A stretch of 64,000 nucleotides of DNA, taken from positions 248,001 to 312,000 of the forward strand of contig JAODMT010000004.1 in the NCBI GenBank assembly GCA_025464975.1, given 5' to 3'. This stretch comes from Microbacteriaceae bacterium (GTDB lineage: Bacteria; Actinomycetota; Actinomycetes; Actinomycetales; Microbacteriaceae). Both the position numbers and the translations under genes were made by a program. How positions within the stretch are numbered: position 1 is the stretch's first letter; every line of letters starts with the position of its first letter. Positions 1-64,000 of the stretch are shown here, in pieces. Below the pieces are notes generated by a model that saw only the letters and a list, made by a program, of their open reading frames with translations, searched no databases and was not told where the DNA came from.

Positions 1-2
1 GT

Positions 3-959
3 GCCGAGCGGGACGCCCCGGAGCTGGCCAAGGCGTACGTCTCAACCATTCGCGACATTGTTCGCTCCCTCGGCATCAGCGACGCGAAGATGGAGCGGGG
101 CAACCTGCGCTGTGACGCGAACATCTCGCTGTCTCCCCGCGGGTCGGGAAAGCTCGGCACTCGGACCGAGACCAAGAACGTCAACAGCCTGCGCAGCGTC
201 GAGCGCGCGATCCGGTACGAGATCCAGCGTCAGGCTGCCATTCTGGCGGCGGGCGGGACCATCATTCAGGAGACCCGCCACTGGCACGAAGACACCGGGG
301 TGACCTCTGCGGGCCGACCCAAGAGTGACGCGGACGACTACCGATACTTTCCGGAACCCGATCTGCTTCCCGTCGCGCCGTCTCTCGAACTCATCGAAGA
401 GCTGCGAGCCGCCCTTCCGGAGGCTCCGGCGATTCGCCGTCGCCGGCTCAAGGAGGCGTGGGGATTCACCGACCTCGAGTTCCAGGACGTGGCGAACTCC
501 GGGCTGCTCGTCGAGATCGAGGAGACCGCGGCCGCCGGGGCATCCGCCGCGCAGGCCCGCAAATGGTGGACCGGTGAAATTGCGCGGCTCGCCAACGCGG
601 CCTCGGTTGACGCCTCATCCCTTGTGTCGCCCGCGGACGTCGCGGAACTCATCGGGCTGATCGAGTCTGGTGAACTGACAGACCGGTTGGCCCGCCAGGT
701 GCTTGAGGGGGTCGTTGCGGGGGAGGGGTCCCCGAGCGCCGTCGTGCAGTCCCGCGGCCTCGCGGTCGTGTCGGATGACGGCGCCCTCATCGCCGCGATC
801 GACGACGCGCTAGCCGCCCAGCCAGACGTGCTCGACAAGATCCGGGACGGCAAGGTTCAGGCCGCCGGTGCCGTGATCGGAGCCGTCATGAAGGCGATGA
901 AGGGAACCGCGGACGCGGCGCGAGTTCGCGAGCTCGTGCTGGAGCGCGCTCAGCAGTAG
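3..959 (+). CDS. gatB: Aspartyl/glutamyl-tRNA amidotransferase subunit B, 3' part
   Basis: This is the C-terminal part of GatB, whose 5' end lies outside the window. The reading frame is open from base 3 to the TAG at 957-959. GatB binds misacylated Glu-tRNA(Gln) or Asp-tRNA(Asn) and, with GatA and GatC, amidates it in the cytosol. The visible part begins in the core, with the family motifs ERGNLRCDANIS and GTRTETKNVNS, followed by YFPEPDL. It continues into the helical tail and YqeY-like domain, which ends with KVQAAGAVIGAVMKAMKG. Bases 90-92 are an internal Met, not the start. The family identification is firm. Confidence 0.97.
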   Translation, partial: AERDAPELAKAYVSTIRDIVRSLGISDAKMERGNLRCDANISLSPRGSGKLGTRTETKNVNSLRSVERAIRYEIQRQAAILAAGGTIIQETRHWHEDTGVTSAGRPKSDADDYRYFPEPDLLPVAPSLELIEELRAALPEAPAIRRRRLKEAWGFTDLEFQDVANSGLLVEIEETAAAGASAAQARKWWTGEIARLANAASVDASSLVSPADVAELIGLIESGELTDRLARQVLEGVVAGEGSPSAVVQSRGLAVVSDDGALIAAIDDALAAQPDVLDKIRDGKVQAAGAVIGAVMKAMKGTADAARVRELVLERAQQ

Positions 960-962
960 GCC

Positions 963-1006
963 CGGCCCATAGTCTCCGCCGACGGAGGTCGACCAGAACT
1001 GGGCCG
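963..1006. terminator. Possible bidirectional terminator between gatB and the PHP gene
   Basis: A 7-bp outer stem (CGGCCCA at 963-969 with TGGGCCG at 1000-1006) encloses a 5-bp inner stem (CTCCG/CGGAG at 974-987). It sits between two convergent genes. There is no T tract, so it is only a candidate terminator. Confidence 0.35.
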
Positions 1007-1017
1007 ACGGCGAAGGC

Positions 1018-2037
1018 CTAACTGCCGGCTTTGGCCCATGCGAGGAGCCGGTCGAGCGGCCAGGTGGTGACGATGCGATCCGCCGGCACGCCGTTGGCCT
1101 CGGCGCGCGCGGCACCGTAGTCAAGGAAGCCGAGTTGCCCGGGAGCGTGGGCGTCGCTATCGATGCTGAATAGGCAGCCGGCGTCGAGCGCCAGCTGGAT
1201 GAGCGGGCTCGGAGGGTCCCGTCGCTCCGGCCGGGAGTTGATCTCGACCGCGACATTCTCCCGGGCGCAGGCGGCGAAGACCGCTTCGGTGTCGAAGGTG
1301 GAGGGTGGCCGCGTGCCCCGCGACCCCTCGACGAGGCGCCCGGTGCAGTGACCCAGAATTCTGGTGTGCGGGTCGGCGATGGCTCGCAGCATCCGCTCTG
1401 TCATTTCCCGCGAGTCCATCCGAAGTTTGGAGTGCACACTGGCGACCACGATGTCCAGCTTGTCCAGCAGCCGCGGGGTCTGGTCGAGCGCTCCATCGTC
1501 GAGGATGTCGACCTCGATGCCGGTCAACAGCCGGAAACCGCTGTAGCCATCGTTCAACGCGGCGACGGCATCGAGCTGCTTGGTCAATCGTTCGGCGGTC
1601 AGGCCGTTCGCTACCCTGAGGTTCGGGGAGTGATCCGTCAACGCGAGGTGTTCGTGCCCGAGCCATTTCGCGGTGTCGGCCATCGACTCGATCGAGGTGG
1701 TTCCATCAGACCAATCACTGTGGCTGTGCAGGTCGCCCTTCAGCCGCGCGCGTAGGGCTGCACCCTCGGAAACGAGCGGTCCTGCCGTGCGCTCGCGAAG
1801 CTCGGCGAGATAGTCGGGCACCCGCCCGTCCAGCGCCTGTCGGATGACCGCGAAAGTGGTGCCGCCGATCCCTTTTGTCTTCTGGAGACGACCGTCACCG
1901 GCTTGTTCGGCAAGCTCCCCAGGGGGGATGCCGCCGAGCGCGTTCGCGGCTGTGCGGAACGCCTTCGTCTTGAAGCTTGACGCGAGGTCTCTCTCGAGGA
2001 GGTAGGCGATCTCATTGAGTGCGTCGACGGGGTCCAT
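1018..2037 (-). CDS. PHP domain phosphoesterase with PolX-like helix-hairpin-helix N-terminus
   Basis: This is a 339-residue protein. Residues 1-90 resemble the N-terminal DNA-binding region of X-family polymerases, with a KTKGIGGTTF hairpin motif. Residues 100-335 form a PHP metal-dependent phosphoesterase. Visible metal ligands are DLHSHSDWSDG (His104, His106), ALTDHS, GIEVDIL, ASVHSK, ILGHC and the terminal SIDSDAH. The nucleotidyltransferase domain found in full PolX (about 570 residues) is absent. It may hydrolyse phosphate esters in DNA repair or small molecules; the substrate is unknown. The ATG at 2037 is the natural start. It is convergent with gatB. Confidence 0.85.
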   Translation of the reverse strand: MDPVDALNEIAYLLERDLASSFKTKAFRTAANALGGIPPGELAEQAGDGRLQKTKGIGGTTFAVIRQALDGRVPDYLAELRERTAGPLVSEGAALRARLKGDLHSHSDWSDGTTSIESMADTAKWLGHEHLALTDHSPNLRVANGLTAERLTKQLDAVAALNDGYSGFRLLTGIEVDILDDGALDQTPRLLDKLDIVVASVHSKLRMDSREMTERMLRAIADPHTRILGHCTGRLVEGSRGTRPPSTFDTEAVFAACARENVAVEINSRPERRDPPSPLIQLALDAGCLFSIDSDAHAPGQLGFLDYGAARAEANGVPADRIVTTWPLDRLLAWAKAGS

Positions 2038-2087
2038 GATTCATTCTCGCCCGGTACGTGCCCGAGCGCGGCCCTCGCGCTTTTTCG

Positions 2088-2164
2088 AAAACGCAGGACA
2101 TTCACCACTCGCTGCGCCGAAGGAGCGGATGTCGCCTGCTTCGGTGGTGAATGTCCTGCATTTT
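2088..2164. repeat. 77-bp palindromic intergenic repeat, copy 1
   Basis: Two 21-base arms (2088-2108 and 2144-2164) are inverted repeats with one mismatch (base 2160). They flank a 35-base loop. The left arm is AAAACGCAGGACATTCACCA followed by C. The same architecture, 77 bp with a 35-base loop, recurs at 45075-45151. The loop contains a smaller inverted pair, CCGAAG/CTTCGG (2117-2122 and 2139-2144). It lies between the PHP gene start and the end of an aldo/keto reductase, so it could act as a hairpin terminator for the latter's transcript or be a REP/MITE-like element. Confidence 0.85.
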
Positions 2165-2177
2165 GTGGAGCGGAAGG

Positions 2178-3209
2178 TCAGCGACCGCCGGTGACGTTCC
2201 GGTTCCGCTGGGCGACACCGGCGGTGCCATAGGGGTAGTCATCCACCCTCGGAGCGCTCGCGGCGGACAGGGCATCTAGCTCATCCGGCGTCAGAACCAG
2301 GTCAACAGCCCCGAGGTTGTCGTTGAGCTGCTGAACAGTTCGGGCGCCGAGGATCACCGAAGTGACGGCCGGTTGTGCCGCAAGCCAGGCCAGGGCCACC
2401 TGTGAAGCGGACGCTCCGTGGGATTCCGCCACGCTCCGCACGAGGTCCACGACCCGCCAGGTGCGCTCGTCCGCGTTCCTCGCCTCCCAGGCTTCCATGC
2501 CGCGCGTGGGGTTCTCCCCGAGGCGAGTCGCTCCCGTCGGATTGACGTCTCGCGTGTACTTGCCACTGAGCCACCCGCCGGCAAGCGGCGACCACGGGAG
2601 CAGCCCGATTCCGGCGTCGAGGGATGCCGGCACGATCTCGTGTTCGATGTCTCGAACCAACAGGTTGTACTGCGGCTGCAAGGTCGCCGGCGGAGTCCAG
2701 CCGTGCGCCTTCGCGACGTGAACAGCTTTCGTCAGCTGCCAACCGAGGAAGTTGGAGAATCCGTAGTAGCCGATCTTGCCGCTTGTCACGGCATCGTCGA
2801 GGAAACGCAACGTCTCTTCGATCGGGGTCAGGGCATCCCAGGCGTGCATCTGATACAGGTCGATGTGGTCAACGCCGAGCCGGGTGAGCGAGGCGTCGAG
2901 GGCCGCGCGAAGGTGGCGGCGTGACAGGCCGTGGTCGTTCGGCCCCTGCCCCATGGGGAATCGTCCCTTGGTGGCGATGACGAGCTGGGCGGCATCGGTG
3001 GGGTGCGCGCCGAGCCAGCGGCCGATGATCTCTTCCGATTTGCCGCCGCTGTACACGTCCGCGGTGTCGATCAGGGTTCCGCCGCCCTCGACGAATGTGG
3101 TGAGGATCTGGCCGGATGCCGCCTCGTCCGCTTCGCTTCCGAATGTCATTGTTCCGAGCGCGACGGTTGAGACGGCGACTCCGGTTCGAGCAAGGGTGGT
3201 GTATTTCAT
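2178..3209 (-). CDS. Aldo/keto reductase
   Basis: This is a 343-residue NADPH-dependent oxidoreductase of the AKR TIM-barrel superfamily, of the size usual for the AKR11-like or voltage-channel-beta-like group. The N-terminus MKYTTLARTGVAVSTVALGTMTFG is typical. Catalytic elements are visible: IDTADVYSGG (Asp and Tyr), VIATKGRFPMG (Lys) and DLYQMHAWD (His). A C-terminal cofactor segment, VTSVILGARTVQQL, is also present. The physiological substrate cannot be read from sequence. The ATG start at 3209 follows an AAGGAGAATC ribosome-binding site. It stands alone, with palindromic repeat copy 1 just downstream. Confidence 0.93.
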   Translation of the reverse strand: MKYTTLARTGVAVSTVALGTMTFGSEADEAASGQILTTFVEGGGTLIDTADVYSGGKSEEIIGRWLGAHPTDAAQLVIATKGRFPMGQGPNDHGLSRRHLRAALDASLTRLGVDHIDLYQMHAWDALTPIEETLRFLDDAVTSGKIGYYGFSNFLGWQLTKAVHVAKAHGWTPPATLQPQYNLLVRDIEHEIVPASLDAGIGLLPWSPLAGGWLSGKYTRDVNPTGATRLGENPTRGMEAWEARNADERTWRVVDLVRSVAESHGASASQVALAWLAAQPAVTSVILGARTVQQLNDNLGAVDLVLTPDELDALSAASAPRVDDYPYGTAGVAQRNRNVTGGR

Positions 3210-3294
3210 GATTCTCCTTGGATGACGGGCGAGGGATAACTGGCGAGTTTTCGGCCTAGAGCCCGCGGCGCTAGAGCCATGGCTGGTACTGGAG

Positions 3295-4029
3295 CTATCC
3301 GAGAATGACCCCGTGTGCGGCCATCGCCGGCTGGGGATTGACGGTCACTCCATTGACACGATATTCGAAGTAGAGGTGGCATCCCGTGCTGTCTCCCGAG
3401 GAGCCGGCCAGGGCAATGTTCTGCCCGGCGGTGACCGCCTCTCCCTGGGTGACCAATATGCCGCTGTCGAACATGTGCGAATACGCGGTGGATATTCCGC
3501 CGCCGTGGGTGATGGTGATTTCGTCCCCGGCCAGCCCGTAGCGAGTGATCGAGGTGACCACTCCGGCCGCCACGGCGTAGATCGGCGTTCCGCAGGGCGC
3601 GCCGAAGTCGTCGCCGCGGTGGAAACCGCTGTCGCAGCCAACCCCTGCGGTGCAGATCACCTGGCGCGGCCCCCAGGGGGAGGTGATCGGCCGATAGATG
3701 GGGGCCGTCCATCCTCCGGTGGCTGGAGCGCTCGGATTGGCGGCGCGGAAGAAGCGCGCGATTGTGGAACTGTCCCGGGTGACGGTGCCGAGCTTCACAG
3801 CGCTACTGACCGTCAGAGCCTGATCGTGTTGGGCCGAGTCGACCGGTGCCGAAGCCGGTGAATCGAGATTTGCGGATGCCGCAGTTGCGGTAACCGGTAT
3901 GGCGACCGTCGCCGCGAGGGCGAGTGCCGCGACCATGCCACCGGCGGTGGCTACCCGGCTGCGAAATGAACGCTTCGGGCGGGGCGAACGAATGGGACGT
4001 TGACGTTGACTTGTGTGTCTGCCTGACAT
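3295..4029 (-). CDS. Secreted M23-family (LytM-like) protein with altered zinc motif
   Basis: This is a 244-residue exported protein. The N-terminus is strongly basic (residues 1-28), then hydrophobic to about residue 50, as in a long actinobacterial signal peptide. A LytM/M23 lysostaphin-type fold follows: SPWGPRQVICTAGVGCDSG, HRGDDFG (first zinc His and Asp), AVAAGVVTS, ITHGGGISTAYSHM and GDSTGCHLYFEYRVNG. The usual HxH of M23 enzymes reads HLY, so the third zinc ligand is Tyr. The protein may be a weak or inactive cell-wall hydrolase, perhaps a regulator or binding protein. Its location would be the cell wall. The start is ATG at 4029. Confidence 0.85.
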   Translation of the reverse strand: MSGRHTSQRQRPIRSPRPKRSFRSRVATAGGMVAALALAATVAIPVTATAASANLDSPASAPVDSAQHDQALTVSSAVKLGTVTRDSSTIARFFRAANPSAPATGGWTAPIYRPITSPWGPRQVICTAGVGCDSGFHRGDDFGAPCGTPIYAVAAGVVTSITRYGLAGDEITITHGGGISTAYSHMFDSGILVTQGEAVTAGQNIALAGSSGDSTGCHLYFEYRVNGVTVNPQPAMAAHGVILG

Positions 4030-4219
4030 GTAGTGAGAAATCCAAACGAGTTGTCGGGAGGCGTTCGAACAACCCTATTCGATGGAACTCGGGAGGTTTG
4101 TCATTCGCACCCGCGATCGGGTCATACGAACTCGCGACCTCGCTGCCGCGCGGCGCCGCCGACAGATGATTCGGGCCGAGACGAGACATTCGCCGCGGCG
4201 GCGAATTGCCTGTGCCGTC

Positions 4220-4507
4220 TTACTCGGAAATCTCTACGAGCAGTTTGCCGGCTTCCTCCGGTGACAGGGAGCGCGCAACGTCGGCCTGACTGATAATCCC
4301 GACCATCTCGTGCCCATCGATAACCGGAAGACGGCGCACCTGGTGCGATTTCATCGTGCGCAGCGCCTCATGAACGTCGTCATCCGCGCCGACCGTAATC
4401 GGCTTGCCCTCGCCGAGGCTACCGGCGGTTACGCTCCTTGGGTCGCCGCCTTGGGCGATGCACTTCACCACAATGTCGCGATCGGTCAGCATGCCCTTGA
4501 GCACTCC
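4220..4507 (-). pseudogene. 5'-truncated CBS-domain protein
   Basis: The frame encodes the second half of a small two-CBS-domain protein: LKGMLTDRDIVVKCIAQGG, then HQVRRLPVIDGHEMVGIISQ, and SLSPEEAGKLLVEIS at the end. Intact relatives of about 140 residues carry a further N-terminal part of around 45 residues, with a first CBS half beginning near RDVM. That part is absent here. The open frame extends upstream to 4654, but there it runs through a tandem repeat array and shows no family similarity. No ribosome-binding site or start is convincing. I read it as a decayed gene, although a short protein starting in the repeat (for example ATG at 4582) remains possible. Confidence 0.65.
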
Positions 4508-4586
4508 TCTTGGCGCCGCTCCGGCACCATTTCTGTCTGAGAAAGTTACGCGCCGGATGCCCGCCGGTTCACCACTTGACATTGCC

Positions 4587-4661
4587 GCCGAGAGGCATTT
4601 GGACCGCCGAGAAGCATTGGGCAGCCGAGAGGCATTTGGGCCGCCGAGAAGCATTCGGGTT
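4587..4661. repeat. Four-copy 18-19 bp tandem repeat
   Basis: Four head-to-tail units occur at 4587-4605, 4606-4623, 4624-4642 and 4643-4661. Each starts GCCGAGARGCATT. Units 1 and 3 have GAGAGGCATTTGG, and units 2 and 4 have GAGAAGCATT, so the array looks like a duplicated 37-38 bp dimer. It occupies the place where the 5' half of the adjacent CBS gene would be expected and abuts the stop codon of the next gene. Confidence 0.9.
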
Positions 4662-4663
4662 GC

Positions 4664-5812
4664 CTACGGCGGCCAGATCACCCAGAGCAGCAGGATGGCG
4701 ACGGGTTGCAGGAGCACGGAGACCGAGAGGGTGATGCGGCGACTCCGTGTGGTGCGGGAGAGTACCGGCTCACCAAGCAGCGGGGACAGCGGAAGCAGCA
4801 TCCGGAACAGGCTCTGCTGTGGCAGGAACACCGCAACCAGGTATGCGGCGTAGCTTGCGGCGTACCCGATCAGGTCCGGGCCGAGGGCCCGCGCCGACGG
4901 CCGAGTTAACCACCACGCGAAGGCGGCGAGCACCAGGACGACGAGCGTGACCCCGAACACTCCCCAGTAGTGCCCGGCGAATGTGAACCAGGGCGTGAAC
5001 GGAAGGAAATGCGCGACGCTGATGTAGTCGCGCCACCAGGCCAGTTCGGTGTCGAAATAGGCGCTCGGATTGCCGGTGATGGCGGCGGCGACAACGGGCC
5101 AGGCGAATCCCGCCGCGGTGATCACGACGAGCGCAACCCCAGCCGTAAGCCGTTCGCGGAGTGGGAAGGGCTCTCGCAAGCGAAGCAGCGAATGGATGCC
5201 GAGGGCCGCGGCTAGTGCGATGGCACCGGGGTGCGCGAACGCCGCACCGACCGCAAACGGGATCATGAGCAGGTAGCGTCTCGCCGTCATGGCACCGAGG
5301 GCGCAGAACATAAAGAACAGGAAGACACCCTCGGCGTAGGCCACCTGCAGCACAAACGACATGGGGCCGAAGCAGAAGAAGAGGGCACCCCACAGCGCGG
5401 TCTTCGGCCCGAATTTCGGCAACAGTAGCCGATGCAGTGCGACCGTTGCCGCGAACCCGAATGCGACTGCCACGAGCACCCCGGCCAGTCTGGGGTCTAA
5501 TCCGAGGCCGGCCGCTCCGCGCACCATCGCCGGAAACAGGGGAAGGAACGCCCAGGGGCTCTTGGCAACGCTTCCGTCACCGTTGGCCGGCAGATGGGTT
5601 GGGTAGCCGGCCGCGGCAATCTGTTCGTAATATTTTCCGTCCCAGGAGAGGAGGAAGCCGAGGAATCCGGGGGAGCCGTCGACGTTCGCCAATGACCAGC
5701 CGTGGAACAGTAGGTACGCCCCGGCGAGCAGCCCGGTGCTGATCGCCCGAGACAGCGCGTACAGGCCGAGAAGCGCTACCCAGGTCGGAAGCCCGCGGAC
5801 CCGCAGCAGCAC
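4664..5812 (-). CDS. Polytopic membrane protein, PIG-V/mannosyltransferase-like
   Basis: This protein of about 382 residues has many hydrophobic segments and looks like a GT-C or PIG-V type glycosyltransferase. The GT-C-like signature is in the first luminal loop: LSWDGKYYEQIAAAGYP, followed by SPWAFLPLFP. This implies transfer of a sugar from a polyprenyl-phosphate donor at the membrane. That function is inferred. The frame is open to 6187, but that would overlap the upstream decarboxylase. A GTG at 5812 starts just before the first membrane segment. A better start, an ATG at 5916 after GAGAGG, lies in another frame that a single extra base in the C run at 5878-5881 would join (see findings). 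Confidence 0.75.
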   Translation of the reverse strand: MLLRVRGLPTWVALLGLYALSRAISTGLLAGAYLLFHGWSLANVDGSPGFLGFLLSWDGKYYEQIAAAGYPTHLPANGDGSVAKSPWAFLPLFPAMVRGAAGLGLDPRLAGVLVAVAFGFAATVALHRLLLPKFGPKTALWGALFFCFGPMSFVLQVAYAEGVFLFFMFCALGAMTARRYLLMIPFAVGAAFAHPGAIALAAALGIHSLLRLREPFPLRERLTAGVALVVITAAGFAWPVVAAAITGNPSAYFDTELAWWRDYISVAHFLPFTPWFTFAGHYWGVFGVTLVVLVLAAFAWWLTRPSARALGPDLIGYAASYAAYLVAVFLPQQSLFRMLLPLSPLLGEPVLSRTTRSRRITLSVSVLLQPVAILLLWVIWPP

Positions 5813-6054
5813 GACGGCGAGTGGAGTCCGGCCCGAGCGCCCTGGCAGTGCGACTTCAGCTGGCGTACTCAGGCGAACCCCGCTTTTCGCAATGGCGAAA
5901 GACGGAAACGTGCCATGGGAACCTCTCGGATGAGTCGCGGGGCAGCTGCGCGAGTCACGGTAAACCTGACCCCTTGCCCGGTCAATGATCCCGCTGCGTC
6001 GGCTCAGGGCGGTGGGGCAACAACGAAGATTACCTCGGTGCGGCTGAGTCCGCG

Positions 6055-7437
6055 CTAGCCCCGAACCTTCGCCAGAGCGCTCGCCACGGCCGCTATCGCC
6101 AGGGCAACGTCGTCGGCGTCTGTCGACCAGTTGCTCACCGAGATCCGCAGGACGTCGCGGTCGCGCCAGCGCGAACCGGACATCCACACGACGCCGTCGG
6201 CGATCAGCTGTGTGGTGACAAGGCGAGTCGTCTCGTCATCGCCGAAGGTGAGGCACACTTGCGTGAAGACGACCTCGTTCTGCACTTCGACGCCGGGGAG
6301 GGCCGAGAGTCCCGCGCTCAGGGCCTTGGCGTTTGCCACGAGTCCGTCGACCAGGGCAACCGTTCCGGCGCGACCGAGGGAGCGCAGTACGGCCCAGACC
6401 GGGAGTCCGCGGGCGCGACGAGACATCTCCGGCACCTTCTCAAACGGGTCGGCCGGCCCTTGTTCGTCCTGAATGAGGTAGCTCGTGTGCACGCCGAAGG
6501 CCGAGCGCACGGCATCCGGATTGGCGACGATCGCGAGCCCGCAGTCGTAGGGAACGTTGAGCGTCTTGTGGGCGTCGGTCGCCCAGGAATCGGCAGCGTC
6601 CAGTCCGTCAACGTGCTCGCGGAGGCGCGGACTCGCGGCCGCCCACAGCCCGAAGGCGCCATCGACGTGGGCCCAGGCGCCGTGCTCGTGCGCGATCGCG
6701 ATGGTTTCCCGCATCGGATCGAACGCGCCCGAGTGCAGGTTGCCGGCCTGGAGGCACAGAATGGCCGGACCGCTGACGTCACGCATCGCCTCTGCGAGGG
6801 CGCCGGGAATAATGCGCCCTTCGCTGTCGACGTCGATCAGCTCGGCGGCGCCGAGGCCGAGGTAGCGCAGTGCGAGGTCCACGGATGCGTGCCGCTCCCG
6901 ACCGGCGAAGACCCGCAATCGCGGCGCTCCGTTGAGGCCGTTGGAGTTCAGGTCCCAGCCGGCCCGGCGCAACACCTCCTGCCGTCCGGCGGCGAGACCG
7001 ACGAAGTTCGCCATTGTGCCGCCGGTGGTGAAGCCAACGTCGCATCCGGCGGGAAGACCGAGCAAGTCGACCACCCACCTTCCTGCCGCTTCCTCGATCG
7101 CCGCGGTCGCCGGAGTGGCATAGCGCATTGCGCCGTTCTGGTCCCACGCGGTCACGAGCCAGTCGGCGGCCATGCCAGCCGGCAGCGTTCCGCCGATCAC
7201 CCATCCGAAGAACCGACCGGATGGCATCGCCATCAGCCCCGGTTCGGCCAGCCGAGCAAGTTCGTCGATCACCGCAGCGGCGTCGGTCGGGCCCTCGGGG
7301 ATCGGTCCGGAGAAGGCGAGATCGTCGATGCTCTCGCGCGGGCCGACCGACCGCGACGAAAGCGACGCGAGCCACTCCTCCGAGTGAACCTGCGCCCGTT
7401 CCAGCGGATTCCGGTAGGCGTCCGATCGGGCAGACAC
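6055..7437 (-). CDS. Pyridoxal-phosphate-dependent group II decarboxylase
   Basis: This 460-residue member of the aromatic amino acid/glutamate decarboxylase family has a type I PLP fold. Visible elements are GFTTGGTMANF (phosphate binding), HVDGAFG (Asp259, pyridine nitrogen) and SWATDAHKTLNVPYDCG, whose Lys291 should form the Schiff base. The length fits the family. The substrate may be an aromatic amino acid or a related amine precursor, but specificity cannot be assigned. It is cytosolic. The start is ATG at 7437. The membrane glycosyltransferase-like gene follows on the same strand after about 240 bases. Confidence 0.92.
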   Translation of the reverse strand: MSARSDAYRNPLERAQVHSEEWLASLSSRSVGPRESIDDLAFSGPIPEGPTDAAAVIDELARLAEPGLMAMPSGRFFGWVIGGTLPAGMAADWLVTAWDQNGAMRYATPATAAIEEAAGRWVVDLLGLPAGCDVGFTTGGTMANFVGLAAGRQEVLRRAGWDLNSNGLNGAPRLRVFAGRERHASVDLALRYLGLGAAELIDVDSEGRIIPGALAEAMRDVSGPAILCLQAGNLHSGAFDPMRETIAIAHEHGAWAHVDGAFGLWAAASPRLREHVDGLDAADSWATDAHKTLNVPYDCGLAIVANPDAVRSAFGVHTSYLIQDEQGPADPFEKVPEMSRRARGLPVWAVLRSLGRAGTVALVDGLVANAKALSAGLSALPGVEVQNEVVFTQVCLTFGDDETTRLVTTQLIADGVVWMSGSRWRDRDVLRISVSNWSTDADDVALAIAAVASALAKVRG

Positions 7438-7632
7438 ATCCGTCAGGCTATCGCTCTACGGGCAGGAAACACAGGCTTTTGCACGAGGGACCGGCCGCCG
7501 ATCGGCGGCAGGTTCACACCCGTACGGGTTCACAGCGTCACGGGTTCACAGCGGCAGAAGGCGCGACGCTCACCCAGTCCCCATGGTGCCGGGCGTAGCG
7601 TGTCCGGAGGCAATCGCACGGAGGAGATTTTC

Positions 7633-8568
7633 ATGGCAAGGCAGTGGGTAGCAACGGACTTTGGCGGGCTTGAGGTCCTCGAGTTTGCGGAGGTGGAAGT
7701 CCCCGCGCCGAGCGAGGGCGAGGTCACGATCGACGTGCGCGCCGCGGGAATGAATCCGGCCGACTACAAGCACGTCGCATCGGGTTCCGACCGTTCGATC
7801 CTGCCGGTGCCGATCGGATACGAGCTGGCCGGGGTGATTACGGCGGTCGGTCCGAGCACTCAGATCGCCTCCGGGGGCGGGGCCGTCGGCGACGAGGTGC
7901 TCGCCTTCCGCGTCGCGGGAGGGTACACGTCGTCGATCACCGTCGCTGCGGCGGACGTTTTCGCCAAGCCGGCCAATCTGAGCTTCCCGGAGGCGGCCAA
8001 CCTGCTGCTCGCCGGGGCGACCGCATCCGAGATGCTGCATGTCACGCGGGTGGCCGCTGGCGACACGGTACTGGTGCACGGCGCATCCGGTGCGGTCGGA
8101 GTCAGTGTCATCCAGCAGGCGAAGCTGCTCGGTGCGCGGGTGATCGGCACGGCGAGCGAGAAGAGTTTTTCCGTCGTCGCGCGTTTCGGTGCCGAGCCCG
8201 TCGCGTACGGTGACGGGCTTGAGCAGCGGGTGCGGCAGCTGGCGCCGCACGGCATCGATGCCGCGCTCGACACGGTCGGCATGGACGAGGCGGTGCGGGT
8301 CTCCCTCGACCTCGTCGGCGATCTCGGCCGCATCGTCACGATAGCCGCCGCGAACCAGGCCGCCGAGCACGGGTTCCGGATGATTGGCGGCTCCATGCCC
8401 GCCAGCGCCGCCTATCGGAGGTCGATCCGATCGCAGCTGATTCGGTTGGCCGCCGACGGCGCTCTCGTCGTTCCGGTGGCCCGCACCTTCCCACTCAGCG
8501 ATGCCATCGCCGCCCTCGAGTTACTGAAGGGCGAACACCCCGGCGGAAAGCTCGCTCTCATCCCCTGA
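7633..8568 (+). CDS. NADP-dependent quinone oxidoreductase-like (zinc-type MDR) protein
   Basis: This 311-residue protein belongs to the medium-chain dehydrogenase/reductase family, quinone oxidoreductase branch. An N-terminal GroES-like domain contains AAGMNPADYKHVASG. A Rossmann domain contains DTVLVHGASGAVGVSVIQQA and GARVIGTASE. The Cys/His zinc ligands of alcohol dehydrogenases are missing, as expected for quinone or enone reductases. Enone or quinone reduction with NADPH is the likely chemistry. The ATG at 7633 is preceded by GAGGAGATTTTC, a strong ribosome-binding site. The open frame further upstream is antisense to the decarboxylase and is not coding. Confidence 0.92.
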   Translation: MARQWVATDFGGLEVLEFAEVEVPAPSEGEVTIDVRAAGMNPADYKHVASGSDRSILPVPIGYELAGVITAVGPSTQIASGGGAVGDEVLAFRVAGGYTSSITVAAADVFAKPANLSFPEAANLLLAGATASEMLHVTRVAAGDTVLVHGASGAVGVSVIQQAKLLGARVIGTASEKSFSVVARFGAEPVAYGDGLEQRVRQLAPHGIDAALDTVGMDEAVRVSLDLVGDLGRIVTIAAANQAAEHGFRMIGGSMPASAAYRRSIRSQLIRLAADGALVVPVARTFPLSDAIAALELLKGEHPGGKLALIP

Positions 8569-8692
8569 GCAACAGGCGACCGGGCGGCTCGCTCCGCCAG
8601 TGCGGCCGACCGCTACCGGGGGCGATCCGAAGGCTCACCATTCCCCCAGCGGGGGACGCCTATCGTGATAAGTACACGACTTGGAGGACGAC

Positions 8693-9556
8693 ATGCGGGT
8701 AGCAGTGCTGGGGACCGGAACGATGGGAGCGGGCATCGTCCGCAGCCTTCTGAGAGAAGGAATCGAGGTGACGGCCTGGAATCGTCACCTCGAGAAGGCG
8801 GTACCTCTCGAGGCCGCGGGCGCCCGGATAGCCCCGTCACCCACCGAAGCGGTGCGAGACGCCGACGTAGTGTTGACGATGCTGTTCGACGAGGCGGCAG
8901 TGAGCGAACAAGCGGCCGAATTCCTCGGCGCGATGCCGGACGGGGCGGTGTGGATGCAGAGCGCGACGGTCGGGCCCGCCGGCATCCGTCGGCTCGCCGA
9001 ACTCGCCGCGGCGAGCAGGGTAGCGATAGTGGACGCGCCGGTTGTCGGCACGAAGAAGCCGGCCGAGACTGGCAGCCTCACGGTCGTCGTCTCCGGGGAG
9101 CAGTCCCTCATCGAGAGGCTCGGGCCCGTTCTCGATGCGATCGGGTCGAAGACGGTCAACGTCGGCGTCGAAATCGGCGCCGCGAGCGGGCTTAAGCTCG
9201 CCTGCAACGCGTGGGTCGCCTCGATCACCGCCGGAGCCGCGCAGTCGATAGCGATGTGCGAGGCGCTCGGCGTCGATCCCGCGCTCTTCATTCAGACCAT
9301 CGCCGGCGGCGCATCGGATACGCCGTATCTTCAGCTCAAGGGCGCCATGATGATTGCCGGAGACTTCACCCCGGCATTTGGTGTGGACGGACTGCTCAAG
9401 GATGTAGGCCTCATGATCGATGCGGTCCGCGACACGAGCGCGTCCGATCGCCTGCTCGTTCCGCTGCGAGACGCCTTGGCGAGCACAAGCGATTCCGGAC
9501 ACGACAAGGACGACATTTCTGCCGTGGTGACGAGCTTTAGCCGGCTGGCGGCGTAG
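8693..9556 (+). CDS. NAD(P)-dependent beta-hydroxyacid dehydrogenase family protein
   Basis: This 287-residue oxidoreductase resembles 3-hydroxyisobutyrate, tartronate semialdehyde and glyoxylate reductases. It starts with the Rossmann motif MRVAVLGTGTMGAGIV. A substrate-binding segment near DAPVVGTKKPAETGSLTVVV corresponds to the DAPVSGG region, with the usual Ser-Gly-Gly altered to Val-Gly-Thr. The catalytic Lys lies in GLKLACNAWVAS. The start at 8693 follows GGAGGAC; a TTG at 8681 is less likely. It follows the quinone reductase on the same strand by about 125 bases. The substrate is unknown. Confidence 0.9.
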   Translation: MRVAVLGTGTMGAGIVRSLLREGIEVTAWNRHLEKAVPLEAAGARIAPSPTEAVRDADVVLTMLFDEAAVSEQAAEFLGAMPDGAVWMQSATVGPAGIRRLAELAAASRVAIVDAPVVGTKKPAETGSLTVVVSGEQSLIERLGPVLDAIGSKTVNVGVEIGAASGLKLACNAWVASITAGAAQSIAMCEALGVDPALFIQTIAGGASDTPYLQLKGAMMIAGDFTPAFGVDGLLKDVGLMIDAVRDTSASDRLLVPLRDALASTSDSGHDKDDISAVVTSFSRLAA

Positions 9557-9602
9557 GGCCAGTCGAAGAAGCCGTTGTCGGGCGCATCGCACGCCTGTCG
9601 CC

Positions 9603-10262
9603 TCACGGCGCGACGAGAAGCGGCTCGAGTGCCTCCAAGTCGTCGGCGATACCGATGTCTATCAGGCGCACACGGCCGGCGAGAATCGACCCCGGTGCGA
9701 TGAGCAGGCCAGCCTTGTACCCGCCAAAGGTCACGGTCACGTCGGCCGCGAGCACTACCGGGTCGGGCGCTGACCCGTCGTCCGGGTTGATCCCGCTCGG
9801 GATATCGACGGCGACGACCGTCGCGCTTCCGGTCGCGGCCATCACGGCTTTGACGATCTCCCTCGCTTCACCCCGCAGTCTCGGGTCGGCGCTGGTGCCC
9901 GTGCCGAGCACGCCATCGACCACCACGGCCGCCCGGGACGCGAGCGCACCAGCCTCCCCGGAATCGCGGCCAACCGCGCCCGCATCGATCGCCGCGGCGA
10001 GCGCCTCCTCGTGTACGCGGTCCGATGTCTGCACGATCCACACTGTCGTTCCATCGCGGGCGAGCTCCGCACCGGCGAAGAGGGCATCGCCCCCGTTGTT
10101 CCCGGAACCGACAAGCAGCAGAATCGGTCCGGGCGTGCCGTCGAGCTGTCGGCGGATCTCGTCGGCGAGGCCCGCGGCGGCACGCCTCATGAGGGGTTCA
10201 CCGGCATCGAGGCGCGGTGCCTCGGCGTCGCGGAGCTGCTGGGCGGAGTAGGCCTTGATCAC
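9603..10262 (-). CDS. nnrE: NAD(P)H-hydrate epimerase
   Basis: This 219-residue YjeF_N domain protein epimerises the damaged R-form of hydrated NAD(P)H to the S-form for the repair dehydratase NnrD. Features are AEAPRLDAGEPLMRRAAAG at the N-terminus, LLLVGSGNNGGDALFAGAEL (nucleotide binding) and AVDIPSGINPDDG. No dehydratase domain is fused; actinobacteria often have both on one chain, so nnrD must be elsewhere if present. The likely start is GTG at 10262 (VIKAYSAQQ). The frame is open further upstream but without family similarity. The gene is convergent with the preceding dehydrogenase. Confidence 0.88.
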   Translation of the reverse strand: MIKAYSAQQLRDAEAPRLDAGEPLMRRAAAGLADEIRRQLDGTPGPILLLVGSGNNGGDALFAGAELARDGTTVWIVQTSDRVHEEALAAAIDAGAVGRDSGEAGALASRAAVVVDGVLGTGTSADPRLRGEAREIVKAVMAATGSATVVAVDIPSGINPDDGSAPDPVVLAADVTVTFGGYKAGLLIAPGSILAGRVRLIDIGIADDLEALEPLLVAP

Positions 10263-10379
10263 TCGCCAACAATAGGCGGATGTGGGGCGATTGCCCACCA
10301 ACACTCGGGCTGATCTGGTGAGCCAATGGCGGCCTCCAGTACAGTCATGCACACCGCACACCACGGAAGAGGGCAGGTC

Positions 10380-11153
10380 ATGCCAGCACTGGTTCGCTCC
10401 GCAGATGGAACAGAGATCGCCTATGACGTTGTGGGCGAGGGACCCCTGGTGATTGTCATCGGCGGAGCCTTCAATACGCGGCATTCACCGTATCCGCTCG
10501 TCAGCCTCCTGGGGGAGCGTTTCTCCGTCGTCTCCTTCGATCGACGCGGACGCGGCGACAGCAGGGATGCGGCCACCTACGCCGTCGAGCGTGAGGTGGA
10601 GGATGTTGCTGCCCTCATCGATGCGACGGGAGGGTCGGCCATGGTCTACGGGCACTCCTCCGGGGCGATTCTGGCGCTCGAGTCAGCAGCTGCCGGGCTG
10701 CCGGTTTCGAAGGTTGCGGCGTTCGAGCCTCCGTACACTACCGAGCCCGGGTCAGCAGTCACCGACGGCGGCGTCGTCGATGCGCTCGATGCCGGCGACC
10801 CGGAACTCGCGGCCGAGCGGTTCATGCGGCTCACCGGAATGGACGACAACGCCATTCAGTGGATCACGGGCGCTCCGTTCTGGGCCGGGATGGTTGCCAC
10901 CGCTCCCACGCTGCGGTACGACCTTGCCCTCGCCGGCAACGGAGTTGTGCCCAGCGAACGATTCGCGGTCATTTCGGTCCCGACGCTCGCCATCGATGGG
11001 GGAGCCAGCCCGAAATGGGCCAGCAGGGCATCGGATGCGGTGGTCGCCGCCGTGCCACGCGCAATCCGGGTCACGATCGAGGGCCAGAATCACGCGGTTG
11101 ATCAGGGCATTCTCGCGCCGGTGCTCACCGAATTCTTCAGCGCGCCGCACTAG
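10380..11153 (+). CDS. Alpha/beta hydrolase
   Basis: This 257-residue alpha/beta-hydrolase-fold enzyme has the nucleophile elbow VYGHSSGAILALE (GHSSG, Ser nucleophile) and an oxyanion region around IVIGGAFNTRHS. It has FDRRGRGDS typical of haloperoxidase-like esterases. An acid residue is in LAIDGGASPKW and a C-terminal His in IEGQNHAVDQG. Substrate is unknown; an esterase or perhydrolase role is possible. I chose the ATG at 10380 after a GAAGAGGGCAGG segment rather than the ATG at 10326, because family similarity begins at PALVRSADGTEIAYD. It is divergent from nnrE. Confidence 0.9.
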   Translation: MPALVRSADGTEIAYDVVGEGPLVIVIGGAFNTRHSPYPLVSLLGERFSVVSFDRRGRGDSRDAATYAVEREVEDVAALIDATGGSAMVYGHSSGAILALESAAAGLPVSKVAAFEPPYTTEPGSAVTDGGVVDALDAGDPELAAERFMRLTGMDDNAIQWITGAPFWAGMVATAPTLRYDLALAGNGVVPSERFAVISVPTLAIDGGASPKWASRASDAVVAAVPRAIRVTIEGQNHAVDQGILAPVLTEFFSAPH

Positions 11154-11175
11154 AAGGCGGCGCACCAGAACACAA

Positions 11176-11206
11176 CGGCAGTCCCCCCGAAGCCTGGGGA
11201 CTGCCG
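11176..11206. terminator. Stem-loop terminator between convergent genes
   Basis: A perfect 11-bp stem (CGGCAGTCCCC at 11176-11186 with GGGGACTGCCG at 11196-11206) lies between the hydrolase and the convergent DUF3618 operon. A run of six A at 11219-11224 precedes the stem on the minus-strand transcript as U. The hairpin lacks a following U tract on either strand. Confidence 0.6.
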
Positions 11207-11229
11207 CTGTGGATCCGAAAAAATGCCGG

Positions 11230-11808
11230 TCAGACGGAGTCTCGTGCCTGGTTGGCGCGTTGGGTAACGTCACTCGCGGCCGAGGTCGCATCGGACTTCA
11301 CCGTTCCGGCGGCGTCGGTAGCCGCGTCCTTGACGGCGCTCGCCGCCTCCTGTGCAGGCTCCTTGAGGTTTTCGCCGACCTGCTTGGCAGCTTCGCCGAC
11401 CTCGTCCATGAGCGGCTTCGCCGCGTCCTTGAGGTTTTCGGCGAGCTCCTTCTCCTTGTTGCTTGCCGGAAAGAGTGAGGCGGCAAGTAACCCGACGCCG
11501 AACGCGATGAGCCCGACAGCGATCGGGTTGCCCTGTGCTTTCTCGACGGCACGCCGCGACGCGTCAGAGACTGTATCGCTTGCCGACGACGCGGCGCCGC
11601 TTGCCGATCCCATAACTTTCTCCTTCGCTTCGCTTGCGGTGCCCATCAGTCGGTCCTTTCCGCTCGAGAAGGCGTTTCGCACCCTGCTCGCCTGCCTGTC
11701 CATGATCTTCGACGGGGTCACCTTGTCGGCGAGCGCGTCTACGTCGGAACCGAGTTCTCGGCGGGTCGCTTCAATGTCCGCGCGGATCCGGTCTGGAGAG
11801 TCGCTCAT
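11230..11808 (-). CDS. DUF3618 protein with long helix and membrane anchor
   Basis: This 192-residue protein begins with the DUF3618 motif PDRIRADIEATRRELGSDVDALADKVTP. It has an Ala/Glu/Lys-rich amphipathic region, one hydrophobic segment (NPIAVGLIAFGVGLLAASLF, about residues 95-114) and a second long charged helix of the apolipoprotein or late-embryogenesis type. The role is unknown; such proteins are thought to act at the membrane under stress. It is the last gene of a three-gene operon: its start ATG at 11808 overlaps the stop of the Holin-X gene by four bases. A terminator follows. Confidence 0.88.
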   Translation of the reverse strand: MSDSPDRIRADIEATRRELGSDVDALADKVTPSKIMDRQASRVRNAFSSGKDRLMGTASEAKEKVMGSASGAASSASDTVSDASRRAVEKAQGNPIAVGLIAFGVGLLAASLFPASNKEKELAENLKDAAKPLMDEVGEAAKQVGENLKEPAQEAASAVKDAATDAAGTVKSDATSAASDVTQRANQARDSV

Positions 11809-12221
11809 CGGTTTTCCTCATTCTTTTTGAGTGTTTCGGGAATCTTCTTTAAGGAGTCGACCGTTTGCGGTGCGCCCCTGACTGTTCTGAGTTCTTTTCT
11901 CGCCCTGAGGTACAGCACGAGGCCGATGATTGCCCAGATCACCGCGACGACGACGGCCGACCAGCCGTTGTCGATCAGGTGACCAAGTGCCCACCAGAGC
12001 GCGACAGAAAGAAAGAACACGGCCATGAGCGCCGCATATCCCGCGGCTCCCGCGAGGCCGGCCCCCTTGCCTGCACGCTTCGCGGTCTCCGACAGCTCGG
12101 CCTTCGCGAGGTCGATTTCCTGCCGAAGGAGAGTCGACATGTCACGGGTGACCTCGCCGAGCAGGTCGCCGAGAGAGGTCGTGGCGGCCTTCTGTTCGGA
12201 GGGCGTTGGGATGTCGGTCAT
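11805..12221 (-). CDS. Actinobacterial Holin-X (DUF1469-like) family membrane protein
   Basis: This 138-residue protein has an N-terminal amphipathic helix, LGDLLGEVTRDMSTLLRQEIDLAKAELSE, which is the family signature. Two membrane segments follow, LAGAAGYAALMAVFFLSVALW and GWSAVVVAVIWAIIGLVLYL, and a charged tail. The name phage holin is historical; in chromosomal operons like this it is a membrane-associated protein of unknown function. It overlaps both neighbours by four bases (12218-12221 and 11805-11808), so the three products are probably translated together. Confidence 0.9.
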   Translation of the reverse strand: MTDIPTPSEQKAATTSLGDLLGEVTRDMSTLLRQEIDLAKAELSETAKRAGKGAGLAGAAGYAALMAVFFLSVALWWALGHLIDNGWSAVVVAVIWAIIGLVLYLRARKELRTVRGAPQTVDSLKKIPETLKKNEENR

Positions 12222-12943
12222 GATCCGGGCTCCGCAAATCGGTTGCGGTCGGCTGACACGCTCGGGTCGAAGTCAGCGTCGGAGGGGTACGCGCCGACGT
12301 CGCTCCTGGTCGGGGACGGGTGCTGAGCCGCACCGGGCCCGAAGGTCTGGGTCGCGTCCGTCGAACCGACGAAGGTGCTGTCTTCGGGGACGGCAGCACT
12401 CTGTCGCGTTGGCGAAGAGTCCTGTGCCCCGCCGGCAACAGAACGGGTTAGTCTTCCGGCGAGGATACCGGCACCCGCCGCGATCGCGATGAAGGTCCCG
12501 GGACGCCGACGGGCGAACTGCTTGACCTCCTCGAGGAGCGAACCGGGGTTGCGCGCCTCGAGCCAGGATGCGATGCCGTCGACGCGCGATGATGCCTGCC
12601 CAACGAGATCGGAAGCGAGGCCCGGGTTCTCGGAGCTGGACGCCATGCGCTGGAGTTCGTCGCTGACCGAATGAAGGCCATCGGTCACCCGCCGCTGCTG
12701 GACTCCGGCCTGATCCCGAAGTTCGGACCTGGTCTGGTCCATCAAATTCTTCGCCTGCGACTTAGCCTCGGATGCGACGTTGGACGCCTGATCCTTCACG
12801 GTACCGGCTACCTGCTTCGACGCATCGGCTGCGCCGTGCGCAACATGGGCGGCCTGTTCTTTGGCGCGACCCGAGGTAGTGCTGTCCGACGCTGCGCCAG
12901 TGTCCGATGGCGGAACTGATGTGGGTGGGTACGTGTCTGACAT
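12218..12943 (-). CDS. Helical envelope-associated protein of unknown function
   Basis: This 241-residue protein is first in the operon with Holin-X and DUF3618. It has a low-complexity N-terminus (Ser/Thr/Pro), then an Ala/Lys/Gln-rich helix (AAHVAHGAADASKQVAGTVK onward) resembling late-embryogenesis or apolipoprotein helices. A short hydrophobic stretch, GTFIAIAAGAGILAGRLTRS, lies near residues 145-165, and a disordered acidic tail follows. No enzymatic motif is seen. The likely place is the inner face of the membrane, inferred from composition and operon partners. The ATG at 12943 is followed by MSDTYPPTSVPPSD; the stop overlaps the next start by four bases. Confidence 0.8.
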   Translation of the reverse strand: MSDTYPPTSVPPSDTGAASDSTTSGRAKEQAAHVAHGAADASKQVAGTVKDQASNVASEAKSQAKNLMDQTRSELRDQAGVQQRRVTDGLHSVSDELQRMASSSENPGLASDLVGQASSRVDGIASWLEARNPGSLLEEVKQFARRRPGTFIAIAAGAGILAGRLTRSVAGGAQDSSPTRQSAAVPEDSTFVGSTDATQTFGPGAAQHPSPTRSDVGAYPSDADFDPSVSADRNRFAEPGS

Positions 12944-13095
12944 GAGGTTCCTTTTCCATGAGTCGAGTCATTGGGTGGACGCGACGATACGCGGAGAAAA
13001 AATTGCTTCAAGGCATAGAGGTCGCCGCAAATCTGGGGTATCGCAGCGGACAACCGGGGAACCGGCGGGAACCGCTAGGGGGCAATCGGTGCCGG

Positions 13096-13965
13096 TCAGC
13101 GCAGGCGCGCGAGCCGTTCCCGTGCCCGCTCGGCGTCTCGAGCCGCCCGCTCGGCGGCGTCGGCCGCCCTGTCCCGATCTCGGACCAGCGAGCGCGACCG
13201 TCGATCGCGACCCGCGATCTCCCGTTGGGTTTCGGCCACTCGCTCGTGGAGCTCGGCGAGGAGAGCCTCGAGCTCGTCACGGTGACCTTCGACCTCCTCG
13301 ATTTGACGATCGATGTGATCAAGTTCGGCTTCGGCGGTCGCCGCTCGCTCCCTCGCCGCCTCGGCATCCCGTTCGGCACGACGGATCTCGCGTTCGGCCG
13401 CCTCTCGATCGGCCTTGCGGTCCGGCGACGGCGGGGCGGGTCGAACCGATCGTGCCGGCGCACCGGGAACCGCGACCGCGCCGTCCAGATCCACCCCCTC
13501 GAAGCCGATGCTCGAAAGGGAGCGGACCAGCCGTCCGGTGCGCATCGCCGTCGCGGCATCCGGATCGGCCATCGCCGCGTGCAGTGTCGAAGCCAGCTCA
13601 TCGAGTACCGAACTCGTGACCCGGTGCCCGAGACTTTCGGCGAGCGCCCCACCTTCGCGTGCCATCGCGGCGACGAGTTGGCGGCGCTGTTTGCTCAGGG
13701 TGGCGAGCGCGTTCCGATCGAGATCATCTTGGGCCTCGCGGAGGGAAGCGCCGAGAGTGAGCAGTTCATCAATCTGTCCCGAGCGGAAACGCACGAGCGA
13801 ATTCGAGACCCACGCGGCGGGCGACGGTTTGCGCAGCTGCCGAATCTGGGCGATCAGGTCTCGATCCGTTGCTTGCCTCGCTTTCGCGTTGCGGGCGGCC
13901 GTGAACTCATCGGGCGTGAGGGCGTACAACTCGTCCGCTGCCGCGGTCAACGGGTCGGTTGCCAT
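13096..13965 (-). CDS. Coiled-coil protein of unknown function
   Basis: This 289-residue protein begins MATDPLTAAADELYALTPDEF, then has NAKARQATDRDLIAQIRQLRKPSPAAWVSN, a pattern seen in conserved actinobacterial hypothetical proteins. A middle all-helical region covers about residues 60-160. The last 110 residues are an unbroken Arg/Glu/Ala coiled coil (AEREIRRAERDAEAARERAA and onward). No catalytic motif is visible. I chose ATG at 13965 over the upstream ATG at 14007, whose MARTRMMGRGMMGC prefix is not family-like. It lies 45 bases downstream of the sigma factor gene on the same strand and may be cotranscribed. Confidence 0.75.
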   Translation of the reverse strand: MATDPLTAAADELYALTPDEFTAARNAKARQATDRDLIAQIRQLRKPSPAAWVSNSLVRFRSGQIDELLTLGASLREAQDDLDRNALATLSKQRRQLVAAMAREGGALAESLGHRVTSSVLDELASTLHAAMADPDAATAMRTGRLVRSLSSIGFEGVDLDGAVAVPGAPARSVRPAPPSPDRKADREAAEREIRRAERDAEAARERAATAEAELDHIDRQIEEVEGHRDELEALLAELHERVAETQREIAGRDRRSRSLVRDRDRAADAAERAARDAERARERLARLR

Positions 13966-14010
13966 GCAACCCATCATCCCCCTACCCATCATCCTTGTAC
14001 GCGCCATTCC

Positions 14011-15255
14011 CTACGCGCTGTGGCCAAGCTCAGCCGCCTTCGAATGCAAATAGTTGCGGATGCTCGGGTCGGCGCTGAGGGAGATCGCCCGATCGAAGGC
14101 ACCAGCGGCCTCCTCGGTGCGGCCGAGTCGCGCGAGCAAATGGGCTCGAGTCGCCCACGCCGGCTGGAAGCGCTCGCAAGCAGGATCGTCGATCGAATCG
14201 AGCGCGTGAAGCGCCGCTTCCGCCCCGTCGGTGTTCGCGATAGTTGCGGCGAGGGAGACCCGGGCACCGAGAGTCGGAGCGACGCGCACGAGCCCCTCGT
14301 GCAGCGTTCGAAGCGCCGCCCAGTCTGTTGTACCGGTGCGCCGTCGCGCACAGTGCGCCGATTGGATCGCAGCCTCGAGCTGAAACCGCCCCGGCCGACG
14401 GAGGCGGTGAGCGCTGGCGAGGAGCCGCTCTCCCGTGGCGATGAGGGCAGGATCCCAGCGGGTCACGTCCTGCTCGTCCAGCGGCACAAGGCGACCGGAG
14501 TCGAGTCGAGCATCCGCCCTCGCGAGAGAGAGGGAGATGAGGGCGGCGAGGCCTGCCGCCTCCGGTTCGTCGGGCAGCAGTTCGGCGATGGTGAGGGCGA
14601 GATAGAGCGCCTCGCTCGACAGCGAGTCGCGAACCGTTGTTCCGGAGACGAGCTGCCAGTCGATGGCGTACGCACCGTAGATCGCCTCCAGCACCGTGGG
14701 AAGCCGCCGGGGCATGTCCTCGCGACCCGGAACGGCGAAGGGAATCCGGGCATCGCGGATCCGTCGCTTCGCCCGAACGAGGCGCCCGGCCATGGCGGGC
14801 GCCGGAATGGCGAACGCCGTGGCTATGCGGGCCGCGTCGAGACCGAGGACCGTCTGCAGCATGAGCGGCGTTCGCGCGGCGGGGTCGATAGCGGGGTGCG
14901 CGCAGACGAACATGAGGGAGAGACGTCTGTCGGGGATGGCGTCGAGATCAATGTTGTCGAGCGCGCCTTCGCCGGGCACGGTGACGTCGTTGAGGACGGT
15001 CGAGGTGCGAAACGCGGAGGATTTCCAGAGGTCGCGCAGTCGGTTGCGCGCCACCGCGAGGAGCCACGCCTCCGGGCTATCCGGGATACCGGAGGTCGGC
15101 CAGGTGCGAAGTGCCCGCTCGAACGCGTCGGAGAGGGCGTCCTCCGCGGACGGAATGTCGCCGTTCGGGGCGGCGAGAATGGCCAAGAGCCGCCCGTAGG
15201 AGGCGCGGGCCGTGTCCTCGGCCCGCGCCTTCGCTGTCAGACCAGATTGTTCCAT
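14011..15255 (-). CDS. ECF42-like RNA polymerase sigma factor with TPR-type C-terminal extension
   Basis: This 414-residue sigma factor has region 2 (ARASYGRLLAILAAPNGDIP, AEDALSDAFERAL, SPEAWLLAVARNRLRDLWK) and region 4 (TPLMLQTVLGLDAARIATAF). A long C-terminal helical extension of about 220 residues with TPR-like repeats (DUF6596) follows, in the place of an anti-sigma partner. This architecture defines the ECF42 group, whose genes neighbour DGPF/YCII proteins, as here. The ATG at 15255 overlaps the end of the YCII gene by 19 bases; family similarity starts there. It would redirect transcription in response to an unknown stress, with the extension needed for activity. Confidence 0.92.
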   Translation of the reverse strand: MEQSGLTAKARAEDTARASYGRLLAILAAPNGDIPSAEDALSDAFERALRTWPTSGIPDSPEAWLLAVARNRLRDLWKSSAFRTSTVLNDVTVPGEGALDNIDLDAIPDRRLSLMFVCAHPAIDPAARTPLMLQTVLGLDAARIATAFAIPAPAMAGRLVRAKRRIRDARIPFAVPGREDMPRRLPTVLEAIYGAYAIDWQLVSGTTVRDSLSSEALYLALTIAELLPDEPEAAGLAALISLSLARADARLDSGRLVPLDEQDVTRWDPALIATGERLLASAHRLRRPGRFQLEAAIQSAHCARRRTGTTDWAALRTLHEGLVRVAPTLGARVSLAATIANTDGAEAALHALDSIDDPACERFQPAWATRAHLLARLGRTEEAAGAFDRAISLSADPSIRNYLHSKAAELGHSA

Positions 15256-15614
15256 CGCCCGTCCGCAAAGACGATCGCCGACGGACGGATTTCGATCGTG
15301 CCGTATTGTGCCCCTGGGCATTTCTCGGCCCAGGCGATCGCCACATCAAGGTCGGGTACTTCGACGACGAAGGCCCCGGCGAGCTGTTCCTTCGTGTCGG
15401 CGAAGGGGCCGTCCTGAACCCGGAGCGCACCGTCGCGAAGTGTCACCGTCGTCGAATTGGACGGGGGCTGCAGAATGTCGGCGGAGACCAGCACCCCGGA
15501 CTCGTTGAGCGACTTCGCGTAGGCGTCGAAGGCCGCGCGAAACGGTTCCATATCCGCGTCGGTGACGCCCGCTTCGCCCGGGTCGGCGTTGTGAAGAAGA
15601 AGTGAGTAGCGCAT
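15237..15614 (-). CDS. YCII/DGPF-domain protein
   Basis: This 125-residue protein of the YCII-related family begins MRYSLLLHNADPGEAGVTDADM and contains the diagnostic DGPFADTKEQLAGAFVVEV. YCII proteins have a ferredoxin-like fold with a His/Asp pair in the active site; the chemistry of DGPF members is unknown. DGPF proteins are the typical targets and partners of ECF42 sigma factors. Its 3' end overlaps the sigma factor start by 19 bases, so the two are translationally coupled. The upstream sequence carries GGACAG before the ATG at 15614. Confidence 0.93.
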   Translation of the reverse strand: MRYSLLLHNADPGEAGVTDADMEPFRAAFDAYAKSLNESGVLVSADILQPPSNSTTVTLRDGALRVQDGPFADTKEQLAGAFVVEVPDLDVAIAWAEKCPGAQYGTIEIRPSAIVFADGRWNNLV

Positions 15615-15758
15615 GAGCTGTCCTTTCGGTTGGTGAAGATACTGACACCTCTATGACGAGCAAGGCAGGTCCAAATCGACACCAGAATGAGCACTGCCGA
15701 CATATAGAGGCTGTCCTCTCATCCGGTCGAGCGAGGCTCGGCATGAGCGATGCCCGGG

Positions 15759-17604
<1,846 letters not shown>

Positions 17605-17664
17605 CGCCGGCGTGGGCGTTGGGGCACACTGTCACGACGAACGCGGATGACAAGGGGGCACTAA

Positions 17665-18303
17665 ATGGGATTCTTCGACCGGCTGTTTGGCCGAGAGGAG
17701 CACACCGACCAACCGGTCGCGACGGGCGGTCAAGCGCGCAGCGAAGACGAGATCGCCGTCGAGCGGTACGCGTATCTGTTGCGGACGGCGCCGCCGGAGA
17801 CCATCGAGCAAGTGCACACCGAGGCGTTTGCGAAGCTGACCCCGACTCAGCGCGACCTCCTCTTCGACAGGCTCACCGAAAACGTCCCTCCGGGTGAGCG
17901 ACCGACGGACTCGTCCCCTGCGACGCTGGCTAAGGTGGCGACCCGCGCCGAATTGCAACAGCCAGGCACTCTCACTCGCACCCTTGGGGCCTCGTCGTTC
18001 GGCGGGATGGGCGGCGGCCCGAGTGTCGGCAGCATGTTCGGCAGTTCTCTGCTTGGCAGCATCGCGGGCTACGTAATCGGTTCCGCACTAGTCAGCGCCT
18101 TTTTCCCGATGGATTATGGCACGGACGCCGGATCGGGCGACGGCGGCGGCGACCAGGGATCCGACCAGTCGGCGGATGGTGCGGACTCGAGCGCCTCCGG
18201 ATTTGACGGCACCTCTACCGGTGACGGCGGCTACGGCGACGGGGGCAGTTTTGGCGGCGGCGGGGACTTCGGAGGCGGAGACTTCGGCGGCGGCGACTTC
18301 TGA
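17665..18303 (+). CDS. Small protein with Gly/Asp-rich tail, function unknown
   Basis: This 212-residue protein has a folded N-terminal part (MGFFDRLFGREE, residues 30-75 helical with DEIAVERYAYLLRTAPPETIE and FDRLTENVPPGERP). A hydrophobic stretch, LLGSIAGYVIGSALVSAFFP, is near residue 130, and a low-complexity Gly/Asp/Ser tail ends in three GGGDF-type repeats. Conserved proteins of this plan occur in actinobacteria without known role. It may insert in or associate with the membrane. The ATG at 17665 has no strong ribosome-binding site, but GGGGGC is nearby. CsbD follows about 120 bases downstream. Confidence 0.8.
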   Translation: MGFFDRLFGREEHTDQPVATGGQARSEDEIAVERYAYLLRTAPPETIEQVHTEAFAKLTPTQRDLLFDRLTENVPPGERPTDSSPATLAKVATRAELQQPGTLTRTLGASSFGGMGGGPSVGSMFGSSLLGSIAGYVIGSALVSAFFPMDYGTDAGSGDGGGDQGSDQSADGADSSASGFDGTSTGDGGYGDGGSFGGGGDFGGGDFGGGDF

Positions 18304-18424
18304 CCGGCGACTTCTGAGCGGTGCAGCCCGAGCGGCGAAGCGGCTCCTGGGGGGTGCGCGTGATCCGAATCGAGTGTATGAATTCTGGTATCGAGGGGGT
18401 TACCGGCGCAAAGGAGACACCGCA

Positions 18425-18598
18425 ATGAGCGCTTCAGACAAGATGAGAAACGCAGCCGAGGAACTCAAAGGCAAGGCGAAGGAAACGATGGGCAAGGCCA
18501 CCGACGACGACTCCAAGGTCGCCGAAGGCAGGGCCGATCAGGCCGGAGCCAACGTCAAGCAGGCCGGAGAGAACTTGAAAGACGCTTTCAAGAAGTAG
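18425..18598 (+). CDS. CsbD-family stress protein
   Basis: This 57-residue hydrophilic protein, MSASDKMRNAAEELKGKAKE onward, is rich in Lys, Ala and Gly and ends in Lys. It matches the CsbD fold (short helices, general stress response, as in Bacillus under sigma-B). Ribosome-binding site AAAGGAGACACC lies just upstream of ATG 18425. Function in detail is unknown. A strong hairpin follows, so it is probably a single-gene transcript. Confidence 0.93.
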   Translation: MSASDKMRNAAEELKGKAKETMGKATDDDSKVAEGRADQAGANVKQAGENLKDAFKK

Positions 18599-18610
18599 GT
18601 TCTGTCGCAC

Positions 18611-18649
18611 CGATGCCCGGATGGCTGTTCTGCAGTCATCCGGGCATCG
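18611..18649 (+). terminator. Stem-loop terminator after csbD
   Basis: A 13-bp perfect stem (CGATGCCCGGATG at 18611-18623 with CATCCGGGCATCG at 18637-18649) and 13-base loop lie 13 bases after the csbD stop. No T tract follows, but it sits between convergent genes. Confidence 0.75.
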
Positions 18650-18704
18650 TCATGTTCGAGCTCGCGAGTCGGAGGCTACCCTCCGACCTCGGCTACTCTC
18701 CGGG

Positions 18705-20171
18705 TCAGTGGCTCGTTGCGACGCCGTCCGCCGGAGCAACCTGCTTGCGCACGAAGAAGGCGGCCGGAATGGCCAAGAGCGAGATGACGGCCCCGTAGGT
18801 GAACGCCACGCGAATTCCTGCCGCGGTGGCCGCGACCACGCCAACACCCTCCGCCTGCAGACTCGCGGCGTGTGCGGAGAGAACGGTGACGAACAGGGCT
18901 GTGCCCGCGGCTCCGGCAAGCTGCTGGATCGTGCCGACGGTCGCGCTGCCGTGCGCGTACAGAGCCGGTCGAAGTGAACCGAGGCTCGCGGTGAACAGTG
19001 GGGTGAAGAGTAGCGCGAGACCGATGCTCAGCGTGACGTGTGCAACCAGCACCCACCAGAACGAACTGGTCTGGCTGAGCAGTGTCATGCCCCACAGATC
19101 CGCGCTCACAACTGTCGCGCCGCTCACGAGCAGCGCGGTCGGTCCGACCCGGTCGTAGATGCGACCGACGAACGGCGCGAGCAGTCCCATGATGAGCCCG
19201 CCGGGGAGCAACAGCAGGCCGACGGTGATGACCTGAACCTTGAGCACGTCAACCATGTAGAGCGGAAGGAGCACGATGGTGCCGAACATCGCCATCATGC
19301 TGATCGCGAGCATCACGATCGAGAACGTGAAGTCGCGGGTCTTGAAGGTGCGCAGGTCGAGTAGTGCGCGATCGGAGCGCTGCAGAGCCACCTGGCGCAG
19401 AACGAAGCAGAGAAGGGCGACTGCGCCGACGGCGAGCGGAACGACGGTCGCGAACGGGGTCGTTGCCGTTCCCACGTTGCTCAGACCGTAGACGAGTCCA
19501 CCGAATCCGAGCGCGGAGAGCACAACCGAAAGCACGTCCACTCGAGTGCGCTTCGGTTCGGTGACGTTCTTGATCAGGGTTGAGCCGACGATGAGCGCGG
19601 CGACCGCGATCGGCAGCACGAGGATGAACATGAATCGCCAGTCGAGCACGCTCAGGATGACTCCGGAGATCGTCGGGCCAATCGCCGGCGCAACCGAGAT
19701 CACAATGGAGATGTTCCCCATCATCCGTCCCCGCGTCTCGGCGGGCACGAGCGTCATCACCGTGGTCATGAGCAGCGGGAACATGATCGCGGTGCCGCTC
19801 GCCTGCACAATTCGAGCCAGAAGCAAGACCTCGAATCCGGGCGCGACGGCCGCGATGAGCGTTCCGAGACTGAACAGACCCATGGCCGAGATGAACAACG
19901 GACGGGTGTGGAAACGCTGCAGCAGGAAGCCAGTGATCGGGATGACGACAGCCATTGTCAGCAGGAATGCTGCCGTGAGCCACTGGGCAGCGCTAGCCGG
20001 GATCGCGAGGTCCTTCATGAGGGTCGGCAGAGCGACGCCCATGATCGTCTCGTTGAGAATCATGACGAAGACCGAGACGAGCAGAATACCGATCACCAGT
20101 CGATTGCGAGCGCCGAGCGCGGCCTCCGCGTGGCTCTTCTCGGTCTCGTAAGAAATCGTGGTGTCGGTCAT
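18705..20171 (-). CDS. DHA2-type MFS multidrug efflux transporter
   Basis: This 488-residue transporter has about 14 membrane segments in the EmrB/QacA (DHA2) pattern. The first helix is VIGILLVSVFVMILNETIMG, with the motif NETI before the second helix. GFLLQRFHTRPLFISAMGLF follows, and AETRGRMMGNISIVISVAPAIGPTISG is motif C. It exports hydrophobic compounds with proton antiport; the substrate is unknown. I chose ATG at 20171 (MTDTTISYE). The frame reads upstream to 20228 with no added support. A 16-bp repeat array lies 140-220 bases upstream and is a possible regulatory region. Confidence 0.93.
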   Translation of the reverse strand: MTDTTISYETEKSHAEAALGARNRLVIGILLVSVFVMILNETIMGVALPTLMKDLAIPASAAQWLTAAFLLTMAVVIPITGFLLQRFHTRPLFISAMGLFSLGTLIAAVAPGFEVLLLARIVQASGTAIMFPLLMTTVMTLVPAETRGRMMGNISIVISVAPAIGPTISGVILSVLDWRFMFILVLPIAVAALIVGSTLIKNVTEPKRTRVDVLSVVLSALGFGGLVYGLSNVGTATTPFATVVPLAVGAVALLCFVLRQVALQRSDRALLDLRTFKTRDFTFSIVMLAISMMAMFGTIVLLPLYMVDVLKVQVITVGLLLLPGGLIMGLLAPFVGRIYDRVGPTALLVSGATVVSADLWGMTLLSQTSSFWWVLVAHVTLSIGLALLFTPLFTASLGSLRPALYAHGSATVGTIQQLAGAAGTALFVTVLSAHAASLQAEGVGVVAATAAGIRVAFTYGAVISLLAIPAAFFVRKQVAPADGVATSH

Positions 20172-20561
20172 AGGGTTCCCGTCTGGTGGGCGGTTGGTAT
20201 ATCTGATGGTGAGGGTTGGCGGCTTCAATCAAGGACACGGGCACGCAGGGAACACACCGAGCCACGCCGGGCTGTTGGTACCAGCGGGTTCGGCACGCAC
20301 TGCGGCCATGAGTGCAATCGGCAGTGAGTGCAATGAGTAGTAGTGCGATCAGTAAGTAGTGCGATCAGTAGGTAGCGCGATCAGCGGGTGCCGCGGCGAC
20401 GGTACCCGTGATCGTGAAGGCCCGGACTCGGCGCGAACCGCGAACCCCTTCTAGCTGAGCATTCCCACAGTCTGCTTTATTCCACCGACATTTCGGAAGG
20501 AGCAAATCCCGGATACTTTCGGGGCCTTCGCGATGACGGTAAGCGGTCTAGGGTCGGTCGC
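20172..20561. other. Intergenic region with repeat array, no gene seen
   Basis: This 390-base stretch lies between the divergent MFS and GerW genes. Besides the 16-bp array at 20311-20389 I see no open frame with coding character. A weak -10-like element (TTCCACAGTCTGCTTTATTC region) lies near 20470-20485. Both promoters should lie here. Confidence 0.7.
20311..20389. repeat. Five-unit 15-16 bp repeat array
   Basis: Five consecutive units start at 20311, 20327, 20342, 20358 and 20374, with consensus AGTGCRATCRGTARGT. Units 3 to 5 are AGTGCGATCAGTAAGT, AGTGCGATCAGTAGGT and AGCGCGATCAGCGGGT. The array ends 172 bases before the GerW start at 20562 and begins 140 bases upstream of the MFS start. 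Confidence 0.85.
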
Positions 20562-20882
20562 ATGACAAATCTGGTGGAAAAAGTTGCGCAATCCGTGACT
20601 TCGCTCGGCGTCAAGACAAGCTACGGGGAACTGGTCACTTTCGATGGGGTGCAGATCATTCCGGTCGCCCTTGTGTGGTTCGGCTTCGGCGGCGGGGGAG
20701 ACGAGAACGACAACGGTGGCGGTGGTGGAGGCGGCGTGAGCATTCCGATCGGAGCGTACGTCGGCGGCCTCGACGGTCCAAAGTTCAGACCGAACATCAT
20801 CGCTTTGATGGTGGTATCGGTGCCCCTCACGATTGCGGCCGGACGCACTCTTGTCCGCCTGGTGAAGGCCGCGAGACGGTAG
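20562..20882 (+). CDS. GerW/YtfJ-family protein
   Basis: This 106-residue protein of the GerW (sporulation protein YtfJ) family starts MTNLVEKVAQSVTSLGVKTSYGE and carries the family strand VTFDGVQIIPVALVWFGFGGGG. A Gly-rich loop follows, including DENDNGGGGGGGVSIPIGAYV. A predicted membrane-near C-terminus (ALMVVSVPLTIAAGRTLVRL) is present. In Bacillus GerW affects germination; here sporulation genes are not seen, so the role is unknown. The ATG at 20562 starts the family region. Confidence 0.8.
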   Translation: MTNLVEKVAQSVTSLGVKTSYGELVTFDGVQIIPVALVWFGFGGGGDENDNGGGGGGGVSIPIGAYVGGLDGPKFRPNIIALMVVSVPLTIAAGRTLVRLVKAARR

Positions 20883-20964
20883 TCGACCCTGCGGTTAATC
20901 CGTCAGCTTGCTGAGCGTATCGTGTTTGATGCGCGCGATTCTGCGGGTGAGAAGAGGAATGGAA

Positions 20965-22422
20965 ATGTCAAACAGCACTAGTCCGAAAACCAACCTAAAA
21001 GTCGTGGGACTTGCTGTCGCGGGTGCCGTGGGCGGATTTCTTTTCGGTTTTGATTCTTCGGTCGTGAATGGCGCGGTCGACGCCGTTCGACAGCAGTTCA
21101 ACCTCTCGGCGACGCTCATCGGGTTCGCCGTCGCAAGCGCCCTGATCGGATGCGCCATCGGCGCCTATATGGCCGGCCGGATCGCTGACCGGTGGGGCCG
21201 CATCCCAGCCATGATCATCGGCGCCGTCCTGTTCCTCGCGAGTGCGATTGGGGCCGGACTCGCCATCGGCGTCTGGGACCTGGTGCTCTGGCGCGTGATT
21301 GGCGGCCTTGGCATTGGAATGGCATCGGTGATCGCCCCGGCATACATCGCCGAAATCTCGCCGCGCAAGCTTCGCGGCCGCCTCGCTTCCCTTCAGCAGC
21401 TCGCCATCACGGTCGGCATCTTCGCCGCGTTGCTCTCCGACACCCTGTTCGCGAACGCCGCCGGCCTGGCCAGCTCACAGTTCTGGTTTGGACTCGAGGC
21501 GTGGCGGTGGATGTTTCTCGCCGGCGCTGTTCCCGCGGTCGTCTACGGTGTTATCGCCATGCGTCTCCCCGAGTCGCCACGATTCCTCGTCCTCAAGGAC
21601 CGCAAGGATGACGTGCGCAAGATCTTTGCCCGTATCTGGCCGGATGACGATGTCGAGCGCGCCATCCGGGACATGGAGGAGGCAATCCAGGTTGACGCCG
21701 AAGGGTCCAAGAAGGGCGCGCTTCGCGGCAACCGGTTTGGGCTAAAGCCAATCGTCTGGATCGGAATCATTCTCTCCGTCTTCCAGCAGTTCGTCGGAAT
21801 CAACGTGATCTTCTACTACTCGACGACGCTGTGGAAGGCGGTTGGATTCCAGGAACGCGACTCATTCACCATCTCGGTCATCACCTCAGTCACTAATATC
21901 CTGGTGACCTTCGTCGCGATATTCCTGGTTGACCGCGTCGGGCGGAAGCCGATTTTGCTCTTCGGTTCGGTCGGCATGACCGTGTCCCTCGGTGTGATGG
22001 CCCTCGCGTTCAGTCAGGCCGAGATTGTCAAGGGCGCGCCGAGCCTTCCCGGCGGTTGGGGACCGCTCGCACTCATCGCCGCGAACGTCTTCGTCGTGAG
22101 TTTCGGCGCATCGTGGGGGCCGATCGTCTGGGTTCTGCTCGGCGAGATCTTCCCGACCCGCATTCGAGCTCGAGCACTCGGAATCGGCGCCGCTGCTCAG
22201 TGGATCGCCAACTTCCTCGTGACCATTTCGTTCCCGCCGCTCGCCAGCTTCTCGCTCGTATTCACCTACGGGATGTACGCGTTCTTCGCGGCGCTGTCGT
22301 TCTTCTTCGTGTGGAAGGTCGTACCGGAGACGAACGGGATGTCGCTCGAGGAGGCAAACACCCTGCTACCGCCAAAGGGCAGCGCCAAATCCGAGAACAA
22401 GATCGCCGGCACCCGGTCCTGA
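20965..22422 (+). CDS. Sugar porter MFS transporter
   Basis: This 485-residue sugar:H+ symporter-type protein has 12 membrane segments. Signatures are GGFLFGFDSSVVNGAVDAVR, ADRWGRIPAMI between helices 2 and 3, RVIGGLGIGMASVIAPAYIAEISP, QQFVGINVIFYYSTTLW and FGASWGPIVWVLLGEIFPTRIRA. Its substrate is a monosaccharide or polyol, unknown in detail. The ATG at 20965 has AGAAGAGG about 7 bases upstream, better spaced than ATG 20959 or the TTG/GTG upstream. It follows the gerW gene by 80 bases. Confidence 0.92.
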   Translation: MSNSTSPKTNLKVVGLAVAGAVGGFLFGFDSSVVNGAVDAVRQQFNLSATLIGFAVASALIGCAIGAYMAGRIADRWGRIPAMIIGAVLFLASAIGAGLAIGVWDLVLWRVIGGLGIGMASVIAPAYIAEISPRKLRGRLASLQQLAITVGIFAALLSDTLFANAAGLASSQFWFGLEAWRWMFLAGAVPAVVYGVIAMRLPESPRFLVLKDRKDDVRKIFARIWPDDDVERAIRDMEEAIQVDAEGSKKGALRGNRFGLKPIVWIGIILSVFQQFVGINVIFYYSTTLWKAVGFQERDSFTISVITSVTNILVTFVAIFLVDRVGRKPILLFGSVGMTVSLGVMALAFSQAEIVKGAPSLPGGWGPLALIAANVFVVSFGASWGPIVWVLLGEIFPTRIRARALGIGAAAQWIANFLVTISFPPLASFSLVFTYGMYAFFAALSFFFVWKVVPETNGMSLEEANTLLPPKGSAKSENKIAGTRS

Positions 22423-22722
22423 CGGTCGCCGCCCCCGGGCGACAGCAGGGGAACGCGGGCCGAAGTATTCGCGGGGGGCCAATCCCTTTAGTCTCAAGAA
22501 CGGGTTCGCGCCAGTCGGAAATTTAATGGGCCTCCGACACGTTATCATTTGTGTGGTCTTGGAAGTGGAACCGCTTGTTGTCCCTCCACGCAGTTCCTTG
22601 CTCGAATCCAGCACCTTTTTCGCACGTTGAGTTGCGAAGACGGCGGTGCCGATCCTGTCGCCAGACCTCATTGCCAGCGAGTTCGCTTGCGATACAGAAA
22701 CAACGATTGAAGGCATTACCGC
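22423..22722. other. Intergenic leader of carD, no gene seen
   Basis: This 300-base gap between the sugar porter and carD holds no convincing frame on either strand. AT-rich patches near 22518-22560 (TTATCATTTGTGTGG) could hold the carD promoter. A C-rich hairpin (GTCGCC/GGGCGAC, 22425-22443) is weak. Confidence 0.55.
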
Positions 22723-23214
22723 ATGATTTTTCAAGTCGGAGAGACTGTTGTCTACCCTCACCACGGCGCGGCAACAATCACGGCCGTCAAGACGCGCACG
22801 ATCAAGGGTGAGTCCAAGGACTACATCACCCTCAACGTGCACGCCACCGATCTGACTATCGAACTTCCCATCCAGAACGTTGAACTCATCGGGGTGCGCG
22901 ACGTTATCGACAGCGCCGGAGTCGAGGCGGTATTCGAGGTGTTGCGCAGCGACATGGTCGAGGAGCCGGGCAACTGGTCCCGTCGCTTCAAGGCGAACAC
23001 GGAGAAGATGGGCAGCGGCAGCGTCTACCGGGTCAGCGAGGTAGTTCGCGACCTGTGGCGTCGCGATCAGGATCACGGGGTCTCCGCCGGAGAAAAGCGC
23101 ATGCTCCTGAAGGCCCGTCAGATCTTGATCTCCGAGCTGGCCCTCGCGCAGAACTCGACCGACGAAGAAGCGTCCGCCGTTCTCGACGAGGTTCTCGCGA
23201 CCGTCTCGGTCTAG
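22723..23214 (+). CDS. carD: CarD-type RNA polymerase-binding transcription factor
   Basis: This 163-residue CarD protein binds the RNA polymerase beta subunit and stabilises open promoter complexes, notably at rRNA promoters in actinobacteria. The N-terminal Tudor-like RID domain is [20 protein letters not shown] to [12 protein letters not shown]. The C-terminal helical DNA-binding domain has [39 protein letters not shown] and [20 protein letters not shown]. The start ATG at 22723 gives the family length. A weak AAGGCA precedes it. Confidence 0.97.
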
Positions 23215-23340
23215 TTGCCCCCGCGGTCTCCAAGTTAGTCCTTGCGCTCTCGGGTTACGCGTCCGCGGTCGGGACCCAACTCTGCTCGCCTGCCTTCCGG
23301 GCTACACGTTCGTGTTCGGGCCGCCCGTGATCTAACTCGC

Positions 23341-23445
23341 TTCTCCGGAGGTTTCGCCATGTCAGGCGGAGCGCCGCGGCCGAAGCGCCGTAAGACGGGG
23401 ATGGCTGCGGCCCAGTTTCGCGGTGAGGGTCAAACCTCCGGAGAA
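23341..23445. repeat. Perfect 14-bp inverted repeat spanning a ribosome-binding site
   Basis: TTCTCCGGAGGTTT (23341-23354) and AAACCTCCGGAGAA (23432-23445) are exact reverse complements, 77 bases apart. The left arm contains GGAGG five bases before ATG 23359, so pairing in the transcript would bury that ribosome-binding site. No family is recognised. Confidence 0.8.
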
Positions 23446-23661
23446 CGCGCGAAAACCCGGAGAGGTTGGGAATTGGATTTGGAGGAACGGGCGCGCTCGT
23501 ACGCCGCAGGCCAAACCGGACGCAGGGCGGCAGGACGCAATAATCTCGGCGGGAAGCGAGTTGCACCAAGGGGCCGCCCACGCGGTCCTCAGCGAAGGGA
23601 ATCACTCCATGAAGGTATTGCTCACCGGTGCAACCGGATTCATCGGATCATCCGTGCTTAA
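23359..23661 (+). CDS. Possible small basic protein after carD
   Basis: This 100-residue open frame starts MSGGAPRPKRRKTGMAAAQF and is rich in Arg, Gly and Ala. It has an excellent ribosome-binding site (GGAGG, 5 bases before ATG). Its 3' end overlaps the start of the following SDR gene by 53 bases. I recognise no family, and high-GC sequence can hold chance frames. The first 45 residues (up to the RSYAAGQTG region) look more convincing than the end. It could also be an upstream regulatory frame. Confidence 0.35.
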   Translation: MSGGAPRPKRRKTGMAAAQFRGEGQTSGERAKTRRGWELDLEERARSYAAGQTGRRAAGRNNLGGKRVAPRGRPRGPQRRESLHEGIAHRCNRIHRIIRA

Positions 23662-24466
23662 CGCACTCATCGCGGCCGGGCACGACGTCACGGCCGTTGT
23701 CAGGAGCGACGAGGCCGGCAAGCGGGTCGCGGCCAACGGCGCAACCGCGGTAATCCATCCTCTGCCCGACACCGACTGGCTTACTGAGATGCTCACGCTG
23801 AGCGACGGCGCCATTCACCTCGCCACTCCGGATGACGACAGCGGCCCGATTTTCGACGATTCGGTCATCGACTCTGTCATTGCCGCCTACTCCGGAACGA
23901 ACAAATCGTACGTGCACACCGGCGGAGTATGGGTCTACGGAAACGGCGCCGACCTCACCGAGGAATCGCCGATCAACGCGCCCGAGATCACCGCGTGGCG
24001 CCAAGAGCGTGAGGATCGCCTTCTGGCCTCGGATGTGCGGGCGAGCGTCGTCGCGCCTGGCATCGTCCACGGGTACGGTAAGGGCATTCCCAACACAATT
24101 TCCGGTGGGCCGCGCACGGCCGACGGCGCCCTGATTCTCATTGGTGGCGGCACACAACACTGGGCGACCGTGCACGTCGATGACCTTGCCGAACTCTTCG
24201 TCGCGGTTCTCGAGAACGCGCCGGGCGGCGAGACCTACCTTGGCGTGAGCGGACACAACCCCACCGTTCGCGAGCTCGCGGAGGCCGTGGTCGGGCCCGA
24301 TGGCGCGGTGAAGGCTGACACCGTCGAGGCCACCCGCGAGCGATTCGGGGCGCAGTTCGCCGACGCGCTGTTGCTCGATCAGCAGATGACCGGCGCCAGG
24401 GCCAAGTCTCAGTTCGGATGGAATCCGTCTCGACCAAACCTCGTCGAGGAATTCTCGAAGCTGTAG
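23609..24466 (+). CDS. NAD-dependent epimerase/dehydratase-family (extended SDR) protein
   Basis: This 285-residue protein begins MKVLLTGATGFIGSSVLNAL (Rossmann GxxGxxG), then VVRSDEAGKRVAANGA. A YVHTGGVWVYGNGADLTEES catalytic region follows, and a C-terminal WATVHVDDLAELFVAVLENA. Active-site Tyr/Lys are less regular than in true sugar epimerases, so it is an NAD(P)-binding protein of uncertain reaction, perhaps a reductase or repair factor. The ATG at 23609 follows AAGGGAATCACTCC. It is convergent with the MmyB-like regulator gene. Confidence 0.88.
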   Translation: MKVLLTGATGFIGSSVLNALIAAGHDVTAVVRSDEAGKRVAANGATAVIHPLPDTDWLTEMLTLSDGAIHLATPDDDSGPIFDDSVIDSVIAAYSGTNKSYVHTGGVWVYGNGADLTEESPINAPEITAWRQEREDRLLASDVRASVVAPGIVHGYGKGIPNTISGGPRTADGALILIGGGTQHWATVHVDDLAELFVAVLENAPGGETYLGVSGHNPTVRELAEAVVGPDGAVKADTVEATRERFGAQFADALLLDQQMTGARAKSQFGWNPSRPNLVEEFSKL

Positions 24467-24493
24467 CGGCCCGGGGGCCGGTGGATTATCGAG

Positions 24494-25384
24494 TCACTGC
24501 GCGCGGCGCTTGGATTCGATCTGCACTGGCTCCGGTGGCGGCCGGTGGGCGTCAGCCGCCGCGCCGCCCATGGCTATCGCCGCGAGCCTCCGGAACGTCG
24601 TCTCGGACGGGGAGCCGGGTTCGGCATGCAGGATGACGAGCAGTTGTCCGTCCGCACCGTCTATCGACAGGCGTTGGCGGTGCAGTTCCAGTTCCCCGAC
24701 CTGCGGGTGACGGAGCCGGATGGCGTCTTCGGTCTCGATTGCGGCCTCCGGTTGTGCCCACAGGCGACGGAATTCGGCGCTACGAACGGAAAGCTCGCCG
24801 ACGATTTGAGCGAGCTGCGGGTCGTCCACATTCGGCCCGATGAGGGCGCGGAGGCCACCGACGGTGCGGGCGAGCATCCCCTCCCAGTCTTGGTACAGCT
24901 CGCGAACCGTCGGGTCCAGAAACGCGGCACGAAGGCCGTTTACTCCGACGCCGAACATCGGGGAGAGCGCTGCGGCAAGGGGATTGGCGGCGAGAACATC
25001 CATAAGCCGGCCCTGGACGTACACGGCTTGGTTCGGCCAGGAGGTGATGAGCCCGGCAAGCCGGGGGGAAACCTGCTCGGGTGAGCCCGGCTCCCGGCGA
25101 CGAACGACGGTCGAGCGAGCGAGGGTACGCAGTTCGTCGCTCGTTGGCCCGTTGAGGTGAAGCGCCTTCGTGAGACCATCGAGCACAGCATCGGAGGGAT
25201 TCCGGTCTTCGCCCTGTTCGAGCCTGAGGTACTCGTCCGGACTGAGGCCGGCCAGCGACGCAACCTCTTCCCGCCGGAGACCCTGCACGCGTCGTCGGCC
25301 GGTCGACGGCAATCCCGCGTCCTCCGGCGTGAGAAGTTCGCGTTTTGCGCGAAGAAAGTCGCCGAGCGGGTTGCCTGTTTCCAT
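24494..25384 (-). CDS. Helix-turn-helix regulator with MmyB-like ligand domain
   Basis: This 296-residue protein has an N-terminal XRE helix-turn-helix (GDFLRAKRELLTPEDAGL, then GLRREEVASLAGLSPDEYLRLEQG, residues 10-60). A C-terminal domain of about 200 residues (GLITSWPNQAVYVQGRLMDV and so on) matches the MmyB ligand-binding type. Such regulators control neighbouring short-chain dehydrogenase genes; the convergent SDR gene at 23609 and the divergent DUF3054 gene are candidates. The start is ATG at 25384. Confidence 0.9.
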   Translation of the reverse strand: METGNPLGDFLRAKRELLTPEDAGLPSTGRRRVQGLRREEVASLAGLSPDEYLRLEQGEDRNPSDAVLDGLTKALHLNGPTSDELRTLARSTVVRRREPGSPEQVSPRLAGLITSWPNQAVYVQGRLMDVLAANPLAAALSPMFGVGVNGLRAAFLDPTVRELYQDWEGMLARTVGGLRALIGPNVDDPQLAQIVGELSVRSAEFRRLWAQPEAAIETEDAIRLRHPQVGELELHRQRLSIDGADGQLLVILHAEPGSPSETTFRRLAAIAMGGAAADAHRPPPEPVQIESKRRAQ

Positions 25385-25496
25385 GACACCACCCTACGCA
25401 GTACTACCGGCGCCACATGACGAGGTTGCTCCCTTTCGGCAACTTGGGAGCCTGGTGCACGGTCGTCTCGCCCCCGCCGTCTCGTAGGGTGGTCAG

Positions 25497-25871
25497 GTGA
25501 AGCTTTCGACCCCGGCATCCGCGTTTCTGTCCTGCGCTATCGACGTTGTCTTCGTTGTCGTATTCGTGCTCATCGGGCGGGCGAGCCACCGAGAGGATCT
25601 GGCCGGTTCGATCAACACGCTGTGGCCGTTCGTCGTCGGTCTCGCGGTCGGGTGGGTCGTGGCTCGCGCGTGGCGGTCGCCGCAGGCACTCGTCTGGACC
25701 GGAATCACGGTCTGGGCGGTAACCGTCGTCGTCGGGATGCTGCTGCGCACGGCGTCCGGCCAGGGCGTGGAGGTGGCATTCGTCATCGTCACCGCGATCG
25801 TGCTTTCGGTCTTCCTGCTCGGGTGGCGAGCGTTGTCCCGGCTCTTCCGGCGCAGGATGTCGCGAGCCTGA
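25497..25871 (+). CDS. DUF3054 membrane protein
   Basis: This 124-residue protein has four membrane segments: FLSCAIDVVFVVVFVLIGRAS, LWPFVVGLAVGWVVARAW, WTGITVWAVTVVVGMLLRTA and VAFVIVTAIVLSVFLLGWRAL. It is of the DUF3054 family. Function is unknown. The GTG at 25497 opens directly on VKLSTPASAF. It is divergent from the MmyB-like regulator with 112 bases between starts. Confidence 0.9.
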   Translation: MKLSTPASAFLSCAIDVVFVVVFVLIGRASHREDLAGSINTLWPFVVGLAVGWVVARAWRSPQALVWTGITVWAVTVVVGMLLRTASGQGVEVAFVIVTAIVLSVFLLGWRALSRLFRRRMSRA

Positions 25872-25917
25872 GCCGAACCGACCGGACCGAGCGAACCGGA
25901 CCGATCCCGACCCTTGC

Positions 25918-26469
25918 TCAGCGGACCACGTTGACGAGCTGCACGTCTCGAAGCACGCCGGACTGGGCCACCGCGGTGATGAAGGTGCCATGTGGCTGGC
26001 GGCGGCGATCGGTCGGCGAGCCGGGGTTGAGTATTCGCAGGCCTCCCGGCGTCGTCGTGTCCCACGGGATGTGGCTGTGCCCGAATACGAGCACGTCGGT
26101 GTTTGGGAAGGCCGCGTCGCAGCGGGCCTCGCGTCCCGCGGCAGGGCCGGTTTCATGCACGACGGCGAAGCGAATCCCCTCGATCGTGCCTGTCGCCACT
26201 TCCGGGAGTCGACGCCGGAGGTCGTCTCCGTCATTGTTTCCCCAGACGCCGATCACGCGGGCCGCGCTTGCGGCCAACTCGTCGAGCAAGGACTCCTGAA
26301 CCCAGTCGCCGGCGTGGATGACGATGTCCGCCCATTCGACTGCGTCCCATACCTGCGCTGGAAGCTCGCGGGCACGCTTCGGCACGTGGGTGTCCGAAAT
26401 CAGCAGAAGGCGCAGCGGCGGGGCGGTCAGGTCCGATTCGACGGCTGTGGATTGCTCGGAAGCGGCCAT
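25918..26469 (-). CDS. YfcE/MJ0936-type metallophosphoesterase
   Basis: This 183-residue calcineurin-like phosphoesterase contains all core metal motifs: LLLISDTHVPKRAR (DxH), VIHAGDW (GDxxD-like), VIGVWGNND (GNxD), and VVHETGPAAG with LVFGHSHIPWDTTTPGG (GHxH). It likely cleaves phosphodiesters. The start is ATG at 26469. It is convergent with DUF3054. Confidence 0.92.
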   Translation of the reverse strand: MAASEQSTAVESDLTAPPLRLLLISDTHVPKRARELPAQVWDAVEWADIVIHAGDWVQESLLDELAASAARVIGVWGNNDGDDLRRRLPEVATGTIEGIRFAVVHETGPAAGREARCDAAFPNTDVLVFGHSHIPWDTTTPGGLRILNPGSPTDRRRQPHGTFITAVAQSGVLRDVQLVNVVR

Positions 26470-26649
26470 GAGTCATTCTGACCGGAAACCGGCTCCGCTG
26501 TCACGCGGTGAAGAACGCGTCGAGCTCGGGCGCGAGCGAATAGTGTTCTCGGATCGCTGTCAAGGGCGCGGTGGATGCGGCCGAGCATTTGCGCGTATCC
26601 TCAATGGCACACAGGGAGCCATCGGGGCTTCCGTCCGAGGGAGCTCACC

Positions 26650-26760
26650 ATGGCCGACAAGTCACCTAAAAAGTCCACCTCGAAGACGGCGGCGTCAAAG
26701 TCTCTAAAGGAGAAGCGTGCCGACAAGAAGACCAAGGCCGCGAACAAGCCGACCGGCTAG
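26650..26760 (+). CDS. Small Lys-rich protein
   Basis: This 36-residue basic protein, MADKSPKKSTSKTAASKSLK onward, has 12 lysines, then ends NKPTG. A GAGGGAG ribosome-binding site precedes ATG 26650, and a strong terminator follows 14 bases after the stop. Similar Lys/Ala/Ser small proteins occur in Microbacteriaceae. Function is unknown; charge suggests nucleic acid contact. The start is well supported by spacing. Confidence 0.75.
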   Translation: MADKSPKKSTSKTAASKSLKEKRADKKTKAANKPTG

Positions 26761-26774
26761 CGACTGACGGAGAG

Positions 26775-26800
26775 TGCCCGGGTTCGCCCGGGCATTTTTT
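26775..26800 (+). terminator. Rho-independent terminator with TTCG tetraloop
   Basis: An 8-bp stem (TGCCCGGG at 26775-26782 with CCCGGGCA at 26787-26794) closed by a TTCG loop is followed by six T. It is the best intrinsic terminator in the window and ends the small Lys-rich gene. Confidence 0.93.
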
Positions 26801-26835
26801 GTGTCCGGGTGACGGAAGTCGTCAAACGGAACCGG

Positions 26836-27330
26836 CTAGGCCGTCTTCATGATGTCGGCAGTGAAGCTCTGCACCCGAGAGAGGAGTCCCTCGGCTCGGC
26901 GAGCGACGATCTCCGCCGGGTCGAGCGGTAGGGCCGAGGCCGGGGGAATGATGCGGATGATCAGCGAGCAGGCGAGGTCAGCGCAGATGTAGGTTCCGAC
27001 GGTGTTGCCGTCGCGCCCGGCTTGTCCGGCCCGAGGGGCCGAAAAGAGCGCGACCTGACCGGCCGGCTGGGGGGTGCGGCACAGGGAGCACATCGCCGAG
27101 ATTCCTGGGCGCATGGTGGCTCCCGATGCGCGGAGGACGATGCCGACCGGGCGGTCGTCGAGCCAGTGAACGAGGTAGCCGCGCAGAGGAGCTTTGTGGT
27201 CCCGCCAGCCGAGATACTCCCGCTCGCCCCAGAGAACTTCGTGCAGCCCGGGGAGCGGCATTCGCAGCACCTCGCCCTGTGACGCGTTGACAATGCTGCT
27301 GCGAATTTCGGATTCGTTAAGCGGTTTCAC
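26836..27330 (-). CDS. FBP-domain (FusB/EF-G-binding-like) zinc-finger protein
   Basis: This 164-residue protein with an FBP C-terminal treble-clef zinc finger has Cys ligands CSLC near the middle and CADLAC further on. The N-terminus VKPLNESEIRSSIVNASQGE and RDHKAPLRGYLVHWLDDRPV are typical. FusB-type proteins bind EF-G and can free it from stalled ribosomes or confer fusidic acid tolerance; activity here is unverified. The GTG start at 27330 follows GAGGAG. The frame is open upstream to 27903 antisense to HAD but is not coding there. Confidence 0.85.
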   Translation of the reverse strand: MKPLNESEIRSSIVNASQGEVLRMPLPGLHEVLWGEREYLGWRDHKAPLRGYLVHWLDDRPVGIVLRASGATMRPGISAMCSLCRTPQPAGQVALFSAPRAGQAGRDGNTVGTYICADLACSLIIRIIPPASALPLDPAEIVARRAEGLLSRVQSFTADIMKTA

Positions 27331-27449
27331 GTTCTCCTCGACCGGGCCAGTTGTCCATTCAAGACTAACTGCCGACCCGGACGGTACACCGCCTTTGGGC
27401 TGGCGTCCTCCCGCTGGGCTACCGCTTCTCCGCCGGTTATGTTGGGCGA

Positions 27450-28124
27450 ATGCCAACGAAGTCCCCCGCGATCCTGTTCGACATCGACGGAACGCTCGTC
27501 GACTCGAATTACATGCATGTCGCCGCGTGGAGCCGCGCGCTGGAGGAGGTCGGTGCTCCGGTCGACTCTTGGCGCATCCACCGGGCGATCGGGATGGACT
27601 CGAAAAAGCTTCGAGAATCGCTGCTCGGCGATCGCGCCGAAGAACTCGGCGAGCGGGCCTCCGAACTGCACTCTCGTTACTACGCCGCGGACGCTGGCAA
27701 GCTGCGACCGTTCGCGTCGGCGCGCGAACTCGTCGCGACCGTCGCGGCACACGGGCTTCAGGCAGTACTCGCCACCTCCGCCCCCGAGGACGAGCTGCAG
27801 TTGCTTCGATCTGCGTTGAAGATCGAGGATGACGTGGCGACTGTGACCTCAGCGGCGGACGTCGGAGAGGCCAAACCCGCCCCGGATGTCGTTCAGGTCG
27901 CACTGCAACGCGCGGGCGTGGATGCCGAAAATGCGGTCATGGTCGGCGACACCGTCTGGGATGTCGAGGCCGCCAACCGTGCGGGAGTGCGGTGCGTTGC
28001 CCTTCGAAGCGGCGGAACCGGGGGTGCGGAACTCTCGGCGGCCGGAGCGATCGCGGTCTACGACGACGCGGCCGACCTGCTCGCGCACTTTGATGCCTCG
28101 CCGCTGGCCGCGCTTCGCGGGTAA
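27450..28124 (+). CDS. HAD-family phosphatase
   Basis: This 224-residue hydrolase of the beta-phosphoglucomutase/phosphoglycolate phosphatase type has motif I AILFDIDGTLVDSN, a cap domain (residues 20-95), motif II ATSAPEDEL and motifs III/IV VTSAADVGEAKPAPDVV and VMVGDTVWDVEAANRAG. It is cytosolic; a phosphosugar or similar substrate is likely. The ATG at 27450 is the start. It is divergent from the FBP gene. Confidence 0.92.
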   Translation: MPTKSPAILFDIDGTLVDSNYMHVAAWSRALEEVGAPVDSWRIHRAIGMDSKKLRESLLGDRAEELGERASELHSRYYAADAGKLRPFASARELVATVAAHGLQAVLATSAPEDELQLLRSALKIEDDVATVTSAADVGEAKPAPDVVQVALQRAGVDAENAVMVGDTVWDVEAANRAGVRCVALRSGGTGGAELSAAGAIAVYDDAADLLAHFDASPLAALRG

Positions 28125-28159
28125 TCAACCGCGGTGGCGCCGTTGGCTACGATGAGTGG

Positions 28160-28717
28160 ATGTTTCGTCTCGGCGCACTCATCGCCACATCGGCCTCGGC
28201 ACGTCCGGACCTGCTCGCCCGCCCGACGTTCGAGCTGCTGGCGGCGGAGGGGCTGCTCGAGGAGGTCGGCGTCGTCGAGATCGATCCGGCGCTCTCGGAC
28301 ACCTCCGCGACGAGTGCGCGCTACGACCTGTCCGACGAATTCCTTGCCAACTGTGTCGTAGTCGGTGGCAAGCGGGATGGCGTGGCGAAGACGGCGGCGG
28401 TGGTCGTGCTCGCAAGCACACGCGCCGACATCAACAACACGGTGAAGCGAATGCTTGACGTGCGCAAGGCATCCTTCCTCCCCATGGACGAGGCGGTGCG
28501 GGTGACCGAAATGGAATTTGGCGGCATCACCCCGGTCGGCCTGCCCGCCGGCTGGCCGATCTTCGTCGACTCTCGGGTGGTCGAGTCGGATGTCGTCGTC
28601 ATCGGCTCCGGCGTGAGAAGGTCGAAGATCCTTCTCCCGGGCACGGTGCTCGCGCGTCTGCCCGGTACGCGGGTCGTGGAGGGACTTGGCCTGCGAGTGA
28701 GGGTTCCGGAGCAGTAG
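28160..28717 (+). CDS. YbaK/EbsC-type aminoacyl-tRNA deacylase
   Basis: This 185-residue protein matches the YbaK/ProX fold with NCVVVGGKRDGVAKTAAVVV and RKASFLPMDEAVRVTEMEFGG, followed by GGITPVGLPAGWPIFVDSRV. Such proteins hydrolyse mischarged Cys- or Ala-tRNA. The N-terminus RLGALIATSASARPDLLARP is an extension. It follows the HAD gene by 35 bases on the same strand. The ATG is at 28160. Confidence 0.9.
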   Translation: MFRLGALIATSASARPDLLARPTFELLAAEGLLEEVGVVEIDPALSDTSATSARYDLSDEFLANCVVVGGKRDGVAKTAAVVVLASTRADINNTVKRMLDVRKASFLPMDEAVRVTEMEFGGITPVGLPAGWPIFVDSRVVESDVVVIGSGVRRSKILLPGTVLARLPGTRVVEGLGLRVRVPEQ

Positions 28718-28722
28718 AGGCT

Positions 28723-29775
28723 CTAGCGGTTCCGCGCGACCCTGACGCCGTTCGGTGATCCGGCCAGCGGCGGGGCGGCCCGCACCCTCGTGCGGTCCGC
28801 CATGCCCTCGACGATTTCGGCCAGTGCATCCGTCGAGGACACCGTTGGCCGCCAGCCGAGCTCCCGACGAGCCCGATCGGTCGACATGACCGGAACCGTG
28901 ACCGCGATGTCGAGCCAGCCCGGGTCCATCGCTTGAACGTGTAGCCGCCAGCCCGCCTGCACGATGAGGCGCGCGACCGCCCGCCGGATCGGGATGGTTC
29001 GGGTGGCCCCGACCGCTCTGGCGATCGCCGCGGGGTCGAGCACCGGTTCCGCCGCGATGTTGAACGCGCCGGCCGCACGCCGATCGATCGCTCGCCAATA
29101 GGCGTCGGCGAGGTCGCGAGCGTGCACGGCCTGGACGATGGCCTGGCTCGGCAGCGGGAGAACGCGGGGTCGCACCCACTTGAGCCATCGGGTCGGGAAC
29201 CGGGAACCGAGAAAGAGGGAGGCGACCTCGAGTCCGGCGTTGCGCTGGAACACGAGCCCGGGCCGCAGGCGGGTGACGACGATTTCGGGGTGGTCTACCT
29301 CGAACAGGTCGAGCGCGCGCTCATTGGCCGCCTTATGGCGAGAATAGTGCGAGGTGTGGATACCACCGGTCGGCCAATTCTCGTCAACGCGTCGACGTTT
29401 CGGCCCCATGCTGTATGCGCCAACGGAGGAGGCGACGAGCACGTGGGGCACGTTGACGGCCGCGGCCGCCGCGAGCACGGCCGCCGTTCCGCCGACATTG
29501 GTCCGTCGCATCGCGCGCTCGTCCCGATTCGGTTGAAGGGCCCAGGCGAGATGGATCACCGCGTCGGCACCCGAAAGCACTCGTTCCAGCCTCGGCCGAT
29601 CGACCGGGTCGGCGACATCGATCGAGTACCAGGAAACGCCGAGGTACGGCTCGACCGACGCATCCGGGAGTCGGCGCGCGACCCCGACCAGTTCGGTGAC
29701 GTACGGCACGCTGCGCAGTCGACTCAGCACGGCAGTCCCGACATTTCCCGTCGCACCAATCACCACAACGCGCAC
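28723..29775 (-). CDS. NAD-dependent epimerase/dehydratase-family protein
   Basis: This 350-residue extended SDR starts VRVVVIGATGNVGTAVLSRL, with a classical Rossmann glycine motif. It has NVGGTAAVLAAAAAVNVPH, SSVGAYSMGPKRRRVDE and YSRHKAANERALD, where the Tyr/Lys pair is YSRHK. A substrate domain follows. Its reaction is uncertain; the SDR may act on a nucleotide sugar or be an NAD(P)-binding regulator. The GTG at 29775 follows AGGAAAGG at good spacing, preferred to ATG 29799. It is convergent with YbaK. Confidence 0.9.
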   Translation of the reverse strand: MRVVVIGATGNVGTAVLSRLRSVPYVTELVGVARRLPDASVEPYLGVSWYSIDVADPVDRPRLERVLSGADAVIHLAWALQPNRDERAMRRTNVGGTAAVLAAAAAVNVPHVLVASSVGAYSMGPKRRRVDENWPTGGIHTSHYSRHKAANERALDLFEVDHPEIVVTRLRPGLVFQRNAGLEVASLFLGSRFPTRWLKWVRPRVLPLPSQAIVQAVHARDLADAYWRAIDRRAAGAFNIAAEPVLDPAAIARAVGATRTIPIRRAVARLIVQAGWRLHVQAMDPGWLDIAVTVPVMSTDRARRELGWRPTVSSTDALAEIVEGMADRTRVRAAPPLAGSPNGVRVARNR

Positions 29776-29879
29776 GGCCGCCCCTTTCCTCGATGGCATC
29801 GACCCTAGGTTTGGTCGTGGCCTGCTGCAAGCGATTGACTGCAATCATCGGCCACGTGCTCCCTCGCGAGGAGTGACCG

Positions 29880-30851
29880 TCAGCCGCGAAGTTTTTCGAG
29901 AAGCGGTGCGGCCGCCTCGTCCAGGAACCGCTTTTGGTTCTCGTCTCCCACCTGTACGAGGGCGACATCGGTGAAACCGGCGGCCGCGTAGTCGCGTATT
30001 GCGTCCGCGATCTCATCCAGGTCCGGTCCGCACGGGATGCTCGCGGCGACGTCTTCCTTGCGAACGAATTTGCTTGCCCCCGTGAAACCGGCCGGCGTCG
30101 GCAAATCGGAGTTGACCGCCCAGCCGCCGCCGAACCACCGAAACTGCTCGTGGGCCAGGTCGATCGCCTCCTCGCGGTTTGGCGCCCAGCAGATAGGAAT
30201 CTGGCCGATCGACCGCGACGGTTCCGCCGAGCTTCCCCGAGCGGCCGCCCAGCCGGTGATCAGATTCCCGTCCGGTTCGGTCGTGATGAGGTGATCGCCG
30301 AGAGGCGCGAAGCGGGATACCGATTTTTTACCGGAGACGGCGACGCCGATCGGCACGCCGCCATCAGGCAGGTCCCAGATTCGGGCGGAATCGACGCGGA
30401 AGTAACTTCCCTCCCAGGTGACCAGTTCCCCGGTGTGCAGGTGCCGGATGATTTGGATGGCCTCTTCGAGCATGTCCTGCCGCTGGTCCACGGGCGGCCA
30501 ACCCTCGCCGATCACGTGCTCATTCAGATTCTCCCCGGCCCCGAGGCCGAGGATGAATCGACCGTCGGCGAGCAACTGCATCGTCGCCGCCTTTTGAGCG
30601 ACCACCGCCGGGTGGTACCGGAGCGTTGGGCACGTGACGTAGGTCGCGAGTTCGACCCGCTCCGTGGCCTGCGCCACGGCGCCGAGTACCGCCCACGCGT
30701 ACGGGGCGTGACCCTGGGAGACGAGCCATGGCGAATAGTGGTCGCTCGACACCTCGAAGTCGAATCCGATCCGCTCCGCCTGAACTGCGTAGTCGACGAG
30801 TTGTTTCGGGCCGCTCTGCTCGGTCATCAGCGTGTAACCAAAGTTGGTCAT
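29880..30851 (-). CDS. LLM-class F420-dependent oxidoreductase
   Basis: This 323-residue bacterial luciferase-like TIM barrel is related to F420-dependent glucose-6-phosphate dehydrogenase-type proteins. Features are MTNFGYTLMTEQSGPKQLVDYA, FDFEVSSDHYSPW, ATYVTCPTLRYHPAVVAQKAAT, GRFILGLGAGENLNEHV and DLPDGGVPIGVAVSGKKS. It probably reduces or oxidises a small molecule with F420. The start ATG at 30851 follows TTGGAGGACAC. It is divergent from the fused methyltransferase gene. Confidence 0.92.
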   Translation of the reverse strand: MTNFGYTLMTEQSGPKQLVDYAVQAERIGFDFEVSSDHYSPWLVSQGHAPYAWAVLGAVAQATERVELATYVTCPTLRYHPAVVAQKAATMQLLADGRFILGLGAGENLNEHVIGEGWPPVDQRQDMLEEAIQIIRHLHTGELVTWEGSYFRVDSARIWDLPDGGVPIGVAVSGKKSVSRFAPLGDHLITTEPDGNLITGWAAARGSSAEPSRSIGQIPICWAPNREEAIDLAHEQFRWFGGGWAVNSDLPTPAGFTGASKFVRKEDVAASIPCGPDLDEIADAIRDYAAAGFTDVALVQVGDENQKRFLDEAAAPLLEKLRG

Positions 30852-30949
30852 GTGTCCTCCAATTTTGTTAGTTCTTTCAGCTGTACTCCGTCACCCTGCG
30901 AACTCAATCCGAGTGCACCCGGCGCGCTCGGATGCACTTGAATTGCAGT

Positions 30950-32518
30950 GTGACCGATGACCTGCCCGAGACCGAAGAACCATCCGCGATCGAAGAATCG
31001 CCCGAGATCACTGAACTGATCGATCGCCTTCGCGCCGACCTTCTCGCCGCCCGCTTCGGCGTTGACACGCTCGCGACGCTCTGGGGGAGTGAGGCAGATG
31101 CGGCCCTGCACCGCGGTCAGCGGGTGCCGGCATTCCGGGCGCTCGCGGCACTTCCCCGCCACTCGCGCGCGGCGACTCTCGCCACTGTTTTCGTGCTCGG
31201 GGCCGCCGTCCCCACCGAGCGGTTTGCCGAGGCGATCCCGCGGCTCGGACTGGACGGCGCGCGTGGCCTTCGGCTGGTAGAGACGGCCGGTGACACGGTT
31301 CGTCCGCTCGTCGACCTTCGGCCGTACAGCTTCGTCGACGGCACCGGCGTCGGCAGCTGGTGGATCGCGAGCGATCTCGGGGAGCTCACGGTCGGCGGCG
31401 CGTTGCGGGTTGACCATGTACTCGGGGTCGGCGGAGCGTCGACAACGCTGAGCGGGCTCATGCTTGGAACGCCCGTCGAGGCCGCGCTCGACCTCGGAAC
31501 CGGCTGCGGCATCCAGGCGATGCACGCGGCTCGCCACGCCGTTCGGGTTGTGGCCACCGATATTTCGCAACGGGCTCTGAACTTCGCGTCATTCAACGCC
31601 CGGCTCAACGACATTCGGAACATCGAGTTTCGGCTCGGCAGCCTCTTTGAACCGGTGGCAGGCGAGCGGTTCGGTCACATCGTCTCCAATCCGCCGTTCG
31701 TCATCACTCCCCGAACCGCGGGGGTGCCGGCATACGAGTATCGCGACGGTGGCATGGTGGGCGACGAGCTCGTGCGCTCCGTGGTCGCTGGGGTGGCCGA
31801 GCACCTGGCGCCCGGTGGCACCGCCCAATTGCTCGGAAACTGGGAGTATCGCGTCGCGGGCGGATTGCGGCAGCAGGATGGCCTCGATCGGGTTCGCGAG
31901 TGGGTGGAGTTGAGCGACCTGGATGCCTGGGTGGTCGAGCGTGAGGTGCAGGGCGCCGCCGCCTACGCGGAGACCTGGATCCGGGATGGCGGAATGCGGC
32001 CGGGCCCGGAGTTCGACCGACTGTACGGTGCGTGGCTCGACGACTTCGAGGAGCGCGGCGTCGACCGGATCGGTTTCGGCTACCTCACCCTCCGGTCTCC
32101 GATGGGCGCGAGGCGGCTGCGTCGGGTCGAGCGCCTCGACGGTCCGATCGGATCAGGCCTCGGCATCCACATCGCGGAGAGTCTCGCGGATTGGGACTGG
32201 CAGGCCGGGCTTTCCGATGAGGAACTGGGCCGCACCCACCTGACTGTTGCCGTGGATGTCACGGAGGAGCGGCACTATTGGCCGGGAGCGGAAGACCCTA
32301 CGGTGATGACGCTGCGACAGGGTGGAGCGTTCGGACGAACCGTGAAGCTCGACACGGGGCTCGCTGCTCTTGTCGGTGCGTGCGACGGCGAGTTGAGCGT
32401 TCGCGCCATCATCGCCGCGATCGCTGAGCTGCTCGAGGTCGACCAGTCGGCTCTCGCCAGCGACCTCCTGCCGCGGGTGCGGGACCTCGTCGTTACCGGA
32501 TTTCTGCGTCGCCGGTGA
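30950..32518 (+). CDS. SAM-dependent methyltransferase with extra N- and C-terminal domains
   Basis: This 522-residue protein has a class I methyltransferase core of HemK/PrmC type: ALDLGTGCGIQAMHAARHAV, VVATDISQRALNFASFNA and the NPPF motif (HIVSNPPFVITPR). The N-terminal part (residues 1-150) and a C-terminal winged-helix-like part (ELLEVDQSALASDLLPRVRD) are accessory; this three-part form is typical of actinobacterial DUF7059/DUF7782 proteins. The NPPF motif suggests N-methylation of Gln, Asn or a nucleobase; the target is unknown. GTG 30950 (VTDDLPETEE) was chosen; ATG at 30932 is an alternative. Confidence 0.9.
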   Translation: MTDDLPETEEPSAIEESPEITELIDRLRADLLAARFGVDTLATLWGSEADAALHRGQRVPAFRALAALPRHSRAATLATVFVLGAAVPTERFAEAIPRLGLDGARGLRLVETAGDTVRPLVDLRPYSFVDGTGVGSWWIASDLGELTVGGALRVDHVLGVGGASTTLSGLMLGTPVEAALDLGTGCGIQAMHAARHAVRVVATDISQRALNFASFNARLNDIRNIEFRLGSLFEPVAGERFGHIVSNPPFVITPRTAGVPAYEYRDGGMVGDELVRSVVAGVAEHLAPGGTAQLLGNWEYRVAGGLRQQDGLDRVREWVELSDLDAWVVEREVQGAAAYAETWIRDGGMRPGPEFDRLYGAWLDDFEERGVDRIGFGYLTLRSPMGARRLRRVERLDGPIGSGLGIHIAESLADWDWQAGLSDEELGRTHLTVAVDVTEERHYWPGAEDPTVMTLRQGGAFGRTVKLDTGLAALVGACDGELSVRAIIAAIAELLEVDQSALASDLLPRVRDLVVTGFLRRR

Positions 32519-32609
32519 CCCCGTGGCTTTTTAGAGACATTCTCGGCAAGCTGTACTGAGGCCGCCGGCGACCGTCGGCGGCGCACCGCACGACCGAGAG
32601 GATTTCCCC

Positions 32610-33017
32610 ATGGCTGCTACTTCCGTCTTCGTCAATCTCCCCGTGCAGGATCTCAACCGATCCGTCGAGTTCTTTACCGGGCTCGGGTACAGCGTCAACC
32701 CACAGTTCACAAACGAGGAGGCGGCGAGCATCGTCATCTCCGACACGATCTACGTCATGCTGCTCGTCAAGCCGTTCTTCGCCACCTTCACCTCGAAGCA
32801 GATCGTGGACGCGTCGACGGGAACCGAGGCCATCATCGCCCTGAGCACCGAGAGCCGGGAAGAGGTCGATGCTCTCTTCGACCGGGCGATTGCGGCAGGC
32901 GGCACCGGGTACGGGGATGGCCAAGACCTCGGCTTCATGTACCAGCGAGCGTTTCAGGACCCGGACGGGCACCAGTGGGAGGTGCTTTGGATGGATCCGA
33001 ACTACGTTGAGGGCTGA
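32610..33017 (+). CDS. VOC-family (glyoxalase-like) protein
   Basis: This 135-residue vicinal-oxygen-chelate fold protein begins MAATSVFVNLPVQDLNRSVE, has FFTGLGYSVNPQFTNEEAAS, and ends with QDLGFMYQRAFQDPDGHQWE. Glyoxalase/bleomycin-resistance relatives bind a divalent metal through His and Glu pairs; here only some ligands are visible, so the enzyme activity is uncertain. The ATG at 32610 follows GAGAGGATTTCCCC. It may be one of two VOC proteins near the TetR gene. Confidence 0.9.
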   Translation: MAATSVFVNLPVQDLNRSVEFFTGLGYSVNPQFTNEEAASIVISDTIYVMLLVKPFFATFTSKQIVDASTGTEAIIALSTESREEVDALFDRAIAAGGTGYGDGQDLGFMYQRAFQDPDGHQWEVLWMDPNYVEG

Positions 33018-33059
33018 GTGGCAGGGCGGTTGAGCCTTGGCCGTCACGTCTCGTAGCCG

Positions 33060-33689
33060 TCAAAGCCCGCGCTGCACCATGTCGAGTAACCGTTGCGCGG
33101 TCACCTCCGCCATCTCGGGGGTGAACCCGCGCAACGGACCGTCGATCAGGAGCATCCCGAGTCCGTGAACCGACGACCAGGCGAGCAGCTCGGCCCCGAC
33201 CCGCCGATCGGCAGGCAGTACTCCCGCCTCGCACAGCTGGTCGAGCACGTCGCCGAGAATTTGGAACGGGGTGCGCCCATCCGCTCCGGCCTTGGCGCTC
33301 GAGTGGGCATTGGCAAGGTCGTCTGGCACGGAAAATGCGGCCCGGAACAGCCCGGGCTCGTCCCGGGCGAAGGCGAGGTAGCCGGTGCCCACCCCGCGAA
33401 GGGAATTGCGGGCATCGGTTGCCGCGTCCCCGGTCGGCTCGAACTCGGCGATCGCCGCGACCATTCGGTCGGCCGCAATGCCTTGCGCCACTGCGGAAAC
33501 CGCGAGAAGGAGTTCCTGACGATCGGCGAAATGGCGATACGCCGCGTTGGGGGACACCCCGGCTCGCCGCGTGGCCTCCCGAAGCACCACCGCGTCGGTG
33601 CCTCCGTTGCGTGCCATCTCGACGCCGACGGCGACGAGGGTTTCCCTCAGTTCGCCGTGTCGATAGGTGGTGCGATGGGCTTCGCTCAT
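33060..33689 (-). CDS. TetR/AcrR-family regulator
   Basis: This 209-residue regulator has an N-terminal HTH: TYRHGELRETLVAVGVEMAR, then LREATRRAGVSPNAAYRHFADRQELL (recognition helix with NAAYRHF). The C-terminal effector domain is of the WHG-like TetR type. It likely represses its own gene and the divergent VOC gene at 33820. ATG 33689 follows GGGGAGCGCAGCGAC; ATG 33743 is possible but would add nonconserved residues. Confidence 0.9.
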   Translation of the reverse strand: MSEAHRTTYRHGELRETLVAVGVEMARNGGTDAVVLREATRRAGVSPNAAYRHFADRQELLLAVSAVAQGIAADRMVAAIAEFEPTGDAATDARNSLRGVGTGYLAFARDEPGLFRAAFSVPDDLANAHSSAKAGADGRTPFQILGDVLDQLCEAGVLPADRRVGAELLAWSSVHGLGMLLIDGPLRGFTPEMAEVTAQRLLDMVQRGL

Positions 33690-33756
33690 GTCGCTGCGCT
33701 CCCCGGCATTGCGATGGGCCTCTGGACGCGGGCCCGGATTCATGTCATTGTGGACA

Positions 33757-33764
33757 GTGTACAC
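33757..33764. promoter_or_regulatory. Possible TetR operator or promoter region
   Basis: An 8-bp palindrome GTGTACAC lies between the divergent TetR and VOC genes, inside a loosely symmetric stretch (CATTGTGGACAGTGTACACA region, 33745-33772). TetR proteins usually bind 15-20 bp dyads placed like this. Symmetry outside the 8 bp is weak. Confidence 0.35.
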
Positions 33765-33819
33765 ATGCTCAATCATGAGACCAAAACCGCGAGATCTAAC
33801 GACGAGACCAGGGAGACCC

Positions 33820-34203
33820 ATGTTCACCACTGCGGGAGCATTCAGCGGCTTTTCGATCCACGACGCCGATGCTGCGAAAGCGTTTTATGCCGACAAGCTC
33901 GGACTGCGAGTCGAGACCAACGGCATGGGATTTCTCGAACTGCACCTGGACAACGGGGCGATGATCCTCGCGTATGTGAAGCCGGACCACGAGCCGGCGA
34001 CGTTCACCATCCTCAATTTCCCGGTCGACGACGTGGAGGCCGCGGTCGACGATCTCAACGCTCGAGGGGTCGAGACCGCAATCTACGGGGTTGAACCGCC
34101 ATTCGACTCGAAGGGGATAGCGCACAGTGAGGGCAACGGCCCGGACATCGCATGGTTCCGGGACCCGTCCGGGAACGTGCTCTCCGTGCTGGCGAATGCC
34201 TAG
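33820..34203 (+). CDS. VOC-family protein under probable TetR control
   Basis: This 127-residue glyoxalase-fold protein begins MFTTAGAFSGFSIHDADAAK and has AFYADKLGLRVETNGMGFLE, then PATFTILNFPVDDVEAAVDD and a WFRDPSGNVLSVL end. The DPSGN segment is characteristic. It is most like the small VOC proteins used in stress or resistance. The ATG at 33820 follows AGGGAGACCC. It is divergent from the TetR gene with 130 bases between starts. Confidence 0.9.
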   Translation: MFTTAGAFSGFSIHDADAAKAFYADKLGLRVETNGMGFLELHLDNGAMILAYVKPDHEPATFTILNFPVDDVEAAVDDLNARGVETAIYGVEPPFDSKGIAHSEGNGPDIAWFRDPSGNVLSVLANA

Positions 34204-34326
34204 CTTTCCTCCTGTTTGTCGGAGTACGCAAGCCCAGGCTGCGGATTTTTGGGAATTCGGCCGACAGGAATAGGTTGAATTCGACAGGCCGGCTCTTCCA
34301 CGTGCTCGGTGGGAGAGGAATTGACG

Positions 34327-35811
34327 ATGCGCCGGATGCCCCGAATGGGATCGAGGAAGCTTCCCTCCGACCGGCAGGTTGAGAGCCTGGTTCCGGCGCG
34401 AATGGACCGGTTGCCGTGGACCAAATTCCATTGGTCCGTCGTGGTCGGCCTCGGCGTCGCCTGGATTCTCGACGGCCTGGAAATTCAAATCGTCGCCTCG
34501 GCCGGATTTCAGAAATCGCTCGATCTGAGCTCATCGCAGGTCGGCCTCGTTGCATCGGTGTACCTCATTGGCGAGGTGGTTGGTGCGATCGTGTTCGGTC
34601 GCCTTTCGGACAAGCTCGGCAGGCGAAAGCTCTTCATCATCACCCTCATCGTCTACCTCGCCGGCAGCGCGGTTGCCGGACTCTCGTTCAGCCTGTGGTT
34701 CCTGCTGATTTTCCGCTTCGTGGCCGGACTCGGCATCGGGGGCGAATATGCTGCGATCAACTCCGCAATCGACGAACTCATTCCGTCCAAGTACCGCGGC
34801 CGAATCGACATCGCGATCAACGGCACCTATTGGGGAGGCGCGGCCCTCGGTGCCGCGGCCAACGTGTTCCTGCTGAACGAGAACCTATTCGACGTGAACG
34901 TGGGATGGCGCATCGCGTTCTTCATCGGACCGGTGCTCGGCCTCGGGATCATCTACCTGCGCCGACACATCCCGGAGAGCCCGCGTTGGCTCATGACCCA
35001 TGGGAGGGAAGAGGAGGCGGAGAAGACGGTCGACGGCATCGAGAGCCGGGTCGAGGAGGACGGAGTCCAGCTTGAGAAGGTCGATCCGGCCAAGGCCATC
35101 ACCGTGACGCCGAGCGGCAGCCTGCCGTTCCTCACCATCGGGCGAGTGTTCTTTCGCAAGTATCCCAAGCGGGCTTTCGTGACTCTCACCATGTTCGTGA
35201 CGCAGTCGTTCCTGTACAACGCCATCTTCTTCACCTACGCCCTCGTGCTGCAAAACTTCTACCACACCGGCTCGAGCGTGACCCAGTTCTACTTCTTCCC
35301 CTTCGCGATCGGCAATCTCATCGGGCCGCTCGTGCTCGGCCACCTGTTCGACGTGTGGGGCCGCCGAAAGATGATCTTCCTCACCTACGGTGTCTCTGGC
35401 GCCGTGCTGGCAGTTTCGGCGGTGTTCTTCAGCATGGGCGCCCTCGACGCGACGACCCAGACCATATTCTGGTGCGTCTCCTTCTTCTTCGCCTCGGCCG
35501 GAGCGTCTTCGGCGTATCTCACCGCCAGCGAAGTCTTCCCGCTCGAACTGCGCAGCCAGGCCATCTCCTACTTCTTCGCAATCGGGCAGATCGCCGGTTC
35601 GGTCGCTCCGCTGCTTTACGGCAGCCTCGTCGGAGACGGGACGAATCGTGGCCCCCTCACCATCGGATACTTCATCGGGGCCGGCATCATGATCTTCGGC
35701 GGAATCGTCGCCCTCATCTTCGGGGTGGATGCCGAGCGCAAGTCGCTCGAGGAAATTGCTGAACCGCTCTCGGCTGTTGCAGCGGAGGACGGGAGCACGC
35801 CGAAGCGTTGA
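34327..35811 (+). CDS. MFS transporter, metabolite/H+ symporter type
   Basis: This 494-residue transporter has 12 predicted membrane segments. Key parts are HWSVVVGLGVAWILDGLEIQ, GRLSDKLGRRKLFIITLIVY (motif A), FRFVAGLGIGGEYAAINSAI, RIAFFIGPVLGLGIIYLRR and IPESPRWLMTHGREEEAEKT. The DGLE and GGEY motifs place it with the aromatic acid or general metabolite symporters. Substrate is unknown. ATG 34327 lies behind GAGAGGAATTGACG; GTG 34309 is in frame upstream. A C-terminal cytosolic tail follows helix 12. Confidence 0.92.
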   Translation: MRRMPRMGSRKLPSDRQVESLVPARMDRLPWTKFHWSVVVGLGVAWILDGLEIQIVASAGFQKSLDLSSSQVGLVASVYLIGEVVGAIVFGRLSDKLGRRKLFIITLIVYLAGSAVAGLSFSLWFLLIFRFVAGLGIGGEYAAINSAIDELIPSKYRGRIDIAINGTYWGGAALGAAANVFLLNENLFDVNVGWRIAFFIGPVLGLGIIYLRRHIPESPRWLMTHGREEEAEKTVDGIESRVEEDGVQLEKVDPAKAITVTPSGSLPFLTIGRVFFRKYPKRAFVTLTMFVTQSFLYNAIFFTYALVLQNFYHTGSSVTQFYFFPFAIGNLIGPLVLGHLFDVWGRRKMIFLTYGVSGAVLAVSAVFFSMGALDATTQTIFWCVSFFFASAGASSAYLTASEVFPLELRSQAISYFFAIGQIAGSVAPLLYGSLVGDGTNRGPLTIGYFIGAGIMIFGGIVALIFGVDAERKSLEEIAEPLSAVAAEDGSTPKR

Positions 35812-35882
35812 GCGTGGGGCCGGGCGGCTCGCCTTTTTCGTAGAATGGGATGACCGCAGTCGAACCATCAGGAGGATCCGGC

Positions 35883-36056
35883 GTGAAAATCATCGCGTTT
35901 GTCGTTGCATTGGCGCTTTTCGTGGGTGGGATTCTCCTCATGGGATACGCGTTCGAGCCGGGCGCGGGTGAGGCCATCACATTCTTCGGCGGCATCCTGT
36001 GCATCGCGCTGTCCCTCGCAATCCCGTTCACGATTCTCAAGCGACTCGAGCGCTAG
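35883..36056 (+). CDS. Small membrane protein
   Basis: This 57-residue protein has two hydrophobic segments: VKIIAFVVALALFVGGILLMGY, then FFGGILCIALSLAIPFTIL, and a basic KRLER end. It has a very good AGGAGG ribosome-binding site before GTG 35883. No family is recognised; small two-helix proteins of this kind occur in Microbacteriaceae. The next gene starts 9 bases after its stop. Confidence 0.75.
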   Translation: MKIIAFVVALALFVGGILLMGYAFEPGAGEAITFFGGILCIALSLAIPFTILKRLER

Positions 36057-36065
36057 GCAACGCGA

Positions 36066-36338
36066 ATGCCCGACGACTTCGGCATCGGCGCGCAAGTTTC
36101 CGTGCGCGACGCGTCGTTGATCGATGCCTCTCCCTGGCCGGGAGAACCGACCGGAATCATCGTGCGAAGCGGCGGTTCTGCCCTCGCCGGCGTGTGGGGC
36201 CGTGGCGGCGGGTCTCGAATGTGGTGGATCGACTTCGACGAACCGCAGATCAACGCCGAGGGCGATGGCCCGTTCGCAACCGCCCAGGTGAACGAGAAGT
36301 ATCTCGAGCTCGCTCCGCCGATGGAGTCGCTACCGTGA
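36066..36338 (+). CDS. Conserved small protein of unknown function
   Basis: This 90-residue protein starts MPDDFGIGAQVSVRDASLID. It has SPWPGEPTGIIVRSGGSALA and MWWIDFDEPQINAEGDGPFA, with a beta-rich SH3-like appearance. It is coupled by a four-base overlap to the following DUF3097 gene (its stop TGA lies within GTGA at 36335) and preceded closely by a small membrane protein, so the three genes form an operon. Function is unknown. Confidence 0.72.
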   Translation: MPDDFGIGAQVSVRDASLIDASPWPGEPTGIIVRSGGSALAGVWGRGGGSRMWWIDFDEPQINAEGDGPFATAQVNEKYLELAPPMESLP

Positions 36339-37174
36339 GTTTCGGGCAGTACGGTGAGGACGTGCTCGCGGGAGACTGGCGCGGAGCCCGAAAGAAGGTC
36401 ATTCGGGAGGTTGCCGCCGACCGGGACCTCGTGATCGAGTGGGCAGACTCCGGCTTCTGCGGTGCCGTGCTTCGGGTCGAGGGAAAACTCGTGCACCTTG
36501 AGGACTATGCGGGCGCGGTTCGCATGTTTCCGCTCGGACCCGGGTTCATGCTCGAGGGTGAGCCGGTGGTTCTGACCGCGCCGGCTCCGGCCAAACGTGG
36601 CACCGCTCGAACGGCATCCGGCTCGTTCGTCGCCCCGGAGCAAGCGGCTCGCGTCGCCTTGCCGAGCCGCATTTTCGTCGAGGGTCGGCACGACGCCGAA
36701 CTGGTCGAGAAGGTGTGGGGTGCGGACCTTCGCGTCGAAGGCGTCGTCGTCGAGTACCTGGAGGGTGTCGACGAGCTCGATTCCATCATCCGCACCTTCG
36801 CCCCGGGTCCCGGGCGGCGGGTCGGCGTGCTCGTCGACCACCTGATTCCGGGCTCGAAGGAGAGCAGGATCGCGGATGCCGTGTCGCGCGGCCCGTTCGG
36901 CTCGCACGTGCTCGTCGTCGGCCACCCGTTCGTGGACGTCTGGCAGGCGGTCAAGCCTGCGCGGCTCGGGCTGCGGCAGTGGCCCGAGATTCCCCGATCT
37001 GTCGAGTGGAAGCACGGCATCTGCCAGGCGCTTGGCTGGCCGCACGAAGATCAGGCCGACATCGCTCGCGCCTGGCAACGGATCCTCGGGCAGGTTCGCA
37101 CCTTCGCGGACCTCGAGCCGGTCGTGCTCGGGCGGGTCGAACAGCTCATCGACTTCGTGACCGCACCCGACTAG
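36335..37174 (+). CDS. DUF3097 family protein
   Basis: This 279-residue protein matches DUF3097 (actinobacteria-specific): VSFGQYGEDVLAGDWRGAR, residues 90-250 with a TOPRIM-like stretch (IFVEGRHDAELVEKVWGADL, VLVDHLIPGSKESRIA, VLVVGHPFVDVWQAV). This E...D..H pattern suggests a metal-dependent nucleotidyl or nuclease-like fold. Activity is unknown. GTG 36335 was chosen because it gives the family N-terminus and overlaps the upstream stop. Confidence 0.9.
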   Translation: MSFGQYGEDVLAGDWRGARKKVIREVAADRDLVIEWADSGFCGAVLRVEGKLVHLEDYAGAVRMFPLGPGFMLEGEPVVLTAPAPAKRGTARTASGSFVAPEQAARVALPSRIFVEGRHDAELVEKVWGADLRVEGVVVEYLEGVDELDSIIRTFAPGPGRRVGVLVDHLIPGSKESRIADAVSRGPFGSHVLVVGHPFVDVWQAVKPARLGLRQWPEIPRSVEWKHGICQALGWPHEDQADIARAWQRILGQVRTFADLEPVVLGRVEQLIDFVTAPD

Positions 37175-37264
37175 GCCCAGCCGCCAATTGTCCGGCTGAC
37201 TGAGCCAAGCCACCGATGTTTTTCCGGCCGGCTAGGCCCGGCAGTTCGGCGTCAAGCGGGCGTT

Positions 37265-37900
37265 TCAGCCTCCGTTCGACAGGCCGGCGATCAGGTTGAT
37301 CGTGGCCGCAAGAATGACCGATCCGAACACGAACGACAGAAGCGAGTGCCGCAGCGCCGTCGCCCTGATTGCGTGGTTGGTGATGTTGGTGTCCGACACC
37401 TGGTACGTCATTCCGAGGGTGAACGACAGGTATGCGAAGTCGGTGTACCGGGGTGGCGTTTGCTGATTGAAGTCGATCCCATCGTCGGCCGTGTAGTACT
37501 GGCTTGCGTAGCGGAGGGTGTACAGGGTGTGGAGCAGAATCCAGGACAGGGCGACGCTCACGAGGGCGAGCGCCGCAAGGATGCCCTTCGCGGCACCGGT
37601 CGACCCGGCGGCATGCACGAGCACGAAGCCAACTGAGAAGAGGCTGGCGACGCTCAGCAGCAGCACGAGAAGATCGGCTGTGCCGCGCGCCGGTTCCTCC
37701 CGGCTCGCGTTAGCTCGCGTCTGAGTCGCATCGAGCCGTCCAACCTTCAGCCAGACCCACGAGGAGTAGAGCAGCGCCGAGAAACACCACCCCACAGTTG
37801 GGGCATAAACCCACTCGCCGAGGCTTCCGGTGATGAGTGCGGCGACGACGCCGACTATGAGCATGATGATGAGACGAATGGTGGCATGACGTTGGCGCAT
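37265..37900 (-). CDS. DUF1345 membrane protein
   Basis: This 211-residue protein has about five membrane segments, including ATIRLIIMLIVGVVAALITGS, VGWCFSALLYSSWVW and VLLLSVASLFSVGFVLVHAAG. DDGIDFNQQTPPRYTDFAYLSFTLGMTYQVSDTNI is the DUF1345 signature. Function is unknown. The start is ATG at 37900. It is divergent from the small PspC gene. Confidence 0.9.
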   Translation of the reverse strand: MRQRHATIRLIIMLIVGVVAALITGSLGEWVYAPTVGWCFSALLYSSWVWLKVGRLDATQTRANASREEPARGTADLLVLLLSVASLFSVGFVLVHAAGSTGAAKGILAALALVSVALSWILLHTLYTLRYASQYYTADDGIDFNQQTPPRYTDFAYLSFTLGMTYQVSDTNITNHAIRATALRHSLLSFVFGSVILAATINLIAGLSNGG

Positions 37901-37979
37901 TAGCCGATTGAACCATTTCGAGCGCGAAATCGGGGGATACCCCTATCGCGCGCCCCGACTCAACGGGCCAAGCTTGATC

Positions 37980-38159
37980 ATGACCGAATTGAGAAGACCA
38001 AAAAACGGACGAATCATCGCCGGAGTGTGCGCCGGGATCGCGAACCGTTTCGGCTGGAGTCCGACTGCCGTCCGGCTCGTGTTCATCCTGTCCTGTCTGC
38101 TCCCCGGGCCGCAGTTCCTCATCTACATCGCGCTGTGGATCCTCGTCCCCTCGGACTAG
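37980..38159 (+). CDS. PspC-domain protein
   Basis: This 59-residue protein consists of one PspC domain: ELRRPKNGRIIAGVCAGIAN, RFGWSPTAVRLVFILSCLLP, then a hydrophobic PQFLIYIALWILVPSD. PspC proteins sit in the membrane and take part in phage-shock envelope stress signalling in other bacteria. The ATG at 37980 starts the domain exactly. A longer frame from 37908 has no support. Confidence 0.93.
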   Translation: MTELRRPKNGRIIAGVCAGIANRFGWSPTAVRLVFILSCLLPGPQFLIYIALWILVPSD

Positions 38160-38175
38160 CGGGGCGCTCCGGGCG

Positions 38176-38652
38176 TCACGTGCCGCTCGTTGCGGCGCGC
38201 TTCCGTGGCTTCAACTTCTCCGCGCTCACCATCCACGCATACTGCTCGAGCGTCTCGATCACCGAGTGCAGGATGTCGGCGCTGGTTGGATCGGCCTCGT
38301 CGACTTCGTCGTGTACTCGCCGGCACGTCTCGGCCGCGGCATCCAGCCTGGCTGTGATGAGCTCGACGACCTCACCCGTGTCCACCTGATCGCCCGGGAA
38401 CTTTGGCAGGCTTGTCGACGCACTCACCGTCTCGGAGCGGCCATCCGGAAGCGCGTGAAGCGCACGCATCCGCTCCGCCACCTCGTCGGACTTCACCCGC
38501 GCGGCATCGATGATCTCATCGAGGATCAGGTGCGTGTCGCGGAAGTTGGTGCCGACTACGTTCCAATGCGCCTGCTTGCCCTGAATGTGAAGCTCGATCA
38601 GGTCGACGAGCACGGCTTGTAGGTTATCCGAGAGTTCTTTAGTAGCTTTCAT
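38176..38652 (-). CDS. dps: Dps-family DNA protection protein
   Basis: This 158-residue ferritin-like protein oxidises iron with peroxide and binds DNA. The N-terminal helix MKATKELSDNLQAVLVDLIE, ferroxidase signature HIQGKQAHWNVVGTNFRDTH and DEIIDAARVKSDEVAERMRAL are classic. A Lys/Arg-rich C-terminal tail (KLKPRKRAATSGT) probably contacts DNA. The start ATG at 38652 gives the family length. It is convergent with the PspC gene. Confidence 0.94.
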   Translation of the reverse strand: MKATKELSDNLQAVLVDLIELHIQGKQAHWNVVGTNFRDTHLILDEIIDAARVKSDEVAERMRALHALPDGRSETVSASTSLPKFPGDQVDTGEVVELITARLDAAAETCRRVHDEVDEADPTSADILHSVIETLEQYAWMVSAEKLKPRKRAATSGT

Positions 38653-38777
38653 TCCACCGAACCTACGCCCGATCAGTCGCCCGAATCGGGGGCTAGACCG
38701 AGCGCGAGCAATTGGCTATCACGTGCGAGGCCGGTTGGGGCCGAATGCCCCGGCACGAGCTTCGGTTCCCGCTCGGG

Positions 38778-39356
38778 CTAGGGGAGAAGGGTCTCCTGCC
38801 GCTCGAGCATGCCGACGTATGTCGCGATCTTTGCCGCTCGGGTCTCCGCGCGCTTGACGCTGCCGATCCGGTAAAGAAATGCGAACCGGTTCTGGGCGGA
38901 GAGGGTCGCGAAGAACGCCGCGGCCTTCGGATTTTCCGCGAGCGCTTCGGCCAGATCTCCCGGAACGGGCGCATCCTTCTGGCGGTAGGCGGCATCCCAC
39001 CTGCCGTCGGCCTTCGCGCGCTCCACCTCCGCGACGCCGGGGGAACGCATCCGTCCCTCCGCCGTCAGTCTCGCGATGTGGTCGCGGTTGATCTGCGACC
39101 ACATGCTTCTCGACCGGCGTTTGGTGAATGCCACGAGGTAGTAGTCGGCGTTGAGCGAGTTGGCCTGCGTATCGATCCACCCGAAGCAGAGCGCGACATC
39201 CAGCGCCTCGGCGTACGTCAGCCCCGGTTGCGACGAGCCCTTTCGTCGCAGCTGAATTCGCACCCCGTCGGAACTGCTCCAATTCTGCTCGAGCCAGCGC
39301 TCCCACTCGGAGGCGGAGGGGAGGAACAGCACCGGCTTGAGGTCGTTGGCTGGCAT
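38778..39356 (-). CDS. YdeI/OmpD-associated family protein
   Basis: This 192-residue protein carries LPSASEWERWLEQNWSSSDG, then PGLTYAEALDVALCFGWIDT (GWIDT is the family hallmark), KRRSRSMWSQINRDHIARL and the C-terminal NPKAAAFFATLSAQNRFAFL, the bacteriocin-protection OmdA region. Role is unknown; in other bacteria related proteins support envelope stress tolerance. The ATG is at 39356. Confidence 0.9.
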   Translation of the reverse strand: MPANDLKPVLFLPSASEWERWLEQNWSSSDGVRIQLRRKGSSQPGLTYAEALDVALCFGWIDTQANSLNADYYLVAFTKRRSRSMWSQINRDHIARLTAEGRMRSPGVAEVERAKADGRWDAAYRQKDAPVPGDLAEALAENPKAAAFFATLSAQNRFAFLYRIGSVKRAETRAAKIATYVGMLERQETLLP

Positions 39357-39392
39357 GGCTAATGCTAAGTCGAGCTAGGGCAGACTTAGAGA

Positions 39393-40370
39393 ATGAGATA
39401 CAAGAAATTGGGAAACAGTGGGCTCGACGTTTCGGCGGTGACCCTCGGATGCATGAGTTATGGGGAGCCCGACCGCGGCAATCACGCGTGGTCGCTTTCC
39501 GAGGCGGAGAGCCGCCCGTTCATCGCGCGAGCGCTCGAACTCGGCATCACCACGTTCGACACGGCGAACGTGTACTCCGACGGCTCGAGCGAGGAGATCG
39601 TCGGCCGCGCGCTCGGCGACTTCGCCCGCCGCGAGGAAGTCGTCATCGCAACCAAGGTACACGGCGCCATGCGCCCCGGACCGAACGGCCGCGGTCTTTC
39701 TCGCGCGCACATCATGGAGCAGATCGACGCGAGCCTCAGCCGCCTCGGCACCGACTATGTCGACCTGTACCAGATTCACCGTTGGGACCCGACCGTGCCG
39801 ATCGAGGAAACGATGGAGGCACTGCATGACGTAGTCAAGGCGGGCAAGGCGCGGTACATCGGCGCGTCGTCCATGATGGCGTGGCAATTCTCCAAGGCGC
39901 AGTACACAGCGGATGCCAACGGCTGGACTCGGTTCGTGTCGATGCAGGACCACTACAACCTGATCAACCGGGAAGAGGAGCGGGAGATGCACCCGCTGTG
40001 CCTCGACCAGGGAGTCGGAGTCATCCCGTGGAGCCCGCTCGCGCGCGGAAAACTGACCCGGGACTGGGACGCGACGACCGCCCGCTCAACCACCGACGAA
40101 TTCGGCAAGACGCTCTATCGCCAGGCGGAGGACGCCGACCGTCTCGTCGCCGAGGCGGTCGCCTCGATCGCCTCGAGGCGCGGGGTGCCGCGAGCACAGG
40201 TCGCTCTCGCCTGGGTTGCGGCGCAGCCGGCCGTGACCTCACCGATCGTCGGCGCCACGAAGCTCAGCCACCTCGACGACGCCGTTGCCTCCGTCGAGCT
40301 TGGCCTGACGGACGCGGAACTGGATGAGCTGTCCGCCGCCTATGTTCCGCACGCGGTCGCTGGCTTCTAA
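39393..40370 (+). CDS. Aldo/keto reductase
   Basis: This 325-residue complete AKR starts MRYKKLGNSGLDVSAVTLGC. It has TFDTANVYSDGSSEEIVG (Asp/Tyr), VVIATKVHGAMRPGPNG (Lys) and VDLYQIHRWDPTVPIE (His), so all four catalytic residues are visible. The C-terminal cofactor segment is SPIVGATKLSHLDDAVAS. The substrate is unknown. ATG 39393 is 36 bases from the divergent YdeI gene start. Confidence 0.93.
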   Translation: MRYKKLGNSGLDVSAVTLGCMSYGEPDRGNHAWSLSEAESRPFIARALELGITTFDTANVYSDGSSEEIVGRALGDFARREEVVIATKVHGAMRPGPNGRGLSRAHIMEQIDASLSRLGTDYVDLYQIHRWDPTVPIEETMEALHDVVKAGKARYIGASSMMAWQFSKAQYTADANGWTRFVSMQDHYNLINREEEREMHPLCLDQGVGVIPWSPLARGKLTRDWDATTARSTTDEFGKTLYRQAEDADRLVAEAVASIASRRGVPRAQVALAWVAAQPAVTSPIVGATKLSHLDDAVASVELGLTDAELDELSAAYVPHAVAGF

Positions 40371-40383
40371 AGCGGCGGTGCGG

Positions 40384-40953
40384 TCAGGCGCTGCGGTCGT
40401 CTCGCCCGGTCAGGGCGAGCAGCTGTGATTGCAGCGGGGCACCCTCCGGTAGCGGTATCGGGGCGGCAAACAGGCCGCTCGCCGCGAGGGTGTCCCGCTG
40501 CGGCTCGAAGACCGTCCACACGGCCTCGATGAGCGCGTCGTCGAGACGGTCGTCAGCTCCCACGGCGCGCGCCAGATCCCACGAGTGGATGGTGACGTCA
40601 CTCACCTGTTCGCGCAGGTAGTCCTCGACCGACACCCTGTCGTAGGAGAGGCTCACGAGGGCGTCCGGATTCGCGGCCTCCCATGCCACGGTGGCCGCAA
40701 GCGAGTACAACCTCCACTCAGCGCGAAGGTCGGATCCGAGCGGTTGCAGCCGTCGCCGCGCCTCGGCCACTGTGCTCCCGGTGAGAAGGTGTGGCACCCA
40801 CTGCTGCTCCTCGACCACGTGGCTCACCAGGTCCCGAATGCTCCACTCGGTGTCCGGCGTCGGGGCATCCCAGTCGGTGACGGCGGTGAGCCGCGAGCCG
40901 AATTCGCTGTGTGCCTTCTTCTGCAATGCGAGCCAGTTGTGCTCCTGCGCCAT
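40384..40953 (-). CDS. Mycothiol-type DinB-fold protein (maleylpyruvate isomerase-like)
   Basis: This 189-residue protein resembles the TIGR03086/maleylpyruvate isomerase mycothiol-dependent group. DAPTPDTEWSIRDLVSHVVEE carries one metal His, and SDVTIHSWDLARAVGADDRL another. The four-helix DinB bundle is implied. Mycothiol-dependent transferase or detoxification is the probable role. ATG 40953 was chosen after GAGAGGGATCAGCGAC; the upstream ATG at 41010 is out of family. It is convergent with the aldo/keto reductase. Confidence 0.88.
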   Translation of the reverse strand: MAQEHNWLALQKKAHSEFGSRLTAVTDWDAPTPDTEWSIRDLVSHVVEEQQWVPHLLTGSTVAEARRRLQPLGSDLRAEWRLYSLAATVAWEAANPDALVSLSYDRVSVEDYLREQVSDVTIHSWDLARAVGADDRLDDALIEAVWTVFEPQRDTLAASGLFAAPIPLPEGAPLQSQLLALTGRDDRSA

Positions 40954-41072
40954 GTCGCTGATCCCTCTCGGTTCTACTTTCTGCACAACGTCCGGCGACG
41001 GTGCCCGCATTCCCGCCGCTCTATCGCGGATTCTGGTGGCCGGAACTGGCCGCGGTTCTTAGAGTTGATGCA

Positions 41073-42017
41073 ATGAATGAATCACACGGCGCTGTACACG
41101 GCCACTCGCACGGGCTTGACCCGGCGATCGGTCGCGCCAATCGGTCGCGCCTGATCGTCACCATGGCCATCGTGGTCGCTGTCCTCATCATCGAGTCGGT
41201 CGGCGCAGTCCTGTCGGGCTCACTCGCCTTGTTCGCCGACGCCGGTCATTTGCTCTCCGACCTGGCCGGTCTCGTCGTGGCGCTCACGGCCACCATTGTG
41301 GCGTCACGACCGGCCACCGACGTGCAGACGTTCGGCCACCGACGCTCGGAGGTGTTCGGCGCGCTAGCCAACGCTCTCATCCTGCTCGTCGTCGTCGGCT
41401 TCGTCGCGGTCGAGGCCATCAGCCGGCTGATCGCACCATCGGTCGCGACGGTACAGGCGCCGCTCATGCTCGTGGTCGCGGTCATCGGGGCCCTCGCCAA
41501 CACGGTGGGAGTTCTCGTGCTCCGCGGTGGCGCAAAGAATTCGATCAACATGCGCGCTGCCTACCTCGAGGTGCTCGGCGACCTGATCGGGTCCGTCGCG
41601 GTAATTCTCGCCGCCGTGGTCATCCTCGTCACGGGATTTTCCCACGCGGACACGATCGCGTCGCTCGCGATCGTCGGGCTCATCGTTCCCCGTGCCCTCT
41701 GGCTGCTTCGCGACGTTGTTCGCGTGCTCAGTCAGGGCACGCCGCGGGGAACGGACGTTGACCTCATCCGAGAGCACGTGCTGTCGAAGGCCGGTGTGGT
41801 CTCGGTGCACGATGTCCACGTCTGGTCGATCACTCCCGGCTCGGACGTCTTCTCCGCCCATGTCGTGGTCGAATCCACGGTGTTCAGTTCCAACCGTACC
41901 GACGAACTCCTCGACTCGCTGTGCGCCTGTCTTGAGGACCATTTCGACGTGAAGCACTCGACCTTCCAGCTCGAGCCGGAGGAACACGCGAACCACGAGG
42001 TCGAACAGCACCGCTGA
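41073..42017 (+). CDS. Cation diffusion facilitator (CDF) metal exporter
   Basis: This 314-residue metal/proton antiporter has a His-rich N-terminus (ESHGAVHGHSHGLD) and six membrane segments. Site A residues appear in LALFADAGHLLSDLAGLVVA (DxxxD pattern after His), and NMRAAYLEVLGDLIGSVAVI is the matching second half. A C-terminal cytosolic domain (SVHDVHVWSITPGSDVFSAH) is present. Zinc or a related divalent ion is the likely substrate. The ATG at 41073 starts the family region. A strong terminator follows. Confidence 0.94.
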   Translation: MNESHGAVHGHSHGLDPAIGRANRSRLIVTMAIVVAVLIIESVGAVLSGSLALFADAGHLLSDLAGLVVALTATIVASRPATDVQTFGHRRSEVFGALANALILLVVVGFVAVEAISRLIAPSVATVQAPLMLVVAVIGALANTVGVLVLRGGAKNSINMRAAYLEVLGDLIGSVAVILAAVVILVTGFSHADTIASLAIVGLIVPRALWLLRDVVRVLSQGTPRGTDVDLIREHVLSKAGVVSVHDVHVWSITPGSDVFSAHVVVESTVFSSNRTDELLDSLCACLEDHFDVKHSTFQLEPEEHANHEVEQHR

Positions 42018-42023
42018 ACGAAT

Positions 42024-42053
42024 GAGGGGCCTCCGCTCGCGCGGAGGCCCCTC
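42024..42053. terminator. Bidirectional hairpin terminator
   Basis: A perfect 13-bp stem (GAGGGGCCTCCGC at 42024-42036, GCGGAGGCCCCTC at 42041-42053) with a 4-base loop lies between the convergent CDF and YceI genes, directly after the CDF stop. It lacks a long T run. Confidence 0.85.
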
Positions 42054-42073
42054 AACTCGATGAAGCGATGGCG

Positions 42074-42631
42074 CTACTTCTGCAAGACGAGCTGCAGCTC
42101 AATGTTGATGCTGACCTCGTCACCGAGGAGGAATCCGCCGCCCTCGAGAGCCGCGTTCCAGTTGACGCCGAAGTCCTTGCGGTTGATCTTGGTGCTCGCC
42201 GTGGCGCCGGCCTTGGTCTGGCCGTACGGGTCAGTCATTACTCCGCCGAACTCACCCGTGAGGGTGATGGGCTTGGTGACGCCGCGAAGCGTGAGGTCTC
42301 CGACGACGGTGAAGTCGTCACCGGTTGCGGTGATCGAGTTGGAGCTGAAGGTCATGGCGGGGAAATCGTCGACGAGGAAGAAGTCGCTCGTACGAAGGTG
42401 GGTGTCCCGGTCCGCCTGATTCGTGTCGACAGAGGCGACGTCGATGGTTGCTTCGACCGTGGTGTCCTTCGGGTCCTCTGCCGTCACGACGGTGACGTTG
42501 AACGAACGGAAAGATCCGCGGACCTTGCTGATTGCGAGGTGCTTGACGGAGAAGGTGATTTCGGAGTGAGTGGGGTCAAGGTTCCAAGTGCCGGCGATAT
42601 AGGCCGGGTGGAAGTCTGTTGTGAGTGTCAT
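42074..42631 (-). CDS. YceI-family protein
   Basis: This 185-residue lipid-binding lipocalin-like protein has the N-terminal AYIAGTWNLDPTHSEITFSV, KVRGSFRSFNVTVVTAEDPK, and the series TFSSNSITATGDDFTVVGDL and TLRGVTKPITLTGEFGG. No signal peptide is evident, as in many cytosolic actinobacterial members. It probably binds polyprenoid or related lipid. The start is ATG at 42631. Confidence 0.95.
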   Translation of the reverse strand: MTLTTDFHPAYIAGTWNLDPTHSEITFSVKHLAISKVRGSFRSFNVTVVTAEDPKDTTVEATIDVASVDTNQADRDTHLRTSDFFLVDDFPAMTFSSNSITATGDDFTVVGDLTLRGVTKPITLTGEFGGVMTDPYGQTKAGATASTKINRKDFGVNWNAALEGGGFLLGDEVSINIELQLVLQK

Positions 42632-42723
42632 GATGCATTCAAGCGCATGAACCTCGCCGATATTCCCAATCTTGGAGACACGTCACAGAAATTTTTGTCC
42701 GGTCTGGGCGGTAGCCTCTCCCC

Positions 42724-43254
42724 ATGGCGAAACATGTCGCTCTGCTGCGGGGAATCAATGTCGGGACGGCAAAGTCGATCGCCATGTCCGAACTCGCCGG
42801 AGTGTTCACCGGGCTCGGCTTCTCGAGCGTCAAGACGGTCCTGCGAAGCGGGAATGTCGTCTTCGAATCCGGCGCGCCGCTCGCCGAGAGCGTCGCGGCC
42901 GACATCGAGGCCGCGGTTTTCGAGGCCACGACAGTGCGCTCGAGAGTGCTGGTGATCGGCGCATCCGAATTTGCCGCAGTCGCCGACGCAAACCCCCTCC
43001 TCGACGTCGCGACCGACGGCTCCAAGCTGTTTGTGACCTTCGTGACCGAGATGCCGACGTCCCTCGAGGTGCCGGCCGCCTCCGCCATCGCCCCCGAGAT
43101 TCTTGCGGTCGGACCGGCCGCGATCTACCAGTGGATGCCGGATGGCAGCATGCAGACCAAGGTGAAGCCGGCATTCTGGGCACAGTTCGCAAGACCCGTC
43201 ACCACCCGCAATGGGAACACCGTAGAGAAGCTGCGAGCGCTCTTGCAGGAGTGA
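42724..43254 (+). CDS. DUF1697 protein
   Basis: This 176-residue protein matches DUF1697: MAKHVALLRGINVGTAKSIA, MSELAGVFTGLGFSSVKTVL, RSGNVVFESGAPLAESVAAD and AQFARPVTTRNGNTVEKL. The family is widespread and of unknown function. The ATG at 42724 is the first codon. It is divergent from YceI with 92 bases between starts. Confidence 0.94.
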   Translation: MAKHVALLRGINVGTAKSIAMSELAGVFTGLGFSSVKTVLRSGNVVFESGAPLAESVAADIEAAVFEATTVRSRVLVIGASEFAAVADANPLLDVATDGSKLFVTFVTEMPTSLEVPAASAIAPEILAVGPAAIYQWMPDGSMQTKVKPAFWAQFARPVTTRNGNTVEKLRALLQE

Positions 43255-43354
43255 CCCGCGTGTCCCGTCCTCACCACTGATCGAGCGCGCAATCGATCCA
43301 CCGTTCGGCAGCAGCATCACCCGCGCTGGTCGTGAGTTGGCACGATCTGCGTGC

Positions 43355-44077
43355 ATGGAGAGCCACGACAGCAATCCCCTGCACTGGAATGGCGTGCGTG
43401 GCGCATGGAGGCGTGCACTGCGAGCCGCGAGTGGTGTGCGTCTGAGCGCGCCCCGGGTTCCGCCGGGACTCGGGGCGGGCATCGTCGCCTGTACTCTCGC
43501 CGCTGCAATCATCGCCGCCGACACGCATGGCGCTCCGGCGGTGACGTCGGCGCCCGATGCCGCAGGCCAGTCCGCGCCGCAGAGCCTCCTCGTGCCGGAT
43601 ACCGCCCTGGGGGTGCCGGTGAGACGCGACGGATACGGTGTGAGCATCCGGCAGCCGCTAGCGCACTGGCCCGTGTCGGCACTCACACCGGTTCGGGACG
43701 GCTTCGGGCCGCGAACCGCTCCGTGTGACGGCTGCTCGACGATGCACGCCGGCGTTGACTTCGACGCGGGCGACGGCGCGCCGGTGCGGGCCATCGCTGC
43801 CGGGACCGTGCTGGGGAATAGTCCGAACCAGAGCGCGCTTGGCACCCACGTCTCGATCAGACACGTGATCGACGGCCGGATTCTCGTCAGTGTGTACGGG
43901 CACCTTCGGGCGGGATCGACGAGGTTTCGGCCCGGGGACACGGTCGACAGCGGAGATCAGATCGGTCTCGTGGGCAACACCGGGCGGAGTACCGGGCCGC
44001 ATCTGCATCTCGAGATCCGCCTCAACGGGGTCACCCCGATCGACCCGCTTGTCTGGCTCCGCACCGAAGCGGGTTGA
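43355..44077 (+). CDS. M23 (LytM) peptidase, catalytic motif complete
   Basis: This 240-residue cell-envelope endopeptidase has a membrane anchor or signal segment (IVACTLAAAIIAADTHG, about residues 43-60). LytM motifs are DGFGPRTAPCDGCSTMHAGV (zinc His), FDAGDGAPVRAIAAGTVL and STGPHLHLEIRLNG, which has the full HxH. It differs from the M23 gene at 3295 in this motif. It should cleave peptidoglycan cross-bridges. The start ATG is taken at 43355; ATG or GTG 43337 also lies in frame. Confidence 0.9.
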   Translation: MESHDSNPLHWNGVRGAWRRALRAASGVRLSAPRVPPGLGAGIVACTLAAAIIAADTHGAPAVTSAPDAAGQSAPQSLLVPDTALGVPVRRDGYGVSIRQPLAHWPVSALTPVRDGFGPRTAPCDGCSTMHAGVDFDAGDGAPVRAIAAGTVLGNSPNQSALGTHVSIRHVIDGRILVSVYGHLRAGSTRFRPGDTVDSGDQIGLVGNTGRSTGPHLHLEIRLNGVTPIDPLVWLRTEAG

Positions 44078-44125
44078 CGCGTTGTGATCCGCGTGACTCC
44101 CAGCCTCGCGAGGTATCCTCCCGCC

Positions 44126-45019
44126 GTGACCAGTCTCACCGCCCCATTCCGTTCACGGCTCCTCTCCGCCTTTACCGGCAGCACGACTGGACGGCCGGAT
44201 TGGGTCGGACAGATCGAGGCGGGGGACGACGCCGGGTTCTTCGGCGTCGGCTCGGCCGCCTGGGCGGTGCATGGCGGGATGCCGACCCTCGTGGCGGGAA
44301 TTCGGGCGCTGCTGATGCAGACGCTCCATCCCGGGGCGATGGCGGGAGTGCACGATTGGTCGCGCTACAAGGATGACCCGCTCGGGCGGCTTTCCGGAAC
44401 CATTCAGTGGCTGATCGGGGTCACGTTCTCGGACACCGCGATGGCGACCGTCGAGTCGACCCGGGTGCAACGGTTTCACGATCGGGTGCGCGGAACCTAC
44501 CTTGACGCCGATGGGCTGGAATGCGACTACGCCGCCGGGGATGCCGAACTGCTGTCGTGGGTGCACGTGGTTTTCACTGACGCGTTCCTCGGCTGCCACC
44601 TCGTCTGGGGAGGACCGATTCCCGGCGGTCCAGACCAGTACGTGCGGGAATGGGCCACGGCGGGAGAGCTGGTTGGGGTAGCGAATCCGCCCAGATCCCA
44701 GGCCGAACTGCACTCTCAGCTCGACGCGTTCAAGACGGCCGGAATACTGAAGAGCGACGAGCGGGTCGCCGAGGCCGTGCGGTTCATCCGCAAGCCGGGT
44801 CTCGCTACGGGAATGATGCCCGCCTATCGGGTGCTGTTTGCCGGCGCCGTGGCGAGCATTCCGCGACCGTATCGCCGGATGCTCGGGCTGCGTCGCCCGT
44901 GGTGGCCGGCCATTACGGTCACGAGGTCGGTGCTGTGGCTCGTCGGCAGGATTCTCGGCACGAGCTCAACGAGCGAGGTCGCGGCGCGCAAGAGACTCGC
45001 GAGGCTCGGCCTGCTCTGA
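44126..45019 (+). CDS. DUF2236 (MpaB/latex-clearing-like) oxygenase
   Basis: This 297-residue protein of the DUF2236 family has GMPTLVAGIRALLMQTLHPG, AMAGVHDWSRYKDDPLGRLS and GTIQWLIGVTFSDTAMATVE. Heme-binding DUF2236 members include latex clearing proteins and MpaB. The conserved His in LHPG and Arg/Lys of DWSRYKDD are probable heme contacts. GTG 44126 was chosen over GTG 44084. The 77-bp repeat copy 2 lies downstream. Its substrate is unknown. Confidence 0.88.
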   Translation: MTSLTAPFRSRLLSAFTGSTTGRPDWVGQIEAGDDAGFFGVGSAAWAVHGGMPTLVAGIRALLMQTLHPGAMAGVHDWSRYKDDPLGRLSGTIQWLIGVTFSDTAMATVESTRVQRFHDRVRGTYLDADGLECDYAAGDAELLSWVHVVFTDAFLGCHLVWGGPIPGGPDQYVREWATAGELVGVANPPRSQAELHSQLDAFKTAGILKSDERVAEAVRFIRKPGLATGMMPAYRVLFAGAVASIPRPYRRMLGLRRPWWPAITVTRSVLWLVGRILGTSSTSEVAARKRLARLGLL

Positions 45020-45074
45020 GGCGCCCCTCCCGCGGTGAGCGCTCCCGGGAAGACCGCGCATCACGCGTCTACTC

Positions 45075-45151
45075 AAAACGCAGGAGATTCACCACTTGCA
45101 GGCGCCGTTTCGACGCGTCAAGGCGTGGCGGTGGTGAATCTCCTGCGTTTT
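45075..45151. repeat. 77-bp palindromic intergenic repeat, copy 2
   Basis: The two 21-base arms (45075-45095 and 45131-45151) are perfect inverted repeats around a 35-base loop. The left arm is AAAACGCAGGAGATTCACCA followed by C. Compared with copy 1 (2088-2164) the only arm change besides base 2160 is a C-to-G in the left arm matched by G-to-C in the right arm, so pairing is kept. The loop sequence differs. It lies between DUF2236 and dinB. Confidence 0.9.
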
Positions 45152-45245
45152 CGGACACAGGAGGGGAGGAGGGAGGAGGGAGGAGGCAGCGGATCGCACC
45201 TGCTCGCGTGCGGATGTCCGAGGCAGAGGGTAGATTCGCCCTGAG

Positions 45246-46496
45246 ATGAGCAAGCAGGATGGCAGCAACCGCCAGGTCAGTGCCGCGAGCGTCAACAGCA
45301 GCAGTGCCACGATTCTGCATGTGGACCTTGACGCCTTCTTTGCCTCGGTCGAGTTACTCGATCGACCGGAGTTCGCGCATCTGCCGGTGGTGGTCGCCGG
45401 CAAATCGCTGCGTTCTGTCGTCACCGCGGCGAACTATCCGGCGCGCCAGTTCGGGGTGCGCTCGGCCATCCCGCTCTCGCAGGCCTTGCGAATGTGCCCG
45501 AAAGCGATAGTGCTGGAGCCGCACTTCGAGAAGTATCGGCACTATTCGGCGAAGGTCATGGGAATTTTCGACGAGATCACCCCGCTCGTGGAACGGCTGG
45601 GCATCGACGAGGCCTTCCTCGACGTTTCGGGAGCCACTGGCCTGCTCGGGTCGCCGGCCGAGATCGCGGCACTCATCCGTGCTCGGGTGTTCGCGGAGAC
45701 GCGCCTCACCTGTTCGGTGGGGGCGGCATCCACCAAGTTCGTCGCGAAGCTCGCCTCCGGGCGAGCGAAACCGGACGGGGTGCTTGTCGTGCCGGCCGAG
45801 CAGACGCTCTCCTTTCTGCACCCCTTGCCGGTCGGCGCGCTGTGGGGCGTTGGTGCGGTCACAGAGGAGGCGCTCATTCGGCGTGGACTTCACACGATCG
45901 GGGACATTGCCTCGACCCCGGTCGCGGCGCTGCAGCGCGCCGTCGGCGAGGCGTCTGGCCGCAAGTTGCACGATTTGGCAAACGGGATTGACCCACGGAA
46001 CGTCACGACGGCGGCGGTGGAGAAAAGCGTCGGCCACGAGGTGACTTTCGAGGTCGACACCGTCAATGGTGATGAATTGCGGCGAGAGTTGCTGCGGCAG
46101 GCGAATGCCGTGGCAGTTCGGCTTCGCGCCGCCGGTTGGGTCGGGCGTACCGTCGTGCTCAAGCTTCGCTTCGCCGACTTCAGTACCATCACGCGGTCGA
46201 GAACCCTCGCCGAGTCCACCGATGTCGGCCGTCGAATCTTCGAGGAGGCGCGAGCGATCTACGACGGACTCGATCTGCACCGGCCCGTGCGGCTGATTGG
46301 GGTGCGGATGGAGCAGCTCACCGAGAGCGACGGTCAGCAGCTCGGCCTATGGGACGCTGACGAGGGTTGGCGCGAAGCAGAGGACACGATCGACGCCGTA
46401 AGCGCCCGGTTCGGACGCGGAACGTTGCGGCCGGCGTCACTGCTTAAGTCGACGCCACCGCTTGGCGATCCGCGCAACCTGCCGCGGCAAGAGTGA
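45246..46496 (+). CDS. dinB: DNA polymerase IV
   Basis: This 416-residue Y-family polymerase performs translesion synthesis. The catalytic motif is ILHVDLDAFFASVELLDRPE (Asp and Glu), VVVAGKSLRSVVTAANYPAR follows, then FGVRSAIPLSQALRMCPKAI. The IDEAFLDVSGATGLLG segment holds the second Asp/Glu pair, and LTCSVGAASTKFVAKLASGR is the finger-to-palm strand. The little finger domain begins near TTAAVEKSVGHEVTFEVDT. The start ATG at 45246 is acceptable; no LexA-type box is clearly visible in the upstream 90 bases. Confidence 0.96.
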   Translation: MSKQDGSNRQVSAASVNSSSATILHVDLDAFFASVELLDRPEFAHLPVVVAGKSLRSVVTAANYPARQFGVRSAIPLSQALRMCPKAIVLEPHFEKYRHYSAKVMGIFDEITPLVERLGIDEAFLDVSGATGLLGSPAEIAALIRARVFAETRLTCSVGAASTKFVAKLASGRAKPDGVLVVPAEQTLSFLHPLPVGALWGVGAVTEEALIRRGLHTIGDIASTPVAALQRAVGEASGRKLHDLANGIDPRNVTTAAVEKSVGHEVTFEVDTVNGDELRRELLRQANAVAVRLRAAGWVGRTVVLKLRFADFSTITRSRTLAESTDVGRRIFEEARAIYDGLDLHRPVRLIGVRMEQLTESDGQQLGLWDADEGWREAEDTIDAVSARFGRGTLRPASLLKSTPPLGDPRNLPRQE

Positions 46497-46509
46497 CGAT
46501 CTAGGGGGC

Positions 46510-48225
46510 TCAGCGGGCGAGGACCGCTCCGGAATACCGACCGAGCAATACCTCGGACGACGATGCCGCGACCGCGTCGGTTGTCCCGAGCAACACATCG
46601 CCGCCGAATGGGAGCGCGACGGGGAAGTCTGCCAGATTCACGACGATCGAGGTGTCCCCGCGGTGGAGCGCGAACCACTTGGCGTCATCGTCGAAGTCGA
46701 CCGAGACGCGAGACATCCGCGGATCGGTGAGATCCGGTCGGACCCGCCGCAGGGCCGCAAGAGAGCGGTAGAGCGCGAGCAGCCGGGCGTGGTGACCCTC
46801 CGTCGCCTCGTCCCAATCGAGCTTCGACCGCCGGAACGTCTCCACGTCCTGCGGGTCGGGCACGACGGCGGGGTCCCAGCCCATTCGCTCGAATTCCTTG
46901 ATCCGACCGGCCGCCGTCGCCTCGCCGAGTTCCGGTTCCGGATGCGCCGTGAAGAACTGCCACGGCGTGGAGGCGCCCCACTCCTCTCCCATGAAAAGCA
47001 TCGGGGTGAACGGTCCGGCGAGGGTGAGCAGCGCGGCGATCGCGAGCTGATCGGGGTTGAGAGTGGCGGTGAGTCGGTCGCCGATCGCCCGGTTACCGAT
47101 CTGGTCGTGGTTCTGGTTTGCCACGACGAGCCGCCAGGCCGGCATGTGCTCGGTGTCGATGGGATGCCCGTGGCCCCGCCCCCGGAACGAGGAGTACGTG
47201 CCATCGTGGAAGAAGCCGCTGGTGACCACCTTCGCGAGAGCGTCGAGGTGTTCGAAATCGGCGTAGTAGCCGCTCGTCTCGCCGGTTAGGGCAGCGTGCA
47301 CCGCATGATGGAAGTCGTCGCTCCACTGGGCGTTCAGGCCGTAACCGCCGGTGCCGCCCTCGCGAGGTGTGATGAGCTTCGGATCGTTGAGGTCCGATTC
47401 CGCGATGAGAGTGAGCGGCCGCCCGAGGAACGCGGAGAGCGCGTCAGCCTCCTCCGACAGTTCCTGCAAGATGTGCTTGGGGGAGTCGTCAACGAGGGCG
47501 TGTACGGCGTCGAGACGCAATCCATCGACGTGGTAGTCGCGAAGCCACATGAGAGCGTTTTGGACGATGTACGACCGGACCTCCGGCGCATCGAGGTTGA
47601 CCGAGGCACCCCAGGTGTTCGCACTCTCCTCTCGAAGGTACGGCCCAAACTTCGGCAGGTAGTTTCCGCTCGGTCCGAGGTGATTATAGACCACGTCCTG
47701 AATGACCCCGAGGCCCTTCCCGTGCGCGGCATCGACGAATCGCTGGTAAGCCTCTGGTCCGCCGTACGTCTCGTCGACCGTGTACCAGAGCACCCCGTCG
47801 TAGCCCCAGTTGTGGTCGCCGTTGAAGCCGTTCACCGGAAGCAGCTCGACGAAGTCCACGCCGAGTGACACGAGGTGATCGAGCCGCTCGATCGCCGAAT
47901 CGAGGGTTCCCTCGGGGGTGAAGGTGCCGAGATGGAGTTCATAGATTATTCCGCCGGCCAGCTGGCGACCGCGCCAGGAGGAGTCCGTCCAGGCGAAGTC
48001 ATGCTCCACGGTGCGCGAGAGCCCGTGCACCGACACCGGCTGACGACGCGATCTCGGGTCGGGAACGGGGCTCTCGTCGTCGTCCAGCAGGTACCCGTAG
48101 TCGGTACCGGTGAGTCCGTGCGGAGCGGCCCACCAGCCGTCGTCCTGCCGGGACATCGGATGGCGCTCGCCGTCGAGCAGGAGGGTGACGGACTCGGGGG
48201 CGGGGGCCCACAGTTCGAATGTCAT
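46510..48225 (-). CDS. treZ: Malto-oligosyltrehalose trehalohydrolase
   Basis: This 571-residue GH13 enzyme releases trehalose from maltooligosyl trehalose made by TreY. It starts [20 protein letters not shown] (CBM48-like N-terminal domain), then [40 protein letters not shown] and [20 protein letters not shown] with the nucleophile Asp. The Glu in [11 protein letters not shown] is the acid/base. It overlaps the end of treY by four bases, forming an operon with glgX and treY. Confidence 0.97.
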
Positions 48226-50567
48226 CGTTCAGTCGATCCGATCGGGACTAGCAGGGCTACGGGATACTGCGAAAGCAACGACGCGAGAGGTATCGTTCCG
48301 CCGTCGAATTTGGCCCCGGTGAGCACATCGACCACGGGTCGGCCGGCGACGATGATCGAGGTGTCGCCCCAACCGCCAGCCCGCTGAAGGCCGACGGGCA
48401 GGCGGGTAGCGACGGTGATCGCCCCGCCGCGATCGAACGCGACAACGTGTAAAGCTGCCGAGCCGTAGGCGAGAACGCCCACATACCGAGAGAAGTACTC
48501 GGGATGGTCCCTGCGCACCCGGAGCGCGCGAGACGTGACGAGCAGCTTCGCCGCCCCCGTTTCATCGATCGGCGGAGCGGCCCCGGCATCGATCGCCGCG
48601 AGATACAGTCGACGCTCGTCGAAGTCGACCGCCCGACGGTTATCCGGGTCGACCAGTGACGTTTCCCACAGCTCGCTTCCCTGATAGACGTCCGGAACGC
48701 CCGGCGCGGTCAACTGGATGATTTTCGCCGCGAGCGAGTTCGACCAGCCGGGCTGTCGCACCTTCTCGAGCAGGTCGTCGAGAATCTGGATCACCCGATC
48801 ATCGTCGAAGACGGAGTCGACGAGCGCGTGCATTGCTCGCTCGAACTCTTCATTCGGGGAGGTCCACGTCGTGGAGTTCCCTGCCTCTCGGGCCGCCTTC
48901 TCCGCATAGGCGTGCAGCCGTTCCCGGCTCGCAGGGTAGGCGCCGATGATCGCCTGCCAGAGCAACGCCTCGAGCGGCCCGTCGCCGAGAGGCGCCGCCG
49001 ACCGCAGTTGCTCAAGCGCGGCCTCCCACTCCGACGGCAGCTCCGCGAGCACGTTGATTCGAGCCCGCACGTCCTCGCCGCGCTTCGTGTCGTGGGTCGT
49101 GAGGGTGGTGAGCGACGCGGGAATAGTCGCCTGGCGACGTTGCTGACGACGATGGAATTCGCCGACGTCGATCGAGAATTCCGCAGGGTCGGCCCCCACC
49201 TCGGTGAGCGAACCGAGTCGGGAGTACCGGTAGTACGCGGTGTCTTCGACCCCCTTGGCCATCACCATTCCCGAGGTCTGCTGGAATCGGACGGCAGCCG
49301 GATTGGCCGGGTCGCTCAGGACGGGCAGAAGCCCGTCGATCGTCGCCGCGAGTTCCGGTCGGTGTTCCTTTGCCCGGCGTGCGGCTTCCTCGAGGTGCCG
49401 CAGTCCGAGCGGCAGGTAGGACCGATAGACCGGGAAGCAGGCGAGCAGCTCCGCGAGCGAGTCGCCAACCTCAGACATGGGCGACGACTCATCCGACACC
49501 ACCTGCGCCACCGAGCCGCCGAGATCCCGTTCGAGCCGCAACACCTCGGAACGGAGGATGCCGTCGGCGATGCCCCGCTTGGTGTCGTGGATGAGTTGCG
49601 GCCACGACACCGGATCCGTGGACTGTCGCAACCGCGAGTCGAGGGCATCGAGAGGCGCCCGCCCGGTCGGATCGACGAGAACTCGGTCGACGTCGGCGAG
49701 GGCGTCGTACCCGGTGGTTCCGGCCGCCGCCCAGGAGGCGGGAAGCTGTTCGTCACCCTCGAGAATCTTCTCCACGAGTACGTAGCTGCCGCGGGTCGCG
49801 GCGGCGAGCGAGTCAAGATATCCGGCCGGGTCGGCGAGTCCGTCGGGGTGATCGACGCGCAGCCCGTCCGCGATGCCTTCGGTGATCCAGCGGACGATTT
49901 CGAGGTGCGATTCGTCAAACACCCACGGCGTTTCAACGCGGATGCCGGCGAGAGTATTGACCGCAAAGAATCTGCGGTAATTGAGTTCGGCATCCGCTCG
50001 GCGCCAGTCGATCAGCTCGTAATGCTGGCGGGAATGCACCTCTCGTGCTGAAAGTCCGTCCCCGGCAGTGCCGGGGGCGATGGGGTAGCGGTTGTCGAAG
50101 TAGTGCAGTTCGTCGTCGACGATCCGCAGGTGCTCGAGCGCTTCGTCGCCGTCGGCGAGAACGGGGATCCGCACCTTGTTGCCGCCGAACTCCCAGTCCA
50201 CGTCGAAGGCGTCGGCGTAGCGGGATGCCCGCCCGTTCGTCAGCAGATCCCACCACCAGGCGTTTTCGCGCGGTGTGGCTACCCCGACATGGTTCGGAAC
50301 GATGTCGACCAGCACCCCGAGACCGAGCGCATGCGCGGCCGCCGCGGCGGCGTCTAATCCGGCAGGACCGCCCCTGGCGGGATCCACGCTGGAGTGGTCG
50401 ACGACGTCGTAGCCGTGATCGGAGCCTGGCTCCGCCGTAAGCAATGGAGAGAGGTATAGCCAATCCGCTCCGAGCTGGTGAACGTAGTCGGCAATTCTCG
50501 CGGCGGCGGTCAGGTCGAACGACTCCCGAATCTGCAGGCGGTAGGTCGAGATCGGGATACGCATCAC
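48222..50567 (-). CDS. treY: Malto-oligosyltrehalose synthase
   Basis: This 781-residue GH13 enzyme rearranges the reducing-end alpha-1,4 bond of a maltodextrin to alpha,alpha-1,1. Visible motifs: [20 protein letters not shown] at the N-terminus, [20 protein letters not shown], and [20 protein letters not shown] with the catalytic Asp, later [20 protein letters not shown]. The start codons GTG (50567) and ATG (50564) overlap the glgX stop, and its own stop overlaps treZ. Order glgX-treY-treZ supports a glycogen-to-trehalose pathway. Confidence 0.97.
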
Positions 50568-52762
50568 GCGACCTCGGGTCGTCGGGCGGGGAAGGATTGG
50601 GTGGCGGCTTGGGCACTAAGCGACGCGGCGACCGAGTGATCGACCTCCAGCTCGGCAGCGGTCCAGGCTCGAAGCACGACGAGGGACTTTGCCATGACCG
50701 GGATTCGGTCGCTGGCCTTGCGCGGCGCCGAGTCGGCGAGTTCCCCGGAGGTATCGATCACGATTTCCCAGGATCCGGAGAACTCTTCGGAGGGCAATAC
50801 GAAGTCGACGTTGTCGTCGCCGGCGTTGAAAAAGATGGCGAAGTTGAGGTCCGTTATGCGGGCGCCGCGATCGTCGCGGCCCTGGATTCCGTTGCCGTTG
50901 AGGAACACCCCGATGGCGCGACCGAATCCGGCGCCCCAGTTGTCGGGTTCCATTTCCTCGCCCCCGGGGGTCAGCCACACAATGTCGGCGAGGGGTTCAC
51001 CGGCACCGCGTCGCACCGGCCGGCCGTCGAAGAAGCTCTTCCGTCGGAATGTCGGGTGGTCTTTCCGCAACCGCGCCACGGCCGACACGAACTCGGTGAG
51101 CGGGAGATCGGCCGCATCCCAGTGGATCCAGGACAGCTCGGAATCCTGGGCGTAGGTGTTGTTGTTACCCTGTTGGGTTCTGCCGAGTTCGTCGCCGTGC
51201 AGGATCATCGGTACGCCCTGCGACAGCATCAGGGTCGCAAGGAAGTTGCGCTGCTGGCGGGCACGGAGCCGCTGGATTGCCGGGTCGTCTGTCCGACCCT
51301 CGACGCCGGAGTTCCAGGACCGGTTGTTGGATTCCCCGTCGTTGTTGTTCTCGCCGTTGGCCTGGTTGTGCTTCTCGTTGTAGGACACCAGATCGGCGAG
51401 AGTGAACCCGTCGTGGGCCGTGACAAAGTTGATCGAGGCCACCGGCCGGCGGCCGTTCCCCTCGTACAGGTCGGCCGAACCGGTGATCCGGGAGGCGAAC
51501 TCGCCGAGAGTCGCCGGCTCGCCGCGCCAGAAGTCGCGAACGGTGTCGCGGTACTTTCCGTTCCATTCAGTCCACTGCGGTGGGAAGTTGCCCACCTGAT
51601 ACCCGCCGGGTCCGACATCCCACGGCTCGGCGATGAGCTTCACCTGAGACACGATCGGGTCCTGCTGCACGAGCTCGAAGAAGGTGGACAGCTTGTCGAC
51701 GTCATAGAACTCGCGCGCGAGTGTCGAGGCCAGGTCGAAGCGGAATCCGTCGACGTGCATCTCGGTGACCCAGTAGCGGAGGCTGTCCATGATCAACTGG
51801 AGGGAATGTGGGTGGCGAACGTTGAATGAGTTGCCGGTGCCGGTGTAGTCCATGTAAAACTGTTCGTCGTCTTCGACGAGTCGGTAGTACGCCTGATTGT
51901 CGATGCCCCGGAATGAGATCGTCGGGCCGAGGTGGTTCCCCTCCGCAGTGTGGTTGTAGACCACGTCGAGCACGACCTCGATGCCGGCGTCGTGCATCGA
52001 GCGGACCATGCTCTTGAATTCCTGCACCTGCTGCCCACGGTCCCCGGTCGACGAGTAACTGTTCTGTGGGGCGAAAAAGCCGATCGTGTTGTAGCCCCAG
52101 TAGTTGCGCAGGCCCTTGTCGAGCAGCACGGAGTCTTGCACAAACTGGTGTACCGGCATGAGTTCGAGGGTCGTGACGCCGAGCTTCTGGAGGTGCTCGA
52201 TGATCGCCGGGTGAGAAAGGCCGGAGAAGGTTCCACGCTGGTCTTCCGGGATGTCGGGATGAAGCTGAGTCAGTCCCTTGACGTGCGCTTCGTAGATGAC
52301 CGTGTCGTTGTACGGAATCCGCGGGTGTCGATCCCCGGCCCAGTCGAAGAATGGGTTGATGACAATGCCAAGCATCGCGTGGGAGGCGGAGTCATCGTCG
52401 TTGCGGGAGAGCGGGTCGCCGAAGTTATAGGCGAACAATGACTGGTCCCAGTCGTAGTCACCGGCAGTGGCCTTGGCATAGGGGTCGAGCAGCAGCTTGT
52501 TGGGATTGCACCGCTTGCCGGACTTCGGGTCGTACGGGCCATGGACGCGGTAGCCGTAGCGTTGACCGGGCTGCACCTGCGGCAGATAGGCGTGCCAGAC
52601 GTAGGCGTCCACCTCGACGAGAGGAACGCGGGTCTCGACGCCCTCATCGTCGAAAAGACAGAGTTCGATTTTCTCGGCGACCTCGCTGAACAACGCGAAG
52701 TTGGTGCCGCTGCCGTCGAAGGTCGCCCCAAGTGGATACGGTGACCCAGGCCAGGTTTCCAT
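50564..52762 (-). CDS. glgX: Glycogen debranching enzyme GlgX
   Basis: This 732-residue GH13 isoamylase-type enzyme cleaves alpha-1,6 branches. The first residues [20 protein letters not shown] give a CBM48 domain. Catalytic motifs are [40 protein letters not shown] and [20 protein letters not shown], and [20 protein letters not shown] is the usual loop. It supplies linear maltodextrins to TreY. First gene of the glgX-treY-treZ operon. The ATG at 52762 follows AGGGAGAT. Confidence 0.97.
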
Positions 52763-52905
52763 CTATCTCCCTTACGTTGCTGAGCCTTCACCGTACCCGG
52801 GAGTGGCGCACGCAACTAACCGACGACGCCTCGGAGCCCGCGCAGAGACCGATCAGGGGCCGCGGTTCAGTCGCGGCTGATTCGGGCGCGGAGTAATCTC
52901 AAACG

Positions 52906-53361
52906 GTGAGCATAGATGCGGGAACGGACCCCCTCAATCCCATTGACAACGACACCCCGTGGGTCGCGAAGCAGATCGCCGAGTACCTTGCCACCGACGG
53001 TGAAAGGCCACTTTTTCGCGGAAACATCCCGCTTGCGCTCCTGACGACGAAGGGGCGCAAGTCCGGCCTGTGGCGCAGAACCGCCCTCATCGTCGGAGAA
53101 GACGATGGCCGATACCTCGTCGTCGCGTCGGTCGGCGGGGCTCCGGAGCATCCAATCTGGTACCTGAACCTCGCCGCGAACCCGGAGGTGTACCTGCAGG
53201 TCGGCTCGCGCCGGATGCGGGCGATCGCACGAACCGCCGACCCGGCGGAAAAACCACGGTTGTGGGACAAGCTCGTCGCCATCTACCCCGACTACGCCGC
53301 CTATCAGCGGAAGACCGATCGGCAGATCCCGGTCGTCATTCTCGAGCCCATCGACGAGTAG
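52906..53361 (+). CDS. Deazaflavin (F420)-dependent nitroreductase-family protein
   Basis: This 151-residue protein of the split-barrel DDN/DUF385 family starts MSIDAGTDPLNPIDNDTPWV, with LFRGNIPLALLTTKGRKSGL, WRRTALIVGEDDGRYLVVAS and VGGAPEHPIWYLNLAANPEV. The RKSGL and ALIVG stretches are the family signature for F420 binding. It reduces quinones or nitro compounds with F420H2. The GTG start is at 52906. It is divergent from the glgX operon and convergent with an LLM gene. Confidence 0.92.
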   Translation: MSIDAGTDPLNPIDNDTPWVAKQIAEYLATDGERPLFRGNIPLALLTTKGRKSGLWRRTALIVGEDDGRYLVVASVGGAPEHPIWYLNLAANPEVYLQVGSRRMRAIARTADPAEKPRLWDKLVAIYPDYAAYQRKTDRQIPVVILEPIDE

Positions 53362-53374
53362 ATCAGCGTCGGCT

Positions 53375-54292
53375 CTAGAGCTGCGGAAGCACCTCGCGCG
53401 CAATGAAGTCGAGGTGGTCGAGGTCGTGAAGATCAAGGATCTGTAAATAGACCCGGGTGGCTCCCGACCGCTGGAGCACGCCGAGTCGGTCGACCAGCTC
53501 AGTGGGGGTTCCGGCGAGGCAGCTCTCGTGGTCGATGCTGTCCCGGCCGACAGCCCGTGCCCTCGCGGCGACTTCCGCGTCGGTTGAACCGGCGAAAATC
53601 GGGTACGCCACCGAATAGTCGAGGTCGTCGGGTTCGCGGCCGATCGCCTCGGCCGCATCGCGCACCACCCTGAAGTGCCCCGCGACGCCGTCGAACGGGC
53701 GAAATCCGATGTTGTATTCGGTGGCGTACCGGGCGGCCAGACGTGGGGTACGCGCGGGACCGCCGCCGCCGACGATCACGGGAAGGCGCGACTGGACGGG
53801 CTTTGGCAGGGCCGGTGAGTTCTCGAGCGAGTAGTGCTCGCCGTCGAATGAGAAGCGCTCGCCGGTCGGGGTGGACAAGAGCCCGGTGACGATGGCGAGC
53901 TGCTCCTCCAGCATGCCGAATCGCTTGATCGGGAACGGGATGCCGTGGGTTCGGTGCTCCGCCTCGAACCAGCCGGTTCCGAGCCCGAGTTCCGCGCGCC
54001 CGTTCGACATGTCGTCGACCTGGGCGACCTGGACGGCGAGGATTCCGGGGTGGCGGAATGTGACGGACGACACGAGTGTTCCGAGCCTGATGGTCGACGT
54101 CTCACGGGCGAGACCGGCGAGCGTCGTCCACGCATCCGTCGGCCCGGGGGCGCCATCTCCATCGCCCATGGCGAGGAAGTGGTCGCTGCGAAAGAACGCG
54201 TCGAACCCGAGCGATTCGGCGGCCAGCGCCACGGCGAGCTGATCGTTGTAGGTTGCGCCCTGCTGCGGCTCGACGAAGATGCGGAAGTCCAT
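53375..54292 (-). CDS. LLM-class F420-dependent oxidoreductase
   Basis: This 305-residue luciferase-like protein has DAFFRSDHFLAMGDGDGAPG, SVTFRHPGILAVQVAQVDDM, SNGRAELGLGTGWFEAEHRT and RLPVIVGGGGPARTPRLAAR, all typical of the TIGR036xx F420 LLM group. Its N-terminus MDFRIFVEPQQGATYNDQLA is canonical. Substrate is unknown; it is the third F420-type enzyme of the window. The start ATG is at 54292. The TPP riboswitch of the next operon lies only 25 bases beyond. Confidence 0.93.
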   Translation of the reverse strand: MDFRIFVEPQQGATYNDQLAVALAAESLGFDAFFRSDHFLAMGDGDGAPGPTDAWTTLAGLARETSTIRLGTLVSSVTFRHPGILAVQVAQVDDMSNGRAELGLGTGWFEAEHRTHGIPFPIKRFGMLEEQLAIVTGLLSTPTGERFSFDGEHYSLENSPALPKPVQSRLPVIVGGGGPARTPRLAARYATEYNIGFRPFDGVAGHFRVVRDAAEAIGREPDDLDYSVAYPIFAGSTDAEVAARARAVGRDSIDHESCLAGTPTELVDRLGVLQRSGATRVYLQILDLHDLDHLDFIAREVLPQL

Positions 54293-54317
54293 CGATCAAG
54301 CCTATAGTTGGTGCTGA

Positions 54318-54407
54318 ACACGGGAGTCCGGTGAAGCCGGGCTGAGAGGAAGCTTCTCCAAGCTTCGACCGTCGAACCTGATCTGGATCATGCCAGCGCA
54401 GGGAGGC
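54318..54407 (+). promoter_or_regulatory. TPP riboswitch (THI element)
   Basis: The conserved thi-box is present: GGGCTGAGAGG at 54339-54349 in the left lobe and ACCTGATCTGGATCATGCCA at 54376-54395, then GCGCAGGGAGG in the right. A variable P3 stem (AGCTTCTCCAAGCTT region) lies between. The element precedes ykoE by about 80 bases on the same strand, so thiamine pyrophosphate should shut off the operon. It lies directly after the divergent LLM gene. Confidence 0.95.
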
Positions 54408-54449
54408 AGAAATCATCTCTCGGGACGCGGCACCCGTCGCACCCAAACC

Positions 54450-54482
54450 CGTGCCCTCGTTCACAGACAGCGAAAGGGCACG
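54450..54482 (+). promoter_or_regulatory. Hairpin that can hide the ykoE ribosome-binding site
   Basis: CGTGCCCT (54450-54457) pairs with AGGGCACG (54475-54482). The right arm contains AGGG, the ribosome-binding site of GTG 54486. This could be the translational expression platform of the TPP riboswitch just upstream. The switch mechanism is inferred. Confidence 0.6.
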
Positions 54483-54485
54483 ACA

Positions 54486-55109
54486 GTGCACACCGTAAAC
54501 ACAATCCAACCGGCATCCTCGACGCGCACCCGTCGCTGGCGCGTCATCGACATCGTGGTCGCGAGCGTCATCGGCGTTGCGAGCGGCCTGCTCTTCTTCG
54601 TCTGGGATGCCGCATACGTCGGGCCGAGCGCCCTGCTGACACCGTTGCTCCCCGGGCTTCAGGGCCTGCTGAATGGGGGCTGGCTGTTCGCGGGAGTGCT
54701 CGGCGCGCTCATCATCCGCAAACCCGGTGCGGCGCTGTACACGGAACTGCTCGCAGCGGTCGTCGAGGCCCTCGCCGGCAACCAATGGGGCGGACCACTC
54801 ACGCTAGTCGCCGGCCTCGTGCAGGGACTGGGGGCTGAAGCGGTGGTACTGGCCTTCCTCTACCTCAACTGGCGCGTGTATGTGGCGTTGCTCGCCGGAG
54901 CCGGCGCCGGGCTGTTCGGAGCCGTCAACGACCTCATCTTGTGGTATCCCGGCTCGAAGCTCGGCTTCTCGGTCACCTATGTCGGAACCTCGATGGTCTC
55001 CGGTGCGATCATCGCGGGGCTGCTCTCGTGGCTCGTCGCGCGTGCTCTGGCGCGCACGGGAGCGCTCAGCAGGTTCGCCTCCGGGCGAGAAGCGGTAGGG
55101 CGGGTCTGA
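54486..55109 (+). CDS. ykoE: YkoE-type ECF transporter substrate-binding (S) component
   Basis: This 207-residue S component for a thiamine precursor (hydroxymethylpyrimidine) has five to six membrane segments: WRVIDIVVASVIGVASGLLF, FVWDAAYVGPSALLTPLLPG and PGAALYTELLAAVVEALAGN, NQWGGPLTLVAGLVQGLGAE. NQWG matches the YkoE binding-site pattern. The TPP riboswitch upstream and ykoD/ykoC downstream support the role. The GTG start at 54486 is 8 bases after AAAGGG. Confidence 0.94.
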   Translation: MHTVNTIQPASSTRTRRWRVIDIVVASVIGVASGLLFFVWDAAYVGPSALLTPLLPGLQGLLNGGWLFAGVLGALIIRKPGAALYTELLAAVVEALAGNQWGGPLTLVAGLVQGLGAEAVVLAFLYLNWRVYVALLAGAGAGLFGAVNDLILWYPGSKLGFSVTYVGTSMVSGAIIAGLLSWLVARALARTGALSRFASGREAVGRV

Positions 55110-55114
55110 CGAAC

Positions 55115-56584
55115 GTGTCCTCGTCCATTCCGGCCGCGGGCGTGACAGCCCGCGGCTGGGGGTGGCGTCATTCCGGGCGAAAAGCGTGGGCCGTCAGCGA
55201 CCTCGACGTGCGGATCGAGCCCGGCGAGCGGGTTCTTCTGCTCGGCGCATCCGGCGCGGGCAAGTCCACGCTCGTGCACGCGCTCGCCGGAGTTCTCGGC
55301 GGCGAGGAGGAGGGCGAACAGCGGGGCGAGCTGCTGATCGACGGTCGACGCCCCGAGGACTCGCGCGGCCGTGTCGGCTTAGTGATGCAGGACCCCGACT
55401 CGCAGGTCATTCTCGCGAGAGTGGGCGACGACGTCGCCTTCGGGTGCGAGAACCTCGGCGTCCCCCGGGAGGAGATCTGGACTCGCGTCGCCGAATCGCT
55501 TGACGCGGTCGGTCTCCGGGTTCCGCTCGATCATCCAACCGAGCAGCTCTCCGGCGGGCAGAAGCAGCGGCTCGCCCTGGCCGGTGTGCTCGCGATGCAT
55601 CCCGGACTGCTCCTGCTCGACGAGCCGACCGCCAACCTCGATCCGGACGGCGTGGTCGAGGTGCGTGAGGCCGTTGCCCGCGTGCTCGATCGCACCCACG
55701 CCACGCTCGTGGTGATCGAACACCGGGTGGAGGTGTGGCGCTCCCTCGTCGACCGCGTCATCATTCTCGCGCCGGGCGGGGGAGTGCTGGCCGACGGCGC
55801 TCCGGATGCCGTGCTCGGCACCCAGGGCGCCTCGCTCGCCGCGTCGGGCGTCTGGGTCCCCGAATTCCCGCCGGCCGCGCCGATTCGGGTGACCGCTCCC
55901 ACCTCGGAACGACTGCTCGCCACGGAGGGCCTGTCGGTCGCGCGTTCGGGGTCCGGGGTGCTCCAGTCAGGCATCGACCTGTCCCTCGCGGTGGGCGAAG
56001 CGCTCGCCGTCACCGGGCCGAATGGTGCGGGTAAGTCCACCCTCGGGCTCACACTGGCGGGCCTGCTCGCCCCGGCCGCCGGCCGCGTGGCGGCCGCTCC
56101 TCGCCTCGCCAACGGGATCGGCTCCCACCCGATCCGATGGAAGTCGAGAGAGCTGTTCACGCGTATCGGCACTGTGTTCCAGGATCCGGAGCACCAATTC
56201 CTCGCCTCGACTGTGCGCGATGAGCTGGCGATCGGCCCGCGCGCCCTTCGCCTGGTCCAGCCCGAGATCGATGCTCGCGTGGATGAACTCCTGACCAGGC
56301 TTCGGCTCGAGACCCTCGCCGCGGCGAACCCGTTCACCCTGTCTGGTGGAGAGAAGCGGCGGCTGTCCGTCGCGACGGTGCTTGCCACGAGGCCGCGGGT
56401 CATGGTGCTCGACGAGCCGACCTTCGGTCAGGACTCCCGCACCTGGCAGGAACTCGTCGCGCTTCTGGCCGGGCTCCTCGACGAGGGCTGTTCCATCGTG
56501 GCGGTCACCCACGATGCGGAGCTGGTATCCGCTCTCGCGACCACCACACTGCGCTTTGACAGCCGCACGGAGGTGACGGCGTGA
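55115..56584 (+). CDS. ykoD: YkoD-type ECF transporter double ATPase
   Basis: This 489-residue protein has two ABC ATPase domains in tandem, as in YkoD. The first has Walker A LLLGASGAGKSTL (Lys50) and signature LSGGQKQRLALAGV. The second has VTGPNGAGKSTLGLTLAG and LSGGEKRRLSVATV. Walker B sites are LLLLDEPTANLDPDG and VMVLDEPTFGQDSRT. It powers uptake of the S-component's ligand. The GTG at 55115 is 5 bases after the ykoE stop; its own stop overlaps ykoC by four bases. Confidence 0.94.
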   Translation: MSSSIPAAGVTARGWGWRHSGRKAWAVSDLDVRIEPGERVLLLGASGAGKSTLVHALAGVLGGEEEGEQRGELLIDGRRPEDSRGRVGLVMQDPDSQVILARVGDDVAFGCENLGVPREEIWTRVAESLDAVGLRVPLDHPTEQLSGGQKQRLALAGVLAMHPGLLLLDEPTANLDPDGVVEVREAVARVLDRTHATLVVIEHRVEVWRSLVDRVIILAPGGGVLADGAPDAVLGTQGASLAASGVWVPEFPPAAPIRVTAPTSERLLATEGLSVARSGSGVLQSGIDLSLAVGEALAVTGPNGAGKSTLGLTLAGLLAPAAGRVAAAPRLANGIGSHPIRWKSRELFTRIGTVFQDPEHQFLASTVRDELAIGPRALRLVQPEIDARVDELLTRLRLETLAAANPFTLSGGEKRRLSVATVLATRPRVMVLDEPTFGQDSRTWQELVALLAGLLDEGCSIVAVTHDAELVSALATTTLRFDSRTEVTA

Positions 56585-57363
56585 GCGCGTTTCAACCGGT
56601 GCGCGGAATATCCGCGATCCATCGCCTCAATCCCATCGCAAAGCTCGCCGCCCCGCTGCTGCTCGCCGGTGCCCTGCTGCTCACCATCGACTGGGTGTCG
56701 GCCTCCGTGGCCCTTGCCCTGGAATCGGTGCTGTTCTTCCGGGCCGGGCTCGGCTTGCGCAGGTTTTGGTTGCGCACTCTTCCGGTGTGGATCGCCGCTC
56801 CGTTCGCCGGGCTGACGATCCTGCTCTACGGTCGGGCCAGCGGCCACAGCTACTTCCACTGGGTCTTCATGAACGTCAGTGACGGCTCGATCTCACTCGC
56901 CGTGGCGACGACCCTGCGGGTCCTCGCGATCGGTCTTCCGGGGGTCGTGCTCTTCGTGACTGTTGACCCCACCGATCTCGCCGACGGACTCGCGCAGGTG
57001 GTCCGACTCCCCGCCCGCTTCGTACTCGGCGGGCTGGCCGCTCTGCGACTCGTCGGGCTGTTCCTCGACGACTGGCGGTCCCTCGAATTGGCGAGGCGCG
57101 CCAGGGGGGTCGCCGACCGCGGTCGCCTTCGCCGGTTCGCGAGCCAGGCGTTCGCGCTCTTCGTGCTGTCCATCCGCCGCGCCACCAAGCTAGCCACCGC
57201 GATGGAGGCCCGGGGGTTCGGGGCGCCGATCCAACGCACCTGGGCCCGGGACTCTCCGTTTGGATGGCGGGAATGGGTCCTCGTGCTGATTGGAGCCGCC
57301 ATCGCCGCCGTCGCCCTCACCGTGACGATCGTCAGCGGACACTGGAACTTCATTGCCGGATAG
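56581..57363 (+). CDS. ykoC: YkoC-type ECF transporter T component
   Basis: This 260-residue energy-coupling transmembrane protein has about five membrane segments (KLAAPLLLAGALLLTIDWVS, FFRAGLGLRRFWLRTLPVWI). The coupling Ala-Arg motifs are in LELARRARGVADRGRLRRFA and ATKLATAMEARGFGAP, which contact the ATPase. It completes the EcfTAS set with ykoE and ykoD. Start GTG at 56581 overlaps the ykoD stop by four bases. The kinase gene starts inside its last codons. Confidence 0.93.
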   Translation: MSAFQPVRGISAIHRLNPIAKLAAPLLLAGALLLTIDWVSASVALALESVLFFRAGLGLRRFWLRTLPVWIAAPFAGLTILLYGRASGHSYFHWVFMNVSDGSISLAVATTLRVLAIGLPGVVLFVTVDPTDLADGLAQVVRLPARFVLGGLAALRLVGLFLDDWRSLELARRARGVADRGRLRRFASQAFALFVLSIRRATKLATAMEARGFGAPIQRTWARDSPFGWREWVLVLIGAAIAAVALTVTIVSGHWNFIAG

Positions 57364-57880
57364 CGAGCTCCTCGCGAGCATCCGGAAGGCGCCCCGACCC
57401 GTCGTGCTGATCGACGGTCGATCCGGATCGGGAAAATCGACGATTGCACCCCCGTTGGCTGCCGCGCTCGGGGCCCAGCTCGTGCGCCTCGACGACATCT
57501 ATCCGGGTTGGGACGGCCTCGAACTGGCGAGCGAACACATCGGCGAATTCTTACTCGGGGATCCCTGGCCGCGCTGGCGGCGCTGGGACTGGGTGGCGGA
57601 TGCCCCCGCGGAGTGGCATCGCGTCGACGCCGCTCGGCCCCTCGTCGTCGAAGGCTGCGGGACGCTGAGCCGTGGCAACCGTGCGCTCGCCACCTTCGGA
57701 ATCTGGGTGGAATTGGATGCGGTCAGCCGAAAACGGCGAGCGCTTGAGCGAGACGGTGACGCCTATGCGTCGCACTGGGACCGTTGGGCCGCCCAGGAGG
57801 CGCGGTTTGCCGAGCGGGAGCATCCGCGTGACCTCGCGGACGCTGTGCTCGACGGCACCCGCCTGCCGAGCCTGCGGTAG
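57353..57880 (+). CDS. P-loop kinase-like (uridine kinase fold) protein
   Basis: This 175-residue protein contains a P-loop VVLIDGRSGSGKSTIAPPLA (Lys28) and a Walker B-type LVVEGCGTLSRGNR. It resembles uridine kinase or adenylate-type kinases. The start is TTG at 57353 (overlapping the end of ykoC by 11 bases), so it belongs to the thiamine operon transcript. A link to thiamine salvage, for example hydroxymethylpyrimidine, is possible, but the same small kinases occur in unrelated contexts. Confidence 0.85.
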   Translation: MPDSELLASIRKAPRPVVLIDGRSGSGKSTIAPPLAAALGAQLVRLDDIYPGWDGLELASEHIGEFLLGDPWPRWRRWDWVADAPAEWHRVDAARPLVVEGCGTLSRGNRALATFGIWVELDAVSRKRRALERDGDAYASHWDRWAAQEARFAEREHPRDLADAVLDGTRLPSLR

Positions 57881-57889
57881 CGTCGAATC

Positions 57890-58753
57890 ATGCCATCCCC
57901 CTTCATCACGGTCACCGCTCTCGCCGCCGCCCTCGGCTCCGCAACGCCACCGGCCGTCCTCGACGCGAGTCTTGTTCTTCACTCCGCGACCTTCGACGGG
58001 GACTACCGCCGGGAGTCCGGACGTCCGGCGTGGGTCGATGGCCACATTCCCGGCTCACGTCACGTCGACGTTGTGACGCAGTTCTCCGACCCGCAGGCGA
58101 CGCTCCACTACGCCCATCCCGAACCGGCCGCGATAGCGGCCGAACTGGCTCGGCTCGGCGTGGGGGAGGGGCGGCAGGTTGTGGTGTACGACAGCACCGG
58201 CGGAATGTTCGCCGCGCGGCTCTGGTACTTGCTGGACTGGATCGGTGTGCCCGTTCGGGTGCTCGACGGCGGATTCCGCGCCTGGGCCGAGTCGGGACGC
58301 CCGGTCGAGTCGGGAGAATCCCCGGCTCCCGCCCCGGTTGCGGCTTGGCCCGCGAACGCCGTTCGCCCGGCCTGGGTTACCAAGGAGGAGCTCATCGGAC
58401 GGTCGGAGACAGACTCACGACCGCTCGTCTGCGGCCTGCCGGCCGGCAGTTTCACCGGCTCCGACCCAACCCGATACTCCCGCCGTGGTCACATCCCGGG
58501 CAGCGTCAACGTGTCATCCCGTGACCTCTTCGCCGCGGACGGCACCGTTCGCGGGGAGCGCGAACTGCGGGAGGCGTACGTGACCCAGGGCGTGTCGGGC
58601 GACGAGGAGGTGTTGCTGTACTGCGGCGGTGGCATCTCGGCAGCCGCGAACGCGCTCACCCTCGCCGAACTCGGCGTGACGGCGGTGCGCATCTACGACG
58701 GCTCCCTCGAGGAGTGGTCGGCCGACGAGTCGCTACCGCTCGTCGTCGGGTAA
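57890..58753 (+). CDS. Sulfurtransferase (rhodanese/3-mercaptopyruvate type)
   Basis: This 287-residue two-domain rhodanese has an inactive N-terminal domain (VVVYDSTGGMFAARLWYLLD, with Asp at the active-site position) and a C-terminal domain with VLLYCGGGISAAANALTLAE, whose Cys would carry sulfur. RRGHIPGSVNVSSRDLF is the CH2-type motif. It is cytosolic and transfers sulfur from thiosulfate or mercaptopyruvate. It follows the P-loop kinase by 9 bases, perhaps in the same transcript. Thiamine thiazole also needs sulfur, but no link is shown. Confidence 0.93.
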   Translation: MPSPFITVTALAAALGSATPPAVLDASLVLHSATFDGDYRRESGRPAWVDGHIPGSRHVDVVTQFSDPQATLHYAHPEPAAIAAELARLGVGEGRQVVVYDSTGGMFAARLWYLLDWIGVPVRVLDGGFRAWAESGRPVESGESPAPAPVAAWPANAVRPAWVTKEELIGRSETDSRPLVCGLPAGSFTGSDPTRYSRRGHIPGSVNVSSRDLFAADGTVRGERELREAYVTQGVSGDEEVLLYCGGGISAAANALTLAELGVTAVRIYDGSLEEWSADESLPLVVG

Positions 58754-58818
58754 CGCCCACCCGCCTGCTCCGGGTCGGTGCGCCGCCCACTCATCGCATC
58801 GCGAAGGAGTGCGGTTGG

Positions 58819-59169
58819 TCACCCCCAACCGAGGTCGTGCAGCTCGGCGTCGTCGATTCCGAAGTAATGGCCGATCTCGTGCACCAGCGTCACGTGGATT
58901 TGTTCGTTCAGCTGCTCGAGATCGGCGCACGCGGCGAGCAACGGTTCCCGGTAGAGCACGATGCGATCGGGTAGCTCGCCGAAGCCGTAGTCGCCCCGGC
59001 GGGTGAGGTCGACACCGTCGTACTCGCCGAGAAGGTCGAGCGAGCCGTCCTCCGGCCGGTCTTCGGTGACGAACGCGACGTTCTCCAAGCGATCCAGAAC
59101 GTCGTCCGGAAGCAGATCGAGTTGCGCGATCACGAGGCGCTCGAACTCGGCCGAATCGATGTCGATCAT
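58819..59169 (-). CDS. Minigluzincin-type metallopeptidase family protein
   Basis: This 116-residue protein has the zinc motif TLVHEIGHYFGID (HExxH at residues 97-101), then an Asp after GI. It begins [20 protein letters not shown], with GDYGFGELPDRIVLYREPLL in the middle. The small size is usual for this actinobacterial family. Its substrate is unknown. Its start ATG at 59169 overlaps the DUF2017 stop by one base. It is the last gene of the clpS operon. Confidence 0.9.
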   Translation of the reverse strand: MIDIDSAEFERLVIAQLDLLPDDVLDRLENVAFVTEDRPEDGSLDLLGEYDGVDLTRRGDYGFGELPDRIVLYREPLLAACADLEQLNEQIHVTLVHEIGHYFGIDDAELHDLGWG

Positions 59170-59648
59170 CAGCGGTCGAGGCAATCCACCAGCGAGCCCT
59201 GCACGAAGCCGAGCCAGTTGTATAGGTCGATGAGTTCGGGCTCCTCGGTGCCGAGATCGCCGTCCTCGGTGATCCCGAGGCGGGTCGCGACAGTGAGCCG
59301 GATGTCGGTGAGCGAACGAAGCCACGCCCCCGCCGAAGAGTCAGTCAGCCGCACCTTCGAAGCGGACTTCGCCTCGGCGGCGCTCGCCAGGTCGGCGGCC
59401 ACCTGGTTGGCATTCGCTGCCTTGCGCTCCGCGAGTCCGTCGACGGTGAATCGGCGGAATTCGGCGGATGCTTCGGCGTCGTCGGGATACGCATCAGGCA
59501 GCAGCCGGTGAACGGCCGGGTCGGCGCGGTGAGCTTCCGGGTCCCGGACCAGCTCGGTGATCTGGTCGGCGAGGCTGCTCAGCAGCCGCGCCTCCTCGGG
59601 CAGGAACTCCGCGACGAAAAGACCCCGGGAGCGCACGAAGGCCTTCAC
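59169..59648 (-). CDS. DUF2017 protein
   Basis: This 159-residue protein has [40 protein letters not shown] and [20 protein letters not shown]. The [16 protein letters not shown] end is the DUF2017 signature. Function is unknown, but the gene follows clpS in most actinobacteria, suggesting a role with Clp-dependent proteolysis. GTG 59648 overlaps the clpS stop by four bases; its stop overlaps the metallopeptidase start. Confidence 0.93.
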
Positions 59649-59944
59649 TCGTCCACTTTCTGCAGCGTCGCCCACAGCCCGAAGTCGTGCATCGCCTCCA
59701 CGTGGCGTTCCATCTCTTCCCGGTTTCCGGTCGCAACCACCGCGCGCCCGTCGTTGTGCACCTGAAGCATGCGCTTGTTCGCCTCCGCCTCGGAGAAGCC
59801 GAAGTAGCTGCGGAAAACGTACGACACGTAGCTCATGAGGTTCACCGGGTCATTCCACACGATGGTGACCCACGGCAGGTCGGGGATAGTCGATTCCACG
59901 ACTTCGGTGTCCTCGAGAACATCCGTCAGTGTCATCATCTGCAA
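59645..59944 (-). CDS. clpS: ATP-dependent Clp protease adaptor
   Basis: This 99-residue adaptor delivers N-degron substrates to ClpAP/ClpCP. The fold is clear: [60 protein letters not shown]. The N-degron pocket residues NDP...M are seen. The N-terminal extension is short. First gene of the clpS-DUF2017-metallopeptidase operon. ATG 59944 or 59938 can be the start. tRNA-His and its terminator lie upstream. Confidence 0.96.
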
Positions 59945-59961
59945 ACCTTCGTCCCTCGAAA

Positions 59962-59996
59962 GACGAAAGGCCCCGCGTGATGCGGGGCCTTTCGTC
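59962..59996 (-). terminator. Terminator of tRNA-His
   Basis: A 15-bp stem (59962-59976 with 59982-59996, GC-rich centre GGCCCCGC/GCGGGGCC) with a 5-base loop lies 22 bases after tRNA-His on the minus strand and before clpS. Confidence 0.85.
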
Positions 59997-60017
59997 GCCG
60001 TCTCTAGACGACCTCTG

Positions 60018-60091
60018 GGTGACCGACGGGGCTCGAACCCGCGACATCCGGCTCCACAAGCCAGCGCTCTACCAACTGAGCTACGACCACC
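60018..60091 (-). tRNA. tRNA-His (GTG anticodon)
   Basis: On the minus strand a full cloverleaf is present. The acceptor GTGGTCG pairs with CGGTCAC. The anticodon stem and loop are CTGGC-TTGTGGA-GCCGG, so the anticodon is GTG. The T arm is GCGGGTTCGAGCCCCG. The extra G at position -1 (base 60091 complement) and discriminator C are the His identity elements. CCA is not encoded. Confidence 0.97.
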
Positions 60092-60169
60092 ATGCGCGCC
60101 GACCGCGATAATTCACAACCGACACAACTTGACCATCTTATTACATCGGAGGGGTTCGGCGTTGCAGGC

Positions 60170-60790
60170 CTAGAAGTGAGGAAGAAACTTCTGCACGACT
60201 GAGGCCGAGATTGCCTGAACGTCTTCGCTGGTCGGCCCGGGATCGCTGACGAATACCGCCTTGCGGTAGTAGTCGAGCTCGCGGATCGACTCGAGGATGT
60301 CCGCGAGGGCCCGGTGGCCGCCGTTCTTGGCCGGGGCGTTGAAATAGATCCGCGGGAACCAGTGGTGCGTGAGCTCCTTGATGGAGGACACGTCGACGCT
60401 GCGGTAGTGAAGGTGCCCGTCGACGCGCGGCATGTAGCGGGCGAGGAAGGTGCGGTCGGTTCCGATGGTGTTGCCGGCGAGCGGTGCGCTCGCCTCGCTC
60501 GGCACAAATTTGAGGATGTACTCGAGCACGGCGTACTCCGCGTCGGCGAGGCTCACACCGTCCGGGATCGCCTCGATCAGGCCGGAACTCGTGTGCATCG
60601 CGCGCACGAAGTCGCTCATGTTGTCGAGCGCCGACTGGTCCGGACGGATCACAATGTTGAAGCCGGGATCGAGGAGGTTGAGTTCGAAGTCGGTGATGAC
60701 GACCGCGACCTCGACGAGTTCGTCGATCGTCACGTCGAGTCCCGTCATTTCGCAGTCGATCCAGACGAGACGGTCGGTGTTAACGGGCAT
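60170..60790 (-). CDS. orn: Oligoribonuclease
   Basis: This 206-residue DEDD 3'-5' exonuclease degrades 2-5 nt RNAs, including pGpG. The first motif VWIDCEMTGLDVTIDELVEV has Asp and Glu, then VITDFELNLLDPGFNIVIRP. APLAGNTIGTDRTFLARYMP carries the second Asp, and HRALADILESIRELDYYRKA the third with its His. The ATG at 60790 starts the family region. It lies next to tRNA-His on the same strand. Confidence 0.96.
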   Translation of the reverse strand: MPVNTDRLVWIDCEMTGLDVTIDELVEVAVVITDFELNLLDPGFNIVIRPDQSALDNMSDFVRAMHTSSGLIEAIPDGVSLADAEYAVLEYILKFVPSEASAPLAGNTIGTDRTFLARYMPRVDGHLHYRSVDVSSIKELTHHWFPRIYFNAPAKNGGHRALADILESIRELDYYRKAVFVSDPGPTSEDVQAISASVVQKFLPHF

Positions 60791-60893
60791 TGCTGAATTC
60801 TATCCGGGCCAAACCGCGGGCAGACCGGGGCGCGGCGCGGTGTGGGCTGCTGCAGCGGCCCCCTCCCGGAGAAACGAACTTAGGCTGGCAGTC

Positions 60894-61112
60894 GTGACTG
60901 TTCTCCTCGCCGTGCTACTCATCATCAATGCGGTGTTCACCGCGATCGTCTGGCCCACCTTCTACAAGCGCGTCGCGCGTGACCCTCGGGCGCGGGATGC
61001 CTCCGGAAATCCCACTCGCTTCCTCACCGTTCATCGCGTGATTGTGGGCGTCGCGTTTCTGATCGCCGCGGTCTCTCTCGTGGCGGCGGTCGTGTCCTTC
61101 GCCGCGCGCTAG
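60894..61112 (+). CDS. SCO4848-like small membrane protein
   Basis: This 72-residue protein has two membrane segments (VLLAVLLIINAVFTAIVWPT and IVGVAFLIAAVSLVAAVVSF) joined by YKRVARDPRARDASGNPTRF. This pattern is the SCO4848 membrane family of actinobacteria, of unknown function. GTG 60894 was chosen. It is divergent from orn. Confidence 0.85.
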   Translation: MTVLLAVLLIINAVFTAIVWPTFYKRVARDPRARDASGNPTRFLTVHRVIVGVAFLIAAVSLVAAVVSFAAR

Positions 61113-61169
61113 TCCGCATCGATCGCCGAATGGGTACGTATCCTTCGCCGGGCGTGATAGTAATTGAGC

Positions 61170-61448
61170 ATGACTGATGCGCAACCGACCATCGCCCGTG
61201 GCGACGAATACATCGTGATCTATCAGGGTGGCCCGAACGACGGCCAGACCGACAGTCGCATCTCGACCGACGGCGGCTTCGACTCGGAGATCACGGTGAT
61301 CACCGCGGTCGATGGTAAAGAGACCCTCATCGACTACAACCTCGTCGACTTCACCGAGGTCGGGGGGCGGTACCAGGTGCGCTACGCGTACGACGTGAAG
61401 GACAGCGAGCCGATCAGCGACCCCGAGGACCGGGGCAACCGCCAGTAG
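61170..61448 (+). CDS. Conserved small acidic protein
   Basis: This 92-residue protein starts MTDAQPTIARGDEYIVIYQG and has GPNDGQTDSRISTDGGFDSE, then YRYAYDVKDSEPISDPED-like end. It is probably a small beta protein of unknown function seen in Microbacteriaceae. The ATG at 61170 is preceded by TAATTGAGC; a TTG at 61164 is possible. No close operon partner. Confidence 0.75.
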   Translation: MTDAQPTIARGDEYIVIYQGGPNDGQTDSRISTDGGFDSEITVITAVDGKETLIDYNLVDFTEVGGRYQVRYAYDVKDSEPISDPEDRGNRQ

Positions 61449-61524
61449 CAGGCCGGCCGGTGTCACCCATCAGCGCACAGCAGTCCGCGGGAATTGTGCG
61501 CCTCCGCGCGCAGTTGCGTTAGAC

Positions 61525-61785
61525 GTGCAGCTGCTGTTTTTCTCCTCCTCGTTCTGCGATCCGTGCATTCAGACCCGAGCGGTGCTCGATCAGGCATCCC
61601 GGCTGGTCCCGGCCCTGAAGATTGCCGAACTCGACGTGGCCGGCAACATTCAGGAAGCCGAGAGAGCAGGAATCCGCTCGACGCCGACCGTGATCGTGCT
61701 GGACGAGGCCGGGTCCGAGGTATTTCGGGCCGAAGGCGCGCCCACGCTCAACCAGGTGCTGGCGGCCCTCGCCAAAGCGGTCTAG
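61525..61785 (+). CDS. Thioredoxin-like protein
   Basis: This 86-residue small thioredoxin-fold protein has VQLLFFSSSFCDPCIQTRAV with active-site CDPC (Cys11, Cys14). The cis-Pro region is RSTPTVIVLDEAGSEVFRAE. It is shorter than thioredoxin (about 105), with a truncated N-terminus. It is a possible thiol-disulfide exchange protein. GTG 61525 is the start; no ribosome-binding site is obvious. Confidence 0.88.
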   Translation: MQLLFFSSSFCDPCIQTRAVLDQASRLVPALKIAELDVAGNIQEAERAGIRSTPTVIVLDEAGSEVFRAEGAPTLNQVLAALAKAV

Positions 61786-62226
61786 GGGTCAGGATCGGCT
61801 CTTCCCGCGGCGGAACTGCCGCCGAAGTTGTCCCCTCGCGGGCGCCGCGGTTTCGGCGGTTCGAATCGCCGAAAGGCTCCCTATAAATGGGGGCGCGCGC
61901 GGGGGTCCCCAAATGTAAACACCGGGTCTACTGTGCTGGTCAGCGCCGACGATGTATGCCCGACACGTCGGCGCGGATACCCGAAGAGATTTGCTCGCTG
62001 CTTTCCCCCAAGTGGTAGCGACGAATTCCTGCACGGATCCGTTGTGACAGCGGCCTCGAGCTACTGTCACGAGCGGGAGGTTCGGCAGACCCACAGCGGC
62101 ACCGAGCCTCCCGCTTCACTTGCGCAATCCCGTTTCGAGCGGCGACGGCACGCGCTTCGCTAGACCGTTCAAATCCGAGGGGCAACCCCTAGTACGGCAT
62201 CCGGCGTGCTCCTAAGGTCTGCCGTC
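61786..62226. other. Intergenic region, no gene supported
   Basis: These 441 bases hold no frame with coding character. A small hairpin (TTTCGGCG at 61851-61858 with CGCCGAAA at 61867-61874) is present and could end the thioredoxin-like transcript. AT-rich sequence near 61882 (CTATAAATGG) is a possible -10. Confidence 0.6.
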
Positions 62227-62562
62227 ATGAAGCACATATCGTTTGCGAACAAATCAATGCTCGTGGGGGATGAACTGGCGTACGTTCTGCTGGAATATTG
62301 GGCGTTGCTCGTGGAGTGCGGCGAGGCAGACCTGGTCGAGGTTCGGGTGCTCGATTCGGACGGGACCGTTTCTTCGGAGACCGTCACGCTTGAGGCGGCT
62401 GTTCCGATGCGGATCCGGTCGGCATCGTTGCCGTTCGGCGAGCCGGACAACGCGGATGCTCTCGCGTACCTGCGCAGACGAATCTGGTCGATGACAAGTC
62501 CGCCGTGGGCACTCCCGCAGCCGACATCGTTGAGTCACTATTACGAAGCGTTCAATCTCTAG
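62227..62562 (+). CDS. Conserved hypothetical protein
   Basis: This 111-residue protein begins MKHISFANKSMLVGDELAYV and has LEYWALLVECGEADLVEVRV, then AVPMRIRSASLPFGEPDNAD and a SHYYEAFNL end. It is a soluble protein with no recognised domain. The ATG at 62227 begins the conserved part; a TTG/ATG at 62206 is upstream. Its function is unknown; similar proteins occur in Microbacteriaceae. Confidence 0.78.
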   Translation: MKHISFANKSMLVGDELAYVLLEYWALLVECGEADLVEVRVLDSDGTVSSETVTLEAAVPMRIRSASLPFGEPDNADALAYLRRRIWSMTSPPWALPQPTSLSHYYEAFNL

Positions 62563-62626
62563 CTCGTGCCCTGCACTCCATCAATAGAACGGCGCTCGAT
62601 GTCGAGTGGAATCGGGCGTCGCCGGG

Positions 62627-62824
62627 TTAAGTGGCGTGAGCCCGCGACTCCTCGATCGTGGAGTCGGCGCCGGGGAAGATCAGCGTCTCGTGTCCGTCGT
62701 CAAATCGGACGGCGTACGGTGGCGCACCGCCCGCACCGCGCACCTCCAGGATCTCGCCGTGCCGATCCACGGCACCGACGGTCCTGCCGTGGATGATGAT
62801 CCGGTCGCCTTGCTTTGCAGTCAT
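62627..62824 (-). CDS. DUF1918 protein
   Basis: This 65-residue protein starts MTAKQGDRIIIHGRTVGAVD and continues RHGEILEVRGAGGAPPYAVR, then RFDDGHETLIFPGADSTIE. It matches the DUF1918 small SH3-like domain of actinobacteria. Function is unknown. The start ATG at 62824 follows GGGAGGTGAAC. Confidence 0.92.
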   Translation of the reverse strand: MTAKQGDRIIIHGRTVGAVDRHGEILEVRGAGGAPPYAVRFDDGHETLIFPGADSTIEESRAHAT

Positions 62825-62956
62825 GGAAGTTCACCTCCCGTTCAAGGGTACGACTGCGCGGGCCGGAGGGACAGAGTTCGCTCTCGCGTTCTCGGAAAGC
62901 TCGGCTTTTTCGAATCCGGTGGCAATTTTCCGGACTAGCGTGTCAAGTCACGCAAG

Positions 62957-63029
62957 TGCCCCTGGTAGGAATCGAACCTACGACAAGCGGATTAGAAGGC
63001 CGCTGCTCTATCCACTGAGCTACAGAGGC
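62957..63029 (-). tRNA. tRNA-Arg (TCT anticodon)
   Basis: The minus strand folds with acceptor GCCTCTG paired with CAGGGGC, D arm GCTCAGTGGATAGAGC, anticodon loop CTTCTAA (anticodon TCT) and T arm GTAGGTTCGATTCCTAC. The anticodon stem reads GCGGC and TCCGC, so pair 31-39 is C-U, not a Watson-Crick pair. Discriminator A is present and CCA is not encoded. Confidence 0.95.
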
Positions 63030-63145
63030 AAGACCATCAGTCTACTGAGGCCAACCGATGGGCTGCCGCGCGTGGACACGCGCCAGGTCGTGCGCCGACC
63101 AACCCGAGCGGGGGCCTGTTCGGGTGGCCCAACGCGGACCAGCTC

Positions 63146-64000
63146 CTAGTCGCGCCAGCCCTCGTGTTCGTGCTGGTTCTGGTGCTGGTGATTGTCGTCG
63201 TGGTGCTTCTGCTGCGTGTCGTCGTTATCGTCGTTCGAATCCGAGTGGTGACCCTCGCCATGCTGGTGATCGCCGTCCAGCTCGCCCGACTGTTCGCCGT
63301 GCTCTGTGGCAGCTGACGCCTCGACCTCGACGGCCTTGGACTCGGGCTTCGAGAAGGTGGGTGGAGAAGGGATGTCCCGTGGCGAGTCATCTTTCGGCTC
63401 ATCCAAGGCCGTGAGGGATGCCGTTTGGGCGGGCGCGGAACTGATGGTGGGCTCGACCGGCGACGAGGCGACGGGCCGGGATCCGCCCCACTGGCTCGAA
63501 GTTGGTTCGTGAGCCATGGCCGCGGCTTCGGACCCGCGGGTCGGCGCGAGCACGGGCGCGGAGGCGACCGGAGAGGTAGCGGAGGCGGGCGAGGTGACGG
63601 CGGTGGCGGCCGGTGCTGCCACGGCGGTCGCGGTCGGCGTCGCGGGGCGAACGATGGGGGCTGCCGGTGGCCGGGAGAGGGTGGGCGCGGCGACGGTCTT
63701 GATCGGCCCCGTTGTGGTCACCTGCTGGGCGGCCCAGGCCTGCTGTTGCTGCACGAGCTCCTGTTCGCTCAACGACGAATCGTACGCCCAGGAGTCGAGG
63801 TCGTTCTTGAACAGTTTCTTGGCTCGAGTCGGCCGGGCCTGCCAGGCGATCAATCGATCGCGGAAGACGAGAAGCGACTGCTCGGCCTGGAAGCTGAAGG
63901 AGACCGCGTTGCGTTTCATGCTCGCGATTTCGTGGGCGGCCCAGTCCGCGGCGAGCGAGGTGCCGGCGACCGGAAGGAGGCGAAGTCGAATCTCTGAATC
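63146..64000 (-). CDS. Protein with His/Asp/Gln-rich C-terminus, 5' end outside window
   Basis: The frame is open from the window edge at 64000 to a stop at 63146, 284 residues, and its N-terminus lies beyond. At the edge it reads RLRLLPVAGTSLAADWAAHE, then MKRNAVSFSFQAEQSLLVFR, AWQARPTRAKKLFKNDLDSW and a Pro/Ala/Thr-rich linker (about residues 100-200). The last 60 residues are rich in His, Asp, Asn and Gln. I recognise no family. An internal Met at 63919 is not the start. The tail resembles metal-binding or disordered regions. Confidence 0.7.
   Translation of the reverse strand, partial: DSEIRLRLLPVAGTSLAADWAAHEIASMKRNAVSFSFQAEQSLLVFRDRLIAWQARPTRAKKLFKNDLDSWAYDSSLSEQELVQQQQAWAAQQVTTTGPIKTVAAPTLSRPPAAPIVRPATPTATAVAAPAATAVTSPASATSPVASAPVLAPTRGSEAAAMAHEPTSSQWGGSRPVASSPVEPTISSAPAQTASLTALDEPKDDSPRDIPSPPTFSKPESKAVEVEASAATEHGEQSGELDGDHQHGEGHHSDSNDDNDDTQQKHHDDNHQHQNQHEHEGWRD

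What the first reader, a model, noticed from the sequence alone, without database searches (positions are those of the whole stretch)
2088..2164. A 77-bp palindromic element occurs twice with a compensatory arm change
Copies at 2088-2164 and 45075-45151 have the same length, 21-base arms and a 35-base loop. The arms are nearly identical, and the one position that differs between copies on the left (C or G) is matched on the right, so the hairpin is kept while sequence changes. The loops share almost no sequence. Conserved arms with covariation point to selection on a folded or palindromic structure, such as a protein-bound DNA site, a REP-like element or an RNA hairpin. I do not recognise the family.
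Basis: partly seen in the sequence, partly recalled or inferred. Interest (0 to 1): 0.75.

Follow-up and report, generated by a model that had tools for sequence, protein, structure and literature searches.

The report
Dispersed palindromes paired with a nuclease
The 77-base palindromes are two of about fifty copies scattered between genes of this bacterium, and they appear to be the paired DNA sites of a DNA-bending nuclease whose own gene is flanked by them, an arrangement that recurs, with differing sequences, in related bacteria.

Summary
Observation confirmed; "compensatory change" rejected. The genome holds 46 intact copies: two inverted arms at a fixed 52-53 bp start-to-start spacing, mostly between genes, rarely between divergent ones. 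Within an element the arms match no better than arms of different elements (757 of 828 positions; shuffled mean 759), and the loops do not fold beyond shuffles. Instead A/T in the "loop" recurs every 10-10.5 bp (0 of 2000 shuffles): this suggests a duplex bent around protein, not a hairpin.

A gene elsewhere in the genome is flanked by copies: an AbiEi-like DNA-binding protein fused to a Vsr/EDxHD-type nuclease. Across 54 named homologues, 53 of 107 flanking windows hold such a palindrome against 6 of 488 farther windows. Arm sequence follows the protein clade (13 changes; shuffled minimum 22) and differs between paralogues of one genome. It predicted the repeats of other genomes (68 and 44 copies). 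Between two species arms change at 1.4%, loops 13%, flanks 22%. No RAYT was found.

Best reading: a REPIN-RAYT-like partnership built on a non-homologous enzyme and wrapped double-stranded DNA. The partnership is well supported; how copies spread, and what they do, is inferred. I found no description in print.

The parts
2088..2108 (+). left arm of element 1 (AAA + 18-base arm, C at arm position 9)
2109..2143 (.). 35-bp spacer ('loop') of element 1; the set of 40 such spacers has phased A/T
2144..2164 (-). right (inverted) arm of element 1; one mispair at arm position 2
45075..45095 (+). left arm of element 2 (G at arm position 9)
45096..45130 (.). 35-bp spacer of element 2; 2 changes of 35 against the orthologous element of relative G010, whose arms are unchanged
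45131..45151 (-). right (inverted) arm of element 2
1018..2037 (-). host gene beside element 1: PHP-domain protein with a sub-threshold helix-hairpin-helix match (not part of the system)
2178..3209 (-). host gene beside element 1: aldo/keto reductase; element 1 lies at its 3' end (not part of the system)
44126..45019 (+). host gene before element 2: MPAB_Lcp_cat domain protein (not part of the system)
45246..46496 (+). host gene after element 2: Y-family (impB/mucB/samB, DinB-like) DNA polymerase (not part of the system)

Best explanation
Each element is a double-stranded DNA target: two inverted recognition sites (core AAAACGCAGGA, extended here to ATTCACCAC) held at a fixed helical spacing by a spacer that is free in sequence but phased in A/T, so that about 75 bp bends through roughly one turn and brings the arms together. 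The binder is most likely the AbiEi-like/Vsr-EDxHD fusion protein whose gene (G000:C3:584442-585329, outside the window) is flanked by elements on both sides and ends inside the downstream one. The gene stays mostly at a syntenic place; the palindromes are its non-autonomous copies, dispersed between genes, much as REPINs depend on a RAYT. SHOWN: copy number, fixed spacing, A/T phase, arm conservation, the flanking of the nuclease gene in many species, arm type following protein clade, prediction of other genomes' repeats, invariant catalytic-site residues, the fold of the model. INFERRED: that the protein binds and bends the arms (by analogy with AbiEi); that its nuclease drives copying; that arms are kept because bound sites matter to the cell or to the protein.
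For: Copies and fixed spacing. A/T period 10-10.5 bp: 0 of 2000 shuffles here, 0 of 1000 in CGCAGGA elements of other genomes (26 of length 75, 17 of length 74), in 20 of G072 and in 18 of G041. Nuclease gene with elements on both sides in G000, G004 and G006; 54 named homologues: 53 of 107 flanking windows against 6 of 488 far windows (p 1e-38). Arm label on the protein tree: 13 changes, shuffled mean 25.6, minimum 22 of 200. In all six assemblies with two or three homologues in the set, each homologue has a different arm; G034, with both kinds of nuclease, has both kinds of element (6 and 4 copies). Genomes with a close nuclease (E <= 1e-100) carry the CGCAGGA element: 5 of 5 against 1 of 77 others (p 2e-7). 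Prediction: G072 68 copies, G041 44, G053 6, G020 5, and 0 in the five genomes whose flanking arm did not fit the pattern. Arms 7/504 substitutions, spacer 45/350, flanks 86/391. E192, D219, E229 invariant in 42 of 42. Fold: AbiEi 6y8q plus I-Bth0305I 3r3p; one PADLOC AbiEi model matches 35 of 42 at E 0.01. AbiEi binds two 23-bp inverted repeats and bends the DNA (PMC7319586, passages). Copying: a subfamily at unrelated loci shares its spacer and about 20 bp on each side.
Against: No binding, bending or cutting has been measured. 20 of 54 homologues showed no flanking palindrome under the strict test; 12 of these are Frigoribacterium or Curtobacterium, and 7 of the other 8 show one in the looser listing. 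Orphans are needed: G007 (98% complete, 12 elements), G003 (90%, 3) and G010 (64%, 30 arm matches) have no close nuclease. At least four loci (L183, L192, L197, L201) mix two arm types. No clean insertion with target duplication was found: of two G010 elements missing in G000, one is a 175-bp difference between 11-bp direct repeats (a deletion fits as well) and the other is untidy. Of 17 G010 elements 12 are shared intact with G000, 2 survive as remnants, 2 are absent, 1 was not covered, so recent movement is slow. Clade B elements (length 88) show a weaker 10-bp signal, and their best period overall was 15.25.
Confidence: 0.66

Rival explanations
1. Domesticated architecture or insulation sites: the fusion protein (or another host protein) uses the roughly 50 sites to bend DNA at gene ends, for nucleoid folding, supercoil control or repair. 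Copies are kept for the host, and mobility is past.
For: Arms under strong constraint in orthologous copies, spacer and flanks much less; placement at gene ends, 2 of 43 divergent against 12 of 34 window gaps of 90 bp or more, 0 of 20 divergent in G072; nuclease gene mostly in stable synteny.
Against: Copy number runs from 0 to 68 among relatives; comparable housekeeping regions of different species carry elements in different gaps, e.g. next to an uppS-like gene in G033 and not in G049; in G041 3 of 22 are divergent and 5 overlap a predicted gene; invariant catalytic-site residues are not needed for a pure architectural role.
Confidence: 0.2
2. Addiction by titration: binding to the many sites holds the nuclease in check, so loss of arms frees it and is selected against.
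For: Explains point constraint on arms without a function at each site; AbiEi-like part with conserved nuclease residues.
Against: A relative keeps the gene with few exact copies (G004: 4 under the exact pattern); no toxicity data.
Confidence: 0.07
3. Bidirectional intrinsic terminators: A-rich and T-rich ends around a stem at gene 3' ends.
For: AAAA/TTTT ends, strong stem in the consensus fold, position at gene ends.
Against: Arms mispair freely; G041 elements pair consistently only in the outer 11 bases; does not explain a 10-bp A/T phase, fixed length, or arm type following a protein clade.
Confidence: 0.04
4. Ordinary MITEs of an unseen insertion sequence whose ends are the arms.
For: Dispersed; a subfamily shares spacer and near flanks.
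Against: Most spacers are unrelated while arms are nearly identical; no target duplication established; the gene between flanking elements encodes a Vsr-type nuclease.
Confidence: 0.03

Closest known systems
REPIN-RAYT (REPtron) systems
   Same: Short dispersed extragenic palindromes in inverted pairs; a cognate enzyme gene flanked by them; several families, each with its own enzyme (PMC3116915 abstract, PMC3733652 passages).
   Different: Enzyme is an AbiEi-Vsr/EDxHD fusion, not a HUH/Y1 transposase (PF01797 not found); no GTAG end; signal is duplex DNA at fixed helical spacing, not a hairpin; lineage is Microbacteriaceae and perhaps another family of the order.
AbiEi antitoxins of type IV toxin-antitoxin systems (S. 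agalactiae AbiEi, Rv2827c)
   Same: AbiEi fold in the first part of the protein; AbiEi binds two inverted 23-bp repeats and bends the DNA (PMC7319586, passages).
   Different: Fused to a nuclease; arms lie about 35 bp apart instead of 3 or 13; dozens of sites per genome, few of them between divergent genes; no toxin gene was recognised by eye next to it.
EDxHD homing endonucleases (I-Bth0305I) and Vsr
   Same: Catalytic domain fold and conserved acidic residues (H235 invariant only among the 12).
   Different: Free-standing gene with an AbiEi part and dispersed palindromes; no intron or intein seen.
MITEs / terminal inverted repeats
   Same: Small, dispersed, inverted ends.
   Different: Interior mostly unrelated but of fixed length and phase; no target duplication shown.

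Membership tests
REP/REPIN-RAYT | IS200/IS605-type HUH tyrosine transposase in the genome, next to repeats | tested here: not met
   PF01797: 0 matches in own genome (96% complete), 5 of 14 control genomes positive
REP/REPIN-RAYT | GTAG (or CGTC) tag at one end | tested here: not met
   Arm consensus AAAACGCAGGASATTCACCAC; tag as described in PMC3733652 (passages)
REP/REPIN-RAYT | Inverted pair that forms a hairpin under selection | tested here: not met
   No covariation; spacer does not fold beyond shuffles
REP/REPIN-RAYT | Cognate enzyme gene flanked by repeats, dispersed intergenic copies | tested here: met
AbiEi proteins | AbiEi fold (DNA-binding plus second domain) | tested here: met
   6y8q over 193 columns, E 8e-6, TM 0.54 of target; one PADLOC AbiEi model matches 35 of 42; Pfam AbiEi_4 23 of 42 at E 0.1
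Type IV AbiE toxin-antitoxin | Adjacent DUF1814 toxin gene | tested here: inconclusive
   Neighbours read look like housekeeping genes (manA, galE, glyS, dsbA-like; named by recall from sequence), but no profile search for DUF1814 was run
Vsr/EDxHD nucleases | Fold and catalytic residues | tested here: met
   3r3p TM 0.73-0.80 of target, 1cw0, 1vsr; E192, D219, E229 invariant in 42 of 42; residue roles by analogy, not assayed
Homing endonuclease | Cleaves an allele lacking the element, copied in by repair | not testable with these tools
   Needs a cleavage assay
MITE | Target-site duplication | tested here: inconclusive
   One 11-bp direct repeat around a 175-bp difference, one untidy site

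The most novel reading that the evidence does not exclude
A new class of mobile or commensal DNA: a mostly vertically kept AbiEi-EDxHD nuclease maintains and copies a population of wrapped-duplex palindromes, an independent invention of what REPINs and RAYTs do, spread over actinobacterial families with arms and proteins that co-diverge.
Probability: 0.55. Interest if true: 0.9.

Novelty: categorically new. Interest (0 to 1): 0.84.

Why it matters
It gives a partner, and a testable function, to a widespread family of unexplained actinobacterial proteins (DUF559 / MTES_1575 / AbiEi-like), and points to a second, non-homologous solution to the REP-RAYT partnership, one that seems to read double-stranded DNA by helical phase. 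The 54 homologues with about eight arm types form a ready protein-DNA co-evolution set. Proteins of this kind annotated as AbiEi antitoxins may need another look.

Tried and rejected
Hairpin/RNA: the consensus fold pairs only the arms; the 40 spacers fold no better than dinucleotide shuffles (mean z -0.10); no covariation. RAYT: not found. Integron-like cassettes: considered when copies clustered, rejected because the genes between elements look like ordinary housekeeping genes. Target-site duplication: not settled. Replication polarity of the arm asymmetry: no clear link. Pfam named the own nuclease only weakly (DUF559, E 0.042, below its cut-off) and NCBIfam not at all. Spread to another family (f9): loose palindromes 38 in 21.8 kb near against 66 in 62.2 kb far; with 14-base arms 22 near against 13 far, p 5e-6, 4 of 28 loci on both sides, 14 on one, 10 on none; suggestive only, the gene span there was taken as the locus centre. 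Papers: ten searches; no listed title or abstract opening describes DUF559/Vsr-like proteins with dispersed palindromes. The library is open-access PMC only, and one search listed 12 of 1,382 papers. Seen of papers: PMC7319586, PMC3733652 and PMC3710099 passages, PMC3116915 abstract, the rest as listings.

Full report
OBSERVATION. The two copies are real. In the whole genome the 18-base arm has 50 forward and 53 reverse matches at up to 3 mismatches, and none when the pattern is read backwards. Fetching the surroundings gave 46 intact elements, arms 53 bp (40) or 52 bp (6) apart start to start, plus a few damaged or solitary arms.

NOT A HAIRPIN. At arm position 9 the left/right bases are G/G 22, C/G 9, G/C 6, C/C 3 and other 6 of 46 (Fisher p = 1.0 on the 40). 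Position 11 is unpaired in 24 of 46. Real partners agree at 757 of 828 positions, shuffled partners at 759 on average, and 1554 of 2000 shuffles reach the real value. Spacers do not fold beyond shuffles. In relative G041 (18 elements of length 75) position 11 pairs in all, and positions 12-25 in only 0.17-0.67 of elements, yet length and phase persist. In G072 (20 elements) pairing beyond the arm stays higher, 0.35-1.0.

PHASED DUPLEX. In the 40 elements of equal length A/T peaks fall near -7, 0, 11, 21, 31, 41, 51, 61, 72 and 79, symmetric about the centre; within the spacer, spectral power at 9.5-11.5 bp is 0.578 against a shuffle maximum of 0.055 (0 of 2000), and 0 of 2000 again without seven members of a similar subfamily. 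Independent sets agree: 26 and 17 fetched elements of other genomes with the CGCAGGA arm (0 of 1000 each), 20 of G072 (period 10.0) and 18 of G041 (10.25). The second clade, with length 88, shows a weaker signal with A/T at the centre (0.167 against a shuffle maximum of 0.052; its overall best period was 15.25). Lengths cluster at 74-78 and 85-88, about one helical turn apart; two AAATTCAGGA elements of the longer clade are 77.

PLACEMENT. With a home-made gene finder, 43 of 46 elements fall between predicted genes: 17 convergent, 24 tandem, 2 divergent; 3 overlap a prediction. In the window 12 of 34 gaps of 90 bp or more, and 15 of 74 of all neighbouring pairs, are divergent (p = 0.0007 and 0.03); the excess of convergent places is weak (p = 0.05). 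In G072 the 20 elements fetched of 68 are all intergenic and none is divergent; in G041, 22 elements fetched, 3 are divergent and 5 overlap a predicted gene.

PARTNER. A cluster of three elements at C3:584158-585696 encloses a gene; orthologues at 67-68% identity in G004 and G006 lie between elements too. From 12 homologues a scan of named genomes gave 54 loci. A strict test (exact 10-base arm, length 68-90) found an element in 53 of 107 flanking windows and in 6 of 488 windows farther away in the same loci; 19 loci have both sides, 15 one, 20 none. A looser listing shows more. The downstream element overlaps or abuts the gene's 3' end; many tails read ..RKRRR.. in one clade and ..SPEFPK.. in the other, as the arms would encode. 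In most regions read, the gene sits beside a manA-like gene or between glyS-like and dsbA-like genes; L229 is an exception (gene names by recall from sequence).

CO-DIVERGENCE AND PREDICTION. Arm types (AAAACGCAGGA, AAAACGAAGGA, AAAACGACGGA, AAATGACGGA, AAAACTGAGGA, AATTCGACGGA, AAATTCAGGA, AAACTCAGGA) change 13 times on the tree of 56 proteins against a mean of 25.6 and a minimum of 22 in 200 shuffles. 43 rows were labelled, one label each, by hand; 13 rows were left out for want of an arm, and at least four labelled loci carry two related arms. In the six assemblies that contribute two or three homologues each homologue has its own arm. Of 82 genomes shared by two searches, the 5 with a close nuclease all carry CGCAGGA elements, and 1 of the other 77 does (G007). 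AAATTCAGGA elements are found in 12 of 249 family genomes and not here; G034, which has both nucleases, has both elements. A pattern fitting only other arms found 68 copies in G072, 44 in G041, 6 in G053 and 5 in G020, and none in the five genomes whose flanking arm did not fit it (rows for G053 and G020 were not listed, so their arms there were not seen).

PROTEIN. Pfam on 42 homologues at E 0.1: AbiEi_4 23, MTES_1575 REase 22, DUF559 17; PADLOC at E 0.01: one AbiEi model 35, homing endonuclease 4. AlphaFold2 model of L165 (Frigoribacterium MAG): mean pLDDT 89.9. Foldseek: AbiEi 6y8q (E 8e-6), I-Bth0305I 3r3p (TM 0.73-0.80 of target), Vsr. E192, D219 and E229 are invariant in 42 of 42; D231 and D250 nearly so. 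AbiEi binds two 23-bp inverted repeats 3 bp apart and bends them; Rv2827c binds repeats 13 bp apart (PMC7319586, passages). The wider spacing here, with phased A/T, fits a bigger complex wrapping the DNA; this is inference.

SELECTION AND COPYING. Between G000 and G010 (mostly 93-97% identical over the aligned loci) 12 orthologous elements differ at 7 of 504 arm bases, 45 of 350 spacer bases and 86 of 391 flank bases. Spacers of two pairs and one flank could not be scored; one pair (L027/L129) has flanks that hardly align and inflates the flank figure; elements had been found by arm, which biases the arm figure down. Most spacers are unrelated, but 33 of 780 pairs are at least 65% identical (0 in 50 composition shuffles), 27 of them among eight elements. 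Nine elements picked as that subfamily share about 20 bp beyond each end and little farther. So pieces of roughly 115 bp have been copied to unrelated places. Clade B copies also cluster near the gene: of the 12 listed in G237 (13 counted) 11 lie between 1.57 and 1.84 Mb, around the gene at about 1.794 Mb, and in G049 6 of 7 lie within 26 kb of the gene. In G000 no such clustering is evident.

LIMITS. Novelty is judged from ten searches of open-access papers.

Noticed in passing
G000:C3:424321-425151 (L134): A second AbiEi/DUF559-type gene (27% identical); no flanking palindrome was detected. G010 has a similar one.
   Followed up: partly
46 own elements, arm position 11: The arm on the contig + strand has T in 43 of 46, the other arm only in 25 of 46 (A in 19); of 24 asymmetric elements 21 point one way, 3 the other (contigs C3, C10, C16); unexplained, no clear link to gene strand or overall GC skew.
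   Followed up: partly
L157 (G007): A homologue flanked on both sides by another kind of repeat (arm AAATCCATGCATTCTTCG).
   Followed up: no
L285-L314 (family f9 of the order): Homologues in 52 of 61 genomes; several have long palindromes on one or both sides, e.g. L288, L289, L293, L300.
   Followed up: partly
L230:1663-2221 (G154): Three AAATTCAGGA elements in tandem about 237 bp apart.
   Followed up: no
L032 and L035: Pairs of elements 147 and 124 bp apart; the L035 pair looks like a tandem duplication including flanks.
   Followed up: no
G010 contigs C6, C11, C95: Contigs of the draft genome G010 end at or near elements, suggesting that the repeats break assemblies.
   Followed up: no
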